From the NCBI GenBank assembly GCA_031265875.1, contig JAISCA010000057.1, forward strand, positions 1-54,267: a DNA stretch of 54,267 bases. Reading direction: 5' to 3'. A program made the position numbers and the translations under genes. Source of the DNA: Propionibacteriaceae bacterium (lineage in GTDB: Bacteria > Actinomycetota > Actinomycetes > Propionibacteriales > Propionibacteriaceae). The notes under the pieces are model-generated. The model ran no database searches. It worked only from the letters and a program-made list of their open reading frames with translations, and was not told where the DNA came from. Of the stretch, positions 1 to 54,267 are shown piece by piece (position 1 is the first letter of the stretch; each line of letters starts with the position of its first letter).

Positions 1-1698
1 CTCACCCGACTCAGCCAAACCCAAAGAGATACCCGACGAATCAGCCGCGCCGACCGTCACCACCACCAAACCAGCGCTCCTGGGCTCAGTCGGACCGAGA
101 TAAGTCCGCTGGCCGCCCGTCCCAGACGACAGATCCGGATCCTGGGCGCTGTGGGTGGGCCGCCAAGCCACCGCGTCATAAGTGATCCGGATCAAAGCCG
201 TCCCCTCGGACAAACCCGTCACCCGATACTCCTGCCGGCCCGGAGCCCCCACCGGGGTCAAAGACACACTCGACACCGCCGCCGAACCACCGTCGAACGA
301 ATCCAAACGATCAGTCCCACCGTCGAAGTCCACCAACTCGAAATGATAATCAGGCTCGACGAAATAATTCCCAGTCGTGCCCTGCATGGCCTGCCAGACC
401 CGGATCGGGAACAAATCGAACGAACCACCCACATCCAATGACAGATGCTGACTGTCGTCCAAATTCAACAACAAACCAGACTCCAGACCGCCCGTCGGCG
501 CCGGATGATTGTCCAACTCCTCCAAATCCACCGTCACCGTGTACACCGGCACATCCGAACGGACTTTGAACTCCCGCGCCTCACGCAGCCACTCGCCCCC
601 ACCAGCCTCATAATGCAAATTAGCGCCATCCGGCAGACTGAACACCCACCTGTCATAACCATCATCGCCCGACACCGGCCCCGACACCGGCAGATGCTCA
701 GTGAAAGCCTCGAAATGCCGCACACCCTTCTCAAACACTCGGAACCTAGCCCCCGCCGTCACCGCCACCTCGAACCGATGCGGCGGCGCCAACTCCAAAT
801 AACCAGAGGTGCCATTTCCAAGCCACTTCCCGTCCACTAACCGCACCAGATCGGTCTGATAAGTCCATTTGAGAGTGTCCCGGAACGTGTTCAGGTACGC
901 ATTGGACGGGGCGTCGACAGCCGGCCACTCCACCTCCGGCCAATACAACAAACCACTCTTAGCCGAAGCCAACGACTGATCCTCCGGCGTCACCCTGTAC
1001 GAATACGCCTGACCCACATCATCCGGATTGTCCACCGCATCATAGAACTCACCCGCCGAACGCGCTATCACCAAATAATCCACATACGGCATATAACCAG
1101 CCACAGTCCGCGCCGGCTCGACCAGGTTACCCAGATAATCCCACAGCTCAATCTTCGAAACCGGCGACGACGGCGACAACTGGATCTTGGCCTGGCTCAA
1201 GAACAACTCCAACGGCGAACCATCACCGGCCGGCACCTCGAACACACCACCACCGACCCGATGACCATGACGGCCCCAGCCCTCCCAACTGTACGAACCA
1301 GGCGCCAACTCGAAAGCCAACCCATAAGACGGATACCCTGCAGAGCCAAAAGGATTCACCTGATCGAGCGTCCAAGACGAATCCGCCGCATAACCATAGG
1401 CCACGCCCACCACCGGCTGACCGTCCGAGTCGAACACCCGCAAATCACCATCCGCGATCAAATCGTCCCGCTTCCACAGATCGGCCAGATCATAAGCCGC
1501 GCAATCCGCCAAACCCAACCGATCCAACGCGCTCTGGTTCGGACAGCCCTCCTCCGTCCAATAGAACCGCACCATCCTCGCCCCACCGTCAGGCGGCGGG
1601 TCGTCCGCCCGGGCCTCCCAAGCCGACACCGGCGCCAGACCAGCCACCAAAGCCAACACCGCCACCAAAGCCGACACCACCCGAGCCCACGACCTCAT
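1..1698 (-). CDS. Large secreted surface protein, C-terminus beyond the window edge
   Basis: The frame is open from an ATG at 1698 to base 1, giving 566 residues with no stop. The N-terminus (MRSWARVVSALVAVL, ending near VSAWEARA) is a typical Sec signal peptide, so the product is exported. A GAGGGG ribosome-binding site lies about 6 nt upstream. The mature part is acidic and rich in Gly, Tyr and Trp. It reads as beta-sandwich-like segments, with a late region containing EPDYHFELV, GLSEGTALIRITYD and SAGLVVVTVG that resembles Ig-like repeats of surface proteins. I recognise no enzyme. It follows the riboswitch-led gene at 1830-2780 on the same strand after a 131-bp gap and may share its transcript. 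Codon use differs from the core genes: GGT, GAT, TAT, TTG, GCG and TCG are frequent, where neighbours prefer GGC, GAC and CTG. This suggests acquisition or a distinct evolutionary history. Confidence 0.85.
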   Translation of the reverse strand, partial: MRSWARVVSALVAVLALVAGLAPVSAWEARADDPPPDGGARMVRFYWTEEGCPNQSALDRLGLADCAAYDLADLWKRDDLIADGDLRVFDSDGQPVVGVAYGYAADSSWTLDQVNPFGSAGYPSYGLAFELAPGSYSWEGWGRHGHRVGGGVFEVPAGDGSPLELFLSQAKIQLSPSSPVSKIELWDYLGNLVEPARTVAGYMPYVDYLVIARSAGEFYDAVDNPDDVGQAYSYRVTPEDQSLASAKSGLLYWPEVEWPAVDAPSNAYLNTFRDTLKWTYQTDLVRLVDGKWLGNGTSGYLELAPPHRFEVAVTAGARFRVFEKGVRHFEAFTEHLPVSGPVSGDDGYDRWVFSLPDGANLHYEAGGGEWLREAREFKVRSDVPVYTVTVDLEELDNHPAPTGGLESGLLLNLDDSQHLSLDVGGSFDLFPIRVWQAMQGTTGNYFVEPDYHFELVDFDGGTDRLDSFDGGSAAVSSVSLTPVGAPGRQEYRVTGLSEGTALIRITYDAVAWRPTHSAQDPDLSSGTGGQRTYLGPTEPRSAGLVVVTVGAADSSGISLGLAESGE

Positions 1699-1829
1699 CG
1701 AAACCCCTCAACAAATAGACAGACGGAATGAAAACGAAACGAACCACGAACAGACCCAGCCCAGCCGACCGGAAACCACCCCGACAGGGACGGCCCCGGC
1801 CGGCCGGACCGAGCCTCGACAGATCAGAC
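1699..1829 (-). other. Intergenic gap between the two secreted-protein genes
   Basis: The 131 bp between the stop of the 316-residue protein and the start of the large surface protein contain a GC-rich self-complementary stretch (GGCCGGCCGG near 1798-1807), an A-rich stretch and the ribosome-binding site of the downstream gene. No U-tract terminator is evident, so co-transcription is possible. Confidence 0.4.
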
Positions 1830-2780
1830 CTACGAGACCGGCGGATCAGTCAGGACCTTCGGGAGCAACAGGTCGTAATACTCCACCGGGCCGAACCGCC
1901 ACACCACCAGATCGCCCTCGAACAGACGATAGACATCCGAACCGGCGTACTTCGAGACCTCCGTACGCACCCAATCCGTGCCATCGAACTGATAGACGCC
2001 GTACAACCAAACGCCTTCTGAGATGGGATTGGGATAGGCGGTGCCGTCGACCGTCATCGACTCCACCAGGTCACCAATACCCGGATAGAACCGATAGCTG
2101 ATACCACTCAGTTCCGGAATCGTGCCGTTGTACCACATCTGATAAGTGGCATCCAAAGCTGACGGATAGTTCGTGTTCAAGTCCTCGTAGAAGGTATTGG
2201 CCAGGATCGTGACACCGTCCGCCTCGTAATAGTTCGTCCCCGGCACGGCGGGATCGTAGACCCGGACGCTGATCGACGCCACATCGGCCACGAAATCATC
2301 AGCCAGACGCATCACCGTGATGCTAGTCGAATTTGTGTCACTCAGAGCGGGAGCGGCGGGACAGGTCAGGCCCGTCGCCAGCGGGTTGCACACCCCGAAG
2401 CTCATCGCCCCATAGGTGTCATCGCCGTCGACGGCCAACCACATGTTGTCGTACCAGCCCATGCCCGTGTCGGCCGCGTAGAAGTCGACCACCCCGCCGG
2501 TGATGCCATCATCCATCCGAGTCGCGATCTCGATACTCTCAGCGTCAGCTGAGCTGTCGAAATAGGTCGGGCCGTATTCATCACCAGCGGTCACCCGGGG
2601 AAACACATCCGTGTCACCGTAATTGAGGACGTAGGTGTAGTCGCCGAGAGACACCATGTACGGGTCAGTCGACGCGGCCTGAACCGGCGGCGCCATCAAA
2701 CCCATCGCGACGACGACGGCGACTCCCGCTGCCACCAAGGAAGCACTCCAACGCTTCCCTCGCTTGATCATCTTGAACAT
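1830..2780 (-). CDS. Secreted protein with a transcobalamin-like (DUF4430-type) C-terminal region
   Basis: The product has 316 residues. The start is an ATG with AAAGGA about 7 nt upstream. The N-terminus has a basic head (MFKMIKRGKRW), a hydrophobic core and a PPVQAAS cleavage region, so it is exported. The mature chain is acidic and Tyr/Asp-rich, with one Cys pair near residue 130. Residues about 240-305 (GVWLYGVYQFDG, then YRLFEGDLVVWRFGP) match the pattern of the DUF4430 family, the transcobalamin-like C-terminal domain, where a Trp-Tyr strand is followed by a GD-x-x-x-WR-x strand. This assignment is by eye. A cobalamin-type riboswitch sits in the leader about 500 nt upstream on the same strand, which fits a role in binding corrinoid at the cell surface. 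No transporter gene is visible; the left window edge cuts the locus. Function is inferred. Confidence 0.85.
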   Translation of the reverse strand: MFKMIKRGKRWSASLVAAGVAVVVAMGLMAPPVQAASTDPYMVSLGDYTYVLNYGDTDVFPRVTAGDEYGPTYFDSSADAESIEIATRMDDGITGGVVDFYAADTGMGWYDNMWLAVDGDDTYGAMSFGVCNPLATGLTCPAAPALSDTNSTSITVMRLADDFVADVASISVRVYDPAVPGTNYYEADGVTILANTFYEDLNTNYPSALDATYQMWYNGTIPELSGISYRFYPGIGDLVESMTVDGTAYPNPISEGVWLYGVYQFDGTDWVRTEVSKYAGSDVYRLFEGDLVVWRFGPVEYYDLLLPKVLTDPPVS

Positions 2781-3277
2781 CAGTGTTCCTTTCTAAGGAA
2801 GTGAATCAATATCGATAGGGGATAGGGAACCGGCGGACACAGTCCAGCTGCGACCACCGGCCGGGACGGATAGGACATAGTCGGACCGACCCGACACGGC
2901 CGTCTCGAAGGAACGGCAGGATGACAGACCAAGACAACCTGACGGGATGTCCTAGCCGGTGAGAGGCGCCAGGCGCACCGAAGGAACGCCTCCGCCGAGG
3001 GGAACGAGACGACTCTGGGAGCCGCTCTCGCCAGTGGGCACAGGTGTGACTAGCCGCTACGTCACACCTCTGATTCCGGCCTGAGGCCGGGTTCCGGCGT
3101 ATCCACCCCGCCGAGAGCACCACACCGGCCTCGACCACCGCCATCAGACCCAGACGGCCAAAACCGACTGGACGGGGATGAACGACGGAGGTGGTAGACA
3201 CCAGATGACCTCTCGGTAGCGATCCCGAGGGGGCACCCAGTACGGGTTCCTCCCCGTAGACACGACGGACGGAACGC
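2781..3277 (-). other. Long riboswitch leader, non-coding, with hairpins
   Basis: About 500 nt separate the riboswitch core from the first ATG. The leader contains a perfect 9-bp stem (3042-3050 with 3061-3069, AGGTGTGAC arms, 10-nt loop) and a 6-bp stem (CCGGCC-TGA-GGCCGG, 3076-3090). Neither is followed by a U tract, so a classical intrinsic terminator is not evident; an attenuator or a site controlling translation is possible. Open frames here look incidental. Confidence 0.55.
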
Positions 3278-3395
3278 TGACTGCGAGCTGGCCATCGGAC
3301 TCGTCCTAAAGGAATTCACACCCCAATAGGCATACCGTTGCGGCTCAGTGCCGGATTCTCACCGGCTTCCCCAGACAAGCAGCATCTTCAATTGT
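3278..3395 (-). promoter_or_regulatory. Cobalamin riboswitch
   Basis: On the minus strand 3371-3333 reads GGGAAGCCGGTGAGAATCC followed by GGCACTGAGCCGCAACGGTA. This matches the conserved cobalamin-riboswitch core (GGGAA, GGTG, AATCC, CTG, CCGCAACGGTA). Further along, 3302-3287 reads GAGTCCGATGGCCAGC, corresponding to the conserved AGTCCGA element that closes the core. The flanking GCTGC and GCAG segments can pair as a closing stem. The aptamer lies in the gap after the ketopantoate-reductase-like gene, about 500 nt upstream of the secreted protein at 1830-2780, with no other gene between. The boundaries are approximate and I did not fold it. The expected behaviour, reduced expression when cobalamin is plentiful, comes from family knowledge. 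Confidence 0.88.
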
Positions 3396-3512
3396 GGGAG
3401 TCCGATCCGCCCGACAGAGGACGAAGGGGGCTGTAAACCCCAGCCTTCCACCACTGGCCCGGAAGCGCAACCCCTATACGGGAAATCTTCACCGGATCGC
3501 CCCCGGCCCCGT

Positions 3513-4445
3513 TCAGCCCTTAGGCCAGGTCTCCTGCTTGGCCCTCAGAGCCAAAGCGATCAAACGGTTGACCGGGGCGTCCAAACCGAGGGCCTGGCTC
3601 CGGCCCACCACCTCGTCGGCGAATAGCTCGATTTCCATGGGGCGGTGGAAGCGGGCGTCTTGGGCCATCGAGGTGTACCCGGCTGGGTCCAGACCGTCGA
3701 TGGTGGCCAGGATGGCGCTCAGGTCGTCCTCGGTCACCGCCACCTGGCTGGCCTGAGCCAGGGCGAAGGCCTCGGCTTGGGCGGCCACCATCAGGGCGCG
3801 GGCGCTGGAGCCGGGAACCTGGAAGGGGGCGTAGGGGGCTTCCAACAGGGCCGAGGCCTGGTTGACGCCGACGTTGAGGATGAACTTCTTCCACAAAGCC
3901 CGTTCCATGTCGTCTGGCGCCAGATAGGGCAGGCCGCAGGCGGTCAGAATCACCTCCAGCCGGAGCCGGCCGGGCGAGGGCGGCTGACCCGGCGAGTCGC
4001 CGAAGTTGAGTTGCCCGAGCGAGTAGTAGCGGAAACCAGTCTGATCACGCCCGGCGTTGCTGCCCAGGCTGATGGCCCAGGGCACGTAGGCCTGGGGGAA
4101 ACGCTGGCGCAGGCGCTCCTCGCTGGAGATGCCGTTGAGCAAACTGACGAGGGCGGTGTCCGGCCCGACCAGCGGCTCCAGATCGGCCATGGCCTGATCC
4201 AAGTCGTGCTGTTTGACCGCCACCAAGATGAGGTCCAAGAGGCCACGGTCGGCTCCGGGGAAGCTCGGGTCGAGTACGGCCGGGGCGTAATGGACACCGT
4301 TGACGGTGACGCCCTGGCACCGTAGCCGCTCGGCCCGGTGGCCGGAGGCGATGACCGACAGGTCCAGCGCCGGATCGCGCTCCAACAGATAGGACAGGTT
4401 GGCGGCGCCGAGAGCGCCCACTCCGATCAGACCGATCCGACTCAC
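3513..4445 (-). CDS. 2-dehydropantoate (ketopantoate) 2-reductase family protein
   Basis: The frame can be extended upstream, but the likely start is the GTG at 4445, because GGAGGAAGG lies just upstream and the protein then opens directly with the nucleotide-binding strand SRIGLIGVGALGAANL. This gives 310 residues, normal for the PanE/ApbA family. An N-terminal Rossmann domain carries the Gly-rich loop, then LILVAVKQHDL, which holds the conserved Lys of the family, and SLLNGISSEE. The C-terminal helical domain includes ERALWKKFILNVGVNQASAL, the typical W-K-K/N-x-x-x-N-x-x-x-N motif. The family reduces ketopantoate to pantoate with NADPH in coenzyme A synthesis. Related reductases with other substrates share this fold, so the substrate is uncertain. 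It is divergent from the glycosyltransferase at 4525. Confidence 0.85.
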   Translation of the reverse strand: MSRIGLIGVGALGAANLSYLLERDPALDLSVIASGHRAERLRCQGVTVNGVHYAPAVLDPSFPGADRGLLDLILVAVKQHDLDQAMADLEPLVGPDTALVSLLNGISSEERLRQRFPQAYVPWAISLGSNAGRDQTGFRYYSLGQLNFGDSPGQPPSPGRLRLEVILTACGLPYLAPDDMERALWKKFILNVGVNQASALLEAPYAPFQVPGSSARALMVAAQAEAFALAQASQVAVTEDDLSAILATIDGLDPAGYTSMAQDARFHRPMEIELFADEVVGRSQALGLDAPVNRLIALALRAKQETWPKG

Positions 4446-4524
4446 GACAGCCTTCCTCCCGGCCGGCGTCCGCCGACCCAAGACAACCGTAGCCGCCGCC
4501 GGCGGTCGCAGTAGAGTGTGGCCA

Positions 4525-5472
4525 ATGAGCCGGGAGCAGCCTGATTGGACCGTCCGGGTCGTCTGCGTGGTGGACGAGCCGGATCGACGCCTGTCCCGTT
4601 TCATCGCCAGCCTGGCCCAGGCCACCTCGGCCAAGGTCGACTTGGTGGTGGTCGCCCCGGCCGGCCGCCACGCCGCTCTGGAGCAGGCCCGGGCCCAGGG
4701 CGCCCGTCTGATCGAGGTCGGGCGGTCCTTGAGCTACGGCGCCCGCGTCAACCTGGGCGTGGGCGACCTCGGGGCCGACTGGCTGGCCATCGCCCGGCCC
4801 GACATCGACTGGCGCCCCGGCGCCATCGACCGCCTGATCGCGGCCGCCCAAGCCGATCCCCGCCTGGGGGCGGTGGGGCCGCGTCTGATCCGCCCGGACG
4901 GCCGCCTGCACCCATCGGCCCACCGCTCGGCCCGGGCCTTGGCCCATCTGGCCCTGGGCCTGGGGCCGGTCCTGGCCAGCCGGGTCGAACGCGGTCAACC
5001 GCGTCCGCCGCACCGGCTCGATCTGACCCTAGGCGAGGCCGCCCGCCGCGTCGGCTGGCTGTCGACTTGCTGCCTCCTGCTCAGGCCAGCCGCCTTCGCC
5101 GCTGTCGGCGGTTTCAACGAGAACTATTCCCATTTCTTCGAGGACGGCGATCTGGCCGAGCGCCTAGCGGCCGAGGGCTGGGCCAGCCTCTACCTGCCTG
5201 CGGCCGAGGCCGGTTTCACGCCCCGTCCGCTGTCCCGCGTCCAAGCCGTCGGTCTGATCCGATCGCACTACCGCGGGGCCCGTCTCTACCTGGCCGATCG
5301 GTTGCCGCGCTGGTTCCAAGCCCCGCTGCGCTGGAGCGTCAACTTCAGCCTGGCCCTACGCCTGCGCCTGGCCGTCCTGCTGATCCTGTTGCGTGGTCCG
5401 CGCCGGTTGAGCCAAGGCGAGCCCAAGCCCCCGCGCCCCCGCCGGTTCGGCCGCCGGCCCAAACGCCGCTGA
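4525..5472 (+). CDS. Family 2 glycosyltransferase, rhamnosyltransferase-like
   Basis: The open frame extends upstream, but the ATG at 4525 (MSREQPDWTVRVV) gives a normal 315-residue enzyme and clears the divergent gene. The chain shows the GT-A layout of GT2 enzymes: a nucleotide-sugar binding strand (VRVVCVVDEPDRRL), a metal-site region (WLAIARPDIDW), and the acceptor-side motif GGFNENYSHFFEDGDLAERL, which matches the conserved G-F-(D/N)-E-x-(F/Y)-x-x-x-x-E-D-x-D-L of WbbL-like rhamnosyltransferases. The C-terminus is strongly basic and Pro-rich, with a hydrophobic segment (LAVLLILL) that may contact the membrane. A role in cell-wall polysaccharide assembly is likely; donor and acceptor are not determined. 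It converges with clpC over a strong hairpin. Confidence 0.85.
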   Translation: MSREQPDWTVRVVCVVDEPDRRLSRFIASLAQATSAKVDLVVVAPAGRHAALEQARAQGARLIEVGRSLSYGARVNLGVGDLGADWLAIARPDIDWRPGAIDRLIAAAQADPRLGAVGPRLIRPDGRLHPSAHRSARALAHLALGLGPVLASRVERGQPRPPHRLDLTLGEAARRVGWLSTCCLLLRPAAFAAVGGFNENYSHFFEDGDLAERLAAEGWASLYLPAAEAGFTPRPLSRVQAVGLIRSHYRGARLYLADRLPRWFQAPLRWSVNFSLALRLRLAVLLILLRGPRRLSQGEPKPPRPRRFGRRPKRR

Positions 5473-5570
5473 ACCCAAGCGCAGCCAGCCCCAGTCCGCG
5501 CCAGAAGAGCGCCAGCCCCAGCCCGGGGGAGAACCCCTGGACAAGCCAGAAGAGCCCCTGGACAGGCCAG

Positions 5571-5601
5571 CGCCCGGCCGGTTGATGGGACCGACCGGGC
5601 G
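5571..5601. terminator. Hairpin between convergent glycosyltransferase and clpC genes
   Basis: CGCCCGGCCGGT at 5571-5582 pairs with ACCGACCGGGCG at 5590-5601 (one mismatch) across a 7-nt loop. It lies between two convergent stop codons and can serve both strands. No U tract follows, as is common in high-GC actinobacteria. Confidence 0.6.
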
Positions 5602-5623
5602 CCAGATGCCTTCAGACCCGGGT

Positions 5624-8134
5624 TCAGGCTGGTTCGGCCGAGGCCGTCAGCTCCTCCACCGGCAGGTCGGGAATGTGACCGGCCTCCGCGCCCGTGAAGA
5701 CGAAAGGCTGATCCTCGCCCTCATCGGCCACGTCGACCAGCACGACCTGGCCCGGCCGCAACTCGCCGAAGAGGATCTTCTCGGCCAGAGCGTCCTCGAT
5801 GTCGCGCTGGATGGCGCGCCGCAAGGGGCGAGCCCCCAGCACCGGGTCGTAACCCCGCTGAGCGATCAGGGACTTGGCCGCCGGAGTCAACTCGATGCCC
5901 ATGTCGCGGTCGGCCAGCCGGGTCTCGATCTGCTTCACCAGCAGGTCCACGATCAGCTCGATGTCGGCCGGGGACAGCTGATGGAAGACGACGATCTCAT
6001 CCACCCGGTTGAGGAACTCAGGACGGAAATGCTGCTTCAGCTCGTCCGACACCTTGGCCTTCATCGCCTCATACGAGGTGGCGGCGTCGCCGCCCCTTTG
6101 GAAGCCCAGATTGACGGCCTTGGAGATATCCCGCGTGCCCAGGTTCGTGGTCATCACAATGACCGTGTTCTTAAAGTCGACCACGCGGCCTTGGGCGTCG
6201 GTCAAACGGCCTTCGTCCAGGATCTGGAGCAGCGAATTGAAGATGTCCGGGTGGGCCTTTTCAATCTCGTCGAACAAAACCACCGAGAATGGCTTACGCC
6301 TGATCTTCTCCGTCAACTGACCGCCTTCTTCGTACCCGACATAGCCGGGCGGCGAACCGAACATACGCGAGGCGGTGTGCTTCTCTGAGTATTCACTCAT
6401 GTCCAAGGTGATAAGAGCGTCCTCGTCCCCGAACAGGAACTCGGTCAGGGCCTTAGTCAGCTCGGTCTTGCCGACCCCGGAGGGGCCGGCGAAGATGAAC
6501 GAGCCGGAGGGCCGCTTGGGATCCTTCAGGCCGGCCCGGGTCCGCCTGATGGAACGGGCCAAGGACTTGACGGCGTCGGCCTGGCCGATGATGCGCCGGC
6601 CGATCTCCTGTTCCATCTTGAGCAGCCGGGAAGACTCCTCCTCGGTCAGCTTGAAGACCGGGATGCCAGTGGACGAACTCAGCACCTCGGCGATCTGCTC
6701 CTCGTCGACCTGGGCCGGGATGGCCTCGTCGCCGGAGCGCCACTGCTTCTCCAAGCTGGTCCGCTCGGCCGCCAGCCCCTGCTCGGTGTCGCGCAGGCCG
6801 GCCGCCCGCTCGTACTCCTGGGACTCGATGGCGGAGTCCTTCTCTAGCCGCACCTGGGCGATGCGGTCGTCCAGCTCGCGCAGGTCGGGCGGGGCTGTCA
6901 TGCGCTTGATGCGCAACCGGGCGCCGGCCTCGTCGATCAAGTCGATGGCCTTGTCGGGCAGGAAGCGGTCGGAGACATAACGCTCGGCCAAGCGGGCGGC
7001 GGCGGTCAGAGCGGCGTCGGTGATGACGATCTTGTGGTGGGCCTCGTAACGGTCGCGCAGGCCCTTCAGGATCTCGATGGTGAGCGCGACGGACGGCTCC
7101 GCCACCTGGATGGGCTGGAAGCGACGCTCCAGAGCGGCGTCCTTCTCGATGTGCTTGCGGTACTCGTCCAAGGTGGTGGCGCCGACGGTTTGCAACTCGC
7201 CCCGGGCCAGCATCGGCTTCAAGATGCTGGCGGCGTCGATGGCGCCCTCGGCCGCCCCGGCCCCGACCAGGGTGTGGATCTCGTCGATGAAGAGCATGAC
7301 GTCGCCCCGGTTGCGGATCTCGGCCAAGACCTTCTTCAGCCGCTCCTCGAAGTCGCCGCGATAACGCGAACCAGCCACCAGGGCGCCCATGTCCAGGCTA
7401 TAGATCTGCTTGTTGCGCAGGGTCTCAGGGACGTCGCCGCGCACGATGGCCTGGGACAGACCTTCGACCACGGCCGTCTTGCCCACGCCGGGCTGGCCGA
7501 TCAGAACCGGGTTGTTCTTGGTCCTCCGGCTCAGGACCGTCATGACCCGCTCGATCTCCTGGTGCCGGCCGATCACCGGATCAAGCTTGCCGTCCCGGGC
7601 GGCCTGGGTCAGGTTGCGACCGAACTGCTCCAAGATCTTGGAGGTGGACGGCCCGGGGCCCTTCTCCGGGGCGCCGGCGGTGGCGGCCTGCTTGGTCTGG
7701 AAACCAGACAACAGTTGCAAGACGGTGTCGCGGATCTGGTTGAGGTCGCCGCCCAGCTTGATCATGATCTGGGCCGCCACGCCCTCGCCCTCGCGGATCA
7801 GGCCGAGCAGGATGTGCTCGGTGCCGATATACGAGTGGTTGAGCTGGAGGGCCTCACGCAAGGACAACTCCAGCACACGCTTGGCCCGAGGCGTGAAGGG
7901 GATGTGACCGGTCGGGGCCTGTTGGCCATGGCCGATGATCTCCTCGACCTGCTCGCGCACCGCCGTCAGCGTGATCCCCAGTGACTCCAAGGCCTTGGCC
8001 GCGATGCCCTCCCCCTCATGGATCAGCCCCAGCAGAACATGCTCAGTGCCGATGTAGTTATTGTTGAGCATACGAGCCTCGTCCTGGGCCAGGATGACCA
8101 CCCGGCGAGCACGATCCGTGAATCTCTCGAACAT
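5624..8134 (-). CDS. clpC: ATP-dependent Clp protease ATP-binding subunit ClpC
   Basis: The product has 836 residues, the usual ClpC length. An ATG is preceded by AGGAGAGG. The order is: two Clp N-terminal repeats ([20 protein letters not shown] and a second copy near residue 80), AAA domain 1 with Walker A GQPGVGKT and Walker [11 protein letters not shown], a middle UVR-type helix (about 415-450, [12 protein letters not shown]), AAA domain 2 with Walker A GPSGVGKT and [11 protein letters not shown], then the C-terminal D2-small domain. ClpC unfolds substrates and feeds them to ClpP in the cytoplasm. The gene lies downstream of lsr2, as in mycobacteria, where lysS-lsr2-clpC are adjacent; here lysS sits about 20 kb away. 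The C-terminal tail is short and acidic ([10 protein letters not shown]). Confidence 0.97.
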
Positions 8135-8240
8135 TACCTCTCCTTGATCACCAGCGATGCCGCCCGAGCGGTGGCGTACGGAGCGATCACCATTTCAGTG
8201 TAGTGAACGCGACCAACTCGGTGGATCTTCCCATCCAGCA

Positions 8241-8267
8241 CTGACACTGGACGGGCTGACACTGGAC
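8241..8267. repeat. 12-bp direct repeat upstream of clpC
   Basis: CTGACACTGGAC occurs at 8241-8252 and again at 8256-8267, a 15-bp period. It lies about 110 bp upstream of the clpC start, between the lsr2 end and clpC, where a regulator could bind. No known operator is recognised. Confidence 0.5.
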
Positions 8268-8276
8268 CCACAGACG

Positions 8277-8308
8277 GCGACGCCGCCGCTGGCGGGCGGC
8301 GGCGTCGC
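8277..8308 (-). terminator. Strong hairpin after lsr2
   Basis: GCGACGCCGCCGC (8277-8289) pairs perfectly with GCGGCGGCGTCGC (8296-8308) across a 6-nt loop. This 13-bp GC stem lies downstream of lsr2 and upstream of clpC on their shared strand. It probably ends lsr2 transcription; there is no U tract. Confidence 0.6.
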
Positions 8309-8481
8309 AGGTCCGATGGAATGGTAGCCCCAGTCCTGAAACGGTTCCCCCGTGTTGCCGGCGGGAGAACCAGGCCAGATCGGGCGACGGCCGGCCGCCG
8401 ACGAGGCGGCAGGCAGTCGGTCTGATCGAGGGGCCGGCTTCCAGTCAGACTGGCCTTCGGCGCAGGCCGATGAGACCTGGC

Positions 8482-8799
8482 CTAGTGCGCGGCGTTGTAA
8501 GCCTCCCTGACCTTGCTCGGGATGCGACCGCGGGCCGACACCTCGTGGCCATTGGCCACAGCCCAAGCCCTGATCTCGGCGATGTCACCGGCGGCGGCGG
8601 GCCGCCGGCCAGTCACACGCCGGCCGCCCACGCGACGGGCTTTGTCGATCCACTTGCCGAAGTCGGCTCGCAGATCGGCGGCATGAGCCGACGACAAATC
8701 GATCTCATAAGAAACCCCATCCAATGAAAAAGCCACCATGCCTTCGGCGATCGATCCATCGATATCGTCGATCAGCACTACTTCGGTCCGCTTAGCCAT
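8482..8799 (-). CDS. lsr2: Nucleoid-associated protein Lsr2
   Basis: The second of two adjacent ATGs gives MAKRTEVVLIDDIDG, the standard Lsr2 N-terminus, and 105 residues. The N-terminal dimerisation domain (VVLIDDIDGS, then VSYEIDLSSAHAADLRADF) and the C-terminal DNA-binding domain (IRAWAVANGHEVSARGRIP) are both complete, with the RGRIP AT-hook-like motif that reads the minor groove of AT-rich DNA. A GAAGGGC sequence precedes the start. Lsr2 is the actinobacterial xenogeneic silencer. Its presence is relevant to the low-GC locus at 30-35 kb, a natural candidate target (inference). Confidence 0.97.
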   Translation of the reverse strand: MAKRTEVVLIDDIDGSIAEGMVAFSLDGVSYEIDLSSAHAADLRADFGKWIDKARRVGGRRVTGRRPAAAGDIAEIRAWAVANGHEVSARGRIPSKVREAYNAAH

Positions 8800-9135
8800 C
8801 ATTTGCCCTTCAGTGGTGTTCGTACAGCTCTGGCTCGTTGGATAGCATCCAGTTATCGCCCCGGCTGATTAATCTGTCAGCGATCGTACGCCAAAACGCT
8901 CAGAAATACAAACACTGAAGCAATCGCTAGACAATTGGTTCCACCGAACTGGATCATTTCTCGGCGGCTACGACGGCGTGACTTCAGTCTAAGATCTCAG
9001 GGCCGGAACGGTCGCGGCGGTCGCGCTCGGAGCGGTCCCAGGCCGGGCCGGCCAGAGTGTTCGAAGCCGGTTCCGGCGCGGGCCGAGGTGCGGTCGCGGG
9101 AGCGATCCGGCATGATGCTGACTGGAGGTGGCGAC
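8800..9135. other. Intergenic region between divergent lsr2 and LacI-type genes
   Basis: About 330 bp that must hold the lsr2 promoter and the promoter of the LacI-type regulator. The first 140 bp are AT-richer than the surroundings; the remainder is GC-rich. I see no gene or clear palindromic operator. Confidence 0.4.
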
Positions 9136-10164
9136 TTGGCCGAGAATCGAGCCCGCATCCGGGACGTGGCAGCCCGGGCTGGCGTCTCCACCGCCACGGT
9201 CTCCAACACTCTCAACCATCCCGAGCAAGTGGCCGGCGCCACCAGGGCGCGGGTGGAACAGGCCATGGCCGAACTCAATTTCGTCAAGAACGCCTCCGCC
9301 CGCCAACTCCGGGTGGGCCGCTCCTTGATGGTCGGAGCCATCGTCTTGGACATCAGCAATCCTTTCTATACCGCCTTGATCCGAGGCATCGAAGATCGCC
9401 TGGCGGCCGATGATTGCACCTTGCTGATCTGCAGTTCCGACGAGGACCCGGAGCGGGAGGCCCGCTTCATGCGCTTATTCGCCGAACAAGGCGTCAGGGG
9501 CGTCTTGTTGACCCCCTCGGGCGACCCGGCCGAGCCTTTGAGCTATCTCAGCCGATTAGGCATTCCGGTGGTTCTGCTGGACGCCGAATCGGATCAGGTC
9601 AGCTCCGTCAGCGTCGACCACGTGGCCGGCGCCCGCCAGGCCGTCAGCCACCTGCTCGACCAGGGCCACCGTCGGATCGCTTTCATGAACGGCCCACCCG
9701 ATTTGAGGCAGTGCCGCGACCGGGCCCAGGGGGCCTGGGAAGCCGTCCTCGCCCACGGCCTGGACCCGGCGGCCGTGTTGGTGTCCCAATCCTTGGCCTC
9801 GATGAGCGCGGCCACCGGCCAAGCCGGTTTGGCCAATCTGCTGGACCAGCCCGGTCCCAAGCCGACGGCCGTCTTCTGCGTCAACGACGTGGTGGCGATG
9901 GGCGTCATCCGGGAGTTGCGCTCCCGTCACCTGGCCCTGCCCCAGGACGTGGCCGTGGTCGGATACGACGACATCCCCTTCGCCGAAGAGCTGATCACCC
10001 CCCTGAGCTCGGTGCGCCAACCCATGCACGATCTGGGCTGGAGCGCCGTCGACCTGCTCCTGACCGAGCCCGACCAACCCCGTCACATCACCTTCACGCC
10101 CCAATTGGTGGTACGGGCCTCCTCCCGCCCCTTCGGCCCCGCGGGCGACCGGACTCAGGTCTGA
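9136..10164 (+). CDS. LacI-family transcriptional regulator
   Basis: The open frame reaches 200 bp upstream, but a TTG at 9136 has GGAGG 7 nt before it and yields a normal 342-residue LacI protein. The N-terminal helix-turn-helix is RIRDVAARAGVSTATVSNTL with the hinge following (KNASARQLRVGRS). The periplasmic-binding-like effector domain follows: VGAIVLDISNPFYTALIRGI, then PTAVFCVNDVVAMGVIREL and DVAVVGYDDIPFAEELITPL. It belongs to the sugar-responsive GalR/LacI family and would repress sugar uptake or catabolic genes. No sugar operon adjoins it, so its regulon lies elsewhere. The effector is unknown. It converges with the DUF3180 gene. Confidence 0.93.
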   Translation: MAENRARIRDVAARAGVSTATVSNTLNHPEQVAGATRARVEQAMAELNFVKNASARQLRVGRSLMVGAIVLDISNPFYTALIRGIEDRLAADDCTLLICSSDEDPEREARFMRLFAEQGVRGVLLTPSGDPAEPLSYLSRLGIPVVLLDAESDQVSSVSVDHVAGARQAVSHLLDQGHRRIAFMNGPPDLRQCRDRAQGAWEAVLAHGLDPAAVLVSQSLASMSAATGQAGLANLLDQPGPKPTAVFCVNDVVAMGVIRELRSRHLALPQDVAVVGYDDIPFAEELITPLSSVRQPMHDLGWSAVDLLLTEPDQPRHITFTPQLVVRASSRPFGPAGDRTQV

Positions 10165-10204
10165 GCGGGCGGGGTCGTAAGTGCTCGGTCGTCGACCCCG
10201 TCGT

Positions 10205-10275
10205 CACTGAACGACGGGTCACAGCCCGCGACACGCCGTGGCAACAGTCCTAACTCTCCGCTAGCGTGAAGGGGC
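10205..10275 (+). repeat. Dispersed imperfect-palindrome repeat, copy A
   Basis: The copy contains ACGACGGGTCACAGC then GACACGCCG and ends CTCCGCTAGCGTGAAGG. It aligns with the copies at 46720-46800 and 47041-47123 (GAGCGACGGGTTACGA, then GACACGCCGAAACCAAGAG). It lies between convergent genes, consistent with a terminator-like role. Confidence 0.55.
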
Positions 10276-10327
10276 CGGGCCGAGCGGGAGGTTACGGCCG
10301 CCGCCGCTGACGACGGCGGGTCCGGCG

Positions 10328-10804
10328 TCAGTCGGCGTCGGCGTCGGTCGAGGAATCGTCGTGGCGGCTGCGGCACTCGCGCTCCAGGACCAGGCCGGCC
10401 ACCATCACCAGCAGGGCGGCCAAGGCGCAGACGGCTCCCCGCAGGACGCGCTGGTGCGAGGCCTCCAGGGCGTAACGGGGCAGGTTGACCAGCGCCAATA
10501 CGACGTAGGCGGCGGCTAGGGCGGCGCCGGCCAGAGCGCTGGCCCGGGCCAAGGCCAGGAGGGCGACGGCCCGGCTCGGGTCCGGGTAGCGGTGCTGCAC
10601 GTGATAGCGCTGGTGGGCCAGACGGGCGGCCGCCAGACCGAACAGGGCGACTCCGGCCAATAGACCGGCCACCAGCCAACTGGGCGGGGCCGGTCGATAG
10701 CCGAAGGCCTCCAACACCATCAGCGAGGACCAGCCGATGGCGCCGCCGAAAGCGGCGGCGGACAGCAGGCTGGGCCAGCGCAACGGCTTCAGGGGCCGGC
10801 TCAT
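10328..10804 (-). CDS. DUF3180 family membrane protein
   Basis: The product has 158 residues. Its ATG overlaps the stop of the folP-B-K gene by 4 bp (ATGA). There are four hydrophobic helices arranged as two pairs (about 14-32, 41-60, 85-107 and 124-143) and an acidic tail (DDSSTDADAD). Size, topology and position directly after folK match the actinobacterial DUF3180 family, whose function is unknown. The overlap indicates translational coupling to the folate enzymes. Confidence 0.85.
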   Translation of the reverse strand: MSRPLKPLRWPSLLSAAAFGGAIGWSSLMVLEAFGYRPAPPSWLVAGLLAGVALFGLAAARLAHQRYHVQHRYPDPSRAVALLALARASALAGAALAAAYVVLALVNLPRYALEASHQRVLRGAVCALAALLVMVAGLVLERECRSRHDDSSTDADAD

Positions 10805-12888
10805 CGGGGCCCTCCGACGGTCGAGCCCTCCGGCCTATCCGCCTGGGCCGCCGGACCGGTCTGGGCCGCCTGACCGGACGGAGCGGTTGGACCGGGCTGA
10901 AGGGTCGGGATGGCTAGGCGCAGGTCGTCCCGGCGCTGGACGCTCTGACCGTCCAGCCGGCTCAACCACTCGGTCAGGGGCCGGTCGCGCAGCCGGGCCG
11001 TCGGATCGACCTCCAACCAAGGGATCAGGACGAAGGCCCGCTCTTGGGCCCGGGGGTGGGGCAGGGCCAACTCGACCGTGGCCCGAGTCTGCTGTCCGAC
11101 CGCGATCAAGTCGATGTCAAGGTTACGGGGACCGTGGGCGACGTCGCGCCGCCGGCCCGCCGCCGCCTCGACCTCCAGCCCCCGGCGCAATAGCTCCTCG
11201 GCCGACCGATCCGTCTCGACCACTAGGACCAGATTCAAGAAGTCGGGTTGGTCGACCGGGCCGACGGCGGCGGTTTGGTAGAGCGAGGAGACCGCCACCA
11301 GGTCGAGACCGTCGGTGGCGGCCAAACCGGCCAGGCCGAATTGGAGCCAGCCGAGACGGTCTCCCAGATTGGAACCGAGGCTGAAGACGGCCCGGACCCG
11401 GCTGGCGGCGATCACGGAGCCGGCCGCGGCGCCAGCTAGCGAGCCAGCCGAGGCGTCGACCACTGGACTGGCCGCAGAGCCAACTGGGACGGTTCGCCGC
11501 ACGGTCACGGACACGTCCGCGAAGACGGCCGCCAACGGCGCCTCCGGCTTGTGCACGGTCACCTCGACGGCGCTCAGACTGCCCAGGGCCAGGGCGGCCT
11601 GAGCGATCCGATCGGCCAGGGTCTCGATCAGATCGCAGGAGGGACCGGCCACCAGTTCGGTCACGGCCTGGGCCAATCGACCGTAGTCGACGGTCTGGTC
11701 CAGGCGGTCGGCTCGAGACAGAAGCGGGGCCAACCAGGCCCGCAAGTCGACCCGGAAGGGCTGGTCGGTGGTCTTCTCCCAGTCGTAGACGCCATGGCGG
11801 CCGGCCACGGTCAGCCCGGTCAAGTCGATCCGGTCGCCCGTCGGCTCCAGCTCGGCCGCGGGAATCGGCTCGACCGCCTTCGGGTCGATGGGCACGGCCA
11901 TTGGTTTCGGCTCCGGCTCGGCCTGGAGAATCGGCTCGACCGGCGCCAACGGACCCAACGGCCAGGGGGCGGGGACGACCGGCCGGTGGGACCGACTGAC
12001 CGGGTGGCCGAGCCCGGACGGCCGGCTCGACCGCAATCTCTCCGCCACCGCCACGGCGGCCCGGTGTCCGGGCACGGTGTGGCAGCGGACCGCCCAGACC
12101 CGGCGCTGAGCCAACCAAGCGGTGACGGCTTGACTGGCCGCCTCGCGCCGGTCCGGTGCGGTCGGGTCCGGATAGGCCTGGACCAGGAAACGTTTACGCG
12201 AGGCTCCCCACAGGACGGGCCAGCCGAAGCTCTGCCAACGGTCGACCTCCCGCAGCAAGGCCCAGTTGTGCTCGGGCCGCTTGGAGAAGCCCAGGCCGGG
12301 ATCGATCACCAGCCGCTGGCGGTCCAGGCCGGCGGCCAAGGCGGCCTCGACCCGTTCCATCAACTCGGCCACCACCTCCACCGGAGCGTCGTCGTAGACG
12401 GCCAAGGAGTCGTCCGCGTCGAGCCGGCCGCGCCAGTGCATGACGACATAGCCCGCCGGGCTGTCCGCCACCAGGGGCAAGAGGTCGGGATCGGCCAGAC
12501 CGCCGGAGACATCGTTGACGATGAGGGCGCCGGCCGCGATGGCGGCGGCGGCCACCACCGCCCGGGTGGTGTCGACGCTGACCGCCAGACCAGCCCCGGC
12601 CAAGGCTTCCACCAGCGGCACGACCCGGGCCAGCTCCAGTTCCGGAGGCACCGGCTCGGCCCCGGGCCGGGTCGACTCACCGCCCAGGTCGATCACAGCG
12701 GCCCCCTGCTGGGCCAGTTCCAGGCCGTGGCTGCGGGCGTCGGCCGGGTCGAGCCAACGACCGCCGTCGGAGAAGGAATCCGTCGTCAGATTGAGGATGC
12801 CCATGATCCGGGTCGGCCCGGGGCTGAGCAACTGGGCCAGACGCCGAGCCGGACTGGACCAGACCGGACCGCCGGGGTGCGCGCTCAC
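10801..12888 (-). CDS. folP-folB-folK: Trifunctional folate enzyme: dihydropteroate synthase, dihydroneopterin aldolase and HPPK fused
   Basis: One 695-residue chain from a GTG at 12888. Residues about 25-290 are dihydropteroate synthase ([18 protein letters not shown], then [21 protein letters not shown] and [14 protein letters not shown]). A Pro-rich linker of about 60 residues follows. Residues about 350-470 are dihydroneopterin aldolase ([40 protein letters not shown]). Residues about 500-650 are hydroxymethyl-dihydropterin pyrophosphokinase ([20 protein letters not shown], and [10 protein letters not shown]). Together these cover the steps from dihydroneopterin to dihydropteroate. In most actinobacteria these are two or three separate genes. 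The start overlaps the folE stop (GTGA), so translation is coupled. A final Gln/Pro-rich tail of about 35 residues has no known role. Confidence 0.93.
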
Positions 12889-13457
12889 GGCCGGCCGGCC
12901 ATGATCAGAGCCATCGCCTCCGCCCGCGAGGCTGGGTCATGCAATTGGCCCCGCACGGCCGATGTGACGGTACGAGAACCAGGCTTGCGCACCCCCCGCA
13001 TGGTCATGCAGAGGTGCTCAGCCTCGATCACGACGATGACGCCGGCCGGGGCCAGGGCCTGGACCAAGGCGTCGGCGACCTGCGTGGTCAAGCGTTCTTG
13101 GACTTGGAGACGCTTGGCGAAGAGATCGACCAACCGGGCCAACTTGGACAAGCCCACGATCTGTTTGCTGGGGCCAGGGATATAGCCGACGTGGGCCAAA
13201 CCGGTGAAAGGGGTCAGGTGGTGTTCGCAATAGGACCACAGTTCGATGTCCTTGACCAGGATGAGTTCCTCGTGGTCGATGTCGAAACGGGTGGCCAAGG
13301 CCTCCTCGGGGTCGCCGCCCAAGCCGGCCAAGGCCTCGGCGTAGGACCGCGCGACCCGCTCCGGGGTGTCCGCCAAACCGGGCCGGTCGGGATCCTCCCC
13401 CACACCGATCAGGAGTTCGCGGACCGCCCGGACGACACGGTCATGGTCGAAGGCCAT
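12885..13457 (-). CDS. folE: GTP cyclohydrolase I
   Basis: The frame continues upstream into ftsH, but the true start is the ATG at 13457 ([12 protein letters not shown]), 8 nt after the ftsH stop, giving 190 residues. The enzyme converts GTP to dihydroneopterin triphosphate, the first step of folate synthesis. The motifs [32 protein letters not shown] (zinc Cys and His), [19 protein letters not shown] and [15 protein letters not shown] (second zinc Cys) are all intact. Its stop overlaps the next start as GTGA. The ribosome-binding site is weak, so expression probably depends on coupling to ftsH. Confidence 0.96.
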
Positions 13458-13464
13458 AGCCGGT

Positions 13465-15498
<2,034 letters not shown>

Positions 15499-15641
15499 GC
15501 ACCAACCTTGATTCGCGACGCAGGGCTGACGATACCAGTCGGAACCAGTGGCGGACAGTCCAGCGGCGCTGGTTCGAAGTGGACACAGCTAGTCGAGCGT
15601 GGCAGCTAAAACATCGGATTCGCGTCGCCGGGCGACGCCGC

Positions 15642-18600
15642 TCATAACCCAACTTCTAGCTGCGACACTCCACTAGAACTGAGGGCGCCGAGATCGATCA
15701 CCCGGTCGCAGCGGGCGGCCAAGGACTCGTCGTGCGAGATGACCAGGACGGGACGGGAATCCAAGTTGGCCCAGATGTCGTCCATCAGCGCGTCGGCCGT
15801 CTCGCGGTCGAGGTGTTCGGTCGGCTCGTCCAAGATGAGCAAGCCGTAGTCGCCCACCAGCAGCCGGGACAGGGCCAGACGACGGGCCTCGCCACCGGAC
15901 AGGGTCGAGCCCAGCTCCCCCACCGAACGGTCCGGGTCGAGACTGAGACCGGCCCGCCGCAGAGCCGTCACGACCTGCTCAGGGCTGGCCCCCTTGTGGC
16001 CGATACGGACGTTCTCGGCCACGCTGGTGGCGAAGATATGGGCGTCCTGGGCGAGGTAGCCGATCCGGCCGACGGCCTCGAGTTGGCCGCCCTGGGCCGG
16101 GATCAGACCCATGATGGTGGCGGCCAGAGTGGTCTTGCCGACGCCGGAAGGGCCGATCACGGCCAGGCTCTGGCCCGGCCCCAGCTCCAAGTCGACGCCA
16201 CGTACGACCGGCTCCGCTCCGGGCCAGCCGACGTCGACCTGGCTCAGACTGAGCTGGGCGGCCCGCTCGGGCGCGGACGGTTCGACGTCGCCGCGTCCGA
16301 CCGGCTCGGCCTCCAGCACCGCCACCACCCGGTCCAGGGCGGTCTCGGCCCGGGTCTGGGTCTGGGCCGACTGGGCGAAATTGGCGAAGACCTCGTGCAG
16401 AGCCAGCGGCGTCAAGACCAGGACCGCCAGCAGACGGCCGTCCAATTGACCGGCCGCCACCGCTTGACCGCCGATCCAAAGCCCGCCGATGACGGCCAGA
16501 CCGGCCGCCAGGACCTGCAGGCCGGCCCCCACGCCCTTGGCCCAAGCCGCCCTGGCTTCGACCTGCCGCAACTGCCCGTCGACCTTGGCCAAACCAGCCA
16601 AAGCGGCCGGGCTGGCGTCGTAAGCGGCCAGATCGGGCGCGCTCAAAGCCAGATTGTGGACCAGGGCGCCGAGCCGGCCGCGCAAAGGCACGGCGGCGCG
16701 GTCGGCCCGTTGGGAGACCCGCTGGGTGAACCAGGGCACCAGGAAGCCGCCCACCAGGGCGCTCAAGATCAAGACGGCCGTGGCCCCGACCGAGAAGCGG
16801 GCCAGCATGACGCCGGTCCCACCGACCACGACGGTGGCGGCCACGAAGGGGATGACGACACGGGCCACGACGTCCTCGATCGCCCCCACGTCGGCCACCA
16901 CCCGGACCAAGAGGTCGCCGCGCGAGCGCCCTAACAAGGTGGTGCGGGCCAGGCTGATGTAGGTGCGCAGACGGAGGGCCGACTGCATCCTGAGGGCCAG
17001 GTCGTGGCCGACCAAGCGCTCGACGTAACGGAAGACGGCGCGGGACAAGGCGAAGGTCCTCACCCCCACCGCCGCCACCGTCAGGAGCATGAAATTAGGA
17101 TGCTCGGCGGCACGTGAGATGAGCCAGGCCGAGACCGCCATCAAGGCCACCGAGGCCCCGGCGGCGACGGCGGCCAAGGCGATGGCGCCAGCCAAGCGGG
17201 AACGGCCTTGGGGCACCTGGTCCAGCAGGCTGGTGACCAGGCGGCGCAGAGCAGAGCGGCCCGGCGCGTCAGGCAGCGTGGGAGCCGGCTCCCCGATCAG
17301 GTCGTCCGGCTCCGCCTCTGAGCGGGCGACGTCGGGGAAGAGCCAGGAGACGGTGCCGCCGGCGTCGGCCGTAGCGGCCGGGAGCTGGCTCGGCCGCCGG
17401 TCGGCCGTCTCGGTCGAGGCCTCGGCCGAGGACTCCAGCGCGGCCTCCCCGGCGGTCCGATCCGACCGCTCCCGCTCGGCTGGTTCGGCTGACCCATCTG
17501 ATTCGGCTGGTTCGGCTGGCTCGTCTGGCTCGGCCAGCCAGACCACCCGGTCGGCGGCCTCCAGGACGGCGGGACGGTGCGACACCACCAGGGCCGAGGC
17601 CCCGGAGGCGCGCAGGCTGGCCAGTACCTTGGTCTCGGTGTCGGTGTCGAGCCCAGCCGTGGGCTCGTCCAGGAGGAGCAGGCGGGCGGAGCCCTGGTCG
17701 ATCCGGAGCAGGGCGCGGGCCAAGCCGACCCGGCGCCGCTCGCCCACCGACAGACCCTCCCCGCCCTGGCCGATCTGGCGGGCCGGGCTGAGCGAGCCGG
17801 CCCCGGCCCGCTCCAAAGCTAGCTTGATCTGAGCCAGGTCGGCGGCCGGCCAGCCCAAGCGGACATTGTCGGTTAGACTGCCGTCGACCAAGCCTGGCGT
17901 CTGCGGCACATAAGCCGTCAGGCGACGCCAGGCCGCCCAGTCCAGCCGAGCCGCCTCGACGCCGCCCAAGCGGAGCTGGCCGGTCTGGTGGGGCAGGAAG
18001 CCTAAGACCAGATTGAGCAGGGTGGTCTTGCCGCCGCCGCTGCGGCCGGCCAAGGCCACGATCTGGCCGGGGGCCAAGTCCAAGTCGAAGTCGGCCAGGG
18101 CTGGCCGGTCCGCCTCGGGATAACTGAAGCCGAGGCCCTGAGCCTGGATGGCGACCGACTGGGGGGCCCTCCGGTCGGCCTGGTCCGGTCCGACCGGCCA
18201 AGCCCGGTCGATCTCGCGGAAGGCGGCCTCAGCGGCGGCCAGACCGTCGGCCGAGTCATGGTAGTGGACGCCGACCTGACGGATCGGCAGGTAGACCTCC
18301 GGAGCCAGGATGAGGATGAAGAGGGCGACGTCGAGATGAAAATCAAAATTGTAGACCAGGCGGGTGCCGATGGTGACGGCGATGACGGCCACGGCCAGGG
18401 AGGAGAACAGCTCCAAGACCAAGGCGGACAGGAAGGAGACCCGCAGAATGGACATGGTCTCGCGCCGGTTGGCCGCTTCGGTCCGGCGCAGTCCGGCGGC
18501 TTGGGCCCGGGCCCGGCCGAAGACCTGCAAGGTGGGCAGGCCGGCCACCAGATCGGCGAAGTGGTTGGCCAACCGGGTCTGATAGGCCCAGCGGCGCTCG

Positions 18601-19358
18601 ACCTTGGCTTGGGTGGTCCAACCGACCAACGCCATCAACAGGGGGATGAAGGGGATGGTGACGGCGATGATGACGGCCGAGCGCCAGTCCGTCCACAAGA
18701 TGGCGGCTCCGATGATGACCGGCACGGTGGCGGCCAGCAAGAGCTGGGGCAGGTACTTGGAGAAATAGCCGTCCAAGGCGTCCAGCCCCTGGGTGACCAA
18801 GGTGACCAGGGTCGAGGAGGTCGAGGCGGCCAGGGCCGGGTTGTCCAAGCGAGCGGCCAGAATGTCCTGGCGGAGCTGGGACTTGACCTGGGCGGCCGCC
18901 CGCTGGGACAGCCAAGAGTTGAGCCAGCTCATCAGGCCACGCCCGATCAGGACGGCGGTCAATCCCAGCACGGCCCAGCCCAAGGAGCCGGCGCCGGCGC
19001 CGTAGAAGAGGCCGGCGATGGAGTCGGACAGCAGCCAGGCCTGGAGCAGGACCAGCCCGGCGGTGACGCAGCCGACCACCGCCCCGGCCAGGATGTAGGA
19101 ACGGGTGGCGCGGGCCCGCTTGACCAGACGGGGATCGACCGGACCCCTGGGGGCCCGGCTGACCGACCGCCGGGGACCGGACTGACCCCCGGTGGCCTGG
19201 CCCGAAGGGCCGGCTGGTCCGAGGGAGTCGTCCGCTTGACTGATCTGGTCGGCCGCCCCGAAGGCGACGGCGTCAGCCGGGGCTGCCGGGGATAGCCCGA
19301 CGGCTCGGGACCGCCGTTGGCGACCCCGAGCCGTCGGATCAGATGATTTGGATGTCAT
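15642..19358 (-). CDS. cydDC: Fused CydD-CydC ABC transporter for cytochrome bd assembly
   Basis: A single 1238-residue chain holds both half-transporters. A low-complexity head (about 85 residues) precedes the first membrane domain (about 90-380), then the first nucleotide-binding domain with GRSGGGKTT, LSVGERRRVGLARALL and LLLLDEPTAGLD. An acidic, repetitive linker (about residues 610-700, EPAEPAE-type) leads to the second membrane domain and a second nucleotide-binding domain with [24 protein letters not shown] and LLILDEPTEHLD. Both sites have intact catalytic Glu. CydDC exports thiols/haem-related compounds needed to mature cytochrome bd. The start codon overlaps the cydB stop (TGATG). 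Confidence 0.94.
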   Translation of the reverse strand: MTSKSSDPTARGRQRRSRAVGLSPAAPADAVAFGAADQISQADDSLGPAGPSGQATGGQSGPRRSVSRAPRGPVDPRLVKRARATRSYILAGAVVGCVTAGLVLLQAWLLSDSIAGLFYGAGAGSLGWAVLGLTAVLIGRGLMSWLNSWLSQRAAAQVKSQLRQDILAARLDNPALAASTSSTLVTLVTQGLDALDGYFSKYLPQLLLAATVPVIIGAAILWTDWRSAVIIAVTIPFIPLLMALVGWTTQAKVERRWAYQTRLANHFADLVAGLPTLQVFGRARAQAAGLRRTEAANRRETMSILRVSFLSALVLELFSSLAVAVIAVTIGTRLVYNFDFHLDVALFILILAPEVYLPIRQVGVHYHDSADGLAAAEAAFREIDRAWPVGPDQADRRAPQSVAIQAQGLGFSYPEADRPALADFDLDLAPGQIVALAGRSGGGKTTLLNLVLGFLPHQTGQLRLGGVEAARLDWAAWRRLTAYVPQTPGLVDGSLTDNVRLGWPAADLAQIKLALERAGAGSLSPARQIGQGGEGLSVGERRRVGLARALLRIDQGSARLLLLDEPTAGLDTDTETKVLASLRASGASALVVSHRPAVLEAADRVVWLAEPDEPAEPAESDGSAEPAERERSDRTAGEAALESSAEASTETADRRPSQLPAATADAGGTVSWLFPDVARSEAEPDDLIGEPAPTLPDAPGRSALRRLVTSLLDQVPQGRSRLAGAIALAAVAAGASVALMAVSAWLISRAAEHPNFMLLTVAAVGVRTFALSRAVFRYVERLVGHDLALRMQSALRLRTYISLARTTLLGRSRGDLLVRVVADVGAIEDVVARVVIPFVAATVVVGGTGVMLARFSVGATAVLILSALVGGFLVPWFTQRVSQRADRAAVPLRGRLGALVHNLALSAPDLAAYDASPAALAGLAKVDGQLRQVEARAAWAKGVGAGLQVLAAGLAVIGGLWIGGQAVAAGQLDGRLLAVLVLTPLALHEVFANFAQSAQTQTRAETALDRVVAVLEAEPVGRGDVEPSAPERAAQLSLSQVDVGWPGAEPVVRGVDLELGPGQSLAVIGPSGVGKTTLAATIMGLIPAQGGQLEAVGRIGYLAQDAHIFATSVAENVRIGHKGASPEQVVTALRRAGLSLDPDRSVGELGSTLSGGEARRLALSRLLVGDYGLLILDEPTEHLDRETADALMDDIWANLDSRPVLVISHDESLAARCDRVIDLGALSSSGVSQLEVGL

Positions 19359-20503
19359 CAGATGGCGTGCGCGGCTCCGACGGGGGCCGTGTCGTCAACG
19401 ATGTTCTTCGTGCTCAGGCGACGCCGGAAGACGAAGTAGGTCCAGGTCTGATAGGCCAAGACGACCGGCACCATGATGGCGGCGAAGATCGTCATCAGCT
19501 TCAAGGTGGTGTGCGAGTTGGCCACCAAGGTCAGATCGACCGAGATCCCGCCCAGAGCGTTCGAGTTGAAGCCCAGGTTCGGGAACATGTGCAACAGGAC
19601 CATCAGGATCATGGTCACGGTCGCCAGCGAGGTGCAGAGGAAGGCCAAGCCGTCACGGCCCTTGGCGCTGAAGAACCAAGCCCCGGCCAGGGCCACGATG
19701 GACAGCACGCCGACCACCCAAGCGATGGTGATGAGCAGGCTGACCTTGCCCGGCACGAAATCGGTGCCACCGTAGGCGTAATTGCCCCAGACCACGAAGA
19801 CGGCCAATAGGACCAGGCTGACCAGAACCGACTTGGCAGCCAGGCTCTTGGCCTTGGCCCGGACTTCGCCCCGCGTCTTGAGCGACAGGAAGATCGCCCC
19901 GTGACTGACGAAGAGAGCCACGAAGAGCAGCCCGCCGACCAGGCAGAAGGGATGGAACAGGCTCCAGAAACCGGAGTAGACCGGGATCACATGGCCTTCC
20001 CAATAGGACGCCTCGGACGCCACCAAGACGACGCCCTTGAGGAAGTTGGCGAAACCGACGCCGAAGACCAAGGTGGGCAGGAAACTGCCCACGCAGGCGG
20101 CCCAGTCCCAAGCCCGCCGCCAGGTCAGCGACTCCTGCTTGCCCCGGAACTCGAAGGCCACACCACGCAGGATGAGGCCGACCAGGACCAAGAACAAGGG
20201 CAGGTAGAGCGACGAGAACAGTGAGGCGTACCAACCGGCGAAAGCGGCGAAGGTGGCGCCGCCGGCCGTCAATAGCCAGACCTCATTGCCATCCCAGTGG
20301 GGGCCGATGGTGTTGACCATGACCCGGCGGTCGGAGTCCTTCTTGCTCAAGAAAGGCAAGAGCATGCCAACGCCGAAGTCGAACCCCTCCAAGAAGAAGA
20401 AGCCGATCCACAAGACGCCGATGAGAATGAACCAGAGCACAGCCAGCTTGTTATCGCTGAGCGGATAAGCGGTCTCAAGAGCGGTCAATGCGAGAGTATT
20501 CAT
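19358..20503 (-). CDS. cydB: Cytochrome bd ubiquinol oxidase subunit II
   Basis: The product has 381 residues with about nine hydrophobic helices. The N-terminal FFFLEGFDFGVGMLLPFL and IGPHWDGNEVWLLTAGGATF are signature segments of CydB. Further along, LFHPFCLVGGLLFVALFVSHG is typical. CydB partners CydA in the quinol oxidase, which reduces oxygen with high affinity under low oxygen. The gene follows cydA by 11 bp and overlaps the cydDC fusion, forming one operon. No small CydX-type subunit is visible. Confidence 0.96.
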   Translation of the reverse strand: MNTLALTALETAYPLSDNKLAVLWFILIGVLWIGFFFLEGFDFGVGMLLPFLSKKDSDRRVMVNTIGPHWDGNEVWLLTAGGATFAAFAGWYASLFSSLYLPLFLVLVGLILRGVAFEFRGKQESLTWRRAWDWAACVGSFLPTLVFGVGFANFLKGVVLVASEASYWEGHVIPVYSGFWSLFHPFCLVGGLLFVALFVSHGAIFLSLKTRGEVRAKAKSLAAKSVLVSLVLLAVFVVWGNYAYGGTDFVPGKVSLLITIAWVVGVLSIVALAGAWFFSAKGRDGLAFLCTSLATVTMILMVLLHMFPNLGFNSNALGGISVDLTLVANSHTTLKLMTIFAAIMVPVVLAYQTWTYFVFRRRLSTKNIVDDTAPVGAAHAI

Positions 20504-20514
20504 GCCGATCCCCC

Positions 20515-22062
20515 TCAGTAAGCGAAGGACAGAGGAGCATCCTCGTCCTTGTTCAGGTCGACGGGCGGAACATCGGTCTCAGGCGGCAGCCCGATCTTGA
20601 TGTACTTGAGCAGCAGTTTGACTTCGAACACAGCCAGGACGCCGTAGATGACGGTGTACAGGATCAAAGTCAACAGCAGGATCGGCACTGAGTGGGCCAG
20701 CGTCGGATCGGGCGAGATGGCCAACTGAGTGGGCAGGACACCGTTGACGATCCAAGGCTGGCGGCCCATCTCGGTGAAGATCCAGCCGAAGCTGTTGGCC
20801 AACAGCGGCAGCAAGGGCATGGCCACGGCGATGGCCGTCATCAGCCCGCTGGGCTTGGGCGCCTTGTCCTTGCGCACCGCGATCAGGAAGAAGACACCGC
20901 CCAGCATGGCCAACAGGCCGATGCCGATCATCAGGCGGAAGCTCCAGAAGGCGACGGTGCTGTCAGGCGCCAGATCGCCGATCTGATCCCGGTCCGCGAT
21001 ATTGGCCAACTGGTCGGCGAAGCCGGCCTGCAGATCGAGTTGACCCAAAGGCTTGCCATCGGCGTCGGTCAAGCAGCTCTGCGGTGAGCCGCCATTGTCA
21101 GCCAGGCAGTCGATGAAGACCTGCTGGCGGTAGCCGTAATCGCGGAACTGGGCCTCCAGCTCGTCTAGGCCCTGAATGTTGTCAGTGCCGTAGAGCCAGT
21201 TCAAGAAGCCGGGGAAGAGCTCGACCCCGGGCAAGATCTGGAAGGCCGCCTCACCCGGCGTGGGCGAGGTTTGCAGCCCTTCGGCGGCGGCCATCTTGCT
21301 GGGTTGCGTGGCGACCATCTGCTTGCCCAGCAGATCGCCGGTCACGATCGTGCAAAGGCCGGCCACGATCAGGACCCAGGCCCCGATCTTGGTGCCCTTG
21401 CGGTACGCCACCAGGTCCCCTTCGGGGGCGGCGGCGGCCTTGGCCTTGATCAGACGATAGAAGGCGATGGCGGCCATGAAGGCCCCGGCCGTGACGAAAG
21501 AGGCGGCGATGGTGTGCGGCCACTGGGTCAAGAAGACCGGGTTGGTCAACAGGGCTAGGAAGTCGTTCAGCTCGGCCCGACCATTGGCGAACACGGCCCC
21601 AGTCGGATTCTGCATCCAGGAGTTGGCCGCGATGATGAAGATCGAGGAGATGAAGGTGCCGACCGCCCCTAGCCAGATAGAGGCTAGATGGACACCCTTG
21701 GACAGACGGCCCCAGCCGAAGATCCAGATGCCCAAGAAGGTGGATTCAAGGAAGAAGGCGATCAGAGCTTCCAGCGCCAAAGGAGCGCCGAAGATGTCGC
21801 CGACGAAGCGGCTGTACTCTGACCAGTTCATGCCGAACTGGAACTCCTGAACGATGCCGGTGACAACACCCATTGCAAAATTGATCAGGAAGAGCTTGCC
21901 GAAGAACTTAGTCAGCCTCAGATACGCCGAGTTGCCTGTCCTTGTCCAGACAGTTTGCAAGACGGCGGTTAGGAGACTGAGCGCGATCGTCAAAGGGACG
22001 AATAGGAAGTGGTAGACCGTCGTAATGCCGAACTGCCACCTGGCTACGGTTTCCGGACTCAT
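20515..22062 (-). CDS. cydA: Cytochrome bd ubiquinol oxidase subunit I
   Basis: The product has 515 residues. Conserved haem ligands are visible: His in TVYHFLFVPLT (residue about 18), His in TQWPHTIAASF (about 185) and Met in FWSFRLMIGIG (about 365). The quinol-binding Q loop follows GDLLGKQMVATQPSKMAAAE, and FTEMGRQPWIVNGVLPT is the conserved GRQPW region. The enzyme couples quinol oxidation to oxygen reduction without proton pumping. It heads the cydA-cydB-cydDC operon. No strong ribosome-binding site is seen before the ATG, and no clear Rex-type site in the 200-bp upstream gap. Confidence 0.97.
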   Translation of the reverse strand: MSPETVARWQFGITTVYHFLFVPLTIALSLLTAVLQTVWTRTGNSAYLRLTKFFGKLFLINFAMGVVTGIVQEFQFGMNWSEYSRFVGDIFGAPLALEALIAFFLESTFLGIWIFGWGRLSKGVHLASIWLGAVGTFISSIFIIAANSWMQNPTGAVFANGRAELNDFLALLTNPVFLTQWPHTIAASFVTAGAFMAAIAFYRLIKAKAAAAPEGDLVAYRKGTKIGAWVLIVAGLCTIVTGDLLGKQMVATQPSKMAAAEGLQTSPTPGEAAFQILPGVELFPGFLNWLYGTDNIQGLDELEAQFRDYGYRQQVFIDCLADNGGSPQSCLTDADGKPLGQLDLQAGFADQLANIADRDQIGDLAPDSTVAFWSFRLMIGIGLLAMLGGVFFLIAVRKDKAPKPSGLMTAIAVAMPLLPLLANSFGWIFTEMGRQPWIVNGVLPTQLAISPDPTLAHSVPILLLTLILYTVIYGVLAVFEVKLLLKYIKIGLPPETDVPPVDLNKDEDAPLSFAY

Positions 22063-22159
22063 GCCGCGAAACTACAACCCCCTGGGCACGGTTGTCCAGC
22101 TTGATCCGCGCGCCTGGACCGAAACTCACCCCGGAACGATCTTAACAAGCGGATTCTCA

Positions 22160-22177
22160 GACCCCGGCGGGGGGGTC
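22160..22177 (-). terminator. GC hairpin after the ABC exporter pair
   Basis: GACCCC (22160-22165) pairs with GGGGTC (22172-22177) around a short GC loop, in the 200-bp gap after the second exporter gene and before cydA. It could end the exporter transcript. Confidence 0.35.
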
Positions 22178-22263
22178 CATTTAGTCCAAGGATAGCCCTT
22201 TGACTAGGGTTTATATCTTCTACGAGAGTCGCTGGCCGAGCCGCCGGGGAGCCGGTTGGCGGC

Positions 22264-24372
22264 TCAGGGCGAATCTGTCCCCAGACCGGCGAATTGGGCC
22301 TGGTAGAGCCGCCAGTAGGCGCCTTGGGCCCGCAGCAGATCGGCGTGGCTGCCCTGCTCAACGATGTCGCCGTGTTCCATCACCAAGATCAGGTCGGCGT
22401 CCCGGATGGTGGACAAGCGGTGCGCGATGACGAAAGAGGTCCTGCCACGCCGCAAGGCCCCCATGGCTTTCTGGATCAAGACCTCGGTGCGGGTGTCGAC
22501 CGAGCTGGTGGCCTCGTCCAAGATCAACAGGCTGGGCTCGGACAGGAAGGCCCGCGCGATGGTCAGCAATTGCCGCTCGCCGGCCGAGACGTTGGAGCCC
22601 TCCTCGTCGATGACGGTGTCGTACCCGTCCGGCAGGGAGCGCACGAAGCGGTCGACGTAGGTGGCCTTGGCCGCCCGCAGGACGCTCTCCTGGCTGGCTC
22701 CCGGCTGACCGTAAGCGATGTTGTCACGGATGGTGCCGTGGAAGAGCCAGGTGTCCTGCAGCACCATGCCGATCTCGTTCCGCAGCACGCCCCTGGGCAA
22801 GCTGGCGATGTCGACCCCGTCCAGGCTGATACGGCCGGACTGGACGTCGTAGAAGCGCATCAGGAGATTGACCAGGGTGGTCTTGCCGGCCCCGGTCGGC
22901 CCCACGATGGCGATGGTCTGGCCGGGCTCGGCCACCAGCGAGAGGTCGGTCATGAGGGGATGGTCCGGCTCGTAGGAGAAGCTGACGTGGTCGAACTCGA
23001 TCCGCCCCGAGACCGGCTGGGGCAGACTGGCGTCGCGCTCGGCCGGCTCCTCGGCCACGTCCAAGACCTCGAAGACCCGTTCGGCCGAGGCCACCCCGGA
23101 CTGCAACAGATTGGCCATCGAAGCCAGTTGGTTGATCGGCTGGGTGAACTGGCGCGAGTACTGGATGAAGGCCTGGACGTCGCCCAGGGTGATCTGGCCC
23201 GACGCCACTCTGAGACCGCCCACCACCGCCACCACGACGTAGGTCAGATTGCCCACGAAACCCATCAGAGGCATGATGACGCCGGACATGAACTGGGCCC
23301 GGAAGGCGGCCTCGTACAACTGCCCGTTCTTCTCCGCGAAGGCTTGGCCGACCTCCCGCTGACGGCCGAAGACCTTGACCAAGGAGTGGCCGCTGTAGGC
23401 CTCCTCGATGTGGCCGTTCAACTCGCCGGTGGCCTTCCACATGGCGGCGAAACGCTTCTGCGACCGCTTCATGATCAACCCGGCCAGGACGATCGAGATC
23501 GGGATCGAGATCAGGGCCACCAGCGTCAACAGGCCGGACAGGGTCAACATCATGATCAGGACGGCCACCACCGTCAGCAGGGCGGTGACGACCTGGGACA
23601 GGGTCTGCTGGAGGGACTGGGCGATGTTGTCGATGTCATTGGTGACGCGCGACAGCAGCTCGCCCCGGGGCTGGGAGTCGAAGTAGCTCAAAGGCAAGCG
23701 GTCGAGCTTGTTCGCCACCTGCTGGCGCATCCGGAAGACGGTGCGCTGGACCACGCCGTTGATCAGCCAACCGGCCACGATCATGCCGGTGGCCCCGAGC
23801 AGGCAGAAGGCGACGGCCAACATGATGACCGTGGCCAAGCGCGAGAAGTCGATGCCCACCCCGGGGGTGAAGTCCATCCGGGTCAGCATGTCCAGCATGG
23901 ACTGGTTGAAGTCGCCGGCCGCCCCCTGCGTCAGCATGTCCAGGACCTGTTGACGTGACACGGAAGTGGGATCGACGCCGCGCTGGCTCAACTGGTCGCC
24001 CACCAACTGGCCGATGATGCCGGAGAAGATGACGTCGGTGGCGCGACCCAACAACTTGGGCACGTAGACGTTGACCGCCACCGAGACGGTGGCGAAGGCG
24101 ACGGCCACCACGACCCGCAACAGCTCTGGTTTGAGATAGCCCAACATACGCCGGAAGGAGGGGCCGAAGTTGACCGCCTTCTCGGACACCCGGGCCCCGG
24201 GCGGGCCACCGCCGGGGCCGCCGTGACCGCCGGACGGACCGAAGCGGGGTCTGGGGTTGGCCTTGGCCGGAGCGGCCGGGCTAGCGGGGCTGGCCGGAAC
24301 GGAACTGACCTGATCGGGGCTGGCCGGAACGGTCGGGACCGACTGGGACGGGTTGGCTGGACGCTCGCTCAT
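22264..24372 (-). CDS. ABC half-exporter (catalytically complete subunit)
   Basis: The start is an ATG at 24372 overlapping the preceding stop (ATGA), giving 702 residues; the longer open frame upstream runs inside the neighbour. A Pro/Ala-rich cytoplasmic head of about 80 residues is followed by six membrane helices (about 90-390) and a nucleotide-binding domain with GPTGAGKTT, NVSAGERQLLTIARA and LLILDEATSSVD. The catalytic Glu (DEAT) is present. With the partner at 24369-26114 it forms a heterodimeric type IV exporter of the LmrCD/BmrCD kind, likely multidrug. It is the last gene of a TetR-controlled operon. Substrate unknown. Confidence 0.92.
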   Translation of the reverse strand: MSERPANPSQSVPTVPASPDQVSSVPASPASPAAPAKANPRPRFGPSGGHGGPGGGPPGARVSEKAVNFGPSFRRMLGYLKPELLRVVVAVAFATVSVAVNVYVPKLLGRATDVIFSGIIGQLVGDQLSQRGVDPTSVSRQQVLDMLTQGAAGDFNQSMLDMLTRMDFTPGVGIDFSRLATVIMLAVAFCLLGATGMIVAGWLINGVVQRTVFRMRQQVANKLDRLPLSYFDSQPRGELLSRVTNDIDNIAQSLQQTLSQVVTALLTVVAVLIMMLTLSGLLTLVALISIPISIVLAGLIMKRSQKRFAAMWKATGELNGHIEEAYSGHSLVKVFGRQREVGQAFAEKNGQLYEAAFRAQFMSGVIMPLMGFVGNLTYVVVAVVGGLRVASGQITLGDVQAFIQYSRQFTQPINQLASMANLLQSGVASAERVFEVLDVAEEPAERDASLPQPVSGRIEFDHVSFSYEPDHPLMTDLSLVAEPGQTIAIVGPTGAGKTTLVNLLMRFYDVQSGRISLDGVDIASLPRGVLRNEIGMVLQDTWLFHGTIRDNIAYGQPGASQESVLRAAKATYVDRFVRSLPDGYDTVIDEEGSNVSAGERQLLTIARAFLSEPSLLILDEATSSVDTRTEVLIQKAMGALRRGRTSFVIAHRLSTIRDADLILVMEHGDIVEQGSHADLLRAQGAYWRLYQAQFAGLGTDSP

Positions 24373-26114
24373 GCCACCATCTCCTCGGCGCTGAGTTGGG
24401 ACTCGACGATCTCGCGGTAGGTCTGGCAACTCTCCAGCAGCTCGTCGTGCCGGCCTTGACCGACGATCCGGCCGGCCTCCAAGACCAAGATCTGGTCGGC
24501 CTGGCGGATGGTGGAGACGCGCTGGGCCACGATCAAGACCGAGGACTGTCTGGTCTCCTCGACCAAGGCGGCCCTCAGCCGGGCGTCGGTGGCGACGTCG
24601 AGGGCGGAGAAGGAGTCGTCGAAGATGTAGACCTCCGGTCGCTTGACCAGGGCGCGGGCGATGGACAGACGCTGCCGCTGGCCGCCCGAGACGTTGGAGC
24701 CGCCCTGGGCGATGGGGGCCTGAAGGCCCTCCGGCAGCTCCGACACGAAGTCCTTGGCTTGGGCCACCTCCAGCGCCCGCCAGAGGTCCTCGTCGCTGGC
24801 CTCGGGCTGGCCGTAACGCAGATTCGAGGCCACCGTGCCGGAGAAGAGGTAGGGCTTCTGCGGCACCAGTCCGATCTTGGACCAGAGCAGGTCGGGATCG
24901 AGCTGACGCAGATCGACCCCGTCGAGCCGGACCTGGCCGGAGCTGACGTCGAACAAGCGGGGGATCAGATTGATCAAGGTGGTCTTGCCTGAGCCGGTGG
25001 CTCCGATCACGGCCGTGACCTGACCGGGGCTGAGGGTGAAGTCGATGTCGGACAGCAGAGCCTCTTCGGCGCCGGGGTAACGGAAGCCGACTTGCCGTAG
25101 TTCGACCTCGCCGCGACCGCTCGGCTGGACCGGGTGATCCGGCGGTTCGACCGTCGACTCGGTGTCCAGCACCTCCATGATGCGACGGGCGCAGACCGCC
25201 GCCCGAGGCACCATCACCAACATCATGGTGGCCATCATGACCGACATCAGAATTTGCATGATGTAGGAGATGAAGGCGGTCAACTGGCCCACCTGCATGG
25301 CGCCGGAGTCGATCTGGCTGGCGCCGAACCACATCACACCGACGTTGGACAGGTTGAGCACGATCATGACCAGGGGGAACAGGGTCATCATCAGCCGGCC
25401 GACCTTGAGGCCGGTGTCGGTCAACTCGCGGTTGGCCTGGCCGAAACGCTCGGCCTCGTAATCCTCCCGGACGAAGGCGCGCACCACCCGGATGCCGGAG
25501 ATGTGCTCGCGCAGGACCCGGTTGATGGTGTCGGTGCGGGTCTGCATGGCGCTGAAGAGGGGACCCATGCGGGACAGCACGACGGCGGCGATGATGGCCA
25601 AGGCCCCGACGGCGGCGGCGATCAACCAGCTCAGGGAGACGTTGGTGCGCAGGGCCATGTAGACGCCGCCGACCATGGTGATGGGGGCGCCCAGGATCAG
25701 GATGCAGGTCATCAAGACGACCATCTGGACCTGTTGCACGTCATTGGTGTTGCGGGTCAGGAGGGAGGGGGCTCCGAAACGGTTCAGCTCACGGGTGGAG
25801 AAAGCCAAGGCGCGGTCGAAGATGTGTTGGCGGACGTCGCGCCCGAAGCCCATGGCCAGCCGGGCTCCGAAGTAGACGGCGCAGACCTGGCTGACGACCT
25901 GACTGGCGGAGACGGCCAGCATGATGCCGCCGTAGGTCCAGATGTACCCGGTGTCGCCCTTGGCCACGCCGTTGTCGATGATGTCGGCGTTGAGGCGGGG
26001 CAGGTAGAGGCTGGCGATGGTGGCAGCGAACTGGAAGATCACCACCGCGATGGCCTGGCCGGTGTACGGCTTGAGGTGGCTGAAGACCAGCCGGAGCAGA
26101 GGGTTTCGGGTCAT
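24369..26114 (-). CDS. ABC half-exporter (degenerate catalytic site subunit)
   Basis: The product has 581 residues; its ATG overlaps the TetR stop by 4 bp. Six membrane helices (about 15-320) precede a nucleotide-binding domain with GATGSGKTTL, NVSGGQRQRLSIARALV and YIFDDSFSALD. The Walker B catalytic Glu is replaced by Asp (FDDSFSALD), the typical mark of the degenerate site in heterodimeric exporters such as LmrC. Its partner has the normal Glu. This asymmetry supports a heterodimer with one hydrolysing site. Membrane-located, likely drug or lipid export. Confidence 0.93.
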   Translation of the reverse strand: MTRNPLLRLVFSHLKPYTGQAIAVVIFQFAATIASLYLPRLNADIIDNGVAKGDTGYIWTYGGIMLAVSASQVVSQVCAVYFGARLAMGFGRDVRQHIFDRALAFSTRELNRFGAPSLLTRNTNDVQQVQMVVLMTCILILGAPITMVGGVYMALRTNVSLSWLIAAAVGALAIIAAVVLSRMGPLFSAMQTRTDTINRVLREHISGIRVVRAFVREDYEAERFGQANRELTDTGLKVGRLMMTLFPLVMIVLNLSNVGVMWFGASQIDSGAMQVGQLTAFISYIMQILMSVMMATMMLVMVPRAAVCARRIMEVLDTESTVEPPDHPVQPSGRGEVELRQVGFRYPGAEEALLSDIDFTLSPGQVTAVIGATGSGKTTLINLIPRLFDVSSGQVRLDGVDLRQLDPDLLWSKIGLVPQKPYLFSGTVASNLRYGQPEASDEDLWRALEVAQAKDFVSELPEGLQAPIAQGGSNVSGGQRQRLSIARALVKRPEVYIFDDSFSALDVATDARLRAALVEETRQSSVLIVAQRVSTIRQADQILVLEAGRIVGQGRHDELLESCQTYREIVESQLSAEEMVA

Positions 26115-26884
26115 TGATGGTCTTTCATGGTGTCGGAGCCGAGTCGGCGGTCGCGATCGGGTGCGGTCTCAGCGTCGCGGGTGGGGTCGGGATTGAGCAG
26201 GGCGCCTAGGACCAAGCGGTTGATGTTGGCGGCGTCCAGCAGACGGGGGTGGCCCAGAGGGGCCATGGCCGTGGCCAGGGTAAGCAAGCGGATGTAGGCG
26301 GCGGCCAATTCCAGGTCGACCGTCAGTCGTTCCCGGTCTGGGGCCAGAACCGCCACGATGGCTTCCAAGAGGTCCTGTCCCCGGCGGTCGAAATCGATCC
26401 GGTGGCCGCTCCACGGTCCCCGCTTGGAGCAAGGGCCAGGTCCCTCCCCCGGAACGCAGCGGTCCTCTCCCGGACCCGGCCCGGGACCGTGGCCGAACTT
26501 CCCCGCCGGGCCGAATTTGCCCTCCGGTCCGAACTCGAAACGGGCCTGGGGCGTGTGCAGCACCATCATCAGGGAGCGCATCCGGCGACTGGATCCCATC
26601 AGCAACTCGACCAGGCAGTCGATCCGCTGGGGCAGGGGCTGGTCCGGGTCGATGGCCTCGACTTGAGACACCAACTGGCTCGGCTCCATGACGGTTTGAA
26701 CGGCCTCGCGCAGCAAGTCGCGCTTGGTCTCGAAATAACGGAAGATGGTGCCCTCGGCCACCCCGGCGGCGGTCGCGATGGCACGGGTCGAGATGTCCAG
26801 TCCATGCTCGATCAGGAGCGGTATGGTGGCCGCGATGATGGATCGGCGGCGTTCTTGGGGCGGCTGGGCAGAGGCACGGGCCAT
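26111..26884 (-). CDS. TetR-family regulator of the ABC exporter operon
   Basis: The product has 257 residues. The N-terminal helix-turn-helix region (RRSIIAATIPLLIEHGLDIS, then IATAAGVAEGTIFRYFETKR) is typical of TetR. The ligand-binding part holds an unusual Gly/Pro-rich insertion (about residues 118-155, KFGPAGKFGHGPGPGPGEDR), which lengthens it beyond the usual 200. It heads the exporter operon with 4-bp overlaps and has a perfect palindrome just upstream, so autoregulation and repression of the exporter are likely. The inducing ligand is probably an exported compound (inference). Confidence 0.92.
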   Translation of the reverse strand: MARASAQPPQERRRSIIAATIPLLIEHGLDISTRAIATAAGVAEGTIFRYFETKRDLLREAVQTVMEPSQLVSQVEAIDPDQPLPQRIDCLVELLMGSSRRMRSLMMVLHTPQARFEFGPEGKFGPAGKFGHGPGPGPGEDRCVPGEGPGPCSKRGPWSGHRIDFDRRGQDLLEAIVAVLAPDRERLTVDLELAAAYIRLLTLATAMAPLGHPRLLDAANINRLVLGALLNPDPTRDAETAPDRDRRLGSDTMKDHQ

Positions 26885-26895
26885 GCCCAGATCAT

Positions 26896-26917
26896 AGTGA
26901 GTGAGTCCTCACTCACT
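26896..26917. promoter_or_regulatory. Palindromic operator for the TetR regulator
   Basis: AGTGAGTGAG at 26896-26905 and CTCACTCACT at 26908-26917 are perfect inverted repeats with a 2-bp spacer, 12 bp upstream of the TetR start codon. TetR-type operators with TGAGTGA half-sites in front of exporter operons are well known. It also faces the divergent DUF2079 gene. Confidence 0.82.
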
Positions 26918-27207
26918 CAAATCGGCTCGATCCGACGGCATTGGCGACCGTCTAGAAGCCCCAAAAAGCGTCCTCCCTCCGCTGCGCTCCGGTCCGGTAC
27001 TTTCCGGGGACCCCGAGAAACCGAAACGCGGCTCATTCGTCGAAGTTTCAGACTCCTAGTGAAGCTAGGCAGCCGCCCGGACGAACCGGGTCATTGGACA
27101 GTCAAGCGTCTCAAAGGGAAGAATCGCCAGGGTCCCAGACCGCTTCGACGCCAGCGCCCCCAGCGGCCCCGGACAGCCGGTCGAAGACAAGGAAAGGTGG
27201 TCCGTCC
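26918..27207. other. Divergent intergenic region
   Basis: About 290 bp between the TetR gene and the DUF2079 protein. It contains the outer edge of the palindrome, GC-rich stretches and no gene I can support. The DUF2079 frame may begin as early as 27094. Confidence 0.35.
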
Positions 27208-28689
27208 GTGGCCCATGGCCCTGACGCCGATCCGGCGGCCAGCCCGTGGCGGCCCGGCCGGATCTGGTTCGACGGGCTCCGCCGCCGCTCCGCCAGCGGT
27301 TGGCGGAAGCTGGTCGCAGCCGTCCGCCGCCACCGGCCCGGCCCTATCCTGGCCTTGGCCGGATTGGTCATGGCCGTCCACGTCGCGATCGCCCTGAACC
27401 GCTACGCCACCTACCAACTCGGCTTCGATCTGGCCCTGTTCGGGGAGTCGGTGCGGGAATACAGCCAGTTTCAGGCGCCGCTCTCGACCATCAAGTCCAG
27501 CCTGCCCTTCAACATGCTGGGCGACCACTTCACACCGATCCTGACGCTGCTGGCCCCGATCTACCGGCTCATACCCGACATCCGTGTCCTGCTGGTGGCC
27601 CAGGCCTTCCTCTTCGCTCTGACCGCCGCCATCATCGGACTGTGGGCGGCGCGGCGGATCGGCCGGGGCGTCGGAATGCTGGTGACAGTCGCCTTCGGGC
27701 TGTCCTGGGGCATCGTCCACGCCCTGCTGTTCGACTTCCATGAGGTCGCCTTCGCCACTCCCCTGCTGGCCTTGGCCCTGATCGCGCTGCGCCAGGAACG
27801 CTGGGGCTGGCTTTGGGTCTGCGTCGTCCTGCTCTGGTTGACCAAGGAGGACACCACCTTCGTGACGGCCGGCCTCGGTTTGCTGCTGTTGACCCGGCGG
27901 CGCTGGCTCCAGGGCCTGGCCCTGGGAGCCGCCAGCCTGGGCGTCTTCCTAGTCTTGGTCCGGTTGGTCATCCCCTGGTTGAGCCAGAGCGGCGTCTACA
28001 CCTACTTCGACGTGGTGGAGAGTTCGCCTTGGTCCGTCCTGGCCAGCCACCTGTTCAACCCCACCTTCGCCACCTTCGCCGGGGCCGTGGCCCTGGTGGC
28101 CGGAGTCGGTCTCAGCTCGCCCGTCATGGTGGTCTTGGCGCCACTGGTGCTGTCCCGCCTGGTCTCGACCAAGTCGATCTACTTCGAGCTGCAGCACCAC
28201 TACCACGTCCTGGTCATGGTGGTCTGCTTCATGGCCTTGATCGAGGCCTGGGAACATTGGCGCTCGAAGCTCCGGCCTTGGGCGGCCCGGCTGTTGACGG
28301 TCGGGCAGATCGTCCTGCTCGGCTTGGTCACGGCCCACGGCGTCGAGGTCGCGATCCACACCGGCGGACTCGACCGGACGCCGTCCAACTGCTCGGTCTG
28401 CGCCTCTATCGACGCCGCCCTGCCCGCCGTCCCGGACGGGGCCGACGTGGCGGCCGAGGTCTACATCTTGCCCCACCTGGTGGACCGGGCCCGGCCCCGT
28501 ATGGCCATGCCCGACTGGCTGGACCAGACCGGCCGCCCGCTCGACCCCGACTGGGTGATCTTGAACCGGGCCTCGTCGGCCAACGGCAACCCGGAGAACC
28601 ACTGGGAGGCCGAGACGGCGGACCGGCTGCGCCAGCTGGGCTACCAGACCGCCTACGAGGACGGTCCCATCGTGGTCCTACATCGTTGA
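27208..28689 (+). CDS. DUF2079 family polytopic membrane protein
   Basis: I chose the GTG at 27208 because GGAAAGG stands about 9 nt upstream; a TTG at 27094 would add 38 residues. The 493-residue product has about nine to ten membrane helices. The segments YQLGFDLALFGESVREY, FNMLGDHFTPILTLLAPIYR and LLFDFHEVAFATPLLALAL match DUF2079, a family distantly related to GT-C glycosyltransferases; the acidic/His pair in GDHF recalls their active loop. The C-terminal soluble part (about 400-493) carries VPDGADVAAEVYILPHL. A sugar-lipid transfer activity is possible but unproven. It precedes lysS by 25 bp. Confidence 0.85.
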   Translation: MAHGPDADPAASPWRPGRIWFDGLRRRSASGWRKLVAAVRRHRPGPILALAGLVMAVHVAIALNRYATYQLGFDLALFGESVREYSQFQAPLSTIKSSLPFNMLGDHFTPILTLLAPIYRLIPDIRVLLVAQAFLFALTAAIIGLWAARRIGRGVGMLVTVAFGLSWGIVHALLFDFHEVAFATPLLALALIALRQERWGWLWVCVVLLWLTKEDTTFVTAGLGLLLLTRRRWLQGLALGAASLGVFLVLVRLVIPWLSQSGVYTYFDVVESSPWSVLASHLFNPTFATFAGAVALVAGVGLSSPVMVVLAPLVLSRLVSTKSIYFELQHHYHVLVMVVCFMALIEAWEHWRSKLRPWAARLLTVGQIVLLGLVTAHGVEVAIHTGGLDRTPSNCSVCASIDAALPAVPDGADVAAEVYILPHLVDRARPRMAMPDWLDQTGRPLDPDWVILNRASSANGNPENHWEAETADRLRQLGYQTAYEDGPIVVLHR

Positions 28690-28714
28690 GCGGGTCTGGC
28701 ATATCCTTACCAAA

Positions 28715-30244
28715 GTGACCGATGACGCCTTGGACCTGACCGCTCAGACCACCCCCGATCTCAATGAGCAGATGCGGGTGCGGCTGGACAAGCGGGACCA
28801 GTTGGTCCAGGCCGGCCTGGCCCCGTATCCGGCCGCCGTCCAGCGGACTCACTCCCTGGCCCAAGTCCGGCAGGGCTGGGGCGACCGCTTGGAGCCGGGC
28901 CAGGAGACCGCCGATCTGGTGTCGGTGGCGGGCCGGGTGGTCCACCTCCGTAACACCGGCAAGTTGTGCTTCGCCACTCTGCAGGACGGCTTCTCGGCCG
29001 ACAGCTTGGGCGAACGGCTCCAGGTCATGCTGTCGCTGGCCGAGGTCGGCCCCGAGCGGTTGGAGGACTGGAAGGCCCAGGTCGACCTGGGCGACTTCAT
29101 CTCCGCCTCCGGCCGGGTCATCGCCTCCAAGCGGGGCGAACTGTCGGTCCTGGCCCAAAGCTGGACCATGGCCTCCAAGGCCCTGCGTCCGCTGCCGGTC
29201 CTGCACAAGGACCTGAGCGAGGAGACCAGGGTGCGCCAGCGCCAAGCCGACCTGGTGGTGCGGCCGGCCGCCCGGGACATGGTGCGGACCCGCTCGGCCG
29301 TGATGGGAGCCCTGCGTCGAGGGCTGGAGCAAGAGGGCTTCCTGGAGGTCGAGACCCCGATCCTGCAGATCATCCACGGCGGCGCGGCGGCCCGTCCCTT
29401 CCGCACCCACCTGAACGTCTTCGACCAACCCATGACCTTGCGCATCGCCTTGGAGCTGCACCTCAAGCGGGCCATGGCCGGCGGGGCCGACCGGGTCTAC
29501 GAGATCGGGCGCATCTTCCGTAACGAGGGCATCGACTCCTCCCACTCGGCCGAGTTCTCGATGCTGGAGTTCTACGCCGCCTGGGGCGACCAACACTCCG
29601 TCGCCGCCACCTGCCAACGCCTGATCCAAGCCAGCGCCGACGCCGCCCTGGGCCAGCGCCAAGTGGTGGTGGACGGACACGACATCGACCTGGACGGTCA
29701 GTGGCGCTGGGCCAGCTTCTACGACCTGGTCAGCCAAGCCGTGGGCGAGGTGATCGACCCCGGCACCCCGGTTGAGAGCCTGCGCCAGCAGGCCGACCGG
29801 CGGGGCTTGGAATACGACCCCGGCTGGGAGGCCGGCAAGATGGCGATGGAGTTGTACTCCGAACTGGTCGAGGACGAGTTGATCGAACCGACCTTCGTGC
29901 ACAGCTTCCCCGCCATCGCCCAACCCTTGGCCCGGCCCAACGACGACGACCCCCGCCTGGTCGACGCCTGGGACTTGATCATCGGCGGCGTCGAGCGCGG
30001 CACCGGCTTCTCCGAGCTGATCGACCCGGTCATACAACGCCAGCGCCTGACCGAGCAATCGATCAAGGCCGCCGCCGGCGACCCGGAGTCGATGGAGCTG
30101 GACGAGGACTTCCTGATCGCCCTCGAACAAGGCGCCCCGCCCATGGGCGGCGTCGGCCTGGGGGTGGACCGCCTGCTCATGCTGCTGACCGGGGCCGGTA
30201 TCCGCGAGACCATCCTCTTCCCCCTGCTGCGGCCCCAGGGCTGA
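28715..30244 (+). CDS. lysS: Lysyl-tRNA synthetase, class II
   Basis: The product has 509 residues from a GTG. An N-terminal OB-fold anticodon-binding domain (about 60-160, [20 protein letters not shown]) precedes the class II catalytic core: motif 1 ([10 protein letters not shown]), motif 2 ([20 protein letters not shown]) and motif 3 ([20 protein letters not shown]). The sequence from [11 protein letters not shown] to the end closely follows the mycobacterial LysS pattern (for example [13 protein letters not shown] and [12 protein letters not shown]). It charges tRNA-Lys in the cytoplasm. In mycobacteria it lies next to lsr2-clpC; here it is about 20 kb from them. It converges with the MacB-like gene across a hairpin. 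Confidence 0.96.
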
Positions 30245-30251
30245 GCCGAAA

Positions 30252-30286
30252 CGAGAGACCCCGCCCCAGGCCAGTCAGGCCTCTCG
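30252..30286. terminator. Hairpin between convergent lysS and MacB-like gene
   Basis: CGAGAGACC (30252-30260) can pair with GGCCTCTCG (30278-30286) with one mismatch, around a 17-nt loop. It lies 8 bp after the lysS stop and overlaps the end of the converging gene. Confidence 0.4.
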
Positions 30287-32254
30287 CAGAATGCTAGCCG
30301 GATCCCGGTGAGCGGCATGCCAGGCTGGATAAGCCGAAGCGACGATCCCCGTGGCCGCTCCGACAGCTAGTCCGATGAGGACCACCGGCCACCCGAGATG
30401 AAGGGGCAGTGCATACGCCCTCGCCAAAGCCCAGGTCAGAACGACTCCGACCCCGACCCCAAGACTCGCGCCGACCAACCCAGTCCACAATCCCTCCACC
30501 GTGTACATCCTCCATATCGACACCTGGCTGGCCCCTAGAGCCCGTCGCAGGGCGATCTGCGGAGCCCGGTGTGTCACTGTGAGAAACATAGACACGCCAG
30601 CGGTCAGAGCACTAAGGCAAAGAATGACTGCTCCAATAGCCCAAAGCAATTGAGTCAAGTCATGGGTGACAGCTTGTTGGAGTTGAGCTAATTGAGCCAC
30701 CACGGTGACGGTGACTGATCCCGGATTCTCTGGAGACAGCGCCAGGGGAATCGCGGCTTCCAGAGGTTCAGCGTATCCCGGCTGAGTCTTGACCAAGATA
30801 AAACAATCAACCCGGCCAGTCAAGTATGTCGTGGTCGGGAATGACGCATACACGGCATCGTCGAGCAGCACGTCTCCCAGACTCGTGAGAACTGCGACCA
30901 CCGGCACCCTGCGCCCATTGATGACGATGTCCACTCCGACATCCGAGCTGGACACGCCCAACCTCTCAGCCGCCTGCGCTCCCAGCACTACTACTGACCC
31001 CCCCTCCTGGGTATTCATGAGATCGATACGCCCCTGATCAGGAGCCAAGCCCTGGATCGTCAGATAACGAGAGTCCGAGACGATAATCCGCCCGGTGAAA
31101 GACTGCTCCTGGCTCGATCCTAAGCGGGTGATCCGAGTCGAACTCGGTGAGTAGGTTATGACGGGCGCGGTCGCTTCGATACCCTCCAGATCAGCCAGGG
31201 CCTGAGCGGGAGCCGACGAGGAGTAAGGGTCGGTGAACACAGCAGAGTCAACGCGGGAGGAGAAGACGCGTATCTCCGTGCTTCCAGCCGCCGTCAAGCT
31301 TGCAACGATCTGACCGGTCGTTGAACTTGTTAGACCGACCGCGCCCACCAGGGCAGCCACCCCCAGCAGATACGCCAAGACGACCAACAACCACCGGCCC
31401 GGCCTAGCCAGTGGTGCCATGACTGCGTCCTTCAGCTCTAAGCCGAGCCGACGAGATAGCACCCCATCACTCGCCTCATCCCCCGCTTTCTTTCGACGAG
31501 ACTCAGCGTCCACCGAGTGAGCTTGACCGATTTGGGCGGTTCTATTAGATGGAACCACGCCAGCTCGCACTTCTTCGGAGCCGATCAATAAACCGTCGAC
31601 CATCATCACTCGACGGTCAGCGGCTGCTGCCACAACGGGATCGTGCGTCACAACGACGACGGTCACCCCAGCAGAGTTGATTCCCCGTAGATGAGAGACC
31701 AATCTGCGAGAACTCTCCGTGTCAAGCGCACCCGTTGGTTCATCGGCTAAGACAGCATCGGGCCGGATCGCCAAAGCTCGGGCCAGAGACACTCTTTGCT
31801 TTTCTCCGCCTGACAGTGACCCAGCCATTCGATCGATCATGTCACCGAGTCCCACAGTCTCTAGAGCGACCATGACCCGCATAGCCCTAGTACGCCGATC
31901 TATTCCGCGCACTTTGAGCCCCAAAGCGACGTTATCGCCGACCGACTGGTCAGGAAGCACATATGAATTTTGGAAGACGAACCCGAATCGGTGCCCACGT
32001 TCGTGATCACGCTCAGCTTCGCTGAGACTGGACACCTCTCGTCCAGCTAGCGCATAGGCACCCGAAGTCGGACGATCCAACAATCCGACCAGCGACAGTA
32101 GCGTCGTCTTCCCAGATCCTGATGGTCCCACAACGGCCACGAATTCACCTCGCCGGACTCGCAGTGTGGAATCCCTGATCGCCCACTGATCGGATGCCGG
32201 CACGCGGCGAGACAAATGTCTGGCGTCAATTAACAGATCTTCTGTGGTTATCAC
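30275..32254 (-). CDS. MacB-like ABC transporter, ATPase fused to FtsX-type permease
   Basis: The product has 659 residues from a GTG overlapping the preceding stop (GTGA). Residues 1-235 form an LolD/MacB-type ATPase: GPSGSGKTTLLSLVGLLDRP, FVFQNSYVLPDQSV, LSGGEKQRVSLARALA and VLADEPTGALD. After a linker comes a membrane helix (about 285-305), an extracytoplasmic domain of about 220 residues, then three C-terminal helices of the FtsX/MacB permease, ending PAWHAAHRDPASILREA. Such mechanotransmission transporters act with an HlyD-like partner, which is encoded directly upstream, to extrude peptides or sense envelope stress. GC and codon use are clearly lower than in lysS, indicating transfer. 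It closes the four-gene low-GC locus. Confidence 0.9.
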   Translation of the reverse strand: MITTEDLLIDARHLSRRVPASDQWAIRDSTLRVRRGEFVAVVGPSGSGKTTLLSLVGLLDRPTSGAYALAGREVSSLSEAERDHERGHRFGFVFQNSYVLPDQSVGDNVALGLKVRGIDRRTRAMRVMVALETVGLGDMIDRMAGSLSGGEKQRVSLARALAIRPDAVLADEPTGALDTESSRRLVSHLRGINSAGVTVVVVTHDPVVAAAADRRVMMVDGLLIGSEEVRAGVVPSNRTAQIGQAHSVDAESRRKKAGDEASDGVLSRRLGLELKDAVMAPLARPGRWLLVVLAYLLGVAALVGAVGLTSSTTGQIVASLTAAGSTEIRVFSSRVDSAVFTDPYSSSAPAQALADLEGIEATAPVITYSPSSTRITRLGSSQEQSFTGRIIVSDSRYLTIQGLAPDQGRIDLMNTQEGGSVVVLGAQAAERLGVSSSDVGVDIVINGRRVPVVAVLTSLGDVLLDDAVYASFPTTTYLTGRVDCFILVKTQPGYAEPLEAAIPLALSPENPGSVTVTVVAQLAQLQQAVTHDLTQLLWAIGAVILCLSALTAGVSMFLTVTHRAPQIALRRALGASQVSIWRMYTVEGLWTGLVGASLGVGVGVVLTWALARAYALPLHLGWPVVLIGLAVGAATGIVASAYPAWHAAHRDPASILREA

Positions 32255-33390
32255 ATGCCACTCACGACGACTGTTGAACCAACAACCAATTCCTGATCAT
32301 CATTCAGAATGGCGTATCCCGAGGCTTGACCGATCAAAGAGACGTCGACCCTGTGAGCATGGTTCAAAATCTGTGGAATGGCAGACGTACCGCCCCCACC
32401 AGGAGTCACTTCAACGAGAGTGTCCAGGAGCCAAACGTACATGGACGTGCCGTCGCGTCGAATGGCAGTCAATGGCACCGCAGGCGCTTGAGCCACGGTT
32501 TCTGTATCAGTTATGGTCGCAGGTGCCCCAGATACCGCCGGAGAAGTGGCGTCAGAAGGGACAGGAACAGTTATGTCATACCCGGGCGGCATCCCTTGGA
32601 CGCCTTCCTGATAATCACTCACCAAGGTGACTGTTCCCGAGAAATGTGGACCATCCACAACCTCCACATCTACCGTCGCCCCCACTTTCAATATAGACGA
32701 CTGCAACATGTCGACGCGGGCTATGACGACAGCCTCTCCTATTTCGACTATGACAATGGGATTATCCGGATCAATCATCTGACCAACGGCTCCGGCAGAG
32801 GTTACTAGGGCAGGAACTCCAGACAAACCCACCGTCCATGACATGGGCAGATAGTGGCTGTCACCCATTTTCGGCAGTTGATAACCAAGCGATGTATATA
32901 GCGCTACCAAAGTTCCCATCGTGCTTACACCGAGTCGGCCCGTCGGAGCTGCAGACGTACGTCCCATATCAATGAGAGCCTGCTGCAAAGCCGTCACATC
33001 GGCACCTGTCATGCCCACAGCTAAGTCACGATACAACGGCACCGACGACGGGAAAGCCACTACGGGGACGCCCGAGATCTCCGCTACTAGGCTTCCATAA
33101 CCGATCAAATCTCCAACGGCATGGGCTCCGGCTGTTATCACATCGACGCCTGTGCCAAACTCTCCCCGCGGCATAACCGCCGTCTGGGCCGGATTCAACA
33201 CTTGGCCTGACACGACACATGGATCACGCACAGGTCGCGATTCCACTTGAGCCGTGATCATTATGTCTCGTGTCGCATTAGTGATTGGTGAATGATCCAC
33301 CGGACCGTGGAATAATGCCATCGCCAGCGCTCCACAAACAGACCCGAGCATGAGAGCAAGGATCATGATCAGAATGTTCGTGCGTTTCAT
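32251..33390 (-). CDS. HlyD-like periplasmic adaptor with peptidoglycan-binding-like segment
   Basis: I chose the ATG at 33390 (MKRTNILIMILALMLGS); a TTG at 33414 would add 8 residues. The 379-residue product has an N-terminal membrane anchor or signal. It then shows a region resembling peptidoglycan-binding domain 1 (about 115-165, LAVGMTGADVTALQQALIDM), inserted where HlyD-like adaptors carry their hairpin. Beta-barrel-like strands follow (VVIARVDMLQSSILKVGATV, VSDYQEGVQGMPPGYDITVP, PAVPLTAIRRDGTSMYVWLL). This architecture accompanies MacB-like transporters in Gram-positive bacteria. Its stop overlaps the transporter start, so the two are coupled. GC is low compared with the surroundings. 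Confidence 0.82.
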   Translation of the reverse strand: MKRTNILIMILALMLGSVCGALAMALFHGPVDHSPITNATRDIMITAQVESRPVRDPCVVSGQVLNPAQTAVMPRGEFGTGVDVITAGAHAVGDLIGYGSLVAEISGVPVVAFPSSVPLYRDLAVGMTGADVTALQQALIDMGRTSAAPTGRLGVSTMGTLVALYTSLGYQLPKMGDSHYLPMSWTVGLSGVPALVTSAGAVGQMIDPDNPIVIVEIGEAVVIARVDMLQSSILKVGATVDVEVVDGPHFSGTVTLVSDYQEGVQGMPPGYDITVPVPSDATSPAVSGAPATITDTETVAQAPAVPLTAIRRDGTSMYVWLLDTLVEVTPGGGGTSAIPQILNHAHRVDVSLIGQASGYAILNDDQELVVGSTVVVSGM

Positions 33391-33438
33391 GATAGCGGAA
33401 CTCAGTTTATTCAATCCGGCTCTTCGCCTAACAAAGCT

Positions 33439-34326
33439 TCAGAGAACTCCGACCTCGCGCAGGATTCCCTCAGCCCTGGCTACCCGATCATCCGCTATTC
33501 GACGGATCTCAAAAAGTTCTGCTTCATGCTGATCAATCATTTCTAGCTGGTAAGTCGCCATTATGTTTCCAGCGGTTTGAGTCAAAGATATCTGATCGTT
33601 GCAAGTAGCCTCTGCCAGCTTGACTTTTAGCACCTGTTCGTCTGACCATGACTGATCTGTCACGAATCCCCCTCCGCTTGAGTTCGGTAGTGTTTGATAT
33701 CCTTGTGACTCTCCGCATGATCGTAATTCACCGAGGAGACGAGCGTACTCAGAACTGTTGAATGTCCGCATGTATGAGTCAGCGTTAAGAATCGCTATGA
33801 GTTCTACTCGATCCTCCCCAGGATTAGTGATCGTAATGAGTCCCATGGAGATATAAGATTCCGCTTGCACGCAGCGTTCAGCTGTAATCGGATCCGCGTC
33901 AACGTACACCGGAGCGGGAGCGTCATCAGGGAATGGTTTCCAACCATTCTTAGCGACAAAAGTGGCATCCCAAATACCAAATAACCAATGAGTGGCCTCT
34001 GGATCTGGGACGACCGGAATCAGCGCTCGCCTAGCCTCGCTAAGGACTTGATCGCTAACAGATTCTGAACCAATCACACACCGCGCAAATTCAATACTAA
34101 GCGCAGCTCGAACGAGCCTCTGCTCCGCGAGATCCATCCCGTACTCATCCAACGGTAACGTAATCGTCGCATTATCCCAATCGAGCATAGCTCGACCCGA
34201 CCCACTGATTACACCAGACGACTCGCCTGCCGGCTCATCCCCAGCCACAGTAGGAGAGCAAGAACTACCGAACAAAAGTGCGATAGCTAACAGCGTCCCG
34301 CCGCCCCTCAGCGTGCGACATGACAT
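33439..34326 (-). CDS. Putative lipoprotein of unknown function
   Basis: The product has 295 residues. The N-terminus (MSCRTLRGGGTLLAIALLFG) is followed by SSCSPTVAGDE; the Cys could be lipidated, although the lipobox (GSSC) is imperfect. The mature part is acidic with five further Cys and contains LPLDEYGMDLAEQRLVRAAL, a disordered SSGGGFVTDQSWSDEQVLKV and a C-terminal helical coiled region (EMIDQHEAELFEIRRIADDR). I recognise no family. It lies 48 bp before the adaptor gene and 51 bp after the small secreted protein, so it is probably part of one operon. A role as substrate receptor or immunity factor is only a guess. Confidence 0.8.
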   Translation of the reverse strand: MSCRTLRGGGTLLAIALLFGSSCSPTVAGDEPAGESSGVISGSGRAMLDWDNATITLPLDEYGMDLAEQRLVRAALSIEFARCVIGSESVSDQVLSEARRALIPVVPDPEATHWLFGIWDATFVAKNGWKPFPDDAPAPVYVDADPITAERCVQAESYISMGLITITNPGEDRVELIAILNADSYMRTFNSSEYARLLGELRSCGESQGYQTLPNSSGGGFVTDQSWSDEQVLKVKLAEATCNDQISLTQTAGNIMATYQLEMIDQHEAELFEIRRIADDRVARAEGILREVGVL

Positions 34327-34377
34327 GCGCTACCTCTTCAAACTCGTCCTGAGGCTAAATCCTACCAAGCCGGAACC

Positions 34378-34791
34378 CTACACTGTGCTGCAGTATCCCT
34401 TCCAACTCTCAAGATTATCGTTGTACGATGCACTTAAACCATTCATACCCGAAGAGGGACTTAACGTGAGTCTAAGTCCCGTGAATAACTGGTTGGTCCA
34501 AGCATACTGAACAGTGCTGCGATTGTTATAAAGTGAAGATATTACGTTATTCCATGATCCGAAATCCTGTAGTTGGCAGTCCCCTACGGCATTTCCAGAA
34601 TTAGTCATAGTCCATCGTGACCCGATATAACAAGTATCAGTCCACCAACAGGTCAATGCTCCACTGTTGTAACAAGGACTAGGTGTACACGTCCCCTCCG
34701 CGGCTTGTGCTGAACCTGAGTTAGATCCAACGAGAGCTGCAGCGCAAAGCGCTGCAGCGAGCGAAGCGACGATTCCTCTTCTGATTCTCAT
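34378..34791 (-). CDS. Small six-cysteine secreted protein, I36 inhibitor/crystallin-like
   Basis: Three in-frame starts exist (GTG 34800, ATG 34797, ATG 34791); TAGAGA lies 9 nt before the last, which I chose, giving 137 residues. The signal peptide (MRIRRGIVASLAAALCAAAL, ending GSAQA-AEG) is clear. The mature chain of about 104 residues has six Cys, enough for three disulphides: four near the N-terminus (CTPSPCYNSGALTCWWTDTC) and two later. Its second half (DFGSWNNVISSLYNNRST, then SASYNDNLESWKGYC) resembles the beta/gamma-crystallin-like strands of peptidase inhibitor family I36. It heads the low-GC transporter locus and could be the exported effector or bacteriocin-like product; this is inference. 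Confidence 0.8.
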   Translation of the reverse strand: MRIRRGIVASLAAALCAAALVGSNSGSAQAAEGTCTPSPCYNSGALTCWWTDTCYIGSRWTMTNSGNAVGDCQLQDFGSWNNVISSLYNNRSTVQYAWTNQLFTGLRLTLSPSSGMNGLSASYNDNLESWKGYCSTV

Positions 34792-34888
34792 GACCATCAC
34801 TCTCTATCACAACGTTAACCAAGCGACCATCGATTGGCTCCGAATCTGTGAGACTGAGCTTGAAACACAAGATTTCTTTATTCAGTAC

Positions 34889-34918
34889 ATTATAAGTCCG
34901 TCCTGCGGATCGTGTCAA
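34889..34918 (-). promoter_or_regulatory. Perfect consensus promoter for the secreted-peptide locus
   Basis: On the minus strand, TTGACA (34918-34913) and TATAAT (34894-34889) are separated by 18 bp. Both hexamers match the major-sigma consensus exactly, which is uncommon in this GC-rich genome. The predicted start near 34882 would give a leader of about 90 nt before the ATG at 34791. The -35 box lies 9 bp from the outer end of the adjacent insertion sequence. Confidence 0.8.
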
Positions 34919-34927
34919 CCGCCCGAC

Positions 34928-36338
34928 GTGCCTCACGAGAAATGCCCGCGAAAGGTTCCCCGTGCCTCAGATAAAAATGCCCGCGAATGGCGGGCACGAT
35001 CCGAGGTATGGGAAGCAGGTTGTCGATGGCGGCTCGTGCGGAGATCACGGCGAAGTACGCCAGGGCGTACGCGAAGGCGTCGAAGAAGGACAAGGGCCGG
35101 CTGTTGGACGAGGTGGTCGCGGTCACGGGGTGGTCGCGGGACAACGCCAGGCGCCGGATCGCGAAGGCTGCTAAGCCCCGGCCTCGCGCGGTGGGCGAGG
35201 CCCGCAAGCCGCGGGCGCGGAAGTACTCCTACGACGCGACGAAGACGCTGCAGAGGGTGTGGGCGTTCGCGGGGTTCGAGTGCGGGAAGTACCTGGCCGC
35301 CGCGATGCCCGCTCTGCTGGACGCGCTGGAGCGTCACGGCGAGCTCGTGGCGGGCAAGAACCGGTACTCCAGCTCGGCGCGCGCCGAGCTGGAGGAGATG
35401 AGCCCGGCGACGATCGACCGCTACCTCGCCCCCGCGAGGGCGAAAGACCCGCTCCGGGGCATCTCGACGACGACGCCTTCGCCGCTGCTGCGTTCCTCGA
35501 TCCAAGTCCGCAAGGCCGGTGACGAGGTCGAGGACACCCCGGGGTTCTTAGAGGGCGACACCGTCGCGCACTGCGGGCCGACGATGAAGGGCGAGTTCTG
35601 CCGGACTGTGAACCTGACCGACATGCGCACCGGGTGGGTCGTCACCCGCTCCACCCGCAACAACGCGCACCTGAACGTCCTGGCCGCCCTGCGGCACGCG
35701 GTCGAGCAGGTCCCGTTCGAAGTCACCGGGCTGGACTTCGACAACGGAAGTGAGTTCATCAACCACGACGTCATCGGCTGGGCGGCGGAGCGGAAGATCT
35801 TCTTCACCCGCTCCCGCCCCTACAAGAAGAACGACCAAGCCACGATCGAATCAAAGAACGGGCACCTCGTGCGCCGTTACGGCTTCTACTGGCGCTATGA
35901 CACCCCCGAGGCGCTGACCCTGCTGAACCAGCTCTGGCCGCTGGTGAACGACCGGCTGAACTTCTTCACCCCGACGAAGAAACCCATCGACTGGTCGACC
36001 GACGCCGCCGGACGCCGCAAACGCGTCTACGACGACCCGAAGACCCCGTTCGACCGGCTCCTCGACGCCAGAGTGCTGTCCCCGATCCAGGAAACCGCGC
36101 TCCACGCCCGGCGAGACCGGCTCAACCCCGCCGATATCGCCCGCCGCGTCCAGTCCATCCAGGACCGGCTCACCGGCCTGGCCCGCGACCAGACCCTCGC
36201 CCTCCAAGCCGCGACCGCCACGACCCTGCCGGACACCACCCGCGGCGTCAAGCTACGCCCCGCGAGCTGACCCCAGTCTCACCGGCATACTTACGTGAGG
36301 CACGGGAACCATTTCGCGGGCATTCCTACATGAGGCAC
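34928..36338 (+). mobile_element. Complete insertion sequence 1, DD(35)E transposase type
   Basis: About 1.41 kb, ending left at GTGCCTCAC (34928) and right at TGAGGCAC (36338). Each end carries two motif copies: GTGCCTCA at 34928 and 34962 on the left, and TGAGGCAC ending at 36303 and 36338 on the right, that is 34- and 35-bp periods. Each copy is followed inward by an ATGCCSGYGA-type block. CCGCCCGAC occurs just outside on the left (34919-34927) and again 4 bp beyond the right end (36343-36351). It may be target duplication or a preferred target. The element contains a single transposase gene. Confidence 0.85.
34987..36270 (+). CDS. DD(35)E transposase with rve-type catalytic core
   Basis: The product has 427 residues from the first ATG; a later start such as MGSRLSMAARAEI is possible. 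An N-terminal helix-turn-helix region (KKDKGRLLDEVVAVTGWSRD, NARRRI) precedes the catalytic core. The acidic residues are Asp in FLEGDTVAHCG, Asp in GLDFDNGSEFIN and Glu in NDQATIESKNG, with 35 residues between the last two, the classical DD(35)E spacing of rve/retroviral-integrase-like transposases. The C-terminal part has a basic DNA-contact region (PTKKPIDWSTDAAGRRKRVY). It is clearly homologous to the transposase at 36397-37683. The reading frame is intact, so the element may be active. Confidence 0.93.
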   Translation: MAGTIRGMGSRLSMAARAEITAKYARAYAKASKKDKGRLLDEVVAVTGWSRDNARRRIAKAAKPRPRAVGEARKPRARKYSYDATKTLQRVWAFAGFECGKYLAAAMPALLDALERHGELVAGKNRYSSSARAELEEMSPATIDRYLAPARAKDPLRGISTTTPSPLLRSSIQVRKAGDEVEDTPGFLEGDTVAHCGPTMKGEFCRTVNLTDMRTGWVVTRSTRNNAHLNVLAALRHAVEQVPFEVTGLDFDNGSEFINHDVIGWAAERKIFFTRSRPYKKNDQATIESKNGHLVRRYGFYWRYDTPEALTLLNQLWPLVNDRLNFFTPTKKPIDWSTDAAGRRKRVYDDPKTPFDRLLDARVLSPIQETALHARRDRLNPADIARRVQSIQDRLTGLARDQTLALQAATATTLPDTTRGVKLRPAS

Positions 36339-36351
36339 CTCGCCGCCCGAC

Positions 36352-37751
36352 GATCCTCAGAAGTAATGCCGGTGTAGCGACGGTCGTGCCTCATAAGTGA
36401 TTGCACGCTTGGCCGGGACGCTGAAGGGCATGGATCGAGGGTTGTCGATGGCGACACGGACAGAGATCACGGTGAAGTACGCCAGGACGTACCGGACCTC
36501 TTCGAGGTCGGATCGGTCGCGGCTGCTGGATGAGGTCGTGGCGGTGACCGGGTGGTCGCGGGACAACGCGCGGCGGCGGCTGTCGCAGGCGACGCGCCCT
36601 CGTCCGGCGCGCACCAGGCCGGGGCGACCGCGGAAGTGCTCCGGGCCGGCGCTCAGGGTCCTGGAGCAGGTCTGGGCGGTCAGCGGCGGTAGCTGCGGCA
36701 AGTACCTGGCGCCGGCGATGGAACCGCTGCTGGATGCCCTGCGACAGCATGGTGAGCTCGTGGAAGGCAAGCGCGGCTACGACGCCGAGGTGCGCGCTGA
36801 GCTGCTGGCGATGAGCCCAGCCACGATCGACCGCTACCTCGCCGACGCGAAGGCCCGTGGCGCGTTGAAGGGCATCGGCGCGACCAAGCCCGGCACGCTG
36901 CTGCGCGACTCGATCACGGTCCGCAAAGCCGGGGACGAGGTCGAAGCCGAGCCCGGGTTCTTCGAGGCCGACACGGTCGCGCACTGCGGCCCGACGCTCA
37001 AGGGCGAGTTCGCCCGCGCCGTGAATCTGACCGACATGGTCACCGGGTGGGTCTTCACCACCGCGATCCGTAACAACGCCCGCGTCCACATGCTCGCCGC
37101 GCTGGAACGCGCCCTGACGGCGATCCCGTTCGAGGTGGCCGGCCTGGACTGCGACAACGGATCCGAGTTCATCAACCACGACGTGATCGGCTGGGCCGCC
37201 GGGCGGGATGTCTACTTCACCCGCTCCCGGCCCTACCGCAAGAACGACCAAGCCACCATCGAGTCCAAGAACAACCATCTGGTGCGCCGCTACGCCTTCC
37301 ACTGGCGCTACGACACACCCGAGGCTCTAGCGCCGCTGAACCAGCTCTGGCCACTGGTCAACGACCGACTGAACTACTTCACCCCGACGAAGAAGCCGAT
37401 CGGATGGACAACCACCACCACCGGGAAACGCCGCCGGATCTACGACAGCCCACGCACCCCGCTGGAACGACCGCTGGCCGCCGAGACGCTCTCACCCGCG
37501 CAAGCCGCCCAGCCGCGTGCTCGCCGCGCCACGATCAACCCCGCCGAGCTCGCCCGCGACATCCAACGCATCCAAGACAAGCTCACCGGACTGGCCAAAC
37601 GCCCCACCCAAGACCTCGCCGACAGCCTCGTCAAACCGCTACCCGACACCCGTCGCGGCGTCCGCACCCGCCACACCGCCTGACCCACACCACACGGGCC
37701 TCCACTTATGAGGCACGACCCCGCCCACGCGGGCACTTGACAATGAGGCAC
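36352..37751 (+). mobile_element. Complete insertion sequence 2, related to element 1
   Basis: About 1.40 kb. The left end carries GATCCTCA (36352, a degenerate outer copy) and GTGCCTCA (36386), 34 bp apart; the right end has TGAGGCAC ending at 37716 and 37751, 35 bp apart. It begins 13 bp after element 1 ends, with CCGCCCGAC immediately before it. The same double-end design as element 1 shows common ancestry, but internal sequences differ enough to be a separate species rather than a recent copy. Confidence 0.83.
36397..37683 (+). CDS. DD(35)E transposase, second related copy
   Basis: The product has 428 residues, with the start possibly internal (MDRGLSMATRTEITVKYART). The catalytic residues are in FFEADTVAHCG, GLDCDNGSEFIN and NDQATIESKNN, again with DD(35)E spacing. 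The helix-turn-helix part (SRLLDEVVAVTGWSRDNARR) and the region LNQLWPLVNDRLNYFTPTKK are shared with the first transposase; divergence is spread along the protein. The frame is intact. Presumably both elements use similar ends, so cross-mobilisation is possible. Confidence 0.93.
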   Translation: MIARLAGTLKGMDRGLSMATRTEITVKYARTYRTSSRSDRSRLLDEVVAVTGWSRDNARRRLSQATRPRPARTRPGRPRKCSGPALRVLEQVWAVSGGSCGKYLAPAMEPLLDALRQHGELVEGKRGYDAEVRAELLAMSPATIDRYLADAKARGALKGIGATKPGTLLRDSITVRKAGDEVEAEPGFFEADTVAHCGPTLKGEFARAVNLTDMVTGWVFTTAIRNNARVHMLAALERALTAIPFEVAGLDCDNGSEFINHDVIGWAAGRDVYFTRSRPYRKNDQATIESKNNHLVRRYAFHWRYDTPEALAPLNQLWPLVNDRLNYFTPTKKPIGWTTTTTGKRRRIYDSPRTPLERPLAAETLSPAQAAQPRARRATINPAELARDIQRIQDKLTGLAKRPTQDLADSLVKPLPDTRRGVRTRHTA

Positions 37752-37772
37752 CGCGCCGCCGCGCCTCCCGAC

Positions 37773-38127
37773 GTGCCTCACGTAGTTTGAGCGCGAGTGT
37801 GGGGTCGGCGCCTCAGACACTTTGAGCGCGAAAGCCTTCGGGCTGAGGCTTGCCCGGGTGGAAGGCAAGATCCCGATGGCCGCTAGACGACAGGTGACGA
37901 AGAGGCTCCGAGGCGCTCACGCCAAGGCGTCGAAGAAGGACAAGGGCAGGATCCTGGACGAGGTGATGGACACGACCGGGCTGGCCCGGTCGTCGGCCAG
38001 GCGGCTGCTGACCGGCCCCGTGCCACCCGACCCGGCCGTCCGGGTGGATCGGCGCAGGCCGCGCCCCAGGGGGTTCGACGACGACGCCAGGAGGCTGGAC
38101 GAACCGCCGCATCGGGCCGAAAGGTAG
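37773..38127 (+). pseudogene. Remnant of a third related insertion sequence (left end and 5' transposase fragment)
   Basis: GTGCCTCA at 37773 and GCGCCTCA at 37808 (35-bp period), each followed by TTTGAGCGCGA, form a left end of the same design, 21 bp beyond element 2. A frame from 37822 then encodes the N-terminal part of a transposase (VTKRLRGAHAKASKKDKGRI, then DTTGLARSSARRLL). Homology stops near 38100, before any catalytic Asp, and the frame ends at 38127. The right half was lost when the thioesterase gene side was joined. Confidence 0.82.
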
Positions 38128-38137
38128 CGTTACCTGC

Positions 38138-38509
38138 GTGAGTGACTTCTTGGACACCATCGGGGTCGGCCGCGACACCTTCGCCCAGCCGGAGGGACCG
38201 GCCGCGCTGGGGATCACAGCCGAGCATCTCAATCCCAACGGCGGTGTGCACGGTGGCGTCATCGCCACCCTGGTGGACACCGCCATGGGGGTGGCGGCCC
38301 GGGACGGCTTGGGCGACGGCCGCCATGTCGCCACCGTCAGTCTGACCATCAACTACCTCAACCCGGCCGTGGTGGGCGACGTCCTGTTGGTCACGCCTGA
38401 GGTCTCGCGAATCGGCCGCCGGCTCATTTTCACCGGGGCCGAAGTGGTGCGCTCGAGCGACCAGGTCATCATCGCCCAGGCCATCGGCTCCTTCGCCATC
38501 ATCCCCTGA
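38138..38509 (+). CDS. PaaI-type hotdog thioesterase
   Basis: The product has 123 residues from a GTG. The hotdog fold signature is clear: NPNGGVHGGVIATLVDTAMG, where the His-Gly-Gly loop and following Asp form the active site, then SLTINYLNPAVVGDVLLVTP. The family hydrolyses acyl- or aryl-CoA thioesters such as phenylacetyl-CoA derivatives. It starts directly after the broken third insertion sequence, so its promoter may have been replaced. The 4-hydroxybenzoyl-CoA/PaaI assignment is general; the substrate is unknown. Confidence 0.88.
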   Translation: MSDFLDTIGVGRDTFAQPEGPAALGITAEHLNPNGGVHGGVIATLVDTAMGVAARDGLGDGRHVATVSLTINYLNPAVVGDVLLVTPEVSRIGRRLIFTGAEVVRSSDQVIIAQAIGSFAIIP

Positions 38510-38597
38510 GCGACGCCGCCGCCAGGCGCGCAGGACCGTCTCCACTGACTGCCCGCTAGAGGGACGACCGCCTCGTAGCCCATAACTCGTAGCCCAT

Positions 38598-38617
38598 AAG
38601 AGGAAGAACTGCCTCTT
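38598..38617. terminator. Hairpin between convergent thioesterase and ABM genes
   Basis: AAGAGG (38598-38603) pairs with CCTCTT (38612-38617) around an 8-nt loop. CTCGTAGCCCATAA is also duplicated just before it (about 38571-38600). A weak convergent terminator is likely. Confidence 0.35.
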
Positions 38618-38665
38618 AGAAGTCGGCCCCGCCCCGACCGGCCACCGTACGACCGGCCTCACAGC

Positions 38666-38992
38666 TCAGTCGATCTGGAGTTCTCCCATGGTGGCCCAAC
38701 CGTCCCACTCGGGCAGGTTCTGGCTGACGATCTGCGGGGTGGCCAGCAGATGCGGGCGCATGGCCTCCAGACCGAGCGGGAAATGGGCCGAGTTGACGTG
38801 CTTCGAGCCGGCCTCCGGGTCCCGGAAGCCCTCGCACAGCAGGTAGGTGTCAGGGTCTTCGACGCTCCGGAACCAGTCGAACCAGAGGTTGCCCTCCTCA
38901 GCCCGCGTGGCCTGGGTGAAAGGATCGACGATGTCGAGCCACTGATCGACCGACTCGGGCTTGACGGCGTATTTGACGACGATGAAGATCAT
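38666..38992 (-). CDS. Antibiotic biosynthesis monooxygenase (ABM) domain protein
   Basis: The ATG at 38992 (MIFIVVKYAVKPESVDQWLD) gives 108 residues; upstream codons of the open frame have no support. The pattern of strands and helices, with EEGNLWFDWFRSVEDPDTYL and the H-V-N-S-x-H-F motif, is that of YgiN-like dimeric alpha/beta-barrel proteins. These act as quinone or heme-type monooxygenases or as small regulators. Such proteins often serve redox metabolism; nothing nearby tells the substrate. It converges with the thioesterase gene. Confidence 0.85.
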   Translation of the reverse strand: MIFIVVKYAVKPESVDQWLDIVDPFTQATRAEEGNLWFDWFRSVEDPDTYLLCEGFRDPEAGSKHVNSAHFPLGLEAMRPHLLATPQIVSQNLPEWDGWATMGELQID

Positions 38993-39484
38993 GGGCCTAT
39001 CTTGGCACGCCGCCCCCGACCGCGGAAGCGGTCCCACCCCCTCCGAAATGGCCTCCCGCCCTGACTCGTAGTGGGTATCGCGTACGCAATCGCTCGATCG
39101 CGACGACCGTCGCCGCCGAGAGGAGGCTTCCGCCCCAAGACACGCCGAGACCGACGTCGTAACTGCCCTGCCGGTGGTGGGGATGGTCGCGATTTAGCGG
39201 TTACGTGTGCGGTGGGTGGCTCCGCGCCCCCTTGCTCCGTAAGTCCGCGCCCACTGGTTCCGGTCGCCCTGGCGGGCGGCCGGACTAGAACGGGTCTGCC
39301 GCGGCTTCGGCGGGGGTCGGGACGGGTGGTCTTGACTGTCTAAAAGGTCGCTTTCGGCGTCCCTACGGTCGTCCGTGGTCGAGTTGGACTGGCCGGTGGG
39401 ATCAGGGCGGGGTCTGCTGCGCGAGCGGTGGGTTACGGCTCTTGCTTCGGCGTGTCGGCGTGCCTAAGTGCTCTGTCGCTTACA
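38993..39484. other. Non-coding region with two dispersed repeat copies
   Basis: About 490 bp without a supported gene. Two stretches belong to the dispersed palindrome family: 39138-39166 (GACACGCCGAGACCGACGTC, then GTAACTG) and 39419-39482. A 90-codon frame at 39071 has no ribosome-binding site or recognisable motifs and is probably spurious. Confidence 0.5.
39419..39482 (-). repeat. Dispersed imperfect-palindrome repeat, copy B
   Basis: GAGCGGTGGGTTACGG, then CTTCGGCGTGTCGG and CCTAAGTGCTCTGTCGC, aligns in reverse orientation with the copy at 47041-47123. It lies just after the GntR gene stop and could terminate it. Confidence 0.55.
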
Positions 39485-40198
39485 TCAGGCCCAGACCGCG
39501 ACGGTTTTACGGGTGGGGACGGCGTCGGGATCGGCCGCGAATAGCTCTGGATGGTCTCGGCGGATGTCTTCGATGTCGCTGAAAACAGTGCGCAGGTGGG
39601 CCCGTAGCAGTTCCCGGGCCCGGTCGATCCTCCCGGCCAGGGCGGCCTCGAAGACTGCCCGGTGCTCCCGGACGTAGACCTGGAAGGGACGGTCCGTCCG
39701 CAGGGCCAGCATGCGGGCCCGGTCGAGGTGGCCTTTGGCGGTGGCCACGGCCGGCCAGCTGCCGGCGTGCCCGGACAAGCCCAGGAGCAGGCGGTGGAAC
39801 TCCTCGTCCAAGACGAAGAAGGTGGCCCGGTCGAGGTCGGCCGTCTCTTGGGCGGCCAGGTTGGCCCGCAGCGCCGCCACCTGATCGGGCGCCGGCTCGC
39901 CTTCCAGCCGCTCCAAGCCGGCCAGCTCGACCGCCTCGCGCAAGAACTGGGCGTCGGCCACCCGGACCGGGTCGACCCGGGAGACGAAGGAGCCGATCTT
40001 GGGGAAGACCTGGACCAAGCCCTCGTCGGCCAACAGGATGAGGGCCTCACGGACCGGCGTCCGGCTCAGGCCGAGCTGTTCGGCCAGCTCGTTCTCGGAC
40101 AGGGCCGCCCCTGGCTCCAGATCCAACTCGATGATGCGCCGACGCACCGCCTGATAGGCCGACCGGCGGCGGCTACGTTGACCTGGGCCCTTGCTCAC
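39485..40198 (-). CDS. GntR-family regulator (FadR/FCD type), divergent from KDPG aldolase
   Basis: The product has 237 residues from a GTG. The winged helix (AYQAVRRRIIELDLEPGAAL, SENELAEQLGLSRTPVREAL) is followed by an FCD ligand domain with the metal-ligand pattern (FVLDEEFHRLLLGLSGH, VREHRAVFEAALAGRID, LLRAHLRTV). Such regulators often respond to sugar acids. It stands back to back with eda-kdgK, so it very probably controls them by binding in the 253-bp gap; the effector is likely gluconate- or KDG-like (inference). Confidence 0.92.
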   Translation of the reverse strand: MSKGPGQRSRRRSAYQAVRRRIIELDLEPGAALSENELAEQLGLSRTPVREALILLADEGLVQVFPKIGSFVSRVDPVRVADAQFLREAVELAGLERLEGEPAPDQVAALRANLAAQETADLDRATFFVLDEEFHRLLLGLSGHAGSWPAVATAKGHLDRARMLALRTDRPFQVYVREHRAVFEAALAGRIDRARELLRAHLRTVFSDIEDIRRDHPELFAADPDAVPTRKTVAVWA

Positions 40199-40451
40199 GG
40201 GCTCATCCTACGCGCCGCCGACGGGCCTATCCGGCCTTGTCGGACTTGTGTGTTGATCTTGTATGGAAGTAGATATATGGTGAAACTGTCGTGAACCAGC
40301 GGGCGTCGCCCGAGCCGCATCGCAGCCCGGATCGGCCGCCGTTGGATCATGGCTGCTCCACCCCGGCCGGGCCGGAACCTCTCGCTCCGAGCCGACCGTT
40401 GAGCGGACGGTCTGAGACCGCCGCCCAGCTGACTCTCGCGAAAGGACGACC
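40199..40451. promoter_or_regulatory. Shared regulatory region of GntR gene and eda-kdgK operon
   Basis: The gap contains an AT-rich segment at about 40255-40290 (TTGATCTTGTATGGAAG, then TAGATATATGGTGAAAC). CTTGTATGGAAG is a partial dyad, the most likely operator site. The ribosome-binding site of eda (GAAAGGACG) ends this region. Weak evidence for precise promoter boxes. Confidence 0.4.
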
Positions 40452-41183
40452 ATGCCCGACCCCGAATCGATCCTGACCCGAGTCCGCGCCCACGGCATCG
40501 TGCCGGTGGTGGTGCTGGACCGAGCCGAACAGGCCCTGGGCCTGGCCCAAGCCCTGATCGACGGCGGCCTGCCGCTAGCCGAAGTGACCTTCCGGACCGC
40601 CGCCGCCCCCGCCGCCATCGCCGCCCTGGCCGAACGGGGCGACCTGACGGTCGGAGCCGGCACCGTCTTGACCCCCCAGCAGGTCGACCAGGCCGCCCAG
40701 GCCGGCGCCCGCTTCATCGTCAGCCCCGGCCTGTCCCAGGCCGTGGTCGCCCGCTGCGGCGAACTCGGCCTGCTCTGTCTGCCCGGCGCCATCACACCGA
40801 CCGAGGTGCAAGCCGGTCTGGAGCTGGGGCTGAGCACGCTCAAGTTCTTCCCCGCCGCCAGCGCCGGCGGTCCGGCCGCCCTGGCCGCCTTGGGGGGGCC
40901 CTTCCGTCAGGTCGCCTTCGTGCCGACCGGCGGCGTCGGCCTGGCTGATCTGGCCGACTACCTGACCTTGCCCAACGTGGCGGCGGTGGGCGGCTCCTGG
41001 ATGGTCCCCCGCGCCGCCTTGGCGGCCGGCGACTTCGACCGGGTGCGCCAACTGACCGCCGAGGCCGTCCAGACCGCGGCGAGCGTCCTGGGCCGGAAGT
41101 CAGCCGCCGCCGACCAGGCCGGTCCGGCCCCCGGCTGCCACGCCGAACCCTCGGCGCCGGACCATGGACTGGGAGGGAACTGA
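40452..41183 (+). CDS. eda: KDPG/KHG aldolase
   Basis: The product has 243 residues, with GAAAGGACG before the ATG. It cleaves 2-keto-3-deoxy-6-phosphogluconate to pyruvate and glyceraldehyde 3-phosphate. The class I aldolase motifs are visible: GIVPVVVLDRAEQALGLA, EVTFRT with the catalytic Glu, GAGTVLT, FIVSPGLS, CLPGAITPTEV and LKFFPA, whose Lys forms the Schiff base. The C-terminus extends about 30 residues (KSAAADQAGPAPGCHAEPSA) beyond the usual enzyme. It shares the operon with kdgK, whose ATG is 1 bp after its stop (TGA-C-ATG). Confidence 0.95.
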   Translation: MPDPESILTRVRAHGIVPVVVLDRAEQALGLAQALIDGGLPLAEVTFRTAAAPAAIAALAERGDLTVGAGTVLTPQQVDQAAQAGARFIVSPGLSQAVVARCGELGLLCLPGAITPTEVQAGLELGLSTLKFFPAASAGGPAALAALGGPFRQVAFVPTGGVGLADLADYLTLPNVAAVGGSWMVPRAALAAGDFDRVRQLTAEAVQTAASVLGRKSAAADQAGPAPGCHAEPSAPDHGLGGN

Positions 41184-41184
41184 C

Positions 41185-42288
41185 ATGAGCCAGATCGAAC
41201 TGCGGCCGGCCGATCAATGCCGCTACGACATCGTCGCCTTGGGCGAGGTCATGCTGCGGCTCGACCCGGGCGAGGGGCGCATTCGCACCACCCGCCAATT
41301 CCGGGCCTGGGAGGGCGGCGGCGAGTACAACGTCGCCCGGGGCCTGCGCCGCGCCTTCGGCCAACGGGCCGCCGTCGTGACCGCTCTGGCCGACAACGAG
41401 ATCGGCCGCCTGGTCGAGGACCTGATCCTGACCGGCGGGGTCGACCCGTCCTGGATCAAATGGGCCCCTTACGACGGCGTCGGCCGAGCGGTCCGCAACG
41501 GCCTCAACTTCACCGAGCGCGGCTTCGGCCTGCGCGGGGCGGTCGGAGTGTCAGACCGGGGCCACACCGCCATCAGCCAACTGCGGCCTCAGGACGTCGA
41601 CTTCGACCACCTCTTCGGCCAGTTGGGAGCGCGTTGGTTCCACACCGGCGGAATTTACGCCGCCCTGTCCGACGACGCCGCCGCCACCGTCCAAGCCGCC
41701 GTCGAAGCGGCCCGCCGCCACGGCACGGTGGTGTCGTACGACCTCAACTACCGACCCTCGCTCTGGCAGGCGGTCGGCGGCCAAGCCCGGGCCCAGGCCG
41801 TCAACCAGGCCCTGGCCCCGCTGATCGACGTCATGATCGGCAACGAGGAGGATTTCACGGCCGCCCTCGGCTTCGCCGTGGCCGGGGTGGACGAGAACCT
41901 GACCGCTCTGCCGCTGGAGTCCTTCCGGGCCATGATCGAACGGGTGGCTCAGGCCTACCCCAACTTCCAGGTCATCGCCACCACCTTGCGCCGGGTGCGC
42001 AGCGCCAGCCTGAACGATTGGGGAGCGCTGGCCTGGTCGCCTGAGGCTGGTTTGGTCCAGGCCCTCCAGCGCGACGGGCTGGAGATCTGCGACCGGGTCG
42101 GAGGCGGCGACTCCTTCGCCTCCGGTTTGATCTACGGCCTCATGACCGGCCAAGACCTGCAGACCGCCGTGGACTGGGGCGCGGCCCACGGGGCCCTGGC
42201 CATGACCACGCCGGGCGACACCTCGATGGCGACGGCGGCCGAGGTCCTGCGGCTGGCGGCCGGCGGCGGGGCCCGCGTCCAACGCTGA
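41185..42288 (+). CDS. kdgK: 2-keto-3-deoxygluconate kinase, PfkB family
   Basis: I chose the ATG at 41185 because GGGAGG stands about 8 nt upstream; the longer frame begins inside eda. The product has 367 residues. PfkB features: DIVALGEVMLRLDPGEG, the substrate region FRAWEGGGEYNVARGL (the first PfkB signature region), and the second signature DRVGGGDSFASGLIYGLM with the catalytic Asp. It phosphorylates KDG to KDPG, the substrate of the preceding aldolase. Together they form the lower Entner-Doudoroff/uronate branch. The upper steps are not in this window. Confidence 0.93.
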   Translation: MSQIELRPADQCRYDIVALGEVMLRLDPGEGRIRTTRQFRAWEGGGEYNVARGLRRAFGQRAAVVTALADNEIGRLVEDLILTGGVDPSWIKWAPYDGVGRAVRNGLNFTERGFGLRGAVGVSDRGHTAISQLRPQDVDFDHLFGQLGARWFHTGGIYAALSDDAAATVQAAVEAARRHGTVVSYDLNYRPSLWQAVGGQARAQAVNQALAPLIDVMIGNEEDFTAALGFAVAGVDENLTALPLESFRAMIERVAQAYPNFQVIATTLRRVRSASLNDWGALAWSPEAGLVQALQRDGLEICDRVGGGDSFASGLIYGLMTGQDLQTAVDWGAAHGALAMTTPGDTSMATAAEVLRLAAGGGARVQR

Positions 42289-42359
42289 CACCCGGACCGG
42301 ACTAGCTGTCGCTCTGGCCCGACTCCAGTAGGCTCTGAAGGAGACCGAGAGGAGCATCA

Positions 42360-42941
42360 GTGACGGCCAGTCAGATCGTTCGCGCCATCCGCACCCCCAT
42401 CACCTTGGTCATTCTGCTGGGTCTGCTCGGCTGCGGGGCCTGGTGGGGTTACCGCATGATCGTGGACGGCGTCCGGCCGGCTTTGCCGGACCCTTGCGTG
42501 ACGGTCGACCTGGCCGAGCTGACGCCGGCCTCGGTGGTGGTGCGGGTGTACAACGGGGGCCCGGTGCGCGGTCTGGCCAACAACGTGGCCAAGGGCTTGC
42601 GCCAAGCCGGTTACATGGTCGTCAACGTCGGCAACAGCGACGAGAAGATCGACCGGGTGGTCATCGTCGGCTTCAGCGCCGACAGCCCCGAGGTCCAACT
42701 GGTGGCGGCCCGCTTCATCGACCCCATCGTCCGGGCCGACCAGCGCCGCGACCACAGCGTCGACGTCCTGGTCGGCGCGGCCCCGCTGGACCCCAACCCT
42801 GAGCCCCCCGGCGCCATCGTCCTGCCCAGCGGCCAAGCCTGTCTGCCCCGTAGCGTCGTGCCCACCCCGGAACCCACCCCGCCGCCCGAGGACCCCGCCA
42901 CCGTCGACCCAGGCGCAGGCGGCCAAGAGGGCGGCGGCTGA
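42360..42941 (+). CDS. LytR C-terminal domain (LytR_C) membrane protein
   Basis: The product has 193 residues from a GTG with GAGAGGAGC upstream. One N-terminal membrane helix (LVILLGLLGCGAWWGYRMIV) anchors an external domain: VVVRVYNGGPVRGLANNVAK, LRQAGYMVVNVGNS and RVVIVGFSADSP fit the LytR_C family found at the end of LCP proteins or alone in actinobacteria. A Pro-rich tail (PTPEPTPPPEDPATVDPGA) may span the wall. It probably acts with LCP enzymes in cell-wall glycopolymer attachment; an LCP gene lies 4.5 kb downstream. Confidence 0.82.
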   Translation: MTASQIVRAIRTPITLVILLGLLGCGAWWGYRMIVDGVRPALPDPCVTVDLAELTPASVVVRVYNGGPVRGLANNVAKGLRQAGYMVVNVGNSDEKIDRVVIVGFSADSPEVQLVAARFIDPIVRADQRRDHSVDVLVGAAPLDPNPEPPGAIVLPSGQACLPRSVVPTPEPTPPPEDPATVDPGAGGQEGGG

Positions 42942-42951
42942 GCCCGGGACA

Positions 42952-43012
42952 GACGCGAGCGGACACTTGAAACCATCATTTCGGCTTGCCAGCGGTCGTA
43001 AGCGCACGCTCG
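42952..43012 (-). repeat. Dispersed imperfect-palindrome repeat, copy E
   Basis: GACGCGAGCGGACACTTG, then TTTCGGCTTGCC and GGTCGTAAGCGCACGCTC, aligns in reverse with copies at 46720 and 47041. It lies between convergent genes (LytR_C and antiporter), supporting a bidirectional-terminator role. Confidence 0.6.
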
Positions 43013-43051
43013 AAGACTAGGACGGATGCGAACAGACGATTGAGACCGAGC

Positions 43052-44557
43052 TCAGGCCCGGCGGCGGCCCAACTCGGTCCAGGTGGCCAGACGGCCGGCC
43101 CGACCGATCAACTGGATCCGGCGCTCGACCTTGGAACGCAGGGCGGCCGGGGTGACGATCAGCAGATCGTCACCAGTCCGGATCAGGTCGCGGTCATGGG
43201 GCGCGAACATGCGATCGCCCCGGATGATCAGACTGACCGAGACGTTGGAGGGCAGGCGTAGCTCCGAGACCGCCACCCCGTGCAGCTTCGACTGCGACGG
43301 CACCTCGACCTGGACCAGGACGGCTTCGCTGCGGTCCAGGGGAGCGACCTCGATGTCCAACTGATCGGCCTCCCCCTCCCCGGCCAGGCCGAGCTTGCGC
43401 GCCAGCCAGGGCAAAGTGGGGCCATTCAGGACGGTCAAGACGATGACGGCGACGAAGACCAGGTCGAAGATCGAGTCCGACCCGCGCAAGCCAGCCGCCA
43501 TCGGAATGGTGGCCAAGATGATGGGCACGGCTCCGCGTAAGCCGCCCCAAGACAAGAAAATCTTCTCCCGGTTGCCCAATCCGACCCCGGCCGTGCAGAC
43601 CCAGACGGTGATGGGACGGACCACGAAGGTGAGGAAGAGCCCGGCCACCACCGCCACCACGACATCACGGCCGGTGATCCGGCTGACGTCGGACAACAGG
43701 CCCAACATGACGAAGAGGCCGATCTGGGCGATCCAGCCGATGCCCTCGGCGAAGGAACGCGTGGCATGGCGGTGCGGCAGCTTGCCGTTGCCCAGGACCA
43801 CGGCGCAGACGTAGACGGCGGCGAAACCGGAGACGTGGACCAGCCCGCCCAGCCCGTAGGCCAGCACGGCCCAGCCCAGCGAAGCCAACGGATAGAGCCC
43901 GGAGGCGGGCAAGGCCAGCCCGCGCAAGAGGCGGACGCCGAGCCAACCCAGGCCGGCTCCCACAGCGATGCCGCCGATCAACTCGGCGATGATGATGAGA
44001 CCGGTCCAAACCAGCCCCAGATCGATCTCGGTCCGGCCCATGGCCAGATTGGTGGCGGCGATGGCGAGCAAGACGGAGGGGGCGTCGTTGAGGCCGGACT
44101 CACCCTCCAGAATGGAACGTATCTTGGGCGGTAAAGGCACATGGCGCAAGACGGAGAAGACCGCCGCCGAATCCGTCGGCGCCATCACCGCACCCAACAA
44201 GACAGCCACGGCCAGAGGCAGGCCGAGAGCGGCCCAACCGAACAAACCCATCAAGACGATGCCCAAGATGACGCCGCCGGAGGCCAGCAGGACCGCCGGC
44301 AAGATGGCCGGTTTGATCTCATCCCAGTTGGTCGACAGACCACCCTCGGCCAAAATCAGGACCAAGGCGGCGAAGCCGAGATCATGGGCCAGGCCGGCGT
44401 CGGTCAAGTTGAGTTGCGGCGTCGTGACCTGGAGCACGATGCCCAGCCCCAGAAACAACAACAAGGCGGGTAGACCGATACGGTCGCCCAGCTTGGCCAC
44501 CATGACCGCCGTCAAAATGATGGCCGCGCCCACTAGGAGGACGACTTCCAGGCTCAC
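43052..44557 (-). CDS. CPA1-type cation/proton antiporter with C-terminal TrkA_C domain
   Basis: The GTG at 44557 follows AAGGAGGA and gives 501 residues; the longer frame reaches upstream without support. About twelve membrane helices cover 1-390 (LPALLLFLGLGIVLQ; GAVMAPTDSAAVFSVLRHVP with the conserved TDSAA; LEGESGLNDAPSVLLAIAAT, the ND pair of CPA1). A cytoplasmic RCK-type TrkA_C domain (about 410-490, LHGVAVSELRLPSNVSVSLI and RTGDDLLIVTPAALRSKVER) follows. This layout matches NhaP2/CvrA K+(Na+)/H+ antiporters that use the domain for nucleotide sensing. Located in the plasma membrane; ion preference is not certain. Confidence 0.92.
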   Translation of the reverse strand: MSLEVVLLVGAAIILTAVMVAKLGDRIGLPALLLFLGLGIVLQVTTPQLNLTDAGLAHDLGFAALVLILAEGGLSTNWDEIKPAILPAVLLASGGVILGIVLMGLFGWAALGLPLAVAVLLGAVMAPTDSAAVFSVLRHVPLPPKIRSILEGESGLNDAPSVLLAIAATNLAMGRTEIDLGLVWTGLIIIAELIGGIAVGAGLGWLGVRLLRGLALPASGLYPLASLGWAVLAYGLGGLVHVSGFAAVYVCAVVLGNGKLPHRHATRSFAEGIGWIAQIGLFVMLGLLSDVSRITGRDVVVAVVAGLFLTFVVRPITVWVCTAGVGLGNREKIFLSWGGLRGAVPIILATIPMAAGLRGSDSIFDLVFVAVIVLTVLNGPTLPWLARKLGLAGEGEADQLDIEVAPLDRSEAVLVQVEVPSQSKLHGVAVSELRLPSNVSVSLIIRGDRMFAPHDRDLIRTGDDLLIVTPAALRSKVERRIQLIGRAGRLATWTELGRRRA

Positions 44558-44721
44558 AGCGACGTCCTCCTTCCTCAGCTTTGCCTGTACCGTACCCGAC
44601 TCGGTCGCGCTCCCGGCGCCGTTGAGGCGCCGATCCGCCGGGTGTATGACCGGAATCGACCGCATCGGCTGATCGAGCGTGCGATCGGTCCCGACAGCCC
44701 GCCCGATCAGGCGATCTTCGA

Positions 44722-44768
44722 CTCCCTAACTGTCGTTAAACCCACTGACAGGCACGACAGCTAGGGAG
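44722..44768 (-). terminator. Long hairpin after the surface-protein gene
   Basis: CTCCCTAACTGTCGT (44722-44736) pairs with ACGACAGCTAGGGAG (44754-44768) with one mismatch, around a 17-nt loop. It lies 55 bp after the stop of the surface protein and before the antiporter start on the same strand. Confidence 0.6.
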
Positions 44769-44822
44769 AGAAGTCTCCGCCCGACCCGCCTCAGACCACC
44801 CCGTGGCCGACTGGAACCGGGA

Positions 44823-45998
44823 CTATTCGTGGTCGCCGTGACGACGTAGGACCACAGCGCCACCGGCTCCACCCGCCAGCAGCAGACCGGCTAAGACGTA
44901 GAACCAAGGCGAGGTCAAAAAGCCCTTCAGACCGCCTGAGTCAGGATCGAGAGGCTCGGCCGTCGCGCTGGCCGAAGCGCTGGGGGACGGCGTCATGATG
45001 ATGGTCGGTCCCGTCGTGGAGGGCGGAGCGATCGGAAGCTCGGAATCGACCACCGCCGGCGGCTCGACCTGAACGATCTGTCCGGCCGGCGGGTAGTTGC
45101 CCGGGACCGTCGGACGCCGGGTCGGATTGGTCGCGGGCGGCGGATCGACTGGAGCGGTGGTGGTGGGCGACGATGGCGGCGGAGTCGGGGTGACGGGCGG
45201 CGAGACCTCGGCCTGGAAAGTCGTGCGCATAGTGAAGGTGGCGATCTGACCGGGCTCCAAGGTGCGGCTCCAGCTCAAACCGATGGCGCCGTCGATGGCC
45301 TGGGTGGTGCCGCCGGTGACACGGTCGGGCAGCTGCTGACGCTGGTCGACGGACTGCCACAGCTCAGCCGGGGCGCCGTAAATGTAGTGCGACCCGGAAC
45401 CGGAGAACTGGATCGCCCGGGCCTTGGCCGAATAGGCCCCAGTGGAACCAGGGGCGCGACAGGTCACGACCCGGTTGGCCGAGTCATACTGGCCGTAGGA
45501 CAGGTGCGAGGGGCTGAAATCGCAATCGGCCAGTCGGTACAACTGGATGACGGTGCCGGCGTCGGCCGTGTTGGTGATCTGGATGGTGGTGGTGTAGCTG
45601 GTCTCACCGTCGACGTAACGGTCGGACTGAAGCACGGACACCCCCCAGCCGGAGGTCAAGGTGTTGATGAAGTACGGATTATTGGGGCTGCCATTGCCCT
45701 TGATCTCCTGCGAGATCGGGATCCAATTCCGGCTGCTGGCCGAGCTGCCACTGCCGATGGGCAAGCTGGCGGGCTTGTACAACATGTCGTGGGCCGCCAC
45801 CAGGGTGCCGCAGGCGTTGCCGGAGCGGAAAGCCGCGCCGGACCCGACCAGGTCGACCTGACAGTTCAGGTCGGTGGAGATGGTCAAGGAATTGATCGGT
45901 CCGATGGGGTCGACCGTGCCGGCCTGAGCGGCGCTGATGGGCAGGATCGCAGCGGCCAGGATGACGGCCGCGCCGAGGGCGAGCCTCAGTCTCCGCAT
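44823..45998 (-). CDS. Exported membrane-anchored surface protein of unknown function
   Basis: I chose the ATG at 45998 (MRRLRLALGAAVILAAAI) because the signal peptide then starts at residue 1; the longer frame upstream is not supported. The 391-residue chain is a signal peptide, an external domain of about 230 residues (LTISTDLNCQVDLVGSGA, Ser/Gly/Tyr-rich, six Cys), a Pro/Thr/Ser-rich stretch (VSPPVTPTPPPSSPTTTAPV) likely to span the wall, a Ser/Ala run, one membrane helix (WFYVLAGLLLAGGAGGAVVL) and a short basic tail (RRHGDHE). There is no LPXTG-type sorting signal. I recognise no family. It lies alone between the antiporter and tRNA-Ser. Confidence 0.8.
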   Translation of the reverse strand: MRRLRLALGAAVILAAAILPISAAQAGTVDPIGPINSLTISTDLNCQVDLVGSGAAFRSGNACGTLVAAHDMLYKPASLPIGSGSSASSRNWIPISQEIKGNGSPNNPYFINTLTSGWGVSVLQSDRYVDGETSYTTTIQITNTADAGTVIQLYRLADCDFSPSHLSYGQYDSANRVVTCRAPGSTGAYSAKARAIQFSGSGSHYIYGAPAELWQSVDQRQQLPDRVTGGTTQAIDGAIGLSWSRTLEPGQIATFTMRTTFQAEVSPPVTPTPPPSSPTTTAPVDPPPATNPTRRPTVPGNYPPAGQIVQVEPPAVVDSELPIAPPSTTGPTIIMTPSPSASASATAEPLDPDSGGLKGFLTSPWFYVLAGLLLAGGAGGAVVLRRHGDHE

Positions 45999-46245
45999 CA
46001 CATAGCCCCGATCACAATAATGACAAGCCTCATGCTCAAGGCGCGTCCGCCCGAATGGTCCATGGCGAGTATACGTCACAGGAGACGGCGTCGTGACACT
46101 GAGGTTGAGGTTCTAGGTTAGGCTCGATCCATCCATTTGGGAAGGCCGTCCACCCGGCCAAATCCGGTCCCGGCGGGACAATCGGGCTGAACCGGGAGCG
46201 AGCCGAGCCCAGGCCAGTCCTGCTAGAATGTCGGCGGCCAATTTT

Positions 46246-46339
46246 GGAGGTGTCGCCTAGTTAGGTCTATGGCGCCCGCCTGCTAAGCGGGTTGAGGGCT
46301 TCAACCCTCTCGTGGGTTCGAATCCCACCACCTCCGCCA
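46246..46339 (+). tRNA. tRNA-Ser (anticodon GCT)
   Basis: Acceptor GGAGGTG (46246-46252) pairs with CACCTCC before G-CCA. The anticodon stem-loop is CCCGC-CTGCTAA-GCGGG, with anticodon GCT (serine AGC/AGU). A long variable arm with GAGGG/CCCTC and a T arm GTGGG-TTCGAAT-CCCAC are typical of class II serine tRNA. The CCA is encoded. No integrase or duplicated 3' end is seen in the window, so there is no sign of an integrated element here. Confidence 0.97.
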
Positions 46340-46418
46340 AACGATTGGGCCATCTATGCGCTCTATCCAGAGCGCCGTGATCGTTTGGCCTCACCGCCAG
46401 GGGGCCAAGCCCCCTGGC
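46337..46418 (+). terminator. Two nested and adjacent hairpins after tRNA-Ser
   Basis: CCAAACGAT (46337-46345, including the tRNA CCA) pairs with ATCGTTTGG (46380-46388) and encloses GCGCTC/GAGCGC (46358-46375). Next, GCCAGGGGGC (46396-46405) pairs perfectly with GCCCCCTGGC (46409-46418). The second, followed by CCCCCTTACC, is the probable terminator; the first may shape tRNA 3' processing. Confidence 0.6.
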
Positions 46419-46429
46419 CCCCTTACCGT

Positions 46430-46701
46430 GGTCCAGTTCCGCTCCCGCCTGGGGTCCAGTTCCGCTCCTGCCGTGGTCCAGTTCCGCTCCTGCCGTGGTC
46501 CGGCTCCGCTCCCGCCTGGGGTCCAGTTCCGCTCCCGCCTGAAGTCCAGTTCCGCTCCCGCCTGGGGTCCAGTTCCGCTCCCGCCTGAGGTCCAGTTCCG
46601 CTCCCGCCTGGGGTCCAGTTCCGCTCCCGCCGTGGTCCAGTTCCGCTCCCGCCTGGGGTCCAGTTCCGCTCCTGCCGTGGTCCAGTTCCGCTCCCGCCTG
46701 G
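46430..46701. repeat. Minisatellite, 12 tandem units of 22-23 bp
   Basis: Twelve units of GGTCCAGTTCCGCTCCCGCC ending in TGG/TGA (23 bp, eight units) or GT (22 bp, four units) fill exactly 272 bp, followed by a partial unit. Units differ by single bases. All six frames read through it in repetitive form, but lengths are not multiples of three, so coding is unlikely. It has no CRISPR-type spacers. Interspersed unit lengths suggest recombination-driven growth. Confidence 0.92.
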
Positions 46702-46719
46702 GGTCCATTCCGTCCCCCG

Positions 46720-46800
46720 TCACCGAGCGACGACTTACGCGCGACGACACACCGAAACCAAGAGTCGTAAGTATCCTCGCGTGATCCCCTTCACCATCAC
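46720..46800 (+). repeat. Dispersed imperfect-palindrome repeat, copy C
   Basis: CACCGAGCGACGACTTACGC, then CACCGAAACCAAGAGTCGTA and CTTCACCATCAC. It matches copy D at 47041-47123 over about 80 bp and is one of the two longest copies in the window. Confidence 0.7.
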
Positions 46801-47040
46801 AGATAAATTACGTCGTCCGATCACCTAAAACGGGCGCCATCGGCGAGCCGCTCCTCACCGAGCGACGCTCACGCCCGTAGAAAGCCGTGAAAGGGGCTCT
46901 TCGTAATCGATGGTGTGGTCACAGGTGACCGCTGTGCCCGGCCCCGCAGGGGGCTGCGGCAGACTCATTATGGTCCGGCCGCCCGTCAGGGCGGCCGGAG
47001 TCTGGGGAGCGGGGGCGGAGCCCCGTAGAGAGACACCGGC

Positions 47041-47123
47041 ACGTGAGCGACGGGTTACGACTTCCGACACGCCGAAACCAAGAGTCCCAAGTATCCGCTC
47101 GCGCGATCTCCCTTCACCCTCAC
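47041..47123 (+). repeat. Dispersed imperfect-palindrome repeat, copy D
   Basis: ACGTGAGCGACGGGTTACGA, then GACACGCCGAAACCAAGAGT and CCGCTCGCGCG, ending CTTCACCCTCAC. The best reference copy: the two halves are partly self-complementary, so an RNA hairpin can form. Related copies lie at 10205, 39138, 39419, 42952, 46720 and 53567. Confidence 0.7.
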
Positions 47124-47169
47124 GAAGAACGTGGCACGCGCCAAGTCATGTGAGGGTGGACCCTGGGGG

Positions 47170-47352
47170 ATGAACTCCGAAATCACTCTGTCGGTCACGC
47201 CCGCCTTGGGCTGGACTGTTGGCGCCGGATCTGTGTCGGCGAGCGCTGAAGGCGATATCGCCTTGTACGGCCATTTATCCCGGCTCCAGTCAGAAGGGCT
47301 GATTACGATACCTGTGGCGATGCTTGGCACTTCCCTAAATGTGATTGGTTAA
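47170..47352 (+). CDS. Possible small protein or gene remnant
   Basis: An ATG after CTGGGGG starts a 60-residue frame (MNSEITLSVTPALGWTVGAG, then DIALYGHLSRLQSEGLITIP). Composition is less GC-rich and more protein-like than the flanking repeats. I recognise no family and there is no independent support. It may be a remnant of a larger gene. Confidence 0.25.
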   Translation: MNSEITLSVTPALGWTVGAGSVSASAEGDIALYGHLSRLQSEGLITIPVAMLGTSLNVIG

Positions 47353-47434
47353 GCCTGGCTCCGCCTCTATGGTGATTGCTGACGCCACTGCGTGTGGCTA
47401 AAACTTACGAAGGCGCCTAAGCGAGGAGACGGGC

Positions 47435-50400
47435 ATGAGCGAGGACCAGCCGGTCCGGCCCTCGGGGAGGCGGAGCGGCCGAGCCCGTTCCCGCGACCCC
47501 GAGGCCGGAGGCGACCGGGCGTCCCGCTCGGGCCGGGCCGATCCCACCGGGCCAGCTGCGGCCGACTCCAAGCGGACCAGCTCGGACCCGACGGCGGCCG
47601 GGCCGTCCGCCGCTCGATCGTCTGGCCGCCGCACGGTCGCTCCCACCGGCGCGACCGCGTCCGATCGGGGCGTCCGCCGCGTCGACGGAACCGGCGGGCA
47701 ACGCCAATCCCGCCTGAATTCGCGCCTGACCCGACCTAGCCCGGCCAGACCCCCGGCCGCCGCCGAGTCAGCTCCCCCGGCTCCCCCGGCTCCCGAACCG
47801 ACGATTTCCGAGCCGAGCCTGGTCGCTCCGCTCCCACCTGACCCGAGCCAGACTCCAGCTCTGGCCAGCCCGGCCGCTCCAGAACCAACGACCGGGCTGG
47901 AACCAACGCCCGGACTGGCACTAGCTGCCCCGGACCCAGCCTCCGGCCCAGACGAAACGGTCGCTTCCGATCGAGTGATCGCCGCTGAGGCCGATCCGGC
48001 CCTCTGGACCGCTCCGGCCGACCAGGCCGCTCCCGCCACCGACGAGGTTGGACCGGCCTTCGTAGCCCCGGCCGGACACGGGCTCGGACCCAGCTTCGAG
48101 GCTTCGGTCGGTTCGGGCGGACAGTCCCCCGACGAGCCCCCGACAGCGGCCGAACCCACCTCCGAAGCTTCGGTCGGTTCGGGCGGGCTCTCCCCCGACG
48201 AGCCCCCGGCGACGGCCGAACCCACCTTCGAGACCCCAGCCGCCTTCGAGACGCCTGTCCTCTCCGTCGACTCCGTCCACCCCGTCGATCTCGTTCAGCC
48301 TGTCGACTCGGTCCATCTCGTCGACTCAGTCGCCACCGAGACCTCAGCCGATCCCGGCTACGACCCCACTGCCCGGGTCGGCCTGGCCGGGCTGGGACCG
48401 GAACCCGGCCCGATCACACCGGCCGATCCCAGCCCAATCTCCGAGACGCCCGCTCCCTTCGAGTCCACAGCCGCTCTTGATTACGCTCTGACAAGCCCGG
48501 CCGGACTTGGGCCGGAGCCTGAACCGATCCCTCCAGCGGCGCCCGCGCCGGACGTCAGCGCTCCCCTCGACGGCACGGTCGCTTGGTCCGAGCCCGAAGC
48601 CTGGTCCGAACCCGGCCCGGCCGGACTCGGATCTGAACCGCTCTCGGGCGGCGGCGGACCTGAACTGACTGTCGGACCTGAGCCGACTGAGAACGGAGCC
48701 GTGTCCGGAGCCGAACCAGCCGGCTTCGGACACGGATCGGCCTTCGCTCCGCGAACCGATCCACCGTCGACCGCTGGCTTCGCCCCCGATCCGATCTTGA
48801 CCCCAGAGCCAGCTTTCGGCCCTAGCGCGGCCTGGACCCCAGAACCGACCTTCAGCACTGGTTCCGCCCCGCCGCCGGAGCCGATCCTGCCCGCAGCTCC
48901 GACACCAGCTCTCCAAGCCGTTCCGTCCGAAGCGACCGGCTGGGCTGAGACGTCTGGCCGGCCGGCCGGAGCAGAGTCTTGGGCCGGACCCTCCGACTTC
49001 GGCTTCGCCGGACCGTCGCCCGAGACGGATAGGAGCGGATCCAGCCCAGAGCCAGTCAGTCCCGCTCCTTGGTCGGCCGCCCCAGCCATCGAGACCGGAC
49101 CAACCGAACTGAACCCACTCGCCGGGCCTAGCCCCTGGCCCACCGAGCAGCCGGCTGGCGCCGGCCCGACCGGACCAGCCCCGAGACTTGGGTCAGAGAC
49201 GTCCTGGCCCGACCCCACCCGCTGGGAGACCAGGCCGGCCGTTCCGTGGGCCCAAGATGACAACCGAGTGGTCGAACCTCCGATCAGCGGATCGGACCTG
49301 AGCGCCAGCCGGCCGACTGAGACCGGCCAGGACACCGCCGCGCCCACGGCTTGGTCCGCTCCAGCCGATCAGACCGATGGGCCGCCCGCCGCCCCCAGCC
49401 CGGCTCCCTGGGCGTCAGACTGGCAAGCGGCCGCCGCCCACACCAGCCAGATCTGGCAAATACCGGAGCGAGACCTGGACCAGCTCCGACCGGGCCGCTC
49501 GTCGTCAGCGCCGACTGGACCCGGGCCGGCTGGGACCACCGATCCGACGACCAGACCGACCTGGTCAACCACTCCAGAGCCAACCTGGCCAATCCCACCG
49601 GAGCCGACCCGACCAGCCACACCGGAGCCAACCTGGCCAGCCGCCCCGGAACCGGACCCGACCAGTCAAGCGCCCGACCTCGCCCCCAGCGCCTGGCCCG
49701 TCGTACCAGGCGACCCGTTGGCTCCCCAGGCCGGTCCTGTGAGCCCGGCCGTAGTAGGTAGCACCTGGCCCGTCGTACCAGGCGACCTGTTGGCGCGGCC
49801 CTTCCCCTACCGCCAGACGGACTCACCACTAGCGTCGGCGGACGAGTCCGGCGTCACCACCTGGCCGGCCATGGATCTGGCCGAATCGCTCGGGACGACC
49901 GGTCCCAGCCTGGCTCAGACCCCGGCGCCGTCCCCGCCGTCCCCGCCAGACCAGACCTGGCCAGCCGCCCCCGCGCCGACCTCCACCGACCCGGCCGCCT
50001 GGCCCGGGGCGACTGAACCGGTCGCCTGGCCTGGGCCGACTGAACCGGTCGCCTCGCCCTGGGCGGCGTCGCAGACACCAGGCGAGCCGCCGCTCGCCCC
50101 GGAGCCGGCCGCCAGCCCGCTCCGGCGTCACTTTCCAGAGGACGATCCAGACCGACCGTTGGACCACCCCGTCCCGTTGGACCACCCCGACCCCTCGGAC
50201 CACACAGCCCGGTCTCTGCCCGAGCCAGGGGACGACTCAGACGGCGCCGAGCCGACGGCGCTGGCCCCAGGCGACGCTCTCTGGCGTCGTTTGGGCACGT
50301 TATCGCCGGATCAGCCCGACGCCTTCACCCAGTCACCAGAAGTTCATCCCCCGGACCCCCTAGTCGACACCTGGGCCGGTGACGACGAGGCCTGGGCCGG

Positions 50401-53400
50401 GATCGAAGCCGATCTGCCCCCGACCGACTGGAGCTACCTGTCCTCCGACCAGATCGACGCCGTGGAGGATCTGGGCGAACCGGCCACCTGGCCACCGGTC
50501 TGGTCCACTCCGACCGTTGGTCCAACCTCCGCTCCGACTGTCCTGTCCGGAACCGACTCGACGGACTCGTCCGACCGGTTCAGCGCGACCGCCCCGCCCG
50601 CCGTTCAACCCGGCGGTGCCTCGGCCGGTCCCTTCGACCCGACCGGTTTCCCCGCTGGCGCCGCCTTAGCCGACCCGCCCGAACGGACCGGCCCGGCCCT
50701 CCCACCAGGCTCCGGCCCAATCGCTGGTTCGCCCGACCTAGACAGCTCAGTCGTCCCCTCGGACACCGGCCGGGCCGCCGGATCGCCGGAACCGTCCAGT
50801 CCGGGTGAACCGTCCGACCCCTTCGCGGCAGCTGCGATAACCGGACCGCGCGATCAAATTCCCTGGCCGTCGGACCAACCCGAAGCGAAGCCAACCGAAC
50901 CGGACGCGATCAGCCTGACCGACGGAGCCGGAGAGACTGGTCTCGCCAGCGCAGACGGCCCGACTCGATCTGGGCCGAGCGACCCTGACGGACTGAGCGA
51001 CCCTGACGGACTGAGCGGCCCAGACGACCTGGGCGGTGTCATGAACGCCCTAGACAGCGCCATCGTGAGCGCCCCGCAGGCCGGCGCCGCCGACCCGACG
51101 GAGCCGGCCGATGCGCCTAGAGCCGACCTGATCCCGGACTCGGAGACTGATCTGGATTCGGACGCCCACCCGACCACGATTCCCGGCTCGGGCGCGACCC
51201 CGAACTGGGACACGACACCAGACTGGGACACGACACCCGAGACCGATCCGGGCCAGTCCCCCGCGGCGGACGCTCAACCAGCCACGTCCGGGAGCGAGGC
51301 CGACGAGGCCGACGAGGCCGCCCGACCGGGCGCCCCCGACGTCCAGCCGGCTGAGACCGGCGACTTGATCAAACTCCTGCCCTCCGACGAGGATCTGATC
51401 GAGCAGGGGCTGGCCACTAGACAAGCTGAGTTATTGTCCGGGAGCGGCCCCAAGCGAGCCCTGGTCGAACCCCGGCAGAGCTTCCGCGAACGGCGCGCCA
51501 AGACCAAGCGGGAGAAACGAACCCATTCCCAACAGACGACCTCGACCACCGAGCCAGCGGATGTCCCATCCGAGCCAGCGGAGCCGACTGTCACGGTCGC
51601 GGACGCCACCGCCTCATCGCCTTGGCCCGCCTCAACGGCAGTCCTGGCTGAGACGGCTGCCATCGGCCCGGCCACGGCTTCCGCCACAGATCTGGCCGGC
51701 CACCTGATCGCGCCGGCCGGCTCGGCCACACCCGTCGATTCGGCCGCCTCGGTCGCCCCACCCACAGCGACCGAATCGATCTCATCGACCGGCTCGACCA
51801 GGCTGGGAGACGCGATCGCCCCAGCCCGGCCGGCCGCCAGCGCCCCAGCGGACGCCCTGGCCGAGCCAATCACCGCCACTGGGGAGGACCGGACCGCTCC
51901 AGCTCCGGAGTCGGGCGCCCGCTCCGCTTCCAGCCCGACCGAGCCGACTGGTCAACGGGCCGGCCGTCAGACCAAGCCCAAGCCGAACCGCTTGGCCCGC
52001 GCCAGCTCAGCGACACCCAGCCGGGCGGCCCCAGAGGACGCCTCGGAGACCAAGCCGAGCCGCCGGTCGTCTCGGCCGCCTCGTCCCTCCTCCCGGCCGG
52101 ATCCGGCCGGAGGCCCACCAGACAACTTCGCCCTGGCTTTGCTGGGCCGTTTGGTCCCAGCCCTGGGTCTGCGCCGGGCCGGTTTCAACAAGCTGGCCTG
52201 GCTGGCTTGGTCGGTCCTGCCGATCCTGGCGGCAGGGGCGGCCTGGACCTGGTTCTCCTCCAGCGCCCGCCTGTATCTGTTCTTCTCCGTTGGGTCGCTC
52301 AGGCTGGTCCTAGTCCTGCTGATCGGCTTGGCGCTGGCTTGGTCAGTCGCCCTCTGGCTGATGCAGCGGGGCGCTCGCTCCAGCGGCGGCCGGAGCGGCG
52401 CCGGACGACCCGTCCTGTCCGTCGTCGTGGCCGTCCTAGTCTGCGGCGGCCTGGGCTGGGGGGCGCGACTGACCTACCTTCAGGTCGACGCCTTGGACAC
52501 CGTCTTCGCCAGCGCTGGGCGGCCCGGCCTGGCCACCTCGCCCTTGACCCCGGCCGACATCCTGAGCGCCGAGCGGGTCAACATCATGCTGCTCGGCCTG
52601 GACTCCGGCTTGGGCAACGTCAACCCGACCGGCCCCAAGACCGACACCGTCATGGTGGCCAGCGTCGAGCCGTCGACCGGGCAAACCGTCTTGATCTCGC
52701 TGTCCCGTAACACCGCCCGGATGCCTTTCCCAGTCGGTTCGACCTTGGAGAGCCATTTCCAGAAGGGCTGGTTCGACGGCTCGAACCCGTCCAACCCGGA
52801 CTATTTGCTCGGCGCCATGTACGAAGGCCTGCCCGACAATGTCGACCGCAATCAACTGGGACAGACGGACAACCTGGGCGCGGACGCTTTGAAGCTGTCC
52901 GTCGGCGCCGCCTTGGGCTTACGGATCGACTACTACGTCCTGATCGATTTAGCGGTCATGGCTGATCTGATCGACGCCCTGGGCGGCGTCACCTTGGACG
53001 TCAACCGCCCCATCACGATCCCCGGCGGCCGGATCGAACCTGGCCCGCAACAGCACTTGGATGGGGCCACGGCGGTGGCCTTCACCCGTAGCATCGGGGC
53101 GGGCGACGACTACGCCCGGATGGCGCGCTCACGTTGCGTGGTCCAAGCCGTCCTGTCCCACACCTCGCCCACCGATTTGACGCGCCACTTCATCGACATC
53201 GCCCAGGCCGCCCGCAGCGGCGTCCGCTCCGACATCCCAGTCTCGGCCTTGCCCCAGTTGGTCGAACTGGCCGACCGGGTCCAGCGGAGCGATGTCATCA
53301 GCCTCCAGTTCACCAACAATCAAAATGGTTTCGTAGCCTCGCGGCCCAATTTCCAGCGCGTGGCGGAACAGGTCCAAAGCGCCATCGAGTTGGCCCGCGA

Positions 53401-53512
53401 CCCGGCCCCGGCCGAGCCGGACCAGCCCGACGACTCGGGCAGCATCCGACGGACGGCCGACCCCCGGCCCCTGCCTGAGTTCTGCGCCTTCAACCCCGAC
53501 AGCGATTGGTGA
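47435..53512 (+). CDS. Giant LytR-CpsA-Psr (LCP) family protein with a 1580-residue disordered N-terminus
   Basis: The product has 2025 residues; the ATG follows a good GAGGAGACGGG site, so the long N-terminus is genuinely encoded. Residues 1-1580 are low-complexity, rich in Pro, Ala, Glu, Asp, Ser, Thr and Trp, with internal duplications (EASVGSGGQSPDEPP twice with variation; TWPVVPGDPLA twice; DPDGLSDPDGLSGPDDL; NWDTTPDWDTTPETD). Three membrane helices follow (about 1585-1680), then the catalytic LCP domain (about 1714-1990): VNIMLLGLDSG, TDTVMVASVEPSTGQTVLIS, LSRNTARMPFPVG, DYYVLIDLAVMADLIDALGG and QHLDGATAVAFTRS, with the conserved Arg/Asp positions. LCP enzymes attach glycopolymers to peptidoglycan. 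The N-terminus should be cytoplasmic. Typical LCP proteins have 300-500 residues. Confidence 0.93.
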   Translation: MSEDQPVRPSGRRSGRARSRDPEAGGDRASRSGRADPTGPAAADSKRTSSDPTAAGPSAARSSGRRTVAPTGATASDRGVRRVDGTGGQRQSRLNSRLTRPSPARPPAAAESAPPAPPAPEPTISEPSLVAPLPPDPSQTPALASPAAPEPTTGLEPTPGLALAAPDPASGPDETVASDRVIAAEADPALWTAPADQAAPATDEVGPAFVAPAGHGLGPSFEASVGSGGQSPDEPPTAAEPTSEASVGSGGLSPDEPPATAEPTFETPAAFETPVLSVDSVHPVDLVQPVDSVHLVDSVATETSADPGYDPTARVGLAGLGPEPGPITPADPSPISETPAPFESTAALDYALTSPAGLGPEPEPIPPAAPAPDVSAPLDGTVAWSEPEAWSEPGPAGLGSEPLSGGGGPELTVGPEPTENGAVSGAEPAGFGHGSAFAPRTDPPSTAGFAPDPILTPEPAFGPSAAWTPEPTFSTGSAPPPEPILPAAPTPALQAVPSEATGWAETSGRPAGAESWAGPSDFGFAGPSPETDRSGSSPEPVSPAPWSAAPAIETGPTELNPLAGPSPWPTEQPAGAGPTGPAPRLGSETSWPDPTRWETRPAVPWAQDDNRVVEPPISGSDLSASRPTETGQDTAAPTAWSAPADQTDGPPAAPSPAPWASDWQAAAAHTSQIWQIPERDLDQLRPGRSSSAPTGPGPAGTTDPTTRPTWSTTPEPTWPIPPEPTRPATPEPTWPAAPEPDPTSQAPDLAPSAWPVVPGDPLAPQAGPVSPAVVGSTWPVVPGDLLARPFPYRQTDSPLASADESGVTTWPAMDLAESLGTTGPSLAQTPAPSPPSPPDQTWPAAPAPTSTDPAAWPGATEPVAWPGPTEPVASPWAASQTPGEPPLAPEPAASPLRRHFPEDDPDRPLDHPVPLDHPDPSDHTARSLPEPGDDSDGAEPTALAPGDALWRRLGTLSPDQPDAFTQSPEVHPPDPLVDTWAGDDEAWAGIEADLPPTDWSYLSSDQIDAVEDLGEPATWPPVWSTPTVGPTSAPTVLSGTDSTDSSDRFSATAPPAVQPGGASAGPFDPTGFPAGAALADPPERTGPALPPGSGPIAGSPDLDSSVVPSDTGRAAGSPEPSSPGEPSDPFAAAAITGPRDQIPWPSDQPEAKPTEPDAISLTDGAGETGLASADGPTRSGPSDPDGLSDPDGLSGPDDLGGVMNALDSAIVSAPQAGAADPTEPADAPRADLIPDSETDLDSDAHPTTIPGSGATPNWDTTPDWDTTPETDPGQSPAADAQPATSGSEADEADEAARPGAPDVQPAETGDLIKLLPSDEDLIEQGLATRQAELLSGSGPKRALVEPRQSFRERRAKTKREKRTHSQQTTSTTEPADVPSEPAEPTVTVADATASSPWPASTAVLAETAAIGPATASATDLAGHLIAPAGSATPVDSAASVAPPTATESISSTGSTRLGDAIAPARPAASAPADALAEPITATGEDRTAPAPESGARSASSPTEPTGQRAGRQTKPKPNRLARASSATPSRAAPEDASETKPSRRSSRPPRPSSRPDPAGGPPDNFALALLGRLVPALGLRRAGFNKLAWLAWSVLPILAAGAAWTWFSSSARLYLFFSVGSLRLVLVLLIGLALAWSVALWLMQRGARSSGGRSGAGRPVLSVVVAVLVCGGLGWGARLTYLQVDALDTVFASAGRPGLATSPLTPADILSAERVNIMLLGLDSGLGNVNPTGPKTDTVMVASVEPSTGQTVLISLSRNTARMPFPVGSTLESHFQKGWFDGSNPSNPDYLLGAMYEGLPDNVDRNQLGQTDNLGADALKLSVGAALGLRIDYYVLIDLAVMADLIDALGGVTLDVNRPITIPGGRIEPGPQQHLDGATAVAFTRSIGAGDDYARMARSRCVVQAVLSHTSPTDLTRHFIDIAQAARSGVRSDIPVSALPQLVELADRVQRSDVISLQFTNNQNGFVASRPNFQRVAEQVQSAIELARDPAPAEPDQPDDSGSIRRTADPRPLPEFCAFNPDSDW

Positions 53513-53566
53513 GCCACAGCCACCGCCAACCGAGAGCTGGAATCGCCCGTTGGAGTGAAAGCCCTT

Positions 53567-53625
53567 CGCCAGCGGGAAGTTACGACAAAAGACACGCCGG
53601 TGGGAACGCCGTAAGCCGTCGATCG
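53567..53625 (+). repeat. Dispersed imperfect-palindrome repeat, copy G
   Basis: GCCAGCGGGAAGTTACGAC, then AAGACACGCCGGTGGGAACG and CCGTAAG align with copy D. It lies between the LCP gene and the convergent membrane-protein gene. Confidence 0.55.
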
Positions 53626-53640
53626 CGGGATCGTTCCGCG

Positions 53641-54060
53641 CTAGTCGCCTAGGTGGGTGTCGATGGCGTGACGGAGGCGCAATAGCTCGTCGTCTTGGAG
53701 GCCGGCCGGGTGGGCGATGACCGTCCGCCGGCGCTCGCCGTGGTAGAGGGCGATCTTGTCTTTGCCCTTGGACCAGGCCACCCGGCTGACATCGGCCCAG
53801 TCGCCGGTGAACTCGCCCCGCGGGGAGTAGACGGAGTAGCCCTGGTCGTCCAACTCGACCCAGACCCGCTGACGCCGGGCGGCCAACGCTCCGGCCAGGA
53901 TCAAGATCAGACCCAAGCCGGCGCCGACCCCGCCCAGAACCCACCAGACCACCTGCTTGGTGGCCAGGGCGACACCCAAGCCGACCCCGCCCACGATCAC
54001 CAGCAAAGCCGCCAGGGCGATCACCCGAGGCAGTCTCGGTCGCAGTAGATAAGTCTCCAT
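53641..54060 (-). CDS. Small membrane protein with two helices and a PH-like C-terminus
   Basis: The ATG at 54060 (METYLLRPRLPRVIALAALL) follows GGGAGGGACC and gives 139 residues; upstream codons are unsupported. Two membrane helices (about 12-32 and 38-60) precede a cytoplasmic domain of about 75 residues: VWVELDDQGYSVYSPRGEFT, WADVSRVAWSKGKDKIALYH and ERRRTVIAHPAG. This resembles bacterial PH-like/YcxB-type C-termini. No function is known. It is the last gene of the window. Confidence 0.78.
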   Translation of the reverse strand: METYLLRPRLPRVIALAALLVIVGGVGLGVALATKQVVWWVLGGVGAGLGLILILAGALAARRQRVWVELDDQGYSVYSPRGEFTGDWADVSRVAWSKGKDKIALYHGERRRTVIAHPAGLQDDELLRLRHAIDTHLGD

Positions 54061-54267
54061 GGTCCCTCCCCGCCCCAGCGTGAATTCCCCCAGGCTAGCG
54101 CTTGGGCTTCCGCCCCAGACCCAGCCACGGCCGAAGCCCGGGAGATGGCCGCCGCCGGGGCACCGCAAGCGTCTCTAATGCAACGGTCCCCCGACGGCGG
54201 CCCCTAGCGCCTAGCCGCTGAGACAGCCAGACGCTAGGGCGGTGGTCCGGCACTTAGTTTGAGCCCC
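54061..54267. other. Terminal non-coding stretch with hairpin
   Basis: The last 207 bp contain the promoter region of the small membrane protein. CCCTAGCG (54202-54209) pairs with CGCTAGGG (54232-54239) around a 22-nt loop. No gene is visible. Confidence 0.4.

Follow-up and report, generated by a model that had tools for sequence, protein, structure and literature searches.

A four-gene locus of a Propionibacteriaceae bacterium, which encodes a small secreted protein, a lipoprotein, a MacA/HlyD-type adaptor and a MacB-type ABC transporter, is a conserved cassette. The window analysed here, meaning the whole stretch of 54,267 nt, carries it as four minus-strand ORFs at 30275-34800, in line with a sequence-only reading of the same DNA that had described four same-strand genes. 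As a tentative interpretation, we propose a secreted effector, a cognate lipoprotein that is probably its immunity protein, and a MacB-type pump for export and self-protection, with antagonism as the putative role.

Conservation of the cassette

Co-occurrence of these genes in other genomes had been set beforehand as the test of the sequence-only reading, and the outcome was clearly in its favour. In a sample of 197 family genomes, the window's own genome included, an HlyD match lay within 3 kb of 50 of the 107 lipoprotein clusters, across 57 of the 197 genomes, where 0.82 would be expected under uniform placement. Conversely, a lipoprotein lay within 3 kb of 48 of the first 60 HlyD matches listed, and of 60 fetched lipoprotein clusters with at least 3.5 kb of downstream sequence, 36 had an HlyD within 4 kb as well as a MacB within 6 kb. 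The four-gene set of the window's type was found in five genomes, including that of the window, and two single-contig genomes of the family have distant versions (L073 and L074). No published description of this set was found in the open-licence literature searched by term, consistent with the earlier remark that no system with this gene order was known.

Among 100 lipoprotein genes, 32 are immediately preceded by a gene for a small protein bearing a signal peptide, compared with 19 of the 309 other long ORFs at these loci; two of those 32 cases (L051 and L104) appear spurious. The same search upstream of HlyD genes gave 0 of 41, which is a weak control because the gene preceding HlyD is usually the lipoprotein, excluded by the script. 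These upstream partners vary and include betagamma-crystallin/I36 proteins, PG_binding_1 proteins, weakly Crystall_2-like proteins and unassigned proteins. For the remaining 68 of 100 lipoprotein genes, no secreted partner was recognised immediately upstream, and the lipoprotein may therefore serve some other purpose, such as sensing or substrate delivery. Conversely, the secreted protein–lipoprotein pair also occurs at loci where BLAST with the HlyD and MacB proteins of the window found no pump (L043, L108, L110 and L121), as would be expected of a two-gene effector-immunity unit.

The secreted protein and the lipoprotein

The small secreted protein (34378..34800, minus strand) starts at ATG 34797, giving 139 aa, or at ATG 34791, and has a Sec-type signal peptide, called by eye and with a simple script, that leaves a mature protein of roughly 105-110 residues. 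Seven cysteines are present in total, one of them inside the signal peptide, which leaves the mature part with the six cysteines originally described. I36 (PF03995) was the sole Pfam family matched at E ≤ 1, where the window protein scored 19.7 bits (E 8e-4), below the cut-off of 21.1; its relatives in L032 (26.7 bits), L033 (31.9) and L037 (51.1) are above it, and the first of these is the nearest relative of the window protein (41% identity by BLASTP). While the window sequence alone gave no match in the PDB, a family profile of 17 sequences, including that of the window, matched spherulin 3a (E 5.5e-9), clostrillin (3.7e-7) and protein S (4.3e-5), and no metalloproteinase inhibitor was named among the 31 PDB sequences matched by this profile.

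Betagamma-crystallins carry two copies of a calcium motif, (N/D)(N/D)xx(S/T)S. One copy is kept in the window protein (NNVISS) and one is degenerate (NDNLES); overall, 25 such motifs occur in 15 of the 17 small proteins, whose sequences are related, against an average of 0.9 over all 17 after shuffling. On sequence similarity, the secreted protein belongs with the betagamma-crystallin/I36-like proteins, just under the Pfam I36 cut-off, and the window protein itself presumably shares the double Greek-key fold of betagamma-crystallins and forms disulfides. The proposal was to be rejected if the small protein proved homologous to some known, unrelated factor. This applies by half: its betagamma-crystallin/I36 type supplies a fold and a rival function, but no established role. 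Those I36 proteins that have a name inhibit proteases, and for most crystallin/I36-type small secreted proteins of these bacteria we are aware of no settled role. PF03995 is present in 26 of the 197 family genomes, and 26 of its 35 places have no lipoprotein within 1 kb.

The lipoprotein (33439..34326, minus strand) features a lipobox cysteine, C23, which upholds its earlier description as a putative lipoprotein, though the motif reads GSSC and is off consensus; relatives have LTAC, LTGC and similar. No family in Pfam or NCBIfam was matched, and the predicted model is helical with no clear match in the PDB. It is probably the cognate partner of the secreted protein, with a putative immunity role. 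Arrays of lipoprotein genes without partners also exist, in the window's own genome (C37) and in L098, where there are four.

The adaptor and the transporter

The adaptor (32251..33414, minus strand) and the transporter (30275..32254, minus strand) genes overlap by GTGA, as had been noted. A PG_binding_1 domain (PF01471) matches residues 136-165 of the window adaptor at 14.7 bits, below the cut-off of 23 bits, which is passed by relatives in L073 (23.6) and L074 (25.8) and failed by those in L032, L035 and L076. At E ≤ 0.1 the domain is matched by 20 of the 23 adaptor family members, so the peptidoglycan-binding-like insert of the HlyD-like adaptor, weak in the window, holds up in the family. 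Similarly, the RND/MacA-type adaptor model TIGR01730 gave 12 bits, below its subfamily cut-off of 94.9, while a profile of the 23 sequences matched MexJ (2.8e-10) and MacA (1.5e-9; 4dk0/4dk1). The PG-binding domain occupies positions 130-177 of this profile, which we take to be where MacA carries its TolC-docking hairpin.

The transporter combines an ATPase, a periplasmic core domain and an FtsX permease in one chain, and the scores for PF00005 (102.1 bits), PF12704 (MacB_PCD, 66.8) and PF02687 (FtsX, 57.8) are all above cut-off, bearing out the MacB-like assignment. Walker A, LSGG, Walker B and H-loop motifs were all found, and residues 4-656 align over the full length of the MacB structure 5gko (E 3e-63). 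A MacB equivalog was ruled out, with 224.9 bits for the MacB macrolide exporter model NF007826 against an equivalog cut-off of 966.

Co-divergence of the secreted protein and the lipoprotein

In 14 cassettes picked by hand, the secreted protein and the lipoprotein diverge together to a degree that their common association with the adaptor does not explain. Their distances correlate with r = 0.80, and with 0.61 once the adaptor is partialled out (0 of 5000 permutations as high), although these are partial Mantel tests on saturated distances and significance may be overstated. The corresponding value for the secreted protein and the adaptor given the lipoprotein, in the same hand-picked set, was -0.06. 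A textbook effector is fast-evolving; here, the secreted protein was more conserved than the lipoprotein in five of ten comparisons among five cassettes, with the widest gap between L041 and L038 (59.6% for the secreted protein versus 37.9% for the lipoprotein).

Possible functions of the cassette

The sequence-only reading had suggested a peptide export/immunity or envelope-stress module, which is partly supported in that the conserved lipoprotein and ABC layout fits export or immunity. In the effector model that we tentatively prefer, the first product would be exported by Sec and fold outside the cell as a small disulfide-linked protein of betagamma-crystallin type, most likely acting at the envelope as an antagonistic, bacteriocin-like effector. 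The lipoprotein, on the outer face of the producer membrane, would bind this protein and shield the producer. The adaptor may anchor the MacB-type transporter to the wall, its peptidoglycan-binding domain replacing the hairpin, and the transporter would drive the secreted protein off the membrane and wall space, which would amount to release and self-protection together. Binding between secreted protein and lipoprotein, toxicity, immunity and the direction of transport are all presumptive elements of this model.

A rather less probable explanation is an envelope-stress or antimicrobial-resistance module, in which the lipoprotein would be a sensor or trap for a foreign compound, to be expelled by the MacB-type pump in a BceAB/MacAB-like manner, and the crystallin-like protein a non-toxic secreted decoy or wall-binding stress protein. 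Response regulators of NarL type, named by eye, recur in 10 of the loci fetched, and four loci have an OmpR-type pair. These would suit such a role, as would the common occurrence of lipoprotein, HlyD and MacB without a recognised secreted partner and the loci where an array of lipoprotein genes accompanies a single pump (L098, L105, L106 and L107), while the calcium-type motifs are in keeping with structural betagamma-crystallins, for example spherulin 3a and protein S. The window ORFs include no regulator gene directly beside the cassette, however, and the candidate promoter of the cassette is a perfect one of constitutive type; the existence of pairs without a recognised pump, and of polymorphic secreted partners that co-diverge with the lipoprotein and not with the adaptor, also argues against resistance.

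That the small protein is a secreted I36 peptidase inhibitor like SMPI, made with an export pump to shield the cell or its exoenzymes from surrounding proteases, seems improbable: the I36 matches of the window protein and its relatives point that way, but the former is under the cut-off, the family profile finds betagamma-crystallins and no metalloproteinase inhibitor, such an inhibitor needs neither a lipoprotein partner nor a MacB pump, and PG-binding proteins take its place in other cassettes of the same layout. Less probable still is plain export of the small protein by MacB/HlyD, with the lipoprotein serving as a chaperone or in docking and with antagonism playing no part. The full-length alignment to 5gko and the MacA and MexJ matches agree with this, and MacAB-TolC reportedly exports enterotoxin II, but in a monoderm family such as that of the host, Sec export by itself brings a protein out of the cell, and the pairs without a recognised pump again count against it.

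Comparison with known systems

The transporter and adaptor resemble MacAB-TolC in full-length MacB architecture and MacA-type profile, but differ in the sub-cut-off equivalog score and in the PG-binding domain at the hairpin position; to our knowledge, the cassette partners are absent from MacAB operons. Lactococcin 972-type loci pair a Sec-exported bacteriocin with a MacB-related ABC exporter/immunity unit, whereas the cassette has a different secreted protein, plus a lipoprotein and an adaptor, and its transporter is below the cut-off for L_ocin_972_ABC (TIGR03608; 172.3 versus 254.85 bits). Likewise, the secreted protein resembles I36 and microbial betagamma-crystallins in its profile matches and above-cut-off relatives, but is distinguished by its own score, six cysteines, a single kept calcium-type motif and an operon with a lipoprotein and pump.

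By analogy, the cassette would work like NisI with NisFEG, or like YknWXYZ, without being a member of either. In nisin self-immunity, the NisI lipoprotein binds the secreted antibacterial nisin and the NisFEG ABC transporter expels nisin from the membrane (PMC8538875); the shared elements are a secreted product, a membrane-anchored lipoprotein and an ABC transporter. Unlike nisin, its product is a crystallin-type protein with a Sec signal; unlike NisFEG, its transporter is of MacB type with a wall-binding-type adaptor; and, unlike NisI, its lipoprotein lacks a Pfam or NCBIfam match. YknWXYZ of Bacillus is a Gram-positive assembly of MFP, ABC protein and MacB-like permease that protects against the self-made SDP toxin (PMC4887032), a role that the cassette may share. 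Its ATPase and permease are separate, its adaptor is MacA-like, its toxin has 42 residues, and the passages on it mention no lipoprotein partner (PMC4887032), whereas the cassette has a single-chain transporter, an adaptor with a PG-binding-like insert, a larger secreted protein and a lipoprotein.

More broadly, and with greater reserve than for the effector model itself, the cassette might represent a large class of secreted effector systems in actinobacteria that has so far gone undescribed, with an all-helical lipoprotein superfamily, cognate polymorphic Sec-exported partners (betagamma-crystallin, PG-binding and other) and often a MacB pump whose adaptor is anchored to peptidoglycan rather than to TolC. 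In that case, some proteins now annotated as 'peptidase inhibitor I36' would act as antagonistic effectors and have dedicated immunity proteins. The link of part of the crystallin/I36 proteins to a dedicated lipoprotein and a putatively wall-anchored pump suggests a function that can be tested and a way of finding the genes of a possible family of antagonism/immunity pairs. The make-up of the adaptor hints, moreover, at how a protein of MacA type could work without an outer membrane, a peptidoglycan-binding domain replacing the hairpin that would meet TolC.

Genomic setting

The cassette has a GC content of 0.552 and the remainder of the window one of 0.676, confirming that the composition of the cassette differs from the core. 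The four genes are best explained as one accessory transcription unit, with a candidate promoter (34889..34918, minus strand) whose TTGACA-N18-TATAAT elements agree with the sigma-70 consensus at 12 of 12 positions, its -35 box lying at 34918, the end given for the locus in the sequence-only reading; this is the sole such match within the window (0.00 expected). Searches for plasmid and viral relatives of the lipoprotein found none, so the case for mobility draws on composition and IS neighbours, more than one IS element adjoining the cassette. One of these, with inverted-repeat ends (34938..36327, plus strand; rve transposase at 34987-36270), adjoins the promoter and is a neighbour outside the system. 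In the closest genus relative, as judged by LysS, an AbiE toxin-antitoxin pair takes the place of the cassette in the lysS-4HBT interval.

A low-GC cassette beside lysS

The window, contig C57 of the 70 in this 3.1-Mb genome, carries four ORFs from 34800 to 30275 that encode a small secreted protein and, after it, a lipoprotein, an adaptor and a transporter of MacB type. The sequence-only reading, which had described four same-strand genes with a final overlap and a composition unlike the core, was borne out: all four lie on the minus strand, the adaptor and transporter genes overlap in GTGA, and GC content is 55.2% in the cassette versus 67.6% in the remaining window. A motif search placed a predicted sigma-70 promoter (12/12 match) at 34918-34889, ∼90 bp upstream of the first cassette gene. 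This exact match is the only one in the window, where shuffles expect none, and recurs in 3 of 152 loci fetched around matches (L numbers), each of them a copy of the window's place.

One end of the cassette adjoins lysS, and an IS element with inverted-repeat ends lies near the other. Window positions 34938-38127 hold two IS elements whose rve transposases (34987-36270 and 36397-37683) are related; each element has inverted-repeat ends, and an apparent remnant of a third copy, judged by eye, follows (37822-38127). Elsewhere, 47435-53512 encodes a 2025-residue ORF whose N-terminal part is very long and Pro/Ser/Thr-rich and whose putative C-terminal domain looks, by eye, to be LCP-type (LytR-CpsA-Psr).

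In G099, the closest genus relative by LysS (87-88% identical), an AbiEi/AbiEii toxin-antitoxin pair (59.5 and 73.5 bits; L138 6305-8163) and a PadR gene stand in the cassette's stead between lysS and the 4HBT gene. Directly after lysS in the family genome G126 is another HlyD-ABC-FtsX-lipoprotein set with a different gene order (L150 8646-13118), whose putative lipoprotein matched no Pfam family. The interval is therefore variable, and from three genomes we infer a hot spot.

Conservation of the cassette as a unit

The least biased test of co-occurrence used printed coordinates from all 197 Propionibacteriaceae-family genomes, our own among them, with at most nine candidates scored per genome in the HlyD search and at most 11 in the lipoprotein search. 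The 146 lipoprotein places formed 107 clusters spread over 57 genomes, and 50 of these clusters had an HlyD match within 3 kb, compared with 0.82 expected under uniform placement; the co-occurrence elsewhere on which the sequence-only reading hinged was thus found. Of the first 60 HlyD rows, 48 lay within 3 kb of a lipoprotein, while the merged HlyD places overall gave just 50 of 144. Places matching peptidase inhibitor I36 (PF03995) lay within 1 kb of a lipoprotein in 9 of 35 cases (0.043 expected).

The fetched loci were hand-picked from hit lists. Cluster counts in them excluded duplicates (L086, L092-L097), short copies (L001-L031, L052-L071) and loci picked through I36 (L134-L137), the small protein (L087) or HlyD (L090), and kept the window and L089, which was also found via an HlyD match. 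Where a lipoprotein cluster had 3.5 kb or more of downstream sequence, both HlyD and MacB were present in 36 of 60; where 600 bp or more preceded it, a profile-recognised crystallin-like gene lay directly upstream in 21 of 76. Proteins of 70-210 residues with a signal peptide directly preceded 32 of 100 lipoprotein genes (two look spurious) versus 19 of 309 other long ORFs in the same loci, some of which may be non-genes. The corresponding figure for HlyD genes, 0/41, is a weak control because HlyD is in most cases preceded by the lipoprotein gene, and the script leaves that gene out.

Full sets of the window type were seen in five genomes: the window's own, G036 (L032), G115 (L038, with MacB split into two genes), G108 (L041, whose MacB runs off the contig) and G049 (L048, with a second lipoprotein in between and MacB likewise truncated at a contig end). 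MacB C-terminal pieces at contig ends beside other cassettes in G108 (L041 4597-4770; L037 10468-10785) suggest tandem cassettes or a repeat breaking the assembly. In a quick tree of 105 rows, the window and L032 lipoproteins are sisters (SH-aLRT 97) within a 23-row clade (support 99). Named relatives of the lipoprotein come from MAG contigs assigned to Propionibacteriaceae or Actinomycetes, with names that presumably point to termite guts; one of these relatives, L092, is a 100% match to the lipoprotein of L041, from the window's genus.

Variation of partners and gene content

The secreted partners upstream of the lipoprotein are crystallin-like only in part: those of L100 and L115 feature PG_binding_1 (59.0 and 48.9 bits), and our genome's third cassette (L035) has a weakly Crystall_2-like one (19.0 bits, cut-off 25). 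BLAST with the window proteins found no pump beside the secreted-protein/lipoprotein pairs of L043, L108, L110 and L121. L034 and our genome's second cassette (L035) have pump and lipoprotein with no secreted gene recognised. Lipoprotein arrays without partners also exist; contig C37 of our genome has four in tandem (L098 245-4486), of the same superfamily and divergent from an HlyD-MacB set; no secreted partner was seen there. On its contig C56, L035 9397-17598 holds two more cassettes in tandem, the first with MacB spread over three overlapping frames and possibly broken. L042 1959-3140 (G153) is one 393-residue ORF with a crystallin-like stretch in frame ahead of the lipoprotein, either a fusion or a frame artefact.

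Co-divergence and possible function

Distances were compared across 14 cassettes hand-chosen for a crystallin/I36-type protein, lipoprotein and adaptor. The cassettes set aside included L074 and L125, whose genes are cut or split, L133, which nearly duplicates L081, and L073's first pair. Between small protein and lipoprotein, the distances correlated at r 0.80, and at 0.61 as a partial correlation on the adaptor (0 of 5000 permutations that high); small protein against adaptor, with the lipoprotein held constant, gave -0.06. These correlations mark the secreted protein and lipoprotein as the putative interacting pair, although the distances are large and the partial Mantel test is liberal.

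Tentatively, and with somewhat less than even confidence, we read the cassette as combining an effector, immunity through the lipoprotein, and a MacB-type pump for export/protection. Of 10 comparisons among five cassettes, 5 showed stronger conservation in the small protein than in the lipoprotein, which counts against a fast-evolving effector. As described in PMC8538875, the lipoprotein NisI binds nisin and the transporter NisFEG expels it; the cassette has the same arrangement, a secreted product with a lipoprotein and an ABC pump. YknWXYZ (PMC4887032) is a MacB-like Gram-positive pump protecting from a self-made toxin. The cassette is placed in neither family. No paper linking I36 or gamma-crystallin to such transporters was found among the non-preprint papers of an open-licence library, in keeping with the sequence-only reading, which knew of no such gene order in a described system.

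A protease inhibitor is suggested by the I36 name. The main rival to an effector with immunity and pump is an envelope-stress/resistance module, favoured by the lipoprotein-pump sets that lack a secreted partner and by response-regulator genes in ten cassette loci. These regulators, which by eye are of NarL type, are found in L073, L075, L078, L079, L080, L116, L119, L126, L131 and L133, hinting at regulation absent from the window cassette.
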